Shown piece by piece: positions 1 to 36,608 of a stretch of DNA of 36,608 bases. The position numbers were made by a program, and so were the translations under genes. The notes under the pieces are model-generated. The model saw nothing but the letters and a program-made list of their open reading frames with translations, searched no databases and had not been told where the DNA came from. The DNA lies in assembly GCA_021846045.1 (NCBI GenBank), contig JAJZCM010000016.1, positions 1 to 36,608 on the forward strand. Direction: 5' to 3'. How positions within the stretch are numbered: the stretch's first letter is position 1; each line of letters begins with the position of its first letter. The DNA is from a bacterium (GTDB lineage Bacteria; Elusimicrobiota; Elusimicrobia; UBA1565; UBA9628).

Positions 1-2
1 AA

Positions 3-198
3 TTGGAGTATATGTTGCCCGATTCAGGCGAAGTTCGGCGGGATTTGCTGCAAATGGACACCGAACAAGAGAGCGTCTACGGCGTTATCCATAAATCCTA
101 GGGTGTCCCAGCGCGCAAGTCGGGAAAGAGAACTTAAAAATCCAAGCCCAGCCGTTCGGGATGTGGCGGAAAAAGCTCTTAAAAAAGCCCGTGGATGA
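3..198 (+). CDS. 3' end of a HEAT-repeat-like protein, apparently frameshifted (partial)
   Basis: The gene enters from the left edge. The frame starting at position 3 reads naturally (...GEVRRDLLQMDTEQESVYGVI...) until a TAG at 99-101. A second frame, open until TGA at 196-198, then carries a typical HEAT helix signature, NPSPAVRDVAEKALKKAR, at 139-192. Removing one base near 93-102 joins the two into one continuous protein tail. I therefore infer a +1 frameshift or sequencing error in the last part of the gene. Alternatively the gene simply ends at 101 and the HEAT-like stretch is chance, which I find less likely. A strong terminator follows directly, as expected for a gene end. Function unknown; HEAT repeats usually serve as protein-binding scaffolds. 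Confidence 0.4.
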   Translation, partial: WSICCPIQAKFGGICCKWTPNKRASTALSINPRVSQRASRERELKNPSPAVRDVAEKALKKARG

Positions 199-208
199 GA
201 AAAAAACG

Positions 209-245
209 AGGGCGGGATAGACTTACGTCTGTCTCGCCCTGTTTT
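209..245 (+). terminator. Rho-independent terminator
   Basis: A 14-bp stem (209-222 with 227-240, two G-U wobbles) closes a TTAC loop and is followed by GTTTT. On the left it is preceded by AAAAAA, so it could also act on transcripts arriving from the minus strand. It sits 10 bases after the TGA of the preceding gene. Confidence 0.8.
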
Positions 246-375
246 GCCGGTGCGGCGTTGCTTCGACCCATCGGGCCGCGCGTCGACCTCCGGTGCAAGC
301 CTCTCTTTAGCGAGGCTTATTGGGCGGGTTCCAGGTTTTCACTTCTCCCGCCGCATACTTCGATGTAGCAACAAT
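246..375. other. GC-rich unassigned stretch with small hairpins
   Basis: Neither strand carries a convincing gene. Two inverted repeats are visible: 297-303 with 312-318 (AAGCCTC/GAGGCTT) and 323-328 with 347-352 (GGCGGG/CCCGCC). I compared it mentally with SRP RNA, RNase P, tmRNA and tRNA and found none of their invariant motifs. It may be the structured 3' UTR of the queF operon on the minus strand, a decayed element, or an unknown small RNA. Confidence 0.3.
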
Positions 376-795
376 TCAGCTAGAAGCGGAATTTTTACGC
401 GGATACCTAGCGGTGATGGTGGAATGCATGCCGCCTCGGGAGGTAAAAGCTCCTTCTAAAACGGCCCAGCGGGGTTGAACCGCTTTGACGATGTCGTCTA
501 AAATGCGGTTGACGGCGTTTTCATAGAAAATACCCATGTTCCGGTAGGCGAGAAGATAGTACTTGAACGATTTAAGCTCGACGCATGACCGGTCGGGCAG
601 ATAGGTGAGAGTTAATTTTCCGAAATCGGGCAGCTTGGTTTTAGGGCAGACAGAGGTGAACTCGGGACATTCGATTTTGATTTCGTAGCCCTGGTATTGG
701 TTGGGCCAAGTCTCGAGCGGCGGCAGGTTTTCAGATTTCCCCGAAAGGGCGAGATTCTCTCCGTATCCATAAACGGAATTTTTGAGTTTAGTCAT
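376..795 (-). CDS. queF: NADPH-dependent 7-cyano-7-deazaguanine reductase (type I QueF)
   Basis: It reduces preQ0 to preQ1, the last step before the base is inserted into tRNA in the queuosine pathway; cytosolic. The 139-residue protein has the type I (single-domain) size. The catalytic Cys50 lies in FTSVCPKTKLPDFG with the proton donor Asp57. The substrate-binding VELKS motif is at 72-76, and FYENAVNRILDDIV follows at 90-103. Many relatives have His at the position of Tyr91. The ATG lies inside the end of the upstream ATPase gene (shared 788-795), so the two are translationally coupled, and queF is the last gene of the six-gene minus-strand operon. The link between a queuosine gene and an envelope-protein operon looks incidental. 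The pathway partner queD is about 32 kb away in the window. Confidence 0.92.
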   Translation of the reverse strand: MTKLKNSVYGYGENLALSGKSENLPPLETWPNQYQGYEIKIECPEFTSVCPKTKLPDFGKLTLTYLPDRSCVELKSFKYYLLAYRNMGIFYENAVNRILDDIVKAVQPRWAVLEGAFTSRGGMHSTITARYPRKNSASS

Positions 796-2809
796 GGATT
801 TTTCTCCTCATTGAATTAGCGATGATCGCGACAAGCCCCAAAAACCCCGCGGCGATGGCGTCTGGAGCGGTCAAAAGAAGGCCGTGCTTCCAGTAAAAGA
901 ATCCGCATCCGATGGGGACAAGAAATAGGCTGGGCAGAAAAGCGAGAGCGATGTTTTGACGGATGACCTCTTCAAGCGACTTCGCCCATTGAATCGCCTT
1001 TAAAATTTGAGATAGTTCGGTGTTGGATACGATGATATCGGAGGCGCTTAGGGCGATGGCGTTGCCGTTTTCCCAGGACAGGCCGATATCGGCCAAGGAG
1101 AGGGCTTCGGCGTCGTAGAAAGAGGAGGAGAGAAGAGCCACTTTTTTGCCTTCGCTCTTGAGCCTTGAAATGATGGCGGTTTTTTCTCCCGGAGGGACTT
1201 CCGCGAATACATGGCGAAGGCCTACTTTTTCCGCCAAATGGTGGGCGGACTGGTTGCGATCTCCGGAAACAAGTATTGGGGTGATCCCCATCTCTCTTAT
1301 TTTTTCCACGGTTTCCTTCGCTTGCGGGCGCAAGGAGTCTTTAATCGTAAAGTATCCCAAAATCCTTAAGTCTCTTGCTATGCCAATAAATGAAATGATG
1401 GCCTCGGGCGGGTCATTTGGAAGCGGTGGGAGGTTGCATCCCGACTCCTTAAGCCAGTAGAGGTTTCCCGCGCGAATTTCCCCCGCTTTTCCTTTTAGAA
1501 TGATTCCTTTGCCGGGAAAGCTTTCCAAGGACTCGGGGTCGGGAAGCGGCTTGGCCCCCAGATTTCTGACATAGCGGGTCACGGCTTGCGCGGACATGTG
1601 AGGGGAATTCTGAAGAGCCGCCAGGGCCATGCTGAAAAATTCTTCCTTTGATTCTCCCAGTAATGTCGAGGAGACGACTTCGAGGTTTCCTTCCGTTAAA
1701 ACTCCGGTTTTGTCGAACAATACGGTGTCGATGGCGCTCGCGCGAGAAATTAAATTGGTATTGAGAACTTGGATGCCTTCTTCCCGCATTCTGCGAAGTC
1801 CAAAAAACACCGCCAAGGGCCTAGCCAAGGTCAAGGCCGGAGGACAAGAGAGAATCCAAAGCGAAGCCAGTGAAGAAAGAGCTAAAAGCATTCGGTGAGA
1901 AGGGGCTTTGAAGGCCCAAAAAATCGAAATTCCAGCGGCGGAAGTGATGCTCAAGGCCGTGACCCAGGATGCGATTTGATCGACTCGGTTTTCTTTTTCA
2001 AATTTATCGCCAGAATTTTTTATAATGGCGGATATCATGAGAGAAAAAAGGGAATCTCCCCCGTTGGCCGTCATCGAAAACGAGGGGGATTGAACAAAGG
2101 AGCCGGCGCAGACCTTGCATCCTTTCGTTTTAGGAGAAAGAGCCCTTCGGTCGTTGAGAAGGAACTCATCGACGATTCCCGTGTCCTGGGCCAAGCCGTC
2201 GACCGGTATTTCCTCGCCTTTATTAACGATAATTTGATCCTGGGGCTGAACTTTCGAACGAGAGATAAAAAACTCGTTTCCATCTTTTGATAGGCGGGCG
2301 GACCTGGGAATCTTGCGTCTGAGAGACTGCAGGTTTCCCCTATAAAAGCTTTTAAAGTGAATCTCCCAATATTGTCCCAAGGTGATTAGGATAATCGTTT
2401 CCGCGATTAGGGGGGCGTAAAAATGCCGGTAAGCCTCGGGAATTGTCGTTGGGGAGAAAACAGCGTAAGCCCCTAGAAAAAAAGCGGACCATAGACTGAG
2501 GGAAACCAACGCATTGAGCGCTCCTTTGCGAGCTCGAATCTCTTTTTTAAAACCACGGATGAAATGTCGTCCGCCGAATAAGATTAATAAAAGAGACAAA
2601 AGAACCTGGGTATAAAAAGACAGATTGATGTCCTTGCCCAATAGAAGAATGAGCGATAAAATGCAGGCGATCAGCAGATTCTTGATTAAAAATTTAGCCG
2701 ATGAAGATTCTCCCTCCAAAGGGGATAAAAAATCGACGGGAGAAATGGCGGGATTTTCCGGTCTAAGACTTGCGGCGGCGCTTCGAGGGAGTGAAATTTC
2801 GCTATCCAC
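788..2809 (-). CDS. P1B-type ATPase homologue with degenerate catalytic motifs
   Basis: The fold is that of a heavy-metal (P1B) ATPase of 673 residues, with membrane segments at the N-terminus, around 285-330 and at the C-terminus. The phosphoacceptor motif survives as FDKTGVLTEG (Asp366), and SGD is at 515-517. Other signatures are lost. The transmembrane CPC is C322-P-P. The actuator TGE is replaced by NDRRAL (219-224). The SEHP region reads NSPHMS (401-406). The hinge GDGxND has become SSSFYD (561-566). There is no N-terminal HMA domain. Since TGE is needed for dephosphorylation and GDGxND for Mg2+ and phosphorylation, normal pumping is doubtful; this is inferred from motif loss only. The frame is open over 2 kb, so it is probably expressed. 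The start is GTG at 2807-2809, overlapping the upstream lipoprotein stop. An intact copper ATPase is encoded at 26717-29008. Confidence 0.85.
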   Translation of the reverse strand: MDSEISLPRSAAASLRPENPAISPVDFLSPLEGESSSAKFLIKNLLIACILSLILLLGKDINLSFYTQVLLSLLLILFGGRHFIRGFKKEIRARKGALNALVSLSLWSAFFLGAYAVFSPTTIPEAYRHFYAPLIAETIILITLGQYWEIHFKSFYRGNLQSLRRKIPRSARLSKDGNEFFISRSKVQPQDQIIVNKGEEIPVDGLAQDTGIVDEFLLNDRRALSPKTKGCKVCAGSFVQSPSFSMTANGGDSLFSLMISAIIKNSGDKFEKENRVDQIASWVTALSITSAAGISIFWAFKAPSHRMLLALSSLASLWILSCPPALTLARPLAVFFGLRRMREEGIQVLNTNLISRASAIDTVLFDKTGVLTEGNLEVVSSTLLGESKEEFFSMALAALQNSPHMSAQAVTRYVRNLGAKPLPDPESLESFPGKGIILKGKAGEIRAGNLYWLKESGCNLPPLPNDPPEAIISFIGIARDLRILGYFTIKDSLRPQAKETVEKIREMGITPILVSGDRNQSAHHLAEKVGLRHVFAEVPPGEKTAIISRLKSEGKKVALLSSSFYDAEALSLADIGLSWENGNAIALSASDIIVSNTELSQILKAIQWAKSLEEVIRQNIALAFLPSLFLVPIGCGFFYWKHGLLLTAPDAIAAGFLGLVAIIANSMRRKIHD

Positions 2810-3620
2810 GCTGTTGCCAAGCCTGATAAAACGAATTAAGCCCCGTCCATTTTCCAGTAAAGGCTTGTCCGATGGCGGAGGAGAGATCTTCGTTTCCTTG
2901 AAGATTGGCTAAGAATTGGCCGAATTGAGAATTCCCGGCTTGGGAAATCATGAAATTAATCATGGATTCGGCCTGGCAATCCCAGGCGCTCGAGGAAATA
3001 GATTCGTCATCCGGCGGAGCCATGTTGATGAGTTGGGACATGGGAAGCGAGTTTTGCCGCATTTGCGCTCTCACTAAGGTGAAAAGATCTAACTGATTTC
3101 CCGAGAGTTGCATGGTTTTCATTTCTTCATAGGCGGCTAGACCGTTTTTAACCCAAATCCAATCGGGGTTGGGACGATGGATGTAATTGGACAAGACCAA
3201 CTGCGTGATTTCATAGGAAAGTTGGTTATTCAGCATCGGGTCTACATAAGTATATAGAGAGCCTCGGTAAATGACTCCCCGTGATCCGGCGGGTTGCCCC
3301 GTGGCTTTTTGGAATTGACCCTTATTGGGGTAAAGGATTATTTTCATCGCGCTGGAAGGCTGATAATTCATGATTCCAGCATCAATCATTAAGCGGTTGT
3401 AAAGATTCTCAGCGGTGTTGGCGTATTGCGTCGCCTTGTTTTGGCCCATGGCCTCAATAAAGAAATTCTGGGTTTGGGCGTTGGACGCGCCTTTAAGAGG
3501 AGCAAATGAGCTTCGGACTAAAGCCTGCGGATGATAGACGGCCGATCGCATCCCAGGATAGGGAACGCATGAGGATAAAAATATAGTTGACAAAATTAAA
3601 AACGAGGATATTTTTTTCAT
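2802..3620 (-). CDS. Lipoprotein with degenerate metallopeptidase (peptidase MA-like) fold
   Basis: A lipoprotein signal peptide ends at LSSC (Cys18), so the 272-residue protein is probably anchored in the outer or inner membrane facing the periplasm. The region about 65-255 follows the layout of peptidase-MA-like gluzincins: a strand with YPNKGQFQ, a helix where HExxH is expected, then WVKNGLAAYEE and a late AWDCQAESMINFMISQAG helix. The zinc motif itself reads YEITQ (136-140), so both zinc histidines are missing. It is therefore more likely a binding protein than a protease. The family assignment is from pattern memory and is moderate. The gene is third-last in the operon, 15 bases after the TRL-like lipoprotein and overlapping the ATPase start by 8 bases. 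Confidence 0.7.
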   Translation of the reverse strand: MKKISSFLILSTIFLSSCVPYPGMRSAVYHPQALVRSSFAPLKGASNAQTQNFFIEAMGQNKATQYANTAENLYNRLMIDAGIMNYQPSSAMKIILYPNKGQFQKATGQPAGSRGVIYRGSLYTYVDPMLNNQLSYEITQLVLSNYIHRPNPDWIWVKNGLAAYEEMKTMQLSGNQLDLFTLVRAQMRQNSLPMSQLINMAPPDDESISSSAWDCQAESMINFMISQAGNSQFGQFLANLQGNEDLSSAIGQAFTGKWTGLNSFYQAWQQRG

Positions 3621-3635
3621 GAGAGATTTCCTTGT

Positions 3636-4010
3636 TTACTGATATTTAATAGCGATTCCTTTGACTGCGGTGCAAGACATGCTTACGATATTATAGATAG
3701 GAAGGAAGCTGTAAAGACTGCTTGCGACGGAGACGTTGAGCAAGGCATCGCCATTGGATTTCTTTAAAGCCCTTCGGACTGCCGTTTCCAAATCAGAGTC
3801 CCCCCATGGAACAATGGAAAGGAGAATATATTTGCAGGCATTTCCCGAAGCCAGACCAAGTTCCTTGTAAGGCCTTCCCTCTTTAAAGATCGCGGCGGGA
3901 TTAGCTTCGCTTTTCGTGATGATCCCCAGAGTTCCAACGGATGTGCATCCGGATAAAAAAATTAAAACCGCGCCGAGCGCGAGAGACTGCCGTCTTGTAT
4001 TTTTTTTCAT
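3636..4010 (-). CDS. Small lipoprotein, TRL-like family
   Basis: It has 124 residues and a lipobox LSGC (Cys22). The pattern CKYILLSIVPWGDSDLETAVRRALKKSNGDALLNVSV, followed by a Cys and VKGIAIKY, matches the general shape of TRL-like lipoproteins found in many Gram-negatives. Their function is unknown. The gene lies between the Cys-rich exported protein (9-base gap) and the metallopeptidase-like lipoprotein (15-base gap), so it is co-transcribed with both. A well placed AGGTGGTGAT stretch just upstream of the ATG can serve as ribosome binding site. Confidence 0.7.
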   Translation of the reverse strand: MKKNTRRQSLALGAVLIFLSGCTSVGTLGIITKSEANPAAIFKEGRPYKELGLASGNACKYILLSIVPWGDSDLETAVRRALKKSNGDALLNVSVASSLYSFLPIYNIVSMSCTAVKGIAIKYQ

Positions 4011-4019
4011 ATCACCACC

Positions 4020-4634
4020 TTATTTAACTTTGACTGCCTTGATCGGGCGAGTTTTTAACATAACGGATCCGTAAAAAGAACCGCCGCCATAATAGGGATT
4101 GGAATAATACCCGTAGGGGTCTGTTCCATAATATCCGGAACAGGCCGCAGAGGCGCAATTTGAACCTTGATTGAGTTTTGACGAGAGCCAGATGACGGCG
4201 CCGGCTAACAAAAGACTGCCGATAGACCATAGAATTTTCTCCGTGGTCGTCCATTCCGGCATGGGGTCCGATGCGGAAGTGCGGCAGGCGTCGCATTCCT
4301 CGCTTCCAAAGGGGTTTAAGAAACAATCGGAAAAACATCCCCCCGCTCTCTCCAATAGGAGGGAGGAATTATCCGCCGGGGCGGGGCATGAGGGAGATTC
4401 TTGAACGGATATTTTCTTAATCCGATCAGCCAAGAAATCCTCGGCCGAACCATAACGTCTTTCTTGGAGATGGTTCGGGCCGCTCTTCAATAAATTCGGA
4501 TGCGGCGCTTCCTCTCCCATGCTCGGTCGCACGCTCTCGCTTCGCGAGCAAAGAACGCAGGAATAAAGGTTTGTGGGGAAGTAAGACACAAGCAATCCCC
4601 CACACAGGAAGAATAAGAAGATTTTTTTAATCAT
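4020..4634 (-). CDS. Cys-rich exported protein of unknown function
   Basis: I start the protein at the ATG at 4632-4634, which overlaps the stop of the upstream C39 gene as ATGA; an upstream in-frame start would run 60 bases into that gene. The 204-residue product has a hydrophobic leader (1-25), Cys pairs C26xxC29, C100xxxC104 and C114xxC117 plus Cys83, 160 and 165, a probable membrane segment at 135-150, and a Gly/Tyr-rich stretch at 167-190. I do not recognise a family. Residues about 25-63 are encoded by dispersed repeat A (4443-4561), so part of the sequence may be an insertion. It is co-transcribed with a papain-like peptidase, which makes it a conceivable substrate or partner (inference). 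Confidence 0.6.
   Translation of the reverse strand: MIKKIFLFFLCGGLLVSYFPTNLYSCVLCSRSESVRPSMGEEAPHPNLLKSGPNHLQERRYGSAEDFLADRIKKISVQESPSCPAPADNSSLLLERAGGCFSDCFLNPFGSEECDACRTSASDPMPEWTTTEKILWSIGSLLLAGAVIWLSSKLNQGSNCASAACSGYYGTDPYGYYSNPYYGGGSFYGSVMLKTRPIKAVKVK
4443..4561. repeat. Dispersed repeat A, copy 1, inside a coding region
   Basis: Two blocks match the copy at 31279-31346. The block 4443-4463 is identical over 21 bases to 31279-31299 and continues as GAGATG-TTCGG with few changes. The block 4529-4561 is 33 bases long and matches 31314-31346 with one difference. About 50 extra bases separate the blocks here. The second block contains a perfect small hairpin, CTCGCTTCGCGAG. This copy is translated on the minus strand as part of the Cys-rich protein. 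Confidence 0.85.
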
Positions 4635-5224
4635 GGGCGTTCTGCGCTTTCCATCGGAAGAGCCAAAAGGGTAAATCTCCCAGCTGATTCCCATCCCATT
4701 TTAAAATTTTTGATGGGTAAGGCGATAGGCCCATCTCGAGGGTCGTTTAAGATGATGAGATTTTCTTTTGGATCGTATCCATCCATGACCATGTAATGAC
4801 TTTCTGGTCCCTTTTTCAGCATGACGATCAAAGGCCGCGCGCGGTCGATTTCCGAGAAAATATTATGCCCGCCCGCCTTGAGCGAGCCGGGAAAGACGGA
4901 AACTTCAAACCCAGAGTTTTGCAAAAGGTTTTTCATCTCTTGCCCTGACGCCCCTCCCATTTTTTTTGCCGTGCTCTCGACGGCTCGCAAATCTTCCGGG
5001 TTTAAATTTTGACCGTAATAGGCCGCAATCATCTTCGCGGCGGCGAGCCCGCAAAGATCGGGGGTTTCTTGGCGAATAAAAGGCGGATAGGTGATGACCG
5101 CTTCAGGGGAGAGATGATGAATAAATGGTTTTTCGCTATCCGTAAAAGTTCGTGGAGAATCTTTAATCCCGCAAGCTGTAATTAAAAAAACAAGTCCAAG
5201 CGCTGGGAAAAGTATTTTTCGCAT
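4631..5224 (-). CDS. C39-like cysteine peptidase lipoprotein
   Basis: A lipobox LITAC (Cys18) predicts a periplasm-facing lipoprotein of 197 residues. The rest is a C39-type papain-fold domain: Gln52 and Cys58 in QETPDLCGLAAAKMI (oxyanion Gln and nucleophile), His143 in ESHYMVMDGYD, and Asn160/Asp161 in ILNDPRDG. The catalytic set looks complete. Related stand-alone C39-like lipoproteins occur next to exported proteins in many Gram-negatives, with unknown substrates. This is the first gene of the six-gene operon. The FNR-type palindrome at 5280-5297 lies about 56 bases upstream of its start, and TAAGAT (5247-5242 on the minus strand) is a possible -10. Confidence 0.8.
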   Translation of the reverse strand: MRKILFPALGLVFLITACGIKDSPRTFTDSEKPFIHHLSPEAVITYPPFIRQETPDLCGLAAAKMIAAYYGQNLNPEDLRAVESTAKKMGGASGQEMKNLLQNSGFEVSVFPGSLKAGGHNIFSEIDRARPLIVMLKKGPESHYMVMDGYDPKENLIILNDPRDGPIALPIKNFKMGWESAGRFTLLALPMESAERP

Positions 5225-5279
5225 AGCGGTCGCAAGTTCTTATCTTACATAAATAGCCATGGACTCACTCCCAGAAGAG

Positions 5280-5297
5280 TATTGATTTAAATCAATA
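5280..5297. promoter_or_regulatory. FNR/CRP-family operator in a divergent promoter region
   Basis: The 18-bp sequence TATTGATTTAAATCAATA is a perfect palindrome and contains TTGAT-N4-ATCAA (5282-5295), the consensus site of FNR/ANR/DNR-type regulators. It lies between the divergent starts at 5224 (minus) and 5378 (plus). A plausible -10 for the plus gene is CATAAT at 5344-5349, which would put the site near -67. For the minus operon, -10 candidates at 5242-5255 would put it near -45 to -53. Both distances fit activator sites, so oxygen- or redox-linked control of both units is likely (inference). Confidence 0.75.
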
Positions 5298-5377
5298 GGC
5301 TTGCTTGAGTTGGGTCATTGGGGCTTTGAAAGCCAAGAGCTAACATAATGCTAGGTTCAGTTTTGAAGGAGGATGTC

Positions 5378-5851
5378 ATGAAAAAAATGTTTGCCTTAGT
5401 CTCTAGCCTGTTTATCTTCGCCCCCCAAGTTTTTGCGCAAGTGTCCGCTCTCCCCGGAGAAGCGGCTTCGGAATTTGCCATTGGCGTTGAACGCGGAATT
5501 TATTTCATGAAGCCCGTTGATCCGTTCCAAATTCCCCAATGCCAGATTGTGGATGCCCGTTTCTTCGCTCCCCTTAGCCTTGCCAAGGCTCAAAAAACGA
5601 TGACGCCTTGCCTGGCGGCGATTTCCAGTAAATATGGCGTTTCGGTGAAGGTGCAGGTTGGAATTCCCCACAGTGGCCCTTACAAGATGGACGCCCAGGT
5701 TGAGATTTTAATGTTGAATGTCGCTAATCCGCTGCCGATCACTCACCCGTTGGTCCGAGATTTAAATTACGGCTTGTCTCGCAGACAGGGAAAAATCTTG
5801 GGCTTTCCCGCCCGCGTCCTAGTTCCCGGACGCTTCGAGCAAAAAGCGTAA
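5378..5851 (+). CDS. Small exported protein of unknown function
   Basis: I choose the ATG at 5378 because a strong GAAGGAGG lies just before it and a signal peptide follows at once (MKKMFALVSSLFIFAPQVFA, then Q). The mature protein is about 137 residues with two Cys (in QCQIVD and TPCLAA) and no family that I recognise. It is transcribed alone: a divergent FNR-type operator lies upstream and a strong terminator downstream. The shared operator suggests it responds to the same signal as the envelope operon on the opposite strand. Confidence 0.75.
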   Translation: MKKMFALVSSLFIFAPQVFAQVSALPGEAASEFAIGVERGIYFMKPVDPFQIPQCQIVDARFFAPLSLAKAQKTMTPCLAAISSKYGVSVKVQVGIPHSGPYKMDAQVEILMLNVANPLPITHPLVRDLNYGLSRRQGKILGFPARVLVPGRFEQKA

Positions 5852-5872
5852 TTAGAGTTTTTCCGAGCTTAT

Positions 5873-5902
5873 AAGGCCCCCGCTTGCGCGGGGGCCTTGT
5901 TT
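5873..5902 (+). terminator. Rho-independent terminator
   Basis: A perfect 11-bp stem AAGGCCCCCGC / GCGGGGGCCTT (5873-5883 with 5888-5898) closes a TTGC loop and is followed by GTTTAATT. It ends the transcript of the exported protein gene 21 bases after its stop codon. Confidence 0.93.
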
Positions 5903-5938
5903 AATTGGTAAAAGATATTGTCAGTCCTTAAGAAGACC

Positions 5939-6709
5939 ATGAAACTCTCCGTCATTATTCCGGCCCGCAATGAAGCTTTAAATCTCAAATCAACTCTAAC
6001 GGAATTATCTCAAAAATTGTCTTCGGCAATGATTGAGCATGAAATTTTGGTTATTGACGATTATTCTTCGGACGAAACAGCTTCGGTTTTGAGGGGATTA
6101 TCCTTGGAAATTCCCAATCTTCGAGCGTTTCAGAGCCCTTTTCCCCATGGCTTTGGGTTAGCGGTTCGCTACGGTTTTGAGCATTTAAACGGCGACGCGG
6201 CGGCGGTTTTCATGGCGGACGGCTCCGACTCGCCGGAAGACCTCGCGGCTTTTTTTAAGGCGATGGAATCTTTAAAAGTTGATTGCGTTTTCGGATCCCG
6301 CTTTATTGACGGCGGCAAGGCCCTGGATTATCCTTTTTTGAAGCTGATTCTCAATCGCTTCGCCAATGGATTTATACGTATTCTGTTTGGAATTGATTAC
6401 AACGACGTCACCAACGCCTTTAAGCTCTACCACCGCCGCGCGCTTGAGGGGGTCAAGCCTTATTTAAGCAGCCATTTCAACTTGACGGTTGAACTTCCTT
6501 TAAAGGCCATCATCCGGGGATACACGTGGACGGTTATTCCCAATCAATGGCGAAATCGCAAGGAAGGTTTTTCAAAACTCAAAATCAAAGAGATGGGAAG
6601 CCGCTATCTGTTCATCGTCCTCTATTGCTTGATTGAGAAATGGTTGTCCAGGGGAGACTATTCTCAAGGGCCAATTCAAGCGCGTCCCAAGCCTTTTCAA
6701 GGCGTATGA
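5939..6709 (+). CDS. GT2 glycosyltransferase, DPM1-like
   Basis: This 256-residue GT-A enzyme opens with MKLSVIIPARNEALNL and has the nucleotide-sugar signatures IDDYSSDETASVL and FMADGSDSPEDL (the DxD-like metal site). The layout matches polyprenyl-phosphate sugar synthases of the DPM1/ArnC type, which load a sugar onto a lipid carrier at the cytoplasmic membrane face. No C-terminal membrane anchor is evident. I start at ATG 5939, where the conserved strand begins, rather than at a TTG 21 bases upstream. It overlaps the next glycosyltransferase by ATGA. Lipid-linked sugars of this type are donors for GT-C enzymes like those at 20159 and 34121; that link is inference. Confidence 0.88.
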   Translation: MKLSVIIPARNEALNLKSTLTELSQKLSSAMIEHEILVIDDYSSDETASVLRGLSLEIPNLRAFQSPFPHGFGLAVRYGFEHLNGDAAAVFMADGSDSPEDLAAFFKAMESLKVDCVFGSRFIDGGKALDYPFLKLILNRFANGFIRILFGIDYNDVTNAFKLYHRRALEGVKPYLSSHFNLTVELPLKAIIRGYTWTVIPNQWRNRKEGFSKLKIKEMGSRYLFIVLYCLIEKWLSRGDYSQGPIQARPKPFQGV

Positions 6710-7410
6710 TTTCTGTCGTTATCCCGTGTTTTAATGAAAAGGAGAATATTGAACGCTTTCCACAAACTCTTTTCCCAGCCCTTAGGGAATTAAAGGAGGA
6801 CTTGGAGATTATTGCCGTTGATGATGGCTCCAGCGATGGGAGCGGGGATGTTTTAAAGAAGTTTGAGGATTTAAAAGAACTGAAGCTGCTCTCACACCAT
6901 CAAAACCGGGGGATGGGAGCGGCGCTTAAAAACGGTTTTTCAGAAGCGGCGGGAGATTGGATTTTAGTTCTGGATGCGGATCTAACTTTTTCTCCCAAGG
7001 ATGTTCGCTTGTTGATCGAAAACCAACGGCAAAACTCCTCCGATTTGGTTTCGGGCGCCCCACGGCTAATTTTAGATGGCCTATCTCAAGTTCCTTTTTT
7101 AAGACGATTCCTTAGCCGATCGGCCAATTTTCTCTACCAATTAGCTCTAGGCATTCCATTTTCCTCGTTTACGTCGATTCTTCGTCTTTACCGGAGTTCT
7201 TTGTTGAAAAGGTTGGAGATTCAAAGCGACGGCTTTGAAATCAACGCGGAGATACTCGCTCTTTTTTGGCTCCAGGGTTTTAAAGTGTCCGAGGCGCCGG
7301 TGTCGTTGTCAAGCCGAAAAAGCGGGCGTTCCAAATTAAATTTACGGAGAGAAGCGGCGGCGCATCTTCGCCTCATTTTTAGATTGATGAAACTTGTTAG
7401 AATGAATTAA
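6706..7410 (+). CDS. GT2 glycosyltransferase, DPM1-like
   Basis: A second GT-A enzyme of 234 residues. It starts at the ATG of the ATGA overlap (6706-6709), directly at MISVVIPCFNEKENIERF. Conserved parts are AVDDGSSDGSGDVL, NRGMGAALKNGF and LVLDADLTFSPKDV (DAD metal site), as in dolichol/undecaprenyl-phosphate glycosyltransferases. It is clearly a paralogue-type partner of the preceding gene rather than a duplicate, since similarity is confined to family motifs. The XapX gene begins on the last base of its stop codon. Confidence 0.88.
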   Translation: MISVVIPCFNEKENIERFPQTLFPALRELKEDLEIIAVDDGSSDGSGDVLKKFEDLKELKLLSHHQNRGMGAALKNGFSEAAGDWILVLDADLTFSPKDVRLLIENQRQNSSDLVSGAPRLILDGLSQVPFLRRFLSRSANFLYQLALGIPFSSFTSILRLYRSSLLKRLEIQSDGFEINAEILALFWLQGFKVSEAPVSLSSRKSGRSKLNLRREAAAHLRLIFRLMKLVRMN

Positions 7411-7568
7411 TGAAAACGATTCTATTGAGTTTGCTGAGCGGGGCGGGATGCGGAATTCTTTTCGCCTTTTTACGTCTGCCGGTTCCGGCTCCTCCGACCT
7501 TGGCCGGAATCGCCGGAATTGTGGGAATTTTTCTCGGCTATTCGATTGTAGTTCTAGTCCGCCGTTAA
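7410..7568 (+). CDS. XapX-domain small membrane protein
   Basis: A 52-residue protein: MKTILLSLLSGAGCGILFAF, then RLPVPAPPTLAGIAG and IVGIFLGYSIVVLVRR. Two membrane helices around a PAPP loop are the hallmark of the XapX (DUF1427) family, whose function is not known. The start overlaps the stop of the glycosyltransferase (TAATG), so it is translationally coupled. Its stop codon overlaps the end of the HicA-like gene on the other strand by 4 bases. Confidence 0.8.
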   Translation: MKTILLSLLSGAGCGILFAFLRLPVPAPPTLAGIAGIVGIFLGYSIVVLVRR

Positions 7569-7750
7569 AGCGGGGGCAAGCCCAGTTGCTTGCAGATTTT
7601 CCGGGCCGCGAAATCTTCCATCTCAGGGTGGCGAGTGATGGGAGCCTCTTTTTGGTTGGCCGGATTTTGGTAAATGGAGTATTTCCCTCCTTCCCGTATC
7701 AGCACGCAACCGTTATCAGTCAGATATTTAACGAGGTCCCGCCGTTTCAT
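7565..7750 (-). CDS. HicA-like mRNA interferase homologue, orphan
   Basis: The 61 residues follow the HicA/YcfA fold: MKRRDLVKYLTDNGCVLIREGGK, a second strand, IYQNP, then PITRHPEMEDFAARKICKQLGL. In active HicA toxins a His follows the GG/GS-K turn; here that place is Tyr24 (GGKYSIY). RNase activity is therefore doubtful. No HicB-type antitoxin gene lies on either side. It may be a solitary, decayed toxin, or a family member using another residue. The gene ends inside the XapX stop and starts about 100 bases before the kinase start, on the opposite strand. Confidence 0.7.
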   Translation of the reverse strand: MKRRDLVKYLTDNGCVLIREGGKYSIYQNPANQKEAPITRHPEMEDFAARKICKQLGLPPL

Positions 7751-7796
7751 GACCTTATTCTATATTTTTACGAAAAAAGGCTCAAGTGTTGACGGG

Positions 7797-7825
7797 TTGA
7801 CAGGGCGCGCTCCATCCGCTACACT
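7797..7825 (+). promoter_or_regulatory. Sigma70-type promoter of the kinase operon
   Basis: A consensus -35 TTGACA (7797-7802) is followed after 17 bases by TACACT (7820-7825). Transcription would begin near 7832, sixteen bases before the ATG at 7848. This supports the downstream start for the kinase rather than the longer in-frame extension that runs back through the hicA-like gene. Confidence 0.75.
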
Positions 7826-7847
7826 TTTGGAAGCGGCGCCAAAAATA

Positions 7848-10382
7848 ATGTTGAGAAAAAAAGGACTTGTTTGGGATGTTTTGTTGGGGGTTTTCTTAAC
7901 CCTCATCGTCAGCTTGGGATATCGTTTTTCTTCCGCGTTTCCTGTCTTTAGATCTTTCGAGCGCAAATTTTATGATTGGAGATCCACTTTGCGCCAGGAT
8001 TTGACTTCCGGGCGCCAAATCGCCATTATCACAATTGATGACGACTCGATTTCGCAATTGGGGCGCTGGCCGTGGCCACGGACGAGAATTGCCGAACTCT
8101 TGGATAAACTCAAAGACGCGCAAGCAGGAGTTGTCGGGCTTGACATTGTTTATTCCGAGCCGGAAAATGACCGCGGAATAAAGGCTCTCAAGGCGATTGC
8201 TCAAAATTATCAAGAACTTACTTCATCGCATAAGATTTTCGATCGCCGGCATTTGTTTGAGATCTTAATTTCTTCTGAAGAAGCCCGTTTGGACGCGGAT
8301 GCGCGCCTGGCCTTTGCGATTCAAGAATCCAGCAATGTCGTCTTGCCGCTGATTTTTACGCAAGAAAGTTACGGACACGCTCAGAGCGCCGCCCTTCCTC
8401 CTTTATTTTCAAGCGCGAGCGTGCGCTTGGCCGTGACTACGAATATGAACTCATCCGAGATTCCCCAGGGTTTTGATCCGGCTTATCCGATTCCCGCTTT
8501 CGCCCAAGCCGCAGATGGAATCGGCCACGCTAATTTAAGGCCCGATTCCGATGGGGTTTTGCGGCGGGTGGACCCCGTTATTCGCTATAAAAATTCCTAT
8601 ATCCCCGCTTATTCGTTGGCCTTGGCCCTAGCTTCGGAAAAAATATCGCCCTCCGCCGTGACATTCTCTCCGGGAAAATCCGTCGATTTCGGACGGACTA
8701 AAATTCCGCTTAATTCCAGAAGCCAGATGATGATTCTATTTAATGGGCCGTATCGGACTTTTAGGTACTATTCTTTCAGCGACGTAATGAACGGTCACGT
8801 GGACATGGAGGCGTTTAAAAATAAGATCGTCTTGGTTGGTTTAACCGCAGCCGGCGTCTACACGCCTTATGCAACCCCATTATCCCCCTTGATTCCTCCG
8901 GTCGAGGTTTTGGCCAACATTACTTCCAATATTTTGGAGGGCCGCTTTATTTCCCGTCCTGCGTGGGCCCCGAAGCTGGAATGGGGCCTTATAATTGCGG
9001 TCGGAGCCTTCATCATTTTGGCGTTGCCGTTTCTTCCCGCTTTTTGGGGTTTTGCGTTGAGTTTTCTCTTGTTTGTGTTTATTTTGGGTGTCGGGAGTTA
9101 TTTTTTTCTGTTTGGAGAATGGGTAAAAACGAGTTATCCCGCCATTTTACTGGCCTCGGGATATTTGATTGGAGTTGTCCGGCGGTTTTTTGTGACGGAA
9201 AAGGGCAAGGAACTCATTGAAGCCTCAGCCATTGAAACCAACAAAATGCTTGGACTGTCCTTTCAGGGGCAAGGGATGCTCGATCTTGCTTTTGAGAAAT
9301 TTCGCTTGTGTCCGATGGATGAGCCGATGAAGGAAATTCTTTACAATCTCGCCTTGGATTTCGAGAGAAAAAGACAGTTCGCGAAGGCCGCATCAGTCTT
9401 GGAAATGATCGCTAAAAAAGACCGAAAGTACAAAGACGTCCAATCCAAGATGACGGTTCTTAAATCCGCAGCCGGTGGCGCGGTTTTTTCAGGGACCATC
9501 GGCGCCAAAAAAGAAGGGACGGTGGTCATCGCCGCGGGCGCAGCCTCGCCCACCCTAGGGAGATACGAGATTCAAAAAGAATTGGGTCGAGGCGCGATGG
9601 GAATTGTCTACTTGGGGAAAGACCCTAAAATTAACCGCTTAGTCGCGATTAAAACGATGAGCCTTGGTGAAGATATCGACCCCCAATCCGTTAGGGAAAT
9701 CAAGGAGCGCTTTTTCCGCGAGGCGGAAGCGGCGGGAAAACTTAATCATCCCAATATCATCCGTATTTTTGACGCCGGGGAAGAAGACGATATCGCCTAT
9801 ATCGCCATGGAATTTTTAGAGGGGCAAAGCCTGGCGGCTTACACTGAAAAGGGGCATTTGATTCCGCTTAAATCCGCGATGGAGTATGTCGCAATCGTCG
9901 CGGACGCCCTAGCCTATGCCCACCAACAAGGCGTCATCCATCGGGATATTAAGCCGGCCAATATCATGATTCTCAAAGATGGCAGCCTTCGCGTCGCGGA
10001 CTTTGGAATTGCCCGTGTGGCGGCCTCTTCCAAAACGGCGACCGGAACCGTTATGGGAACTCCATCTTATATGAGCCCGGAACAGATCGCCGGAAAAAAA
10101 GTCGATGGGAGATCGGATATTTTTTCCCTCAGCGTGGTTTTTTTCGAGCTTTTAACCGGGGAAAAGCCGTTTAAAGGCGGCGATGGGATCGGCGCTCTTC
10201 TTTTTCAAATCGCCAATGATCCGCATCCCGATCCCTTGTCAATCGTTGCGTCCTTGCCGCCCTTGGTCGCGGCGATTTTAAATCGGGGTTTGGCAAAAAA
10301 TCCGGACGCGAGATATCAAAATGCGGCGGAATTGGCCCGGGATATCCGCTCATGTTACGGAATTTTGAAGGCCCAGGTATGA
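7848..10382 (+). CDS. CHASE2-domain membrane Ser/Thr protein kinase
   Basis: The protein has 844 residues when started at ATG 7848, just after the promoter. One N-terminal membrane helix leads into a periplasmic CHASE2 sensor (FERKFYDWRS, IAIITIDDDSISQLGRWPWPR, GLDIVYSEPE). Membrane helices follow around residues 365-450, then a short TPR-like linker (QGMLDLAFEKFRLCP...), and a Hanks-type kinase from about 570: GRGAMGIVYLG, VAIK (Lys602), HRDIKPAN (Asp700), DFG (Asp718), GTPSYMSPEQ. All catalytic residues are present. It should phosphorylate Ser/Thr in response to an extracytoplasmic signal. The next genes encode a matching phosphatase and a phosphothreonine-binding FHA protein, overlapping in sequence. 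The signal and substrates are unknown. Confidence 0.93.
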   Translation: MLRKKGLVWDVLLGVFLTLIVSLGYRFSSAFPVFRSFERKFYDWRSTLRQDLTSGRQIAIITIDDDSISQLGRWPWPRTRIAELLDKLKDAQAGVVGLDIVYSEPENDRGIKALKAIAQNYQELTSSHKIFDRRHLFEILISSEEARLDADARLAFAIQESSNVVLPLIFTQESYGHAQSAALPPLFSSASVRLAVTTNMNSSEIPQGFDPAYPIPAFAQAADGIGHANLRPDSDGVLRRVDPVIRYKNSYIPAYSLALALASEKISPSAVTFSPGKSVDFGRTKIPLNSRSQMMILFNGPYRTFRYYSFSDVMNGHVDMEAFKNKIVLVGLTAAGVYTPYATPLSPLIPPVEVLANITSNILEGRFISRPAWAPKLEWGLIIAVGAFIILALPFLPAFWGFALSFLLFVFILGVGSYFFLFGEWVKTSYPAILLASGYLIGVVRRFFVTEKGKELIEASAIETNKMLGLSFQGQGMLDLAFEKFRLCPMDEPMKEILYNLALDFERKRQFAKAASVLEMIAKKDRKYKDVQSKMTVLKSAAGGAVFSGTIGAKKEGTVVIAAGAASPTLGRYEIQKELGRGAMGIVYLGKDPKINRLVAIKTMSLGEDIDPQSVREIKERFFREAEAAGKLNHPNIIRIFDAGEEDDIAYIAMEFLEGQSLAAYTEKGHLIPLKSAMEYVAIVADALAYAHQQGVIHRDIKPANIMILKDGSLRVADFGIARVAASSKTATGTVMGTPSYMSPEQIAGKKVDGRSDIFSLSVVFFELLTGEKPFKGGDGIGALLFQIANDPHPDPLSIVASLPPLVAAILNRGLAKNPDARYQNAAELARDIRSCYGILKAQV

Positions 10383-11197
10383 AAGCTCCCTTTGAAGCGG
10401 CGGGGCTCAGCGATATCGGGCGCGTGCGCACAAATAATGAAGATTCTTTTTTTTACGATGCGGAAAAAGGAATTTTTATCGTGGCCGATGGCATGGGAGG
10501 GCATAATTCAGGCGAAGTGGCGAGCGCTTTTGCGGTCTCCATGGTTAAGGATTTTTTGATTCAGAAAAGCCCGGGCATCGGGCGTCGAATTTCTTCGTCG
10601 GATTTAGAGGCGGGGGTCAAGGCGGCGAACAGCCTCGTCTATGCGAGAGGGCGGGCGTTGCCCAAGGATTCAGGAATGGGGACCACCCTAGTCTGCGCAT
10701 GCGGGGATGGTGAAACGCTTACGTTGGCGCATGTGGGAGACAGTCGCGGGTATATTTTAAGACGCGGCGTTCTATCATGTTTGACGGAGGATCATTCTGT
10801 CGTTCAAGAGCAAATTAGAAAAGGTCTTCTTCGGGAAGAAGAAGCCGCTGTTTCCGAGCTTCAAAATCTTCTGACCCGGGCGGTGGGGTCGAACCCGGAG
10901 GTGGAGGTGGATGTTTCCACGCATCCGCTATTTTTTGGAGATGTTCTCTTGCTTGCTTCCGACGGCTTGACCAAGATGGTCGCGGATTTTCGGATTCAAG
11001 AAATTTTGTCGCTTAAAGAAGATGCCGCGACTCTCGCCTCAAGGCTTATTTCAGAAGCGCTGGAGGCGGGGGGGGTCGATAATGTGACGGTGGTGGTGGC
11101 CCGGGTCCAAAGAGAGGAAAATAAATCGCCGTGGACGTCTCCATGGTCTAAAATGAAATCGCTATTGAGAGGTCCCAATGCCGAAGCTTCTTCTTAA
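10379..11197 (+). CDS. PP2C-family Ser/Thr protein phosphatase
   Basis: I start at ATG 10379 (ATGA overlap with the kinase stop), which gives 272 residues beginning just before GLSDIGRVRTNNEDSFF. The PP2C metal motifs are complete: NNED, VADGMGGHNSGEVAS, GMGTTLVCA, AHVGDSRGYILR, LTEDHSVV, LLASDGLTKMV and GGVDNVTVVVAR. It is the expected eraser for the adjacent kinase, as in bacterial PrkC/PrpC and PknB/PstP pairs. No membrane segment is present, so it is cytosolic. Confidence 0.93.
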   Translation: MKAPFEAAGLSDIGRVRTNNEDSFFYDAEKGIFIVADGMGGHNSGEVASAFAVSMVKDFLIQKSPGIGRRISSSDLEAGVKAANSLVYARGRALPKDSGMGTTLVCACGDGETLTLAHVGDSRGYILRRGVLSCLTEDHSVVQEQIRKGLLREEEAAVSELQNLLTRAVGSNPEVEVDVSTHPLFFGDVLLLASDGLTKMVADFRIQEILSLKEDAATLASRLISEALEAGGVDNVTVVVARVQREENKSPWTSPWSKMKSLLRGPNAEASS

Positions 11198-11864
11198 GTT
11201 TAACGCCGCAGTGCTTAAGGAAATTAACTTGGGGCGGGGGCCGTTGCTCGTGGGACGAGGCCCCAACAATGACGTGGTCATCAATAATCCTGCCGTTTCT
11301 TCCAATCATTGCAAAATTACCTTGGAAGGCGAAACTTATTATGTCGAGGATATGGACTCGACCAACGGGACTTATGTGAATGAAAAAAGAATTAAAAAGT
11401 GCGGCCTTCATAATCAAGACGTCGTCGGAGTCGCTAAACATTCCCTGGTTTTCATTGAGAACTCCGTTTCCGCTGAGGAGGATAAAACCATATTTTTATC
11501 GCCGCAAAAACAATCCGAAATTCTCGCCCAATCGGCGAAGACTCCCGCCAAACTGGGGAGGTTGAGAGTTCTAAAAGGGCTGGCCGGGGCGCCGGAGTAT
11601 GAACTCAAAGGGCTTTCCACCTATATCGGGAAATCCGAAAGAGTCCAGATTCCAATAAAAGGAACAGGCCTGTTTGGCTCCGCTCCGGAAGTTGTCGCTT
11701 CCATTCACAGAAAATCCAACGGATATAGTTTGATTGCCGTGGTTCCCGGATATCCCATTCTCAATGGAGAAAAAGTGTTTCCTCCGGTTTTGCTTAAAAA
11801 TGGGGATATTTTGGTCTGCGGTGGGACGACTTTTCTATTTAACTTGGAAGATTCTTCTTCTTAA
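11178..11864 (+). CDS. Double FHA-domain protein
   Basis: 228 residues with a canonical FHA domain near 15-95: LLVGRGPNNDVVINNPAVSSNHCKI and DSTNGTYVN, holding the Arg, Ser, His and Asn used to bind phosphothreonine. A second, weaker FHA-like domain covers about 125-225 (GRLRVLKGL, STYIGKSE, ILNGEKVFPPVLLKNGDILVCGG) but lacks the SxxH core. No membrane helix is present. It overlaps the phosphatase gene by 20 bases and is the probable phospho-reader of the kinase/phosphatase pair. Its stop codon overlaps that of the convergent PAP2 gene. Confidence 0.9.
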   Translation: MPKLLLKFNAAVLKEINLGRGPLLVGRGPNNDVVINNPAVSSNHCKITLEGETYYVEDMDSTNGTYVNEKRIKKCGLHNQDVVGVAKHSLVFIENSVSAEEDKTIFLSPQKQSEILAQSAKTPAKLGRLRVLKGLAGAPEYELKGLSTYIGKSERVQIPIKGTGLFGSAPEVVASIHRKSNGYSLIAVVPGYPILNGEKVFPPVLLKNGDILVCGGTTFLFNLEDSSS

Positions 11865-12529
11865 AACTTTCTTGAGATTCCCACCGACCAATCCCGCCCC
11901 GGAATGATTTGAAGGGTAAACGGGGATTTAAAAAAACGCCGCGCTGCCCATCCTGAGGCGAAACCCAAGGCCATGCCGCCGATGGTGTCGGTGGGGTAAT
12001 GCCCACGGGCTTCTATCCGTCCGGCGGCGTCCGCCACGGGCAAAAGAGTGAGGAGGTAAACCATAGGGTGATCGGCCCCGTACTCATAAATGAAGGGGGA
12101 AACTAACGCCGCGGTATTGGAAACGTCGCTGGAAGGAAAACTTTGGCTTTGGGGTCCCGAAAACCAGGCGTTGGCCCCCAGGTTTTGAGTTGGTCGGGCC
12201 CTTTGGAAGGCGTATTTTAGCCCGATATTGGAGGCCGAAGCGATGACGGCTGAATCCAGGCTTTGCCAAAGAGTTTTTCCAAAACGCGTTTGAGCCCCAT
12301 CCCAAATTGCGCCTCCGGCGGTTAAAGTCGTCATCGCCATCGGAAAATAAGGGGTCGTAAAAATCGCCCATGGTCCGCTGATGTGGGGCGTTTTTGGGGA
12401 GCAGTCGATTAAATTAGGGCAAGACCATAACGCCCGCGGAATTAAAAATAAAACAGCCCAAAAAATGAGGAGATGGAGCTTTCTAAGGGCCCTAACGCCC
12501 TGAGTTTGGAAGAAAATATTTTTCAACAA
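11861..12529 (-). CDS. PAP2-superfamily phosphatase, exported
   Basis: The C-terminal half has the PAP2 motifs KYAFQRARP (motif 1) and GRIEARGHYPTDTIGG (motif 3 with the nucleophilic His). Motif 2, normally PSGH, reads PSSD in SFPSSDVSNTAALV. A hydrophobic signal or anchor (LHLLIFWAVLFLIPRALWS) precedes the domain. No ATG exists near the N-terminus. I place the start at a TTG near 12529, 38 bases inside the end of accC, which gives a short charged leader; another TTG at 12619 is possible. The substrate may be a lipid or undecaprenyl pyrophosphate; this is not visible from the sequence. The loss of the motif 2 His could reduce activity. Confidence 0.75.
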   Translation of the reverse strand: MLKNIFFQTQGVRALRKLHLLIFWAVLFLIPRALWSCPNLIDCSPKTPHISGPWAIFTTPYFPMAMTTLTAGGAIWDGAQTRFGKTLWQSLDSAVIASASNIGLKYAFQRARPTQNLGANAWFSGPQSQSFPSSDVSNTAALVSPFIYEYGADHPMVYLLTLLPVADAAGRIEARGHYPTDTIGGMALGFASGWAARRFFKSPFTLQIIPGRDWSVGISRKF

Positions 12530-13844
12530 AGGAGGTATCGAAATTCCCGGATAAGAAATCCTTGTGGGAGAGCACTTTTTTATGGAAATCCCGGGTGGTT
12601 TTGATCCCTGAGGTTTCAAGTTCCGACAGAGCGCGGAGACTTCTCTTAATCGCGTGATCGCGGTCAGAGGAAAAAACGATCAGTTTAGCTATTAAGCTGT
12701 CGTAAAAGCTGGGAACGGTGTATCCAGCGTAAAGATGGGTGTCGAGTCTCACTCCGCAACCGCCGGGAAGAACGAGCTCGGAAATTTTTCCCGGAGACGG
12801 CGAAAAATTATTGTCCGGGTCCTCGGCGTTGATGCGGTGTTCGATTGAATGAAAATGAATTTCAGAGGCGCGCGCCTGATCAAAGGGAAGTTTTTCCCCT
12901 GCGGCCAAGCGTATCTGGGTGTTGACGAGATCAAGGCCGGTGACCGATTCGGTGACTGGGTGTTCGACTTGAAGGCGGGTGTTGACCTCGATAAAATAGA
13001 AATTTCCGTCCGGGTCCAACAAAAACTCAACCGTTCCAACGTTGGAATATTTTGCGGCCAAGGCCAGCTTTCTCGCCGCCTCCTGCATCTTAGCGCGAAT
13101 TTCAGGCGTAACCTTGGGAGAAGGAGACTCTTCAATCAGTTTTTGATGGCGTCTTTGAACGGTGCAGTCCCGTTCGGGAAAAGCGACGGCGTTCCCAAAA
13201 TTGTCGGATGCGATCTGAATTTCCACGTGCCTTGGGCGTTCGATGAATTTTTCAATATAGACCGAACCGTCTCCGAAAGCGGCCTTGGCTTCGCTTTGGG
13301 CGAGTTTAAGTTGCTCTTCGAGGTCCTTGGGGTCGCGGACCAGCCGCAGCCCCTTTCCGCCTCCACCCGAGGCGGCTTTAACCATGACTGGAAAGCCCAC
13401 GGCTTGGGCTTCCTTCATGAAATGTTCGTCAACCAAACCTTGGGTTCCGGGAACGACTGGAACTCCCGTTTCTCGGGCCAAGGCCTTTCCTGCGCTCTTA
13501 TAGCCGAGCTTGCGAATCGCGGAGGCCGGAGGGCCTATGAAAACAAACCCATTTTTAACGCAGGTCTCGGCAAAATCCGCGTTCTCGGAAAGAAATCCGT
13601 ATCCGGGATGAACAGCCTCAGCGCCGCTTAACCTAGCGGCAGTTAAAAGGGCCTCGGAATTTAAATAGCTCTGTTTAGCCGGGGCCGGGCCGATGCAGTA
13701 AGCCTCGTCTGCTAGGCGCACATGCATCGATTCCCGATCAGCTTCGGAGTAGACGGCGACCGCTTTGATGCCCATTTCCCGGCAGGCGCGAATAACGCGC
13801 ACCGCGATTTCGCCGCGATTGGCGATTAAAATCTTTTTGAACAC
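12492..13844 (-). CDS. accC: Biotin carboxylase subunit of acetyl-CoA carboxylase
   Basis: It uses ATP and bicarbonate to carboxylate the biotin on the carrier protein, the first half-reaction of fatty acid synthesis. The 450 residues match the usual length. MFKKILIANRGEIAVRVIRACREMGI begins the N-domain. The ATP-grasp Gly loop is AASGGGGKGLRLV, the catalytic core ERDCTVQRRHQKLIEE, and FIEVNTRLQVEHPVTE holds the metal and bicarbonate residues. All key positions look intact. It begins 2 bases after the accB-like gene, which lacks a normal biotinylation motif, so its carrier partner is uncertain. Confidence 0.96.
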   Translation of the reverse strand: MFKKILIANRGEIAVRVIRACREMGIKAVAVYSEADRESMHVRLADEAYCIGPAPAKQSYLNSEALLTAARLSGAEAVHPGYGFLSENADFAETCVKNGFVFIGPPASAIRKLGYKSAGKALARETGVPVVPGTQGLVDEHFMKEAQAVGFPVMVKAASGGGGKGLRLVRDPKDLEEQLKLAQSEAKAAFGDGSVYIEKFIERPRHVEIQIASDNFGNAVAFPERDCTVQRRHQKLIEESPSPKVTPEIRAKMQEAARKLALAAKYSNVGTVEFLLDPDGNFYFIEVNTRLQVEHPVTESVTGLDLVNTQIRLAAGEKLPFDQARASEIHFHSIEHRINAEDPDNNFSPSPGKISELVLPGGCGVRLDTHLYAGYTVPSFYDSLIAKLIVFSSDRDHAIKRSLRALSELETSGIKTTRDFHKKVLSHKDFLSGNFDTSFVEKYFLPNSGR

Positions 13845-13846
13845 GA

Positions 13847-14239
13847 TTATTTCCCGTCCGGTTCGATGAAAATCAAGGCTTGTCCGTAAGCGACGGGGCT
13901 AGAGTCTTCAACTAAAATGCGGGCGACTTTCCCAGAGGATGAAACTTTGACCGGAACCGTTTTCCCCGGTAGGGTTTCGATATACCCAACAGTCTCTTCC
14001 GCCGGAAGAGAAATCCCTTCCTCTACTTTCTGTGGGTGTCCCGGACGCGACCAGTGAAAGGTTCCAATCGCCGGGGCCGATACGGCTTGGTAATGGGCCG
14101 GCGGCATGTCCGCGAAAGACTGATCCGCGTGCTCGGAAGTCGCAAATGAAAAACCGGAGTCCTTTTCCTTCAGGGCCACCGAAGTCAGATCGGTCGTTTT
14201 AACCCAAGCGAGAATTTCTTTAATTTTTTCCGTGTTCAT
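13847..14239 (-). CDS. accB: Biotin carboxyl carrier protein homologue lacking the AMKM biotinylation motif
   Basis: A 130-residue protein in the usual accB-accC arrangement. The C-terminal biotinyl fold is recognisable: VSAPAIGTFHWSRPG (50-66), KVEEGISLPAEETVGYIE (71-88) and SSGKVARILVEDSSPVAYGQALIFIEP (101-127). The hairpin that normally carries EAMKM reads E88-T-L-P-G-K93-T. By spacing from the SGKV strand, the biotinylated Lys would fall on Gly92 or Pro91. Lys93 is one place off and lacks the Met neighbours that biotin ligase recognises. It may be a non-biotinylated regulator, comparable to plant BADC proteins, or use an atypical Lys. A separate true BCCP would then be needed elsewhere. 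Confidence 0.85.
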   Translation of the reverse strand: MNTEKIKEILAWVKTTDLTSVALKEKDSGFSFATSEHADQSFADMPPAHYQAVSAPAIGTFHWSRPGHPQKVEEGISLPAEETVGYIETLPGKTVPVKVSSSGKVARILVEDSSPVAYGQALIFIEPDGK

Positions 14240-14245
14240 GTTACT

Positions 14246-14254
14246 ATTCTAGCA
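14246..14254 (-). promoter_or_regulatory. Extended -10 promoter before accB-like gene
   Basis: On the minus strand TGC-TAGAAT (14254 down to 14246) forms an extended -10. Transcription would begin close to 14239, which is the A of the accB start codon. No Shine-Dalgarno sequence precedes that ATG, so the message may be leaderless. No clear -35 is visible. Confidence 0.45.
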
Positions 14255-14259
14255 ATGTT

Positions 14260-14694
14260 TTATTTTCTCTGATTCAAGACAAAGGCCCACGGCAGCAAGT
14301 GGGAGGCGGTCGTTTCTAAAACGTTGGAATAAGGGTCTCTTAAAGACGCATCAACCAACAAAACCGGGCATCCGTGGGAGGCAAATTCCATTAAGACCTG
14401 CCGGCAGGCTCCACAGGGCTTGGGCGATTTAGTCGCAACACAGATGGCGGTGATTTTCTTGTCTCCACAGGCGACGGCGGTAAAGATTGCGTTTCTCTCC
14501 GCGCAGATGCTGAGTCCATAAGAAGAATTCTCGACGTTGCAACCGGAGTAAATTTTTCCGGAAGAGGTTAAAACCGCGGCCCCAACAGCGTAGCGGGAAT
14601 AGGGGCAATAGGCGCTTTTGCGAGCTTTGAGAGCCTCTTTTATCAGCTTATTTTTCTGGGGCCGGCTCAGCGACGCCTTGCGGTTTTGAGGCAT
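14260..14694 (-). CDS. cdd: Cytidine deaminase
   Basis: It deaminates cytidine and deoxycytidine for pyrimidine salvage; cytosolic. Zinc and catalytic motifs are complete: ENSSYGLSICAERNAIF (Cys and Glu) and PCGACRQVLMEF (two Cys). ARKSAYCPYSRYAVGAAVLT gives the N-terminal substrate loop. I start at ATG 14694 (MPQNRKAS). A TTG at 14736 would add 14 residues and overlap the upstream phosphorylase gene. About 144 residues is close to the homotetrameric type (near 130). It sits next to MTA phosphorylase, so two nucleoside salvage enzymes are together. Confidence 0.93.
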   Translation of the reverse strand: MPQNRKASLSRPQKNKLIKEALKARKSAYCPYSRYAVGAAVLTSSGKIYSGCNVENSSYGLSICAERNAIFTAVACGDKKITAICVATKSPKPCGACRQVLMEFASHGCPVLLVDASLRDPYSNVLETTASHLLPWAFVLNQRK

Positions 14695-14719
14695 TGTGTC
14701 AGTTATTTCGTAATGAGCC

Positions 14720-15595
14720 CTAAATATATTTCCCAACGATCAAGGATAATTTCTTTTTCGTCGCCGCTGGAATGGCTTTCGGCGCGGTCACAATCGCGTG
14801 CTTCATGGCCTCGGGGCAGGAACATCGGGCGCTTCTCTTCGCAATTTCGGGAATGGCTGAAACCAAAAGCCTTTGCGCGTTTTTGGAATTGCCCTGCATG
14901 ACGGAAGTGACGATATCGGCCGAGACTTCTTCCCCATCTTTCCAACAGTCGTAATCAGTCACCAAGCTGATCAGGGAATAACAAATCTCCGCCTCGCGGG
15001 CGAGTTTGGCCTCGGTTGCCGCTGTCATGCCGATGACGGAAAAGCCGAGGCTCTTGTAAAAGCGCGATTCGGCCTTGGTTGAAAAAAGCGGCCCCTGCAT
15101 GCACAAATAGGTTCCGCCTTGATGGGAATTGATCGCCAGAGACTGGGATTTATCAAAAAGGATTTTTGATTGATCAGGGCAAAACGGGGTGTGAAAAGCT
15201 GTGTGGGCGACGATGCCGTTTCCAAAAAAGGTGGCGTTGCGTCCGTGAGTCAGATCAAAAATCTGATCAGGGAAGACAAAATGGCGCGGAGATAATTCTT
15301 CTTTTAACGAGCCGACTGCGGTCACTCCAATCAAACGCTCGACTCCAACGGATTTAAGAGCCCAAATATTGGCCCGCACGTTGATTTCTTGCGGCAAAAT
15401 CGTGTGGCCGTTTCCATGCCGCGCTAAAAAAGCGCAGGGAGCGCCGGAAATCTCTCCCAAAATTAACGGCGCCGATGGGTCGCCAAAGGGAGTTTTAACC
15501 TTAAGAAGGCGCTTGTTGGAAAAGCCGTCCATGTCGTAAAGGCCGCTTCCCCCGATGATTCCTATTTTCGCTTTTTTGTTGGAAGATGATTTCAT
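14720..15595 (-). CDS. mtnP: S-methyl-5'-thioadenosine phosphorylase family enzyme
   Basis: It cleaves methylthioadenosine with phosphate to adenine and methylthioribose-1-phosphate, part of methionine and adenine salvage. The 291 residues carry the family set: GIIGGSGLYDMDGF, FLARHGNGHTILPQEINVRANIWALKSVGVE, TAVGSL, GTYLCMQGPLFSTKAESRFY, GMTAATEAKLAREAEICYSLISLVTDYDCW. Gln in MQGP replaces the usual Glu of MEGP. That residue differs among relatives, so a purine nucleoside phosphorylase-like specificity cannot be excluded. AAGGGGG lies 4 bases before the ATG as ribosome binding site. Confidence 0.93.
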   Translation of the reverse strand: MKSSSNKKAKIGIIGGSGLYDMDGFSNKRLLKVKTPFGDPSAPLILGEISGAPCAFLARHGNGHTILPQEINVRANIWALKSVGVERLIGVTAVGSLKEELSPRHFVFPDQIFDLTHGRNATFFGNGIVAHTAFHTPFCPDQSKILFDKSQSLAINSHQGGTYLCMQGPLFSTKAESRFYKSLGFSVIGMTAATEAKLAREAEICYSLISLVTDYDCWKDGEEVSADIVTSVMQGNSKNAQRLLVSAIPEIAKRSARCSCPEAMKHAIVTAPKAIPAATKKKLSLIVGKYI

Positions 15596-15634
15596 GAGGC
15601 CCCCTTGCGCATTTTTGATTTATAATTTATTTTA

Positions 15635-16900
15635 TCAAATGGCGGCAAACTTGCGGTCTTCGCTTGCCGGAACCGGAAAACGGGCGCAGAGCTTTTTAAC
15701 CTCGCCTCGAATAGCTTTAAGCCCGGCCTCATCGCCAGCCTTCGACAGAGCCTCATCAATTAGGCTCGCGATATGGACCATCTCGTTTTCCTTCATCCCG
15801 CGGGTGGTGATCGCCGGCGTTCCGATGCGGATTCCGGAGGCGATGAAGGGTTTTTGCGGATCGTAGGGAATGGAATTTTTGTTGACCGTAATCCCGGCTT
15901 TATCCAAGGCTTCCTCAGCTTCTTTACCGGTGATTTTTTTGGCCCGAAGATCGACGGAGAATAAATGGCAGTCCGTGCCGCCCGCCACGATTCGAAAGCC
16001 TTTGGATTTTAGCTCGCTTGAGAGTTTGCGGGCGTTGGCCAGGATTTGAGCCTGGTATTCCTTAAATTCGGGCCTTAAGGCTTCGCCGAAGCAGACGGCC
16101 TTGGCCGCGATGATGTGCATCAAGGGTCCGCCCTGAATTCCCGGAAACATGATTTTATCGAGATTGGCCTGATGCGCGGATTTAGAAAGAATGAGGCCGC
16201 CCCGGGGCCCGCGCAGGGTTTTATGAGTGGTCGAGGTGACAAAATCAGCCAAGGGCACGGGAGAGGGATAAATATCCGCGGCGATGAGCCCCGCGTAATG
16301 GGCGATGTCGGCGGCAAAAAAAGCGCCGACCGAATCCGCGATTTTTTTAAGGCGCTCCCAATCGAATTTCCGGGAATAATTCGAAGCCCCGGCAAAAATC
16401 AAGCGCGGCTTGCGCTCCAGAGCCGATTTTTCCGCTTCATCGTAATCGATGAGTTCGGTTTCCTTGGATACGTTGATTGGAATGATGTTGAAATACTTTC
16501 CAGAAAAATTGAGCGGGTGACCATGGGAGAGATGCCCCCCGTGGGCGAGGTTGAGCCCCATGACCGTATCCCCGGGTTTTAGAACCGACAGATAAACCGC
16601 CATATTGGCCTGGGTTCCGGAGTGGGGCTGAACATTGGCGTGTTCAGCGTGAAAAAGAGTTTGGGCTCGCTCGATGGCCAGTTTTTCCGCGATGTCCACG
16701 AACTCGCATCCCCCGTAATAGCGCTTCCCGGGATATCCCTCGGCGTATTTGTTGGTCAGAATGGAACCCTGGGCTTCTAAGATCGCTGGAGAAACGTAAT
16801 TTTCGGAAGCGATGAGTTCGAGATTGTCTCTTTGCCTTTCGGCTTCAAGAAAGATCGCGCGGTAAACTTCGGGGTCTTGACGTTCGAGAATAGAACTCAT
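15635..16900 (-). CDS. glyA: Serine hydroxymethyltransferase
   Basis: It interconverts serine and glycine while charging tetrahydrofolate with a one-carbon unit; PLP enzyme, cytosolic. The 421 residues match the family. [58 protein letters not shown] and [15 protein letters not shown] (PLP Lys227) are all present. The ATG overlaps the stop of tsaC (ATGA, 16897-16900). Its folate product would feed the FolD-like protein at 29650. Confidence 0.97.
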
Positions 16901-17574
16901 TTTTTAACTCCCATCACGGACATATTTTCCGGCGGGCAGACTTCAAATGCCTGGGCCGCGGAAATTTTTCCTTCTCGTAAGATGCGGATGGTTTTCCCGG
17001 TCGCGTCAATGACGCTGGATTCTCCGCCCGGCGTATTTCCTGCGGAAACGATATAATCGACCGTTCCCCGGAAGGTATTGACGACGTCTTCTCCTTTAGA
17101 CAATGCGGGAGAGCCGGAAATGTTCGCGCTGGTTGATACCCAAGGAAGCCCCGAGGCCTTGATGATTTCGTTAAGAAGCGGATGGTTCGGCACGCGGATG
17201 GCGACGGTTTGATATTCCGGGAAGGTCAAAATTTTTCCTTGTTGCGTCGGTTTTAAGACCAAGGTCAAACCCCCGGGCCAAAACTTTTGAGACAATTTTT
17301 CCGCCTGGTCGGTCCATTGGACCCATTTTTTAGCCTCTTCCGCCGACCAAACCAAAACTGGAAGGGGTTTGATGCTGGGGCGGGCTTTGATTTGATAGAT
17401 GCGCCGGGATGCGGCTTTGATGAGGCCGGTTGAGCCCACGCCGTAGACGGTGTCAGTCGGGAAAATGATGATCCGGCAGGCCTTGGCGGCTTCAGCCAAG
17501 GTTTGAACAGCTTCATCCGGAAGTTTCCCAGCGTCTCCAACATGAAAAATTTTGGTGTCAACTTTAAGGCTCAT
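16897..17574 (-). CDS. tsaC: Threonylcarbamoyl-AMP synthase (Sua5/YrdC/YwlC family)
   Basis: It makes threonylcarbamoyl-AMP from Thr, bicarbonate and ATP for the t6A37 modification of ANN-decoding tRNAs. The 225 residues are a YrdC domain without the extra Sua5 C-terminal domain. Motifs seen: [66 protein letters not shown]. It overlaps rsmI by 11 bases and glyA by 4, so all are in one transcript. Confidence 0.93.
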
Positions 17575-18250
17575 GAAATAAGTCTCCTTTCGGGTGAATC
17601 ATCACGACGAATTCGCCGAGAACGGGGTCCTTGGCGTCGATATTTCTCTTGACTTCCTCAAGGGTCCCGTAAAACCACTCCTCGTGTATTTTAGAAATTT
17701 CTCGGGCGGCCGCGCACTGGGCCCTAGATATAAAAACTTCGGCAAGCTCCTTCATCAGGTTTTTAACGCGAAAGGGGGATTCATAGATGACGATCGTTCT
17801 TTGAAGGGTGGAAAAGGTTTCTAAAATTCTTTTTCTTTTCCCCGAGGCTCTGGGCAAAAATCCCAAAAAGATAAAAGAATCCGCTGGAAGCCCCGAAGCC
17901 GCCAATGCGGTGACGACCGCGCTGGGGCCGGGAAGCGCCAAAACCTCAATTTTTTCCCGTCTAGCCAGGGCGACGATTTTATGGCCCGGATCGGAAATGG
18001 CCGGAAGCCCGCCGTCGGAAACCAAGGCGATATTTTTTCCGCTCTTTAATTCATCGAGCATTTGCCTTAAAACTTTCGGGTTATGCTCATCGTAGCGTTT
18101 GAGGAGAACCGAGATTCCGAAATAAGAAGTGAGAATTCTTGTCCGCCGGGTATCTTCGCAGTAAATAATGGAAGCTTTTTTAAGAGCTTCAAGCGCGCGG
18201 GGGCCCATGTCGCCCAAATTCCCTATAGGAGTGGGCACGATGGCGAGCAT
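17564..18250 (-). CDS. rsmI: 16S rRNA (cytidine1402-2'-O)-methyltransferase
   Basis: It methylates the ribose of C1402 in the decoding centre of 16S rRNA. The tetrapyrrole-methylase fold shows at LAIVPTPIGNLGDMGPRALEALKKA, YCEDTRRTRILTSYF, KNIALVSDGGLPAISDPGHKIV, LPGPSAVVTALAASGLPADSFIFLGFLPR. At 228 residues it is shorter than the E. coli enzyme (286), ending after EFVVMIHPKGD, so the usual C-terminal extension is missing; many bacterial versions are short like this. The ATG shares one base with the stop of the HD-GYP gene (TAATG at 18248-18252). Confidence 0.93.
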   Translation of the reverse strand: MLAIVPTPIGNLGDMGPRALEALKKASIIYCEDTRRTRILTSYFGISVLLKRYDEHNPKVLRQMLDELKSGKNIALVSDGGLPAISDPGHKIVALARREKIEVLALPGPSAVVTALAASGLPADSFIFLGFLPRASGKRKRILETFSTLQRTIVIYESPFRVKNLMKELAEVFISRAQCAAAREISKIHEEWFYGTLEEVKRNIDAKDPVLGEFVVMIHPKGDLFHEP

Positions 18251-19464
18251 TATGAACTCCGGGGCAAGGAGGCGTTTTCCTCGACTTCTATTTTTAGGAA
18301 GGCTTCCACAACCACGGGATCAAATTGGGTTCCCGATCCTTTTTGAAGTTCTGAAATGGCTTTTTCGCGCCCTAGGGCTTTTCGATAAGGGCGATCGGAA
18401 GTCATTGCGTCCCAAGCGTCGATGACGGCGACGATTCGGGAACCCAGCGGTATTTTTTCGCCTTTAAGGCCGTTGGGGTATCCGCGTCCATCGTACCACT
18501 CTTGGTGATGGAGAACCATTTGCGCGACAGGCCCGAGAAATTTGACTGGAGCTAGGATCTGATGCCCAATCAGAGGGTGCTTTTTCATTTCCTCGTATTC
18601 TTCCGCCGTCAATTTCCCCGGCTTGTTGAGAATCGATTCGTCGATGCCGATTTTTCCGATATCATGAAGCAATGCCGCGTATTCGACATAGCGGGTATAA
18701 GTCGGGTCGAGATCAAGAGCCTTGGCGAGTCTTTTGGCCCGCGCATTGGCGCGATCCGAGTGTTCATGGGTGTAATGATCTTTGGAATCGACGGCGCGGG
18801 CAAGGGTTTTGACCATCTCAAGATAGAAAGTTTCCAAACGTTCAAATAATTCCAAATTGTGGAAAGTGATGGCCGCCTCAGAAGCGAGAATCTTGAGAAA
18901 TTTCGCGTTATGGTCCTTAAAAGGGGCCGCATTTCCGGTCGCGTGCAGATTTAAAACCCCGATTGGCTTTGACTGAATCAAAAGCGGCATGGATAGAAAC
19001 GGATGCGTATGATTTTGAGCGGAGAGATACCTTGGATCGACGGATGGATCCTCGATAAAAATCGTCTGGGCTTTGGAGAAGGCTTCTCCCGCGATTCCTT
19101 CACCGGGTTTTAAAAAGAGAGTTTGAGCTTTTCCCGTTTCCGGAATGGCGGCGACGATTCTGAGGTGCCCGCCGTTTTCCTCCCAAAGCATGATAGAGCC
19201 CCGTTCGCAGTTCATCAAGCGGCAAGCGGCTTCTAAAACGGCTTTGCCGAATTCTTCCTTTGAGACCAGACCGGAATAGGAAACGCCTTGGTCTTGAAGG
19301 GCTGAAAGAGTGTCTAAAAGTTCGTCTAATTTCTCCCATCCCACTTCGCCTGATTTTTCGTTTTTAGTGGGCGTTTCAGACGAGGCGCGGGAGAAAAAGC
19401 GCATCAATGTAAAGAATGACAAGAGAAACGCCAAAGCGAGAAGGACAGATTCTAGTATCATCAC
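18250..19464 (-). CDS. GAF/HD-GYP domain protein, probable c-di-GMP phosphodiesterase
   Basis: 404 residues with an N-terminal membrane anchor (1-23), a GAF sensor domain at about 70-200 and an HD-GYP domain at 210-400. The latter has ALLHDIGKIGI (His267, Asp268), KKHPLIGHQIL, VLHHQEWYDGRGYP (GYP at 328-330) and AVIDAWDAMTSDRPYR. The metal and GYP residues are intact, so hydrolysis of a cyclic dinucleotide is likely. The start is GTG 19464 or ATG 19461. A possible extended -10 (TGC-TAACAT, 19480 to 19472, minus strand) would place the transcript start almost on the GTG. It heads a nine-gene minus-strand series. Confidence 0.9.
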   Translation of the reverse strand: MMILESVLLALAFLLSFFTLMRFFSRASSETPTKNEKSGEVGWEKLDELLDTLSALQDQGVSYSGLVSKEEFGKAVLEAACRLMNCERGSIMLWEENGGHLRIVAAIPETGKAQTLFLKPGEGIAGEAFSKAQTIFIEDPSVDPRYLSAQNHTHPFLSMPLLIQSKPIGVLNLHATGNAAPFKDHNAKFLKILASEAAITFHNLELFERLETFYLEMVKTLARAVDSKDHYTHEHSDRANARAKRLAKALDLDPTYTRYVEYAALLHDIGKIGIDESILNKPGKLTAEEYEEMKKHPLIGHQILAPVKFLGPVAQMVLHHQEWYDGRGYPNGLKGEKIPLGSRIVAVIDAWDAMTSDRPYRKALGREKAISELQKGSGTQFDPVVVEAFLKIEVEENASLPRSS

Positions 19465-19485
19465 TGAAACGATGTTAGCAAAAAG

Positions 19486-19529
19486 CCTGCCTTCCTCGCT
19501 CGCGTTGTGAGAGCGCGTTGGGCCATCTT
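19486..19529. repeat. Dispersed repeat A, copy 3 (diverged, intergenic)
   Basis: Read on the complementary strand, this stretch aligns with the hairpin block of copies 1 and 2 over 44 bases with about 32 matches, counted by eye. The central CTCGCGAAGCGAG hairpin of those copies is here CTCGCGTTGTGAG: the loop has changed and one stem pair is now a G-U wobble, so the stem is kept. It lies between the divergent HD-GYP and coaD genes. Confidence 0.6.
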
Positions 19530-19566
19530 TTTTGTAGATTCTTCCTATGCCTCTTCAAATAAACCA

Positions 19567-19584
19567 TAAGGGCGGCATTGTCCC
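19567..19584. repeat. 18-base direct repeat C, copy upstream of coaD
   Basis: TAAGGGCGGCATTGTCCC occurs here and again at 20135-20152, in the same orientation, flanking coaD. By a rough count, an 18-base identity would be unexpected by chance in a window of this size. There is no open reading frame through it. Confidence 0.6.
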
Positions 19585-19612
19585 GACCCTAAGAATCTAA
19601 GGAGCGGGAGCT

Positions 19613-20110
19613 ATGCCTAATTCAAAAAATCGCGTTGCGGTCTATCCCGGAAGCTTCGATCCCCCAACCCTGGGACATTTGGACATCGTTTTTCGCGCCG
19701 CGAAAATATTCGAACGGGTGATTGTGGCCGTGGCGGACAACCCGGCTAAAAAGCATACGTTTTCAGCCAAGGAGCGACTGGAGATGGTTCGCCAGGCGAT
19801 TGGAAAAACTCCCAATGCACAGGCGGATATTTTTTCAGGTCTCTTGGTTGATTACTTGCGTGAAAAAGGGATTCGGGTCTTGATTCGGGGTCTTAGAGTG
19901 GTGAGCGATATGGACTACGAATTTCAATTGGCGTCCTTTAATAGGACCCTTTACCCCGATGTGGAGACCGTGTTCTTGATGCCGGATGAACGCTACACTT
20001 ATTTCGCTTCTTCCATGGTTAAGGAAGTGGCCCGCCTCGGGGCTTCCGTCGATTCTTTCGTTCTACCGGACATCTCAAAAAAGTTAAAGGAAAAGTTTGA
20101 GCCTAGTTGA
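19613..20110 (+). CDS. coaD: Phosphopantetheine adenylyltransferase
   Basis: It transfers AMP from ATP to 4'-phosphopantetheine, the fourth step of coenzyme A synthesis. The 165 residues match the family. VAVYPGSFDPPTLGHLDIVFRAAKIF has the T/HxGH nucleotide motif. RGLRVVSDMDYEFQLASFNRTL and the late YFASSMVKEVARLGASVDSFVLP loop (ISSTxVRE in relatives) complete the site. GGAG lies 8 bases before the ATG. An 18-base direct repeat stands on each side of the gene. Confidence 0.96.
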   Translation: MPNSKNRVAVYPGSFDPPTLGHLDIVFRAAKIFERVIVAVADNPAKKHTFSAKERLEMVRQAIGKTPNAQADIFSGLLVDYLREKGIRVLIRGLRVVSDMDYEFQLASFNRTLYPDVETVFLMPDERYTYFASSMVKEVARLGASVDSFVLPDISKKLKEKFEPS

Positions 20111-20134
20111 AACTAATGCCTTTCCCTGTAGTTT

Positions 20135-20152
20135 TAAGGGCGGCATTGTCCC
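20135..20152. repeat. 18-base direct repeat C, copy downstream of coaD
   Basis: Identical to 19567-19584 over 18 bases and in the same orientation. It lies 24 bases after the coaD stop and 6 bases before the start of the broken glycosyltransferase gene. Confidence 0.6.
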
Positions 20153-20158
20153 AACTTT

Positions 20159-21439
20159 ATGATTATAAAGAACGGGACTAAAAGGCAGCTTTCCGCCGCC
20201 TGGCTTTTATTTTTAACCGCCCTTAGCATCCGATTGGGGTTTGTCTTTTGGATGAACGTCTAAAACCCGGAATTTGCCTGGAATGGGGATGCGCGGGACT
20301 ATCAATCGTATGCCGTTCATCTTTTGCAAGAAGGGCGCTATCAAAATGATTATGGGGATCAATTGTTGAGGATGCCAGGATACCCCGTTTTTCTTTGTTC
20401 AATTTACCGTTTATGTGGGATTTCTCAAATGGCCGTTCAGATGACTCAAGTCGTTCTGGGGGCTTTTGCTTGCCTGCTTCTGTTTTTAACCGCGCGCAAA
20501 TTCACAGGGGAAGACTGGGGTTTTTTTTGCGGATTATCCTTGGCGATTCTCTATGACGCCATTGAGCCTTCGGGGCAGATTCTCAGCGAGGCCTTTGCCA
20601 TACCGCTTTTATCCTTGTTTTGGTATTTATGGTTTTGCTGGGAAAAATCCGTGAAGATTAAGTCGGCGGTTCTGGCCTTGGTTTGCGCGGTTCTTTCCTT
20701 TGTCCGCCCCGAATTTGGGCTTTTTGCGGCCGTTTTGTGCCTAGGATATCCGCCAGTTTTTTTGAGAAATTCCGGAGCTCAAATTAAGGGATGGGTTTGG
20801 GGCTTGGTTTTTCTTGCCGCTTTTACCCCGTGGATCGCGCGAAACTTTATTTTATTTCACCGTTTTATTCCGGGCTCCAGCGATAAAGAATTATCAGTCT
20901 ATATGGGGCTTGCCTTACCCCTAGAGAATTTGGGGGTTATTCCCAAGTCAAAACGCGCTCCCGAGGGTCTTGGAAGTCTTGAAAGAGAACGTTTCTACGG
21001 CAAGGAGTTTATTCGGCTCTGGCATTCAACCCCAGTCCTTAAAATCGCCAAGGCTTATGCCGTCAATATTTTGTCTGTTTTCTATCCCTTCCTCCCTGCC
21101 TACGATTGGAGCTATATGCTTTTTGTTCCGCTTTGGCTAGGGGCTCTTTTTAAGATTCGCCGTTTTCCTCAATTAGCTCCTTTATGGTTGATGATCTTTT
21201 TGTATTTGATAGTCCACATTGTCGTTGGAGGTCCTGTTTCCCGCTACCGGCAGGTCTTGTCCCCCATGCTTTTGATCGCCGCGATGATGGGAGCGCGGGA
21301 CCTTTGGACGCGCTTTGGCAAAAATTTTTGGAGAACCTTTGCTTTATGGTTCGGGGCCAATCTCGCGCTTTGGATTTTTGCCCCGCAAGCGCGAAATATC
21401 ATTCTGTCTTTGGCCTCATTGTTGAGGCTTCACGCCTAG
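20159..21439 (+). pseudogene. GT-C (GT39/ArnT-like) membrane glycosyltransferase interrupted by an in-frame stop
   Basis: From ATG 20159 the frame reads a typical first membrane helix (AAWLLFLTALSIRLGFVFWMNV), then TAA at 20261-20263. It continues without any shift as NPEFAWNGDARDYQSYAVHLLQEGRYQND, the first periplasmic loop with the acidic residues of this family, followed by many membrane helices to 21439. The intact part alone (from 20324) would lack helix 1 and the acidic loop and would not be functional. I see one nonsense change in an otherwise clean gene: a recent pseudogene, a sequencing error or a readthrough site. The protein would move sugars from a polyprenyl phosphate to an envelope acceptor. 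Confidence 0.7.
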
Positions 21440-21458
21440 TCGCAATCTTCGGAATTCG

Positions 21459-21467
21459 TGCTATAAT
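21459..21467 (+). promoter_or_regulatory. Extended -10 promoter of the cold-shock gene
   Basis: TGC-TATAAT (21459-21467) is a perfect extended -10. Transcription would start near 21474, leaving a 5' leader of about 68 bases with a GC-rich inverted region (21485-21512) before AGGATAGTAATAGG and the ATG. A long structured leader is usual for cold-shock genes, which are controlled by RNA folding. Confidence 0.65.
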
Positions 21468-21541
21468 AAACCTAGGCCCTAATAAGGCCCGCCGTGCGGT
21501 TTTGCGGCCATTATCAGTAAAAAAAGAGGATAGTAATAGGA

Positions 21542-21745
21542 ATGCCTACAGGAAAAGTGAAGTGGTTCAATGATCAGAAGGGCTTCGGGTTCATCACCCC
21601 GGACGACGGTTCGAAGGACTTGTTTGTCCATCACAGCGCCATTACGGGCGATGGATTTAAAACTTTGGCCGAGAATCAATCGGTCGAGTTCGAGATCCAA
21701 CAGTCGGACAAAGGTCCAAGAGCGACCAACGTTAAAAAGCTCTAA
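21542..21745 (+). CDS. cspA: Cold-shock protein (CspA family)
   Basis: A 67-residue single OB-fold protein that binds single-stranded RNA and [18 protein letters not shown] contains RNP1 (KGFGFI), and DLFVHHSAI contains RNP2. The C-terminus [20 protein letters not shown] is typical. It is monocistronic, with its own extended -10 promoter and a strong terminator right after it. In many CspA proteins Phe sits where the second His of LFVHHS is. Which Csp paralogue this is cannot be told. Confidence 0.95.
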
Positions 21746-21768
21746 GCGCCTTCAGTAGGCGTTCTTAA

Positions 21769-21806
21769 ACAAAACCCGCTGAAATTTTTCGGCGGGTTTT
21801 GTATTT
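21769..21806 (+). terminator. Rho-independent terminator
   Basis: ACAAAACCCGC (21769-21779) pairs perfectly with GCGGGTTTTGT (21792-21802). The stem extends inward through GAA/TTC, and the sequence continues with ATTTCT. It ends the cold-shock transcript. Confidence 0.88.
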
Positions 21807-21833
21807 CTAGTCGAAAAAGAGTAAGATAAGGGC

Positions 21834-22439
21834 ATGAATTCCTCGATAATGGCCGGTTCCCCCATTCCTTCTTTTTCTGAAAACCTTTCTCCTAAAACTT
21901 TGAGCGTTCCATCGGCTCTTTGGGTGATGGGAGCGGCTTTTTTGATGGCCTTTTGCGCGCAAATCACGATTCCCCTTCCGTTTACCCCCGTGCCTTTGAC
22001 GGGCTCGACTTTTGGAGTTCTTTTTTCAGCGGCCTTATTGGGGCCGCGCCGGGGGCTTCTCAGCGTCGGAATCTATCTGGCGATGGGCGCGATTGGATTC
22101 CCGTTTTTCGCCGGCGCATCTTCCGGCTGGCATGTTTTTTTTGGCGCGACGGGCGGGTATCTCATCGGCTTTCTTCCGGCGGCTTATTTGACCGGAGTTC
22201 TTTCTTCATTGGGATGGGACCGCGATCCGTTGACCGCCTTTTTACAGATGATGATTGGAAGTTCCGTGATTTTGGCTTTTGGCTTGACAGTTCTTTCCTT
22301 CTACGTTTCTAAGGATAGCCTGTTGGCCAAAGGCCTTTATCCCTTTTTGGTGGGGGATATCCTCAAATCCTGCCTGGCCGCGGGGCTTCTTCCCTTGGGT
22401 TGGCGCTTGATCCGATCACGCAATGAGCTCTCAGAATAA
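21834..22439 (+). CDS. bioY: Biotin transporter substrate-binding subunit BioY
   Basis: An integral membrane S-component of the ECF biotin transporter, 201 residues, with about six helices from residue 28 on. Family signatures are ITIPLPFTPVPLTGSTFGVLFSAALLGPRRG, the long GAIGFPFFAGASSGWHVFFGATGGYLIGF stretch and the C-terminal YPFLVGDILKSCLAAGL. No bioM/bioN ATPase or T-subunit is adjacent, so it would use a shared ECF module or act alone. Biotin uptake fits a cell that needs biotin for carboxylase yet has an accB-like gene here without a normal biotin site. The start may be at ATG 21834 or 21849. Confidence 0.93.
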   Translation: MNSSIMAGSPIPSFSENLSPKTLSVPSALWVMGAAFLMAFCAQITIPLPFTPVPLTGSTFGVLFSAALLGPRRGLLSVGIYLAMGAIGFPFFAGASSGWHVFFGATGGYLIGFLPAAYLTGVLSSLGWDRDPLTAFLQMMIGSSVILAFGLTVLSFYVSKDSLLAKGLYPFLVGDILKSCLAAGLLPLGWRLIRSRNELSE

Positions 22440-23154
22440 AATAAATTTCGACGAACGCTATCAGGAGTGGAAAAACTGGAATCACGCGGCATTTACGGCT
22501 TGCCCTAAAAAGGAAGCCGTCTATTTTCAAGAAGAACTTCGTCATGCGGGGATTACAAGTCTTGATGGTGTTTCCATCGTTGAAATAGGTTGCGGCGACG
22601 GTCAGTTCGCGGTATGGGCAAAGAGGCGTGGCGCCGCGTACATCGGCACAGAATGCATCGCTGACATCGTTCAACAAGGCAAGCGTGCCGGATTTGACAT
22701 CCGCAACGCAGACTTGCCGTTATCTGATATCATTTCAACGCAATCCACAGACATCATCGTTGCATTTGACATTTTTGAGCATCTGGAAGAAGGCGCTCTC
22801 CATGAAATGCTACTCTCATGCTTTCGTATTCTTAGGCCTTCTGGGCGGTTAATCGCGCGCGTTCCATCGGGAGACAGCCCCTTCTCCCGCGCAATTCAGC
22901 ATGGAGATGCCACCCACCGACTGACCCTCGGGAGCTCGGTGGTTCAACAGTACGCCGCCGCAACGGGCTTTCACGTTCAATCCATTTCCCAGCCGGCGTT
23001 TCCATTGCGTAGCCTAGGGTTACGCACTTTTTTTCGTCGCGCCATCGTTCTCTCTATTCAAGCTATTTCATTTCCAATTATCAGCAGAGCATTCATGGGT
23101 GGTGGGCGCCCCGTATTAACGCCGAACATGATATTTGTTCTCGTTAAACCATGA
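22423..23154 (+). CDS. Class I SAM-dependent methyltransferase
   Basis: 243 residues with a Rossmann methyltransferase core: VSIVEIGCGDGQFAVWAKRRGAAYIGTE (motif I), DIIVAFDIFEHLEEGALHEMLLSCFRILRPSGRLIARVPSG (motifs II-IV). The EHL...ILRPGG pattern resembles small-molecule or glycan methyltransferases near polysaccharide genes; the substrate is unknown. The start overlaps the end of bioY by 17 bases. Codon choice looks slightly different from the neighbours, with fewer of the TTT/GGG-rich runs seen elsewhere, so it may be a transferred gene; this is an impression, not a calculation. Confidence 0.8.
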   Translation: MSSQNKINFDERYQEWKNWNHAAFTACPKKEAVYFQEELRHAGITSLDGVSIVEIGCGDGQFAVWAKRRGAAYIGTECIADIVQQGKRAGFDIRNADLPLSDIISTQSTDIIVAFDIFEHLEEGALHEMLLSCFRILRPSGRLIARVPSGDSPFSRAIQHGDATHRLTLGSSVVQQYAAATGFHVQSISQPAFPLRSLGLRTFFRRAIVLSIQAISFPIISRAFMGGGRPVLTPNMIFVLVKP

Positions 23155-23212
23155 ACGTCGCTTAGTTCCACCACAAACGGGTGAGTGGGCATTTCAGCAT
23201 TGGGCTAAGCCC

Positions 23213-23656
23213 TTAAGATTTAAGCTGAGACCGTCTTCGTCCGAGACAATCGTTTGAAATCACCAAAAGCCCGGCTTTTTTCGCGCGGGATTCTCCCTCC
23301 GGATGCGAAATTCCATCTTGAAGCCACAAGGCTTTGGCTTTAATGGCGATAGCCTCATCAATTAGGGGTAAAACTTCTTCGGATCTTCTGAAGACATCGA
23401 CGATGTCAACGGGCTCCGGAATATCCAAAAGGGAAGCGTAACATTTCTCGCCCAGGATTTCCTTGTGCCCGGGATTGACGGGAATGATTTTGTAGCCTTC
23501 TTCTTTTAAATACGCAGCGACGGAATGACTGGGGCGCTCGGGTTTGGGCGAACAGCCGACCACCGCGATAGTCTTATAATTCAGAATTTTTTTGATTGTT
23601 TCCAAATCATCCGAACTTCCTGACAGCCGACAAGCCTCTCCGGATTCAAAATTCAT
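23213..23656 (-). CDS. CoA-binding domain protein (YccU family)
   Basis: 147 residues that are almost entirely one CoA_binding_2 Rossmann domain: YKTIAVVGCSPKPERPSHSVAAYLKEEGYKIIPVNPGHKEILGEKCYASLLDIPEPVDIVDVFRRSEEV, then ALWLQDGISHPE and VISNDCLG. The cofactor-binding GCSPKPERPSHSV loop is intact. The biological role of this widespread family is unknown. It is divergent from nagZ, with the two starts about 44 bases apart. Confidence 0.88.
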   Translation of the reverse strand: MNFESGEACRLSGSSDDLETIKKILNYKTIAVVGCSPKPERPSHSVAAYLKEEGYKIIPVNPGHKEILGEKCYASLLDIPEPVDIVDVFRRSEEVLPLIDEAIAIKAKALWLQDGISHPEGESRAKKAGLLVISNDCLGRRRSQLKS

Positions 23657-23699
23657 AGCGGTTCCTCTGAGTTCATTCTACAAAATGTTAGGATTTCCT

Positions 23700-25214
23700 A
23701 TGCTCGTAAGTCCCCTGGTCGTGGGAATTGAAGGTAAAAAAGCCGGTCAAGCCTTGGTTGACCGCTTAAAAAAAATCAATCCGGCGGGCATTTTGCTTTT
23801 GGCTCGCAACATTGATTCTCCCCGTCAAGTCGCTTCTTTAACGCGGGATATCAATGAGGCCATGGGGCGTTCCCTTCTTTGGACGATTGATCATGAGGGG
23901 GGTAATGTCGTCCGCTTTTCAAAGGGCATGACCTCTTTTCCCAGCGCGCAGGCGATAGGAAAAACCGGAAATCCGGACTTGGCCTACGCGGTCGGGCGTC
24001 AAATGGCCCTGGAACTTTCCGCTTTGGGAATTGCGGTTGATTTCGCGCCGGTCTTGGATTTAGGCGGCTCCTCTTACAATCCTGGAATTGGAACCCGTTC
24101 GTTTGGGGAGGACCCCCGTCAAGTCGCTATATTTGGGAAAAATTTTATCCGCGGACTTCAAGACCATCATGTTTGGGCTTGCGCCAAGCATTTTCCAGGA
24201 ATGGGAGACGCCCGGTTGGACCCTCACGTTTTGATTCCTCAAATCGACGCCTCCCGAGCCGCTATTTTAAATCGGCACGTGGTTCCGTTCTTGGCGGCTT
24301 TCAAGGCGGGAGTGAAATTCGTGATGACTTCTCATATCCGCTATCCCGCGCTTGATTTAGAATTGGCGACTTTTTCAAAGAAAATTGTCACGGGTCTTTT
24401 GAGGGAGAAATTAGGATTTCGCGGCGTCGTGATTTCAGATGACTTGTCGATGGGGGCGGTATTAAAAAGCGGATTGAGCCCGGCGAATGCGGCGGTTAAA
24501 GCGCTCAAGGCGGGGCATGGCTTGTTGATTCTGTCCGATCCAAATTTTACTCTTCAAAACCAGGTCAAGGAGGCGGTGGCGAGTCTTGCGAATGATAAAA
24601 AATCCGCTCCCATTCTTAATCAAAGAAAAATTCATCGCCCGCGGATGACTGCGTCCGCGTCGCTGACGCCTTCCCCAAAGCGCGACGCGGACGCTCGGCC
24701 TTCGGCCTTGACCGCGCCGCTCCATTCAAAACATTTAGCCTCATGGATTGCGGGCAGAGCGATTCGAGTTTTAAGGCCGGGAAGCTGGGATTTTCCCTTG
24801 GACCCCAAGAAAAATTCAATTCTAGTCTTGTTCCCCCAACTTCTTGAAATTAAATCGTCGTTTGCCTTTGAAGAGGGGCCCGAAGGTCCCGCCCGATGGC
24901 TGAAAAAAAAGCTTAAAAGCAAAGGCCTCGTTCGCTTTGTGGAAACGCCGGTCAAGGAAAAACAAGTCGGTTTTTTGCGCCGAGCGGTTCAAGAGGCCGA
25001 TCAAGTTTTATTTTTCTGTTTCGAGGCGCGCCGCTTTCCCGGCCAAAAAGCAGTTTTAAACGTTCTCAACAAAATGGCGGCTGATAAGACCGCAGTTTTT
25101 TTGATGAGAGGAAGCGCTGATTTGCCGTTAATTGACCCAGGACTGGCCGTCATCGACATGGCCGGAGACCGGAAATCCCAAATGGAAGCCGCTTTAAAGG
25201 TAATCCTAAAATGA
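23700..25214 (+). CDS. nagZ: Beta-N-acetylhexosaminidase, GH3 family, two-domain
   Basis: It removes N-acetylglucosamine from peptidoglycan turnover fragments. I start at ATG 23700 because AGGA lies 6 bases before it. The GH3 TIM barrel covers about 1-310: GILLLARNID, WTIDHEGGNVVRF, FAPVLDLG, KHFPGMGDARLDPH (the Asp/His dyad; Met replaces the His of FPGHG) and VVISDDLSMGAV (nucleophile Asp). A second alpha/beta domain (about 350-504) follows, as in two-domain relatives. The linker, about residues 316-340, is encoded by a palindromic insert (24651-24707). The next gene overlaps by ATGA. Confidence 0.9.
   Translation: MLVSPLVVGIEGKKAGQALVDRLKKINPAGILLLARNIDSPRQVASLTRDINEAMGRSLLWTIDHEGGNVVRFSKGMTSFPSAQAIGKTGNPDLAYAVGRQMALELSALGIAVDFAPVLDLGGSSYNPGIGTRSFGEDPRQVAIFGKNFIRGLQDHHVWACAKHFPGMGDARLDPHVLIPQIDASRAAILNRHVVPFLAAFKAGVKFVMTSHIRYPALDLELATFSKKIVTGLLREKLGFRGVVISDDLSMGAVLKSGLSPANAAVKALKAGHGLLILSDPNFTLQNQVKEAVASLANDKKSAPILNQRKIHRPRMTASASLTPSPKRDADARPSALTAPLHSKHLASWIAGRAIRVLRPGSWDFPLDPKKNSILVLFPQLLEIKSSFAFEEGPEGPARWLKKKLKSKGLVRFVETPVKEKQVGFLRRAVQEADQVLFFCFEARRFPGQKAVLNVLNKMAADKTAVFLMRGSADLPLIDPGLAVIDMAGDRKSQMEAALKVILK
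24651..24707. repeat. Palindromic element translated in the nagZ linker
   Basis: GCGTCCGCGTCGC (24651-24663) and GCGACGCGGACGC (24682-24694) are perfect 13-bp inverted repeats separated by 18 bases. A second hairpin, GGCCTTCGGCC, follows at 24697-24707. Together they look like a REP-type element. It is read through in frame and encodes a low-complexity Ala/Ser/Arg-rich linker between the two NagZ domains. Confidence 0.8.
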
Positions 25215-26287
25215 AAATGATTCTTCTATTAATTAGTTCGAGTTTGTGGGCGCAAACTTTTTCACCCTCTCATCCTCCGATCGTATCACTATGCCGTTCT
25301 TATTACCAAGCCCTTGATAAAGGTGAAAAGGAGAAAATACTTGGGCAAATCGCGCGCACCCCTCCGGCCACTCCGATCGATGTTCAATACGATTTTGACC
25401 TTTATATGCGCTACCCGCAGCCGATGACGCGGGCCGCCGTGATGGGATCTCTGTCGCTCCTTAAGGCTCCCAATCACGAACTGGCCTCTGTTTTCTTGGG
25501 ATATTTGTCGCATAAAGATCCCCAGATACTGATGTTCGCCATTCAAGGGGCTTTCCAATTACGTTCTCAACAGGCGTTGCCTCTTATTGAGAAGATCGCG
25601 AAATCCAAGTTCAAATTTTCAAGCCCGGAACAAGCGACGCTTCCTCGTGATAAGCAGATGTGGGCCGCCCATTACGAGGCGTTGGACGCTTTGGCTTTGT
25701 GGCAGGGAGAGAAGGCGTTTAAATTGATTGTCGATAGAGCCGAGGAAGCGCCCTCGGTGGCGAGAATACTGGCCGTGCGCTTTTGGGATAAGACCATTCC
25801 GTTGATGGTTGATTGGTCCAAGAGCGGCAGCGCGGCCAAGCGCGCAATGGCCGATGAGGCTGCGGCGACCGATATTTCGATTTCCGTCCTTGAAAAATCC
25901 TACGATGCGATGCTGGCCATCGTAGAAAACAACAAGTTGCCCAATGGTCTTCGGCACCAACTGGCCATTAAGGTCGGCATTTGCGCGTCCGAAGCCCAAA
26001 TCAAGGATTTGATTCAAAAATACCGGACTTTAACCGACGACAACGAGCGCACGATGTTTGAGACCGCGCTTTTCGCCTCAAGAAGCCATCAAGTGATTCC
26101 GATTTTGGTTCATTACGCCAAGACCAATCCTGATCCTGTTCGGCGCATGAACGCCAGGCTTGAACTTAAGGAATTGATGGACCCAGCCCAATACCGGAGC
26201 TTTTTAAAATGGGTTGCCAAAAATGATCTCGATTCGGAGAACCGAAAGGAAGCGTCCCAGGAATTATCTTTGTCGGGCGGAGACTAA
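25211..26287 (+). CDS. Exported HEAT-repeat-like protein
   Basis: 358 residues with a short signal peptide (MKMILLLISSSLWAQ) and then an all-helical solenoid of repeated units, for example KDPQILMFAIQGAFQLRSQQALPLIEKIAK, VARILAVRFWDKTIPLMVDWSK and NPDPVRRMNARLELKELMD. This is typical of HEAT/PBS-type repeats, which bind other proteins. No catalytic motif is present. The start overlaps the nagZ stop (ATGA), so it is made together with a peptidoglycan-recycling enzyme. It would act in the periplasm while NagZ is cytosolic, so any functional link is open. Confidence 0.75.
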   Translation: MKMILLLISSSLWAQTFSPSHPPIVSLCRSYYQALDKGEKEKILGQIARTPPATPIDVQYDFDLYMRYPQPMTRAAVMGSLSLLKAPNHELASVFLGYLSHKDPQILMFAIQGAFQLRSQQALPLIEKIAKSKFKFSSPEQATLPRDKQMWAAHYEALDALALWQGEKAFKLIVDRAEEAPSVARILAVRFWDKTIPLMVDWSKSGSAAKRAMADEAAATDISISVLEKSYDAMLAIVENNKLPNGLRHQLAIKVGICASEAQIKDLIQKYRTLTDDNERTMFETALFASRSHQVIPILVHYAKTNPDPVRRMNARLELKELMDPAQYRSFLKWVAKNDLDSENRKEASQELSLSGGD

Positions 26288-26299
26288 TGCCTTTCCTCT

Positions 26300-26620
26300 T
26301 CATTGGTAGAGGATGTTGACGAACGTGGCTGGTCCTGGAATTCCCATATAATTGATTGAGCGCGCTTCTAGGTAATTGCGCCCCGATTTCAGATTCCAAT
26401 TCACCAAATCCCCATTGGCCCTCGCCCACGATCCTCGCGCTGAAAATCGGTACTCATAATAAGAGTGCCAGGGAGAATCATTGAGAAATGAGACGATAAA
26501 CTCCGGCTTGGCGGCGAACGAAGGCTCCAGCTTCGCTATCTTCGCTTCCATTTCTTGATCGGTTTTGCCATCGACGGTAAGACCCTTCTGTTTTAGCAGC
26601 GTCTGATAACTTCCCGCCAT
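26300..26620 (-). CDS. Hypothetical protein, possibly the remnant of a larger exported protein
   Basis: 106 residues with no signal peptide and no ribosome binding site before the ATG. The C-terminal half (WHSYYEYRFSARGSWARANGDLVNWNLKSGRNYLEARSINYMGIPGPATFVNILY) looks like a beta-sandwich ending of the kind that closes secreted or transglutaminase-type proteins. It lies behind the copper ATPase on the same strand after a 97-base gap (26621-26716) that I cannot assign. I think it is the leftover 3' end of a longer gene, but a small free-standing gene is possible. Confidence 0.4.
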   Translation of the reverse strand: MAGSYQTLLKQKGLTVDGKTDQEMEAKIAKLEPSFAAKPEFIVSFLNDSPWHSYYEYRFSARGSWARANGDLVNWNLKSGRNYLEARSINYMGIPGPATFVNILYQ

Positions 26621-26716
26621 TTTCTAGCCGAAGAATTATCCAATGCAAGATGAGCCTGAAATTAAAGGGCGCGGCGATGGTTTTGGGACAAGGGAAAAAG
26701 GAAGGCAGAAACTGTT

Positions 26717-29008
26717 TTAGAGTTCGACCCTTCTGAGACGCAAGGCGTTTAAGACGACCGAAACCGAGCTGAAACTCATTAAGACTCCGGCAAGGACGGG
26801 GCTTAAGAGGCTGGAAGACCCTAACAGGGGGTAAAGCGCGCCCGCCGCCATGGGGATGGCCAAGGCGTTGTAGGCAAAAGCCCAAAAAAGATTTTGCCGA
26901 ATGTTTCGCATGGTTAGTTCCGATAATCTTCTTGCCCGCGCCACATCTTTTAAATCTCCGTGAACCAGGGTGATCGGGGCGCTTTGAAGGGCGGCGGCCG
27001 TACCGCTTCCCATGGCGATGCCGACATCTGCTTGGGCAAGAGAGGGCGCGTCGTTGACCCCGTCTCCCACCATTAAGACCTTGTGACCCATTTTTTGAAA
27101 ATCTTTGATGATCGCCTGTTTTTGATGGGGTAAAATTCCGGCTTTCACGTTTTTGATGCCCAGTTTTTTGGCGACGCGTTCGGCAGTCGTTAAATCATCC
27201 CCGGTCAGCATGACGATTTCGAGCCCCTCCCGCGTCAAAGTTTGTAGGGCTTCCGGCGTCGAGGATTTAATTGGGTCCGAAATTCCGATCATTGCGGCAA
27301 TATGGCCTTCCTCGGCGACAAAAACCACGCTATGCGCGTCTTCTCGCGCACTCCGCGCCTTTTCTTGGAAGGAAGAGAGATCGATGCGGTATTTTCCCAT
27401 CAAGGACTCGTTTCCAATCAAGACTTCGCGGCCCGATATTTTTCCCCTGACGCCTTGCCCGAGAAAAGACTCAAAGCCTTCGACTTCTTGAAAGGGAAGG
27501 CCGAGGTCTTGGGCGCTCTTAACGACGGCTTCGGCGAGCGGATGTTCGCTCAGCCTTTCAAGGCTCGCAGCCAAACTCAATACGCGCGATTCATCATAAC
27601 CCGGCGCGGCAATGAGAGCGGTCGTGCGAGGCTTTCCTTCGGTCAGGGTCCCGGTTTTGTCGACGCAGAGAATATCCGCTTTTTCCAGAATTTCAAGAGA
27701 TTCCGCGCTTTTAATCAATATCCCCATTTCGGCGCCGCGTCCCGTCCCCACCATAATGGACATGGGGGTGGCCAGTCCCAAGGCGCAGGGGCAGGCGATG
27801 ATGAGAACTGAAATGGAGCTGATCAAGGCATGGCTTAAATGCGGTTGCGGGCCGAAAAAAAACCAGAGAAATCCGGATAGCGCCGCGATTAAAACGACGG
27901 CCGGCGCGAAATAAGCGGCCGCTGTGTCCGCCGCCCTCTGGATTTTGGCGCGGCTTTTTTGAGCCTGAACGACCAAATGGATCATTTGAGAGAGAAAGGT
28001 CTCGGAGCCGACTTTTTCCGCTTTCATCGTAAAACTTCCAGGGCCGTTGAGGGTTCCGCCGATGACGGGTTCTCCCGTATTTTTTTCAACCGGAAAGGCC
28101 TCTCCGGTTAAAAGAGATTCATCTACCGAGCTGCGGCCGGAAAGAACGCGGCCATCGGCGGGAACGCGTTCGCCGGGCTTGACCCTTAGAACATCTCCGC
28201 GCTTGATTTTTTCGGCGGAGATTTCTTCTTCTTGATCTTCGACCACAATTCGATGGGCTTTTGGCGGAGATAAAGTTAAAAGGGCTTCTATGGCTCCCGC
28301 GGCCCGCCTTCGGGCCTTAATCTCAAGCATTTGACCCAATAAGACCAAGACGATGATGATGGCCGCAGATTCAAAATAAACGGGGGTTTGCCCCTTAGAC
28401 ATTTTAAAAGTTTCTGGAAACCATTGCGGAAAAATAAGAGAAACAACGCTGACAAAATAGGCGATTCCGGTTCCCATCGCGATCAGGGTGAACATATTGG
28501 GACTTCTATTTTTTAAAGACTCCCAGGCGCGGATAAAAAAGGGCTTTCCACCCCACAAAACAATCGGCGTCGCCAGAATAAATTCAATCCAGGCTCCATT
28601 TCCTCGCAGGCGTCCCATTTGGAACATGGACAAAATCAAAAGTGGAGCGCCAAAGAGGAGACTGGTCCAAAAGCGGCGACTCATATTGAGGAGTTCCGGA
28701 TCGGGCCCGGTTTGAAGGCTGGGCATCTCGGGGTCAAGCGCCATTCCGCAGGAAGGACAGGACCCGGGACCCAAGTTTTTAATCTCCGGGTGCATAGGGC
28801 AGCTGTAAATAGCCCCTGGAACCGGAGTTTCTTTTTCAGGGTCGAGGGTTAGAAATTTTTCCGGGTCCAAGATGAATTTTTCACGGCATTTGGGATTGCA
28901 AAAAAAATAAGTTTGGCCGCAGTAGGAGAAAGATCCACCCTTGGGATTAGGGGGATAAACCGTCATCTTGCAGACGGGATCAATGACGGCATCGGGAGAA
29001 TTCTTCAT
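26717..29008 (-). CDS. copA: Copper-exporting P1B-type ATPase with N-terminal YHS and metal-binding domains
   Basis: A cytoplasmic-membrane pump of 763 residues that expels Cu+ (or Ag+). The N-terminus has a YHS domain (9-53, DPVCKM and later Cys37/Cys41) and a small Cys/His metal-binding domain (66-94, YSCPMHPEI...CPSCGM) instead of HMA domains. The ATPase core is complete: TGE (301-303), CPC (406-408), DKTGTLTEG (Asp450), SEHP, TGDD and [12 protein letters not shown] in the seventh and MxxSS in the eighth helix indicate the P1B-1 copper group. It is the intact counterpart of the degenerate homologue at 788-2809. The start lies divergent to a cytochrome c gene, 111 bases away. Confidence 0.93.
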
Positions 29009-29119
29009 GACCTTTTTATGATACCAGTCTCATTGAGCTAAAGGCAAAGTTTTGGAAAAAGCTCCGGCTTTATGCCACAATAAAAGCGTTACGTTTGAAA
29101 ATCGAATAAGGAGAATTTT

Positions 29120-29653
29120 ATGGGTAAAGGAATAATTGTTGGAGCTTTAGGCGTTATTTTTGGAGGCGTCATCGTGGCCGCGCTTGTGATTACCTTGGGT
29201 TACGCTCCGGCCAATGCCGATGCCAAGCCCTCGTGGCTTGAAAAAACGCTGGCTAAGACCGCCCTTCATGCGGTCATCAATCGGGAAGCGCCGAAAAACC
29301 CGAATCCCGAAGCCGTCAATGACAAGAATTTGATCGAGGGAATCGAAATTTACTCCCAAAACTGCGCGGTTTGCCACGGAGCCTCCAATGGACAGCCGTC
29401 CAATATCGCCTTGGGCCTTTATCAGAGGCCGCCGCAACTAGCAATGCACGGCGTTGAAGACGATCCTGCGGGACATACTTTCTGGAAAGTTTTCCATGGA
29501 ATCCGTATGACCGGAATGCCTTCTTTCGCTCACACCTTGAGCTCGGAGCAAATTTGGAAAGTGGCTTTGTTCCTTCAGAACATGAAGTCTTTGACTCCCG
29601 CCGCAGAAGCGGTGTGGAAACGCGTTCCCAGCCAAGCGGTCAAGAACTCCTAA
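29120..29653 (+). CDS. Membrane-anchored cytochrome c (class I)
   Basis: 177 residues: an N-terminal membrane anchor (4-28) and then one mono-haem cytochrome c domain with CAVCH (Cys82, Cys85, His86) and the axial Met133 in MTGMPSFAHTLSSEQIWKVALFLQNM. It carries electrons at the periplasmic side of the membrane; the partner oxidase or donor is not in the window. AAGGAG lies 7 bases before the ATG. A weak promoter (TTGGAA at 29052-29057, CACAAT at 29076-29081) may precede it. The stop codon overlaps that of folD on the other strand. Confidence 0.92.
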   Translation: MGKGIIVGALGVIFGGVIVAALVITLGYAPANADAKPSWLEKTLAKTALHAVINREAPKNPNPEAVNDKNLIEGIEIYSQNCAVCHGASNGQPSNIALGLYQRPPQLAMHGVEDDPAGHTFWKVFHGIRMTGMPSFAHTLSSEQIWKVALFLQNMKSLTPAAEAVWKRVPSQAVKNS

Positions 29654-30501
29654 GGGCGAGCCCTAAGGGTTTTCGCGCAGTAAATCAGGTTGACGAATAA
29701 AAGCGCACGGGTCACTTGCCCGATTCGGTTGTCCGGGGTCGTGATGATCTTTGAAAATTCCCGGGCCTTAGCAACGTCGATGTTTCCTTGGTAAGAGACA
29801 TCGATAACCGAAGAGCCTTTCTTAATCCAGCGCGGGGCAATTGAAAAATCGGGGTTGGGCACCGCCGTTACCAAAATATCCGCGCGTCGGACGCATTCCT
29901 CTAAATCATTTTTTTTGGTTTTATCGTGGCATTTGACGACCGTCGCGCCCAAATTTTCCAGCATTAGTCCCAAGGGTTTTCCCACGCGCATCGAATTATT
30001 GACGATCGAGACAAAAGAGCCTTCGATTTGCGCCCCGTGCTCTTGAAGGGTTTTGACGACGGCTTTCGCGGTCGCCGGAACCACGCATTTGGTCTGGCCC
30101 GCGTCCAAAAATTTTTTGTATTTGATCAGATATCCAAGATTGAGAGAGTGAAGGCCCTCCACGTCCTTAAGAGGACTGACTAAATCCATTAAATCGTCAT
30201 CCGATATGGAACCGCCAAGCGGATAGAAAACAAGAATTCCGGAAATGGCGGGATCGGAATTAAGGTTTCCAATCAGGGACCAAAGTTCGCTTTCGGAAGA
30301 CGGCTCGAATTTTTTTGCATGAAAGCCGAGGCGCGTGGCGTCTTTGAGGACCAAATCTCGATATTGAATCGAGGATTCTTGCGCGCGGGGTTTAAAGAGA
30401 ACCGTTGCGAGCGCGGGAATTCGGGGAAGGCGTGAGAGTTCCTCGCAGGCCCAAGTTTTAAATTTTTCCGCGACCGCGCGGCAATCAAAAGTATCGGACA
30501 T
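29650..30501 (-). CDS. folD: FolD-like methylenetetrahydrofolate dehydrogenase without the cyclohydrolase Lys
   Basis: FolD normally oxidises methylene-THF and hydrolyses methenyl-THF. The 283-residue protein (from ATG 30501) keeps the overall layout. QYRDLVLKDATRLGF has Tyr47, but Val51 sits where the catalytic Lys belongs (Lys53 is two places off). KDVEGLH has Glu115 in place of the conserved Asp. The Rossmann part VSIVNNSMRVGKPLGLMLENLGATV keeps the GKP motif, and the late PVPGGVGPMT motif is reduced to TPDNRIGQVT. It may be a dehydrogenase-only enzyme, as in yeast MTD1, or have another substrate; inference. It is divergent from tlyA; the two starts lie about 36 bases apart. Confidence 0.75.
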   Translation of the reverse strand: MSDTFDCRAVAEKFKTWACEELSRLPRIPALATVLFKPRAQESSIQYRDLVLKDATRLGFHAKKFEPSSESELWSLIGNLNSDPAISGILVFYPLGGSISDDDLMDLVSPLKDVEGLHSLNLGYLIKYKKFLDAGQTKCVVPATAKAVVKTLQEHGAQIEGSFVSIVNNSMRVGKPLGLMLENLGATVVKCHDKTKKNDLEECVRRADILVTAVPNPDFSIAPRWIKKGSSVIDVSYQGNIDVAKAREFSKIITTPDNRIGQVTRALLFVNLIYCAKTLRARP

Positions 30502-30537
30502 TCTTCTATCATATATGATGTGGAAAACGCGAAGCGA

Positions 30538-31278
30538 ATGAAAAAGCAAAGGCTGGATGTTTTGCTGGTCGAACTCGGTTTTTTTGAGACGCGCTCCAAA
30601 GCCTTGGCCGCCGTCATGGCGGGCCAGGTAAACGTGGACGGCGCTTCCATGATCAAGGCGGGGACCATGGTTTCGGAGTCCGCTCGAATAGAAATTGCGC
30701 TTCCCTGTCCCTATGTTTCTCGCGGGGGTTTCAAGCTGGAAGGGGCTTTAAAAGCCTTTAATGTGGATGTTTCCGGAAAAGTCATTCTCGATGTCGGGGC
30801 TTCAACCGGAGGTTTTACTGATTGCCTCCTTCAAAAAGGCGCAAAAAAAGTTTACGCCATTGATGTCGGACACGGGCAGATCGCCCAGAAAATAAAGGGA
30901 GATCCAAGGGTGGTCGTCCGAGAGAAAATCAACGCCCGCTTTTTAAAACCCGAGGAATTTTTTCCGCGGCCCGCCTTGGCTGTTATTGATGTATCCTTTA
31001 TTTCGTTGACCCAGATTCTAAAACCCGTGTCCGATTGTCTGGAAGAACCCTCGGAGATCATCGCTTTGATTAAGCCGCAGTTTGAAGTGGGGCCTAAGCT
31101 TGCGCCCAAGGGAATCGTTCGGACGGAAGAAGCCCGGCAATTCGCGATATCAAAAATCCGGGAATTTTTGCCGTTGGCGGGCCTTAAAGAATGGGGGTTC
31201 ATCGAATCGCCGATTTCAGGCATGAAAGGAAACCGGGAATTTCTCATTTTTTTAAAAAAAAGCGAGAATAAAACATGA
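30538..31278 (+). CDS. tlyA: TlyA-family rRNA 2'-O-methyltransferase
   Basis: 246 residues from ATG 30538 (a GTG 18 bases upstream is also possible). An S4 RNA-binding domain comes first (RLDVLLVELGFFETRSKALAAVMAGQVNVDG), followed by an FtsJ-type methyltransferase: YVSRGGFKLEGAL, VILDVGASTGGFTDCLLQKGAKKVYAIDVGHGQ, VIDVSFISL, ALIKPQFEVG. TlyA in mycobacteria methylates C1409 of 16S and C1920 of 23S rRNA; some homologues act on only one. The ATGA overlap with the next gene makes the three-gene unit tlyA-SDR-queD tight. Confidence 0.92.
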   Translation: MKKQRLDVLLVELGFFETRSKALAAVMAGQVNVDGASMIKAGTMVSESARIEIALPCPYVSRGGFKLEGALKAFNVDVSGKVILDVGASTGGFTDCLLQKGAKKVYAIDVGHGQIAQKIKGDPRVVVREKINARFLKPEEFFPRPALAVIDVSFISLTQILKPVSDCLEEPSEIIALIKPQFEVGPKLAPKGIVRTEEARQFAISKIREFLPLAGLKEWGFIESPISGMKGNREFLIFLKKSENKT

Positions 31279-32072
31279 GGCCGAACCATAACGTCTTTCC
31301 TAGAGATGCTTCGGCACGCTCTCGCTTCGCGAGCAAGGAACGCAGGGCATCAAATCAAGTTGTTTTTATTACCGGCGCCTCTAAGCGCCTTGGGCGGGAA
31401 ATCGCTCTCTTTTTCGCCAATCACGGGATGAGAACAGCTCTTCATTACCGACATTCGAAAAAAGAAGCCTTGCAGCTTGCCGAACAGATAAACCGCGCGC
31501 GCCCCGGGACCGCACGGGCCTTTCAGGCGGATTTAAACGATGTTCGTCAAATTAAAAAAATAGTGGCAGAGGCTGGAGAATATTTCAAGAAAATCGATAT
31601 TTTGATCAATAACGCCTCGATCTATGAAAAAAATCAATTTGGAAAAACGACCCTGGATGATTGGGACCGGCATTTGAACGCGAATTTGCGCGCGCCTTTC
31701 TTCCTGGCTCAGGAAGTGATTCCTTGGATGAAGAAAGAAGGACAAATCATCAATATTGCCGATTGGGCCGGGCTCAGGCCCTACGCCGATTTTATTCCCT
31801 ACTGCGTTTCGAAAGCGGGTCTTTTATGCCTCAACACTGCCTTGGCGAAAGCCTTAGCTCCTAGGATTCGGGTCAACGCGATATTGCCGGGTCCGATTTT
31901 ATTGCCGGAAAAATCATCCCCGCGCTTCAAACAGGCGGTGATTGAGGCGACACCCCTAAAGCGCATCGGGGCGCCTAAAGACATCGTCAAGGCCGTCGCT
32001 TTCCTAGTCGAATCCGGATCCTTTATGACCGGAGCTCAAATTTCGGTTGATGGAGGGAGGTTAATCGCGTGA
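31275..32072 (+). CDS. Short-chain dehydrogenase/reductase, possibly pteridine reductase-like
   Basis: 265 residues. The SDR domain starts at residue 28: VVFITGASKRLGREIALFF (cofactor loop), LHYRHSKKEA, ADLNDV, INNASIYEKN, then the catalytic Tyr-x3-Lys in YCVSKAG and the C-terminal GSFMTGAQISVDGGRLI. HYRHS after strand 2 favours NADPH and resembles pteridine reductases. The neighbour queD/PTPS makes a pterin role attractive but unproven. The first 27 residues come from dispersed repeat A, in frame with the ATGA start at 31275, and are not part of the normal SDR fold. Confidence 0.85.
   Translation: MRPNHNVFPRDASARSRFASKERRASNQVVFITGASKRLGREIALFFANHGMRTALHYRHSKKEALQLAEQINRARPGTARAFQADLNDVRQIKKIVAEAGEYFKKIDILINNASIYEKNQFGKTTLDDWDRHLNANLRAPFFLAQEVIPWMKKEGQIINIADWAGLRPYADFIPYCVSKAGLLCLNTALAKALAPRIRVNAILPGPILLPEKSSPRFKQAVIEATPLKRIGAPKDIVKAVAFLVESGSFMTGAQISVDGGRLIA
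31279..31346. repeat. Dispersed repeat A, copy 2, at the 5' end of the SDR gene
   Basis: A compact 68-base copy. Its first 21 bases are identical to 4443-4463 and its last 33 differ from 4529-4561 at one base; the roughly 50-base middle part of copy 1 is absent. It includes the hairpin CTCGCTTCGCGAG (31321-31333). It is translated on the plus strand as the N-terminal tail of the SDR protein, the opposite strand to copy 1. Confidence 0.85.
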
Positions 32073-32494
32073 ATTCCACGTCCTATCAGGTCACGAGAAT
32101 TATTCACTTTTGCTATGGGCATCGACTTCTCAATTACGCGGGAAAATGCCGCTATCCCCACGGGCATAATGGGGTTCTGGAGATTTCGATTTCTTCTTCG
32201 GGTTTGGATTCTTTGGGTATGGTCATTGATTTTGAGGAAATCAAAAAAAAGGTGCAGGTTTGGGTGGACTCGGAACTTGATCATAAGATGATCTTAAATG
32301 AAAAAGACCCCTTGGTTCCGATTCTTAAACAAATGGGGGATCCGGTGGTTCTATTTTCCACAAATCCCACGGCGGAAAATATCGCGAGATATATTTTCGA
32401 TTACGCCAAAAGCCAGAATTTGAACGTCTGTTCGGTCAAGCTGTGGGAAACCCAAAATTCTTTTGCCGAGTATCGGCCGAATTACGGAGCCTAA
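32069..32494 (+). CDS. queD: 6-pyruvoyl-tetrahydropterin synthase / 6-carboxytetrahydropterin synthase family
   Basis: 141 residues of the T-fold family that acts on 7,8-dihydroneopterin triphosphate. The zinc site is formed by His in IIHFCYGHRL and the pair in CRYPHGHNGVLEI, with the catalytic Cys of that motif present. SELDHKMIL supplies Asp/His, and ENIARYIF and LWETQNSFAEY the pterin-binding Glu. With queF in the same window, the queuosine step (QueD) is the likeliest role; the adjacent SDR also allows a pterin-cofactor role. The start is GTG at 32069, overlapping the SDR stop as GTGA. Its stop overlaps that of the convergent phosphoesterase. Confidence 0.88.
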   Translation: MNSTSYQVTRIIHFCYGHRLLNYAGKCRYPHGHNGVLEISISSSGLDSLGMVIDFEEIKKKVQVWVDSELDHKMILNEKDPLVPILKQMGDPVVLFSTNPTAENIARYIFDYAKSQNLNVCSVKLWETQNSFAEYRPNYGA

Positions 32495-33450
32495 GGCTTA
32501 AATTTATTCAGAAAGACCTTCCCTTCGGGCACGCGAAAATTTTCTCCGTTGAGAAGATTGACCTTGTCTTTAATTCCGCCGGGGGATACCGAAACAGTGA
32601 GCGAGTGATAAAACTTATCCGCCACCCCCGAGGGAAATAACGGCGATCCTCCTCCACCCGTTAAAACGTAGCGCACTCCTCCATGATCGCAGACGGCGAA
32701 AGCGTGGATATGCCCGGTATAGACGCGCTCGACCTTGTGCTTGGCCATGATTTCGATGAACGCCTTTGATCCCCTTACAAATCCGCCTCGGCAGGAAATG
32801 GGGAGATCGTTCCAAAATCGCAGGCCCATCGGCGGCATGTGGGTCAAGACAATCTTTTTTAAAGGAGTGTTAAGCGTTAAATTAAGCCAGCGCAATTGCG
32901 CGCGCGTGATTTTAGCCCGGCTGGAATCTAAAATAATCAAGCGCACGGGCCCACGGTCGAAAAAATAGTTAGTCTTCGATCCAAAAAGCGAACGATAGAG
33001 CCTTGAGTGAGATTTTCCATTGGGCTTTGAACGATCATGATTTCCGATGACCGTTAAATAAGGCATCGGCGGCGGGGTCATGGAAAGGGTTTGAAAAAAT
33101 TTTAAGTAGTTTTCGGAAGTTCCCCGGCTGACCATGTCTCCAAGTTGGAAGACAAAATCGAGCGGGAGATTTCGCAGGGAATGAAGATGCTTGGTGAACA
33201 CGGCAGATTCGTTGAAAAGCTTGCGGAAAATCCAAAATCTTCCGGGTTCGGAATCGCCCAGGATGGCGAAATCAAAGGAGTCCGCTTGGGTTTTCGGCTT
33301 TTTGAGGAGTTTCTCGAGCTGCGCGCTTTTCTCCCACGAAACGGCGCGGGTTCTGAGTTCTCTACGCAACTCATCGGGGCGGGTCTCCTTTGTCTTTTCA
33401 GAGGAAGGGGAAGGAATTGGCCAAGGAACGTCAAAGGGAAGGGAAATCAT
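32491..33450 (-). CDS. Calcineurin-like metallophosphoesterase
   Basis: 319 residues from the ATG overlapping the HNH gene stop (ATGA at 33447-33450). The five metal motifs are present: ILGDSEPG, LGDMVSRG, GNHDRS, LTHMPPMG and GHIHAF. No signal peptide is clear, so it is probably cytosolic. This large family includes nucleotidases, phosphodiesterases and phospholipases; the substrate cannot be read from sequence. It is co-transcribed with an HNH nuclease, and its TAG overlaps the queD stop. Confidence 0.87.
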   Translation of the reverse strand: MISLPFDVPWPIPSPSSEKTKETRPDELRRELRTRAVSWEKSAQLEKLLKKPKTQADSFDFAILGDSEPGRFWIFRKLFNESAVFTKHLHSLRNLPLDFVFQLGDMVSRGTSENYLKFFQTLSMTPPPMPYLTVIGNHDRSKPNGKSHSRLYRSLFGSKTNYFFDRGPVRLIILDSSRAKITRAQLRWLNLTLNTPLKKIVLTHMPPMGLRFWNDLPISCRGGFVRGSKAFIEIMAKHKVERVYTGHIHAFAVCDHGGVRYVLTGGGGSPLFPSGVADKFYHSLTVSVSPGGIKDKVNLLNGENFRVPEGKVFLNKFKP

Positions 33451-34046
33451 TCGTTGTCTATAGGCGCGTCCCAATAGGCATTGTCGATAAATCTTTGCCA
33501 AGATCTGCGAAGTTTGGCGGGAGCGCGCATGAAGACGATGGATCCCCTTCGCATCTTCGGGCGGGAAATGGGAATTATCAGCCGCATTCCCGCTTCCCTA
33601 GGAACGCGATTTCCCTTTCTCAAATTGCAGGGAACGCAGGACGTGACGATGTTGGACCAGTCAGTTTTCCCGCCTCGGGATTTGGGGATCACATGGTCGA
33701 GATTGAGTTCGCTTAAAGCGAATTTTTTTCCGCAGTAGCAGCAACGATGTCCGTAATGAAGATAGATATTGCGTCGGGTGAAGGGAATTTCCCTGAGCGG
33801 CGCTTTGTCAAAGAAATTAAGCGCGATGACTTCGGGGATCGCGATCTTAAAGGAGGGGGTGTTAATAAAACCCGCCGGGTTCTTTTTGATTCCTTGGGAG
33901 AGTTCTACCCAATCCTTAAAATCATGGATTTGATAATCTTCACCCACCACCGAGGCCCTTCCTAAGTAAAGAAGAGCCAAGGCCCTCTGCCAAGAGGATA
34001 CCTCGACGGCGTAAAAACTGCGGTTGAGAACAAGAACTTCGCTCAT
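33447..34046 (-). CDS. HNH endonuclease family protein
   Basis: 199 residues. The N-terminal half (VLVLNRSFYAVEVSSWQRALALLYLGRASVV) is the typical lead-in of a widespread chromosomal HNH family. The nuclease domain follows: HYGHRCCYCGKKFALSELNLDHVIPKSRGGKTDWSNIVTSCVPCNLRKGNR, with two CxxC zinc pairs and the DH...N...N core. These proteins are found outside mobile elements and have no settled role. A possible -10 TATACT (34066 to 34061, minus strand) and AAGGG before the ATG fit its start. Confidence 0.87.
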   Translation of the reverse strand: MSEVLVLNRSFYAVEVSSWQRALALLYLGRASVVGEDYQIHDFKDWVELSQGIKKNPAGFINTPSFKIAIPEVIALNFFDKAPLREIPFTRRNIYLHYGHRCCYCGKKFALSELNLDHVIPKSRGGKTDWSNIVTSCVPCNLRKGNRVPREAGMRLIIPISRPKMRRGSIVFMRAPAKLRRSWQRFIDNAYWDAPIDNE

Positions 34047-34107
34047 AGTCCCTTGTCCGTAGTATAACAGGCGCTTGTTAAATTTTCCAGTCCCTAAGCC
34101 TTCAAAT

Positions 34108-34113
34108 TATAAA
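34108..34113 (+). promoter_or_regulatory. Possible -10 element of the GT39-like gene
   Basis: TATAAA at 34108-34113 ends 7 bases before the ATG at 34121, so transcription would start on or beside the start codon. No Shine-Dalgarno sequence and no convincing -35 are present. Confidence 0.35.
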
Positions 34114-34120
34114 ATAACCC

Positions 34121-35773
34121 ATGTCGAAAGCGAGAAGAGTCGGGCTGGGGGCATTGGCCGCCCTTTCGTTTTTGACAGCCTTCTTCTTTGGGTTATCCCA
34201 AATTCAAGATTCTTCGGCGACTTACGATGAGCCCGTTCACTTGGCCAGCGGATATTTGGCGCTTAAAACCGATTTCTCGCCGCTGAACTGGAGGGATCAT
34301 CCGCCGCTGGCGGAAATGTGGGCGGCTTTTCCGCTTCTTTTTCTCAATCCCTCAACGATGGCCTTAAATCCGGACTTAGGAAGGCTTTACAATTTTGCCG
34401 ATCAGTTTATCTATAAGAATCGCATTAATCCTTCCCGGCTTCTTAATTCTGCGAGGACTTGGAATTTAATCAGCCTGCTTTTAATTCTCTTTCCGGCGGT
34501 TTTAGCGTGGTCTTGGAATTTGGGCGGCGAATACGCCTTTATCGCGGCTTCTTTTTTCTTAGCCTTTTGCCCGCCGATTTTTTCCAATTTTTCCCTGGCG
34601 GCCACCGACGCGATGCCGACGGTTTTTTATTTCCTCGGTTGTTTTTTCCTCGCCCATCCCAAGCGCGGGTTGATGGAGTGGGGCTTGTCCGGGTTGTGCC
34701 TAGGCGGGGCCTTAGCCTCGAAATTCAGCATGATCCTTTTTCCAATTGTGATCCTAAGCGCTCTTTTAACTGAAGCTCGGGTTATTCCCAAACGCTTGCC
34801 GACGGTCTCTCAAATTTTCGTCTTCTGCGTCCTCGCCGCGCTGGTTTTGTCGGCGGCTTACCGCTTTCAAGGCATTTCTCTTTATTGGGGCGGGCTTTCC
34901 AGGACCCTGACAAGATTGAGTCAAGGCCGCCCGTCTTTTCTATGGGGCCGCTATAGCCAGAATGGATTCTGGGATTTTTTTCCCGTGGCTCTTGCAGTCA
35001 AAACCCCGATTCCACTGCTTCTTTTCTCCGGTTTTGGGTTTTACGCGGCCTTAAGAGCGCCGTCCGCGCGAGAAATTTGGCTTATCATGCCCCCGGTTGC
35101 GTACTTCATCGCGGCTTTGATTTCTAAAACCGACATCGGCTATCGCCACATTCTTTCTGTTTATCCATTTCTGATCGTTCTTGCTGCGCGCGCGGCGGCC
35201 GATTTAAAACTTCGCCTATCAAAAACGGCGTTTGCGTCTGCAGCTTTGATAGGCGCTCTTTGGACTGTTCTAAGCGTGCTTAGAGCCTACCCTCATTATC
35301 TCGTCTATTTCAACGAACTAACGGATGGGCCCTTGGGCGGCTATCATGTGCTTGCCGATTCCAATCTCGATTGGGGACAAGGACTTAAGGATTTGGCCCG
35401 ACAGCTTAAAAAGCGCGGGAACCCGCCGATTATTCTTTCTTATTTTGGCGTCGCGGACCCCTCTTACGAGGGCATTCGCTATTTTCCATTGGCTTTTTAT
35501 TCAAACGTCGATAGAAAAGACGGTGTGACTCTTCCATCAAAGTCCGGACCGCTTTTTTTTGCCGTCTCGGAAACCAATCTTCAAGCGGTCTATTTCGTCG
35601 ACAAAGGGCTTTTTTCCTGGCTTAAGAAAAGAACGCCCGCCTTCGTTGCGGGCAACTCGATCTTCGTCTACGACCTAAGCCATGATCTCTCCGGGCGAAA
35701 AATCCTATCAGGGCTTCTTGCCGCCTCAAACGCTCCCGAGGCGGCCAAGATCGTCCTTGAAAGCGGGTATTGA
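34121..35773 (+). CDS. GT39/ArnT-like membrane glycosyltransferase
   Basis: 550 residues with an N-terminal helix, then a periplasmic loop holding the acidic pair (SSATYDEPVHLASGYLALKTDFSPLNWRDHPPLAEMW) that is typical of GT-C enzymes related to ArnT and protein mannosyltransferases. About ten hydrophobic helices follow. A globular C-terminal part has DSNLDWGQGLKDLARQLKKRG, a motif common in this subgroup. It would transfer a sugar from a polyprenyl-phosphate donor at the outer face of the cytoplasmic membrane. The donors could come from the GT2 enzymes at 5939-7410 (inference). Its stop codon overlaps the promoter of the next gene. Confidence 0.85.
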   Translation: MSKARRVGLGALAALSFLTAFFFGLSQIQDSSATYDEPVHLASGYLALKTDFSPLNWRDHPPLAEMWAAFPLLFLNPSTMALNPDLGRLYNFADQFIYKNRINPSRLLNSARTWNLISLLLILFPAVLAWSWNLGGEYAFIAASFFLAFCPPIFSNFSLAATDAMPTVFYFLGCFFLAHPKRGLMEWGLSGLCLGGALASKFSMILFPIVILSALLTEARVIPKRLPTVSQIFVFCVLAALVLSAAYRFQGISLYWGGLSRTLTRLSQGRPSFLWGRYSQNGFWDFFPVALAVKTPIPLLLFSGFGFYAALRAPSAREIWLIMPPVAYFIAALISKTDIGYRHILSVYPFLIVLAARAAADLKLRLSKTAFASAALIGALWTVLSVLRAYPHYLVYFNELTDGPLGGYHVLADSNLDWGQGLKDLARQLKKRGNPPIILSYFGVADPSYEGIRYFPLAFYSNVDRKDGVTLPSKSGPLFFAVSETNLQAVYFVDKGLFSWLKKRTPAFVAGNSIFVYDLSHDLSGRKILSGLLAASNAPEAAKIVLESGY

Positions 35774-35798
35774 AAAACATTTCGTTAGGGGGTACAAT
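35770..35798 (+). promoter_or_regulatory. Sigma70-type promoter, probably giving a leaderless mRNA
   Basis: TTGAAA (35770-35775), a 17-base spacer and TACAAT (35793-35798) form a near-consensus promoter that begins within the stop codon of the upstream gene. The ATG at 35806 is 7 bases after the -10, so the transcript would start at or one base before the start codon. No ribosome binding site is present. Confidence 0.65.
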
Positions 35799-35805
35799 AC
35801 TAATC

Positions 35806-36608
35806 ATGCATCGGACAACAACTCGCGCGAGAAAAACCGCTCAAAGCCGTAATTTGCGCAGCCTAGCCTTGCTCCTTGAAGATGAGGATGCGAGAAGCGC
35901 GTCCTTGGTGCGGGATCATATTCTTAGGATCGGAAGGCCGATGCTCCCTTATCTCATGGATTTGGAGCATTCTCATCCGCCGCTGTTTCAAAAAGCCCGG
36001 GGGCTTATTTCAGATATTTCTTTTGAAGAACTTAAGAAGGAATTCGAGCAATTCGCGAGCTTAAGTGAAAATAAAAAAGACTTAGAAAAAGGGGCGTTTT
36101 TGATTGCGCGCTTTTCCTATCCTCTCCTTGATGAAAAGGTATACCACAAATGGTTGGACCATGTCGCGGAAAAGATAAAAGATGATATCTCCCGCGCCCA
36201 GAATTCAACGGCGGCCTTTAAGCGTCTTCATTCTTTTCTTTCGAATGCCATGGGCTTTCGCATCAATGAGGAGAATTACTACGACCCGGACAACAATTAT
36301 TTGAACCGGGTCATCGAGATGAGGAAGGGAACTCCTTTGAGTCTGTCAATTCTTTTTCTCGTACTCGCCCGGCGTCTTAAGATTCCAGTTTTTGGAATCG
36401 GCCTTCCAGGACATTTTATCGTGGGGCTTGGGCGTCCCTCCTTGTTTTGGGACCCCATTTTAAATAAGGTTTTAGACGTTTCCGGTATGCGTAAGCGCTT
36501 GGCCCAGAACGGGTTCAGCTATGATCCGAGCGTCTTAAGGCCCGTTTCAACTTCTCATATCCTGATGCGGCTTTTGCGCAATTTGATGGCGGTCTATCAA
36601 AATGCGGG
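35806..36608 (+). CDS. SirB1-family (transglutaminase-like) protein, partial
   Basis: The gene runs off the right edge, with 267 residues visible. A helical N-terminal region (SLALLLEDEDARSASLVRDHIL) is followed by the SirB1 domain: FKRLHSFLSNAMGFRINEENYYDPDNNYLNRVIEMRKGTPLSLSILFLVLARRLKIPVFGIGLPGHFIVGL. RKGTPLSLSILF and GLPGHFIV are the family signatures. The Cys of true transglutaminases is Ser here, as is usual in SirB1 proteins. Family function is unknown; relatives often end in TPR repeats, which would lie beyond the window. Confidence 0.88.
   Translation, partial: MHRTTTRARKTAQSRNLRSLALLLEDEDARSASLVRDHILRIGRPMLPYLMDLEHSHPPLFQKARGLISDISFEELKKEFEQFASLSENKKDLEKGAFLIARFSYPLLDEKVYHKWLDHVAEKIKDDISRAQNSTAAFKRLHSFLSNAMGFRINEENYYDPDNNYLNRVIEMRKGTPLSLSILFLVLARRLKIPVFGIGLPGHFIVGLGRPSLFWDPILNKVLDVSGMRKRLAQNGFSYDPSVLRPVSTSHILMRLLRNLMAVYQNA

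What the first reader, a model, noticed from the sequence alone, without database searches (positions are those of the whole stretch)
13847..14239. Biotin carrier protein without a normal biotin attachment site next to an intact accC
The biotinyl fold is clear, but EAMKM is replaced by ETLPGKT (88-94), leaving no Lys at the expected hairpin position, whereas accC directly downstream is fully conserved. In plants, BADC proteins of this type (BCCP-like, no biotin) restrain acetyl-CoA carboxylase. A bacterial parallel in the accB position would be new to me. Alternatively Lys93 is an unusual acceptor.
Basis: partly seen in the sequence, partly recalled or inferred. Interest (0 to 1): 0.65.

Follow-up and report, generated by a model that had tools for sequence, protein, structure and literature searches.

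The report
Biotin-less AccB-like subunit beside accC
In a large branch of the bacterial phylum Elusimicrobiota, the carrier protein encoded beside biotin carboxylase has lost its normal biotin-attachment site yet is kept under strong selection, much like the plant BADC proteins, while a second, unlinked carrier gene keeps the site.

Summary
The ORF lies on the minus strand (13847-14239) and ends 2 nt before accC. It has an AccB fold, but its hairpin reads ETLPGKT instead of EAMKM. Four congeners share this, with dN/dS 0.08-0.15.

The genome (Elusimicrobiota) has one biotin carboxylase (this accC), one biotin-protein ligase and a separate normal BCCP (EAMKV). Across about 80 genera the unlinked BCCP keeps its Lys in 77/77 genomes. 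The accC-linked copy occupies the classical efp-accB-accC position in lineages with AccA. It has lost EAMK repeatedly: K to R/Q in 7 of 40, and the whole hairpin in one large clade. That clade lacks AccA (0/38, against 20/22 elsewhere), and its linker is shorter and nearly fixed in length, as if the domain no longer swings.

Best explanation: a former AccB turned non-catalytic partner of AccC, a bacterial analogue of plant BADC that probably helps AccC and the true BCCP assemble. Binding and function are untested. Caveat: 18 of 42 clade members still have a Lys at the aligned position (E-x-G-K), so residual biotinylation there is possible. Lys93 of the window protein is displaced and poorly conserved.

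The parts
13847..14239 (-). BCCP2: AccB-like protein without the EAMKM biotinylation motif (130 aa)
   Evidence: ORF and translation; AccB fold; orthologues in 54 of 57 relatives searched
13958..13978 (-). Hairpin residues 88-94 ETLPGKT in place of EAMKM, one residue longer than canonical
   Evidence: Alignments; turn at Pro91-Gly92 in the model
14138..14239 (-). N-terminal segment (residues 1-34, helix-strand-strand) homologous to the N-terminal domain of AccB
   Evidence: In-register weak match to E. coli AccB 1-51 (6.1 bits); W12 and D17 invariant in 41 orthologues; predicted H3-13, E18-24, E29-34 at moderate pLDDT 64-75
14090..14137 (-). Short linker (residues 35-50)
   Evidence: Anchor-to-anchor distance 40-44 residues in 33 of 34 measured proteins of the clade, against 46-66 in Lys-bearing BCCP2 and a median of 66 in BCCP1
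13859..14089 (-). Biotinyl-like domain (residues 51-127), with a thumb-like insert at residues 61-75
   Evidence: Foldseek match to 1bdo and 4hr7; HMM match to 4hr7_B across the thumb
12492..13844 (-). accC, the only biotin carboxylase found in this genome
   Evidence: TIGR00514 648 bits; single PF02785 match in the genome
14260..14736 (-). Cytidine deaminase gene, the upstream neighbour that takes the place of efp in this clade
   Evidence: neighbour comparison

Best explanation
The protein is the former AccB of the accBC operon, now without a normal biotin site and kept as a non-catalytic partner of biotin carboxylase. SHOWN by sequence: it is orthologous to Lys-bearing AccB proteins in the same operon position in other Elusimicrobiota; it lost the EAMK hairpin; it keeps the AccB fold and N-terminal segment; its linker shortened to a nearly fixed length; it is under purifying selection; its genome has one AccC and one separate biotinylatable BCCP; the sampled clade with this hairpin lacks AccA. 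INFERRED: it is not biotinylated, it binds AccC through its N-terminal domain, and it takes some of the BCCP positions in an AccC-BCCP complex next to the true BCCP, which alone carries CO2 to the PccB/MmdA-type carboxyltransferases. INFERRED with less certainty: it acts mainly as an assembly scaffold that lets one AccC and one BCCP serve several carboxyltransferases, rather than as an inhibitor. It works like plant BADC; common descent with plant BADC is not claimed.
For: Orthology and position: BCCP2 is upstream of accC on the same strand of the same contig in 69 of 74 genomes, and efp precedes it in lineages with AccA. Unlinked BCCP1 keeps EAMK in all 77 genomes where it was read. Loss of EAMK in BCCP2 needs at least 7 changes on an AccC tree; K-to-R is confirmed in second species or genera (G217, G107). 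AccA in 0 of 38 against 20 of 22. Linker shortening. dN/dS 0.08-0.15. Single AccC, single ligase, only one recognisable biotin acceptor. AccB's N-terminal domain is modelled to attach only to AccC (PMC10863985).
Against: No interaction, expression or biotinylation data. 18 of 42 clade members still have a Lys at the aligned column. The AccA correlation rests on one or two evolutionary events. The N-terminal homology is weak by sequence (6.1 bits) and only moderately confident in the model. Scaffold and inhibitor roles cannot be told apart by sequence.
Confidence: 0.62

Rival explanations
1. Inhibitor or regulator: a dummy BCCP that competes with biotinylated BCCP for AccC and lowers carboxylation under some condition (the inhibitory BADC model).
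For: Same configuration as plant BADC, for which competition with BCCP for access to BC has been proposed (PMC7712654). The AccC-linked position would keep the dose matched.
Against: It is co-encoded with the only AccC in nearly every genome, so it would be a permanent brake; the NMR work in PMC11926652 argues against the inhibitory model in plants. No direct evidence either way here.
Confidence: 0.2
2. It is still a biotin carrier with an unusual acceptor: Lys93 here, and E-x-G-K Lys in other members.
For: Lys93 is kept in all five species of the genus, and 18 of 42 clade members have Lys at the canonical column. From general knowledge, residues next to the Lys are not strictly required for biotinylation.
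Against: Many orthologues have no Lys at the tip; the column holds K, R, A, P, Q, G, S, N, C or V; position 93 has the lowest information content of the hairpin. From memory of published work, moving the target Lys by one place in the hairpin abolishes biotinylation. Sister lineages have only K-to-R/Q changes.
Confidence: 0.1
3. A feedback regulator of the accBC operon, as proposed for the N-terminal part of E. coli AccB (from memory), with the biotinyl-like domain as a relic.
For: N-terminal segment retained, operon position retained.
Against: The biotinyl-like core is at least as conserved as the N-terminal segment, which a relic would not be. Not tested further.
Confidence: 0.06
4. A decaying pseudogene or a local sequencing error.
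For: Loss of a famous motif alone could suggest it.
Against: Intact ORF in nearly all class members from independent assemblies, dN/dS 0.08-0.15, invariant core residues.
Confidence: 0.02

Closest known systems
Plant BADC (biotin attachment domain-containing) proteins of plastid heteromeric acetyl-CoA carboxylase
   Same: BCCP homologue lacking the biotinylation motif, coexisting with a true BCCP and a biotin carboxylase (PMC11926652, PMC7712654)
   Different: Bacterial, encoded in the accBC operon, apparently derived from the local AccB; goes with absence of AccA; binding to BC or BCCP not shown; common descent not tested
Bacterial AccB (BCCP of heteromeric acetyl-CoA carboxylase; E. coli 1bdo, 4hr7)
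   Same: Fold, thumb-like insert, N-terminal segment, position before accC
   Different: No EAMKM; shorter, nearly fixed-length linker; below the TIGR00531 cut-off
Actinobacterial AccE/epsilon subunits of acyl-CoA carboxylases
   Same: Small non-catalytic subunit in a system where one biotin-carrying component works with several PccB-type carboxyltransferases (functional analogy only)
   Different: Not a biotinyl-domain protein (general knowledge); no homology seen

Membership tests
AccB / BCCP (TIGR00531) | Curated model score of at least 115.2 bits | tested here: not met
   43.5 bits. The genome's own EAMKV BCCP1 scores 109.6, so this cut-off is strict for the phylum
AccB / BCCP (TIGR00531) | Biotinyl-domain fold with thumb | tested here: met
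AccB / BCCP (TIGR00531) | Biotin-acceptor Lys in an EAMKM-type hairpin | tested here: not met
   ETLPGKT; Lys displaced and not conserved
AccB / BCCP (TIGR00531) | N-terminal AccC-binding domain | tested here: inconclusive
   In-register but weak match to E. coli AccB (6.1 bits); predicted helix-strand-strand, pLDDT 64-75; binding not testable here
BADC-like (functional class) | BCCP homologue lacking the biotinylation motif, next to a functional BCCP and BC in the same organism | tested here: met
BADC-like (functional class) | Binds BC and/or BCCP and changes enzyme assembly or activity | not testable with these tools
   Needs biochemistry
Plant BADC (family by descent) | Shares a most recent ancestor with plant BADC | not tested
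   No plant BADC sequence was included; grouping with Elusimicrobiota BCCP2 suggests independent origin
Actinobacterial AccE/epsilon subunit | Non-biotinyl small subunit of acyl-CoA carboxylase | tested here: not met
   This protein has a biotinyl-domain fold

The most novel reading that the evidence does not exclude
A bacterial BADC system: in an Elusimicrobiota clade without AccA, the accB gene of the accBC operon became an obligate non-catalytic AccC partner, while a paralogue became the only biotin carrier, shared by several PccB-type carboxyltransferases. The biotin Lys of the operon copy was also lost by K-to-R/Q changes in several other lineages of the phylum.
Probability: 0.5. Interest if true: 0.76.

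Novelty: new variant of a known kind. Interest (0 to 1): 0.66.

Why it matters
Non-biotinylated BCCP homologues are described as unique to plant plastid ACCase (PMC11926652), and whether they are glue or brake is disputed. A bacterial clade in which the operon's own AccB took this form, with sister lineages that keep the Lys or have only K-to-R/Q changes, is an independent natural experiment with intermediate states and simple recombinant parts. It links the change to a rebuilt carboxylase (no AccA; one AccC and one BCCP for several carboxyltransferases). It also warns that a gene in the accB position is not always a biotin carrier.

Tried and rejected
(1) Pseudogene or sequencing error: rejected by congeners and dN/dS. 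(2) Lys93 as a family-wide acceptor: rejected. (3) Apparent fusion of the BCCP2 N-terminal domain to AccC in G050: an artefact of an 86-base run of N. (4) translated some loci on the wrong strand; one search replaces it. (5) My first label for the unlinked BCCP used a pattern that contains the Lys, which is circular; one search repeated the count by exclusion of the BCCP2 rows. Its single 'not EAMK' row (G049) is a false alarm of the pattern: the sequence reads IIEAMKVMNE. Of the 25 hits outside Elusimicrobiota that I read, all keep the Lys, but that scan is pattern-limited and not all 80 loci were read. (8) Paper searches for a bacterial BADC or a Lys-less bacterial BCCP found none; subscription papers are not covered. 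(9) Complex prediction was not possible with these tools.

Full report
OBSERVATION. The ORF is on the minus strand, 13847..14239, 130 aa, ending two bases before the GTG start of accC (12492..13844). Residues 88-94 are ETLPGKT. The protein falls below the TIGR00531 cut-off (43.5 against 115.2 bits) and has no Pfam hit at 1e-3. A profile of 41 orthologues nevertheless picks E. coli AccB (4hr7_B, E 6.6e-16) first in the PDB, and the AlphaFold2 model matches 1bdo and 4hr7 at 1.4-1.7 A. The hairpin turns at Pro91-Gly92; Lys93 begins the next strand. AccC is complete with its motifs intact.

THE GENOME. Named relatives place the window in Elusimicrobiota (L041-L049, 'Elusimicrobia bacterium'). The genome (2.0 Mb, 97% complete) holds one biotin carboxylase and one BirA-type ligase. 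A second AccB homologue with EAMKV lies on C32 between pnp and ftsK. Three PccB/MmdA-type carboxyltransferases are present, one beside an enoyl-CoA hydratase and an HMG-CoA lyase. PF03255 (AccA) gives only 31-38 bit cross-matches inside those three proteins. The other clear biotinyl/lipoyl domains are a lipoyl E2 and GcvH. So the only recognisable biotin acceptor is the unlinked BCCP.

THE PHYLUM. I searched 80 genomes, almost one per genus, and read the AccB-like proteins. The unlinked type (BCCP1) has EAMK in all 77 genomes in which it was read. BCCP2 is upstream of accC on the same strand and contig in 69 of 74 genomes; three exceptions lie near contig ends, one (G154) is 20 kb away and one (G063) is on another contig. 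BCCP2 has three states. (i) EAMK or close variants in 33 of 40 proteins outside the window's clade, with efp upstream in nearly all of those checked, i.e. the classical efp-accB-accC order. (ii) R (G087, G164, G058, G059, G064, G097) or Q (G051) in the other 7; R recurs in a second species of genus g73 (G217) and in a second genus of f22 (G107), whereas for G058 two congeners keep K. (iii) Replacement of the EAM hairpin in all 42 proteins read from families f1-f5 and f10-f13. On a quick AccC tree of 75 genomes loss needs at least 7 changes, and state (iii) is one side of a branch (support 97). A BCCP tree separates BCCP1 (97) and groups the state (iii) proteins (96), but it has few columns.

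CAVEAT ON 'NO LYSINE'. Within state (iii), 18 of 42 proteins still have a Lys at the aligned column (E-x-G-K and the like), notably in f13. The column also holds R, A, P, Q, G, S, N, C and V, and K/non-K changes at least 15 times on the AccC tree. I read this as relaxed constraint after the motif was lost, but residual biotinylation of some members is not excluded. In the window's genus the Lys is displaced and the hairpin is one residue longer.

WHAT CHANGED WITH IT. AccA is absent from all 38 state (iii) genomes tested and present in 20 of 22 others; the two exceptions are 80-85% complete. Fisher's p is 6e-14, but only one or two evolutionary events underlie it, so the p-value overstates the evidence. 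The anchor-to-anchor distance across the linker is 40-44 residues in 33 of 34 measured state (iii) proteins, against 46-66 in other BCCP2 and a median of 66 in BCCP1 (anchors were found by pattern, so some proteins were not measured). This fits a domain that no longer swings between two active sites. Upstream, cytidine deaminase replaces efp in the state (iii) families where a neighbour could be assigned, except f5, which keeps efp.

WHY IT IS KEPT. Orthologues were found in nearly all class members, and selection is purifying (dN/dS 0.08-0.15). Conservation is highest in the core (residues 51-60, 100-127), good in the N-terminal segment and thumb, and lowest in the linker and hairpin tip. AccB's N-terminal domain is modelled to attach only to AccC (PMC10863985). 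The simplest reading is an AccC partner that has lost carrier function.

MECHANISM. I favour an assembly subunit over an inhibitor, modestly. In plants BADC was proposed both to compete with BCCP and to act as glue (PMC11926652, PMC7712654). Here one AccC and one BCCP must serve several carboxyltransferases, and the partner is encoded next to AccC in nearly every genome. Nothing in the sequence decides between the two.

NOVELTY. PMC11926652 calls BADC unique to the plant enzyme, and no bacterial report turned up in the open-access library. Descent from plant BADC is not claimed.

Noticed in passing
L290 1021-2814, L287 980-2248, L292 1048-2733, L339 422-2578, L139 (reverse strand): In many clade members a zinc-ribbon-like protein gene (C-x2-C pairs at the N-terminus, about 420-720 aa) lies between BCCP2 and accC; it is absent in the window's genus. 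Function unknown.
   Followed up: partly
G047, G056, G212 (family f5; L351, L350, L349): Family f5 has a very divergent AccC (long branch; GGGGRG and RRNQK variants), a BCCP2 without EAMK, no AccA, and still efp upstream: a possible intermediate or a separate loss.
   Followed up: partly
L037 (G000 C84:28147-29574 and downstream): A PccB-type carboxyltransferase sits with an enoyl-CoA hydratase and an HMG-CoA lyase, like a leucine-degradation (methylcrotonyl-CoA carboxylase) cluster without its own biotin carboxylase subunit in the genome.
   Followed up: no
window 7674-11864 (+): A large putative membrane protein with a Ser/Thr kinase-like C-terminus, a PP2C-like phosphatase and an FHA-like protein are encoded in a row (read by eye, not searched).
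   Followed up: no
L294 1378-1463 (G050, family f8): A run of N inside BCCP2 makes a false in-frame fusion with accC; the hairpin state of family f8 is therefore unknown.
   Followed up: yes
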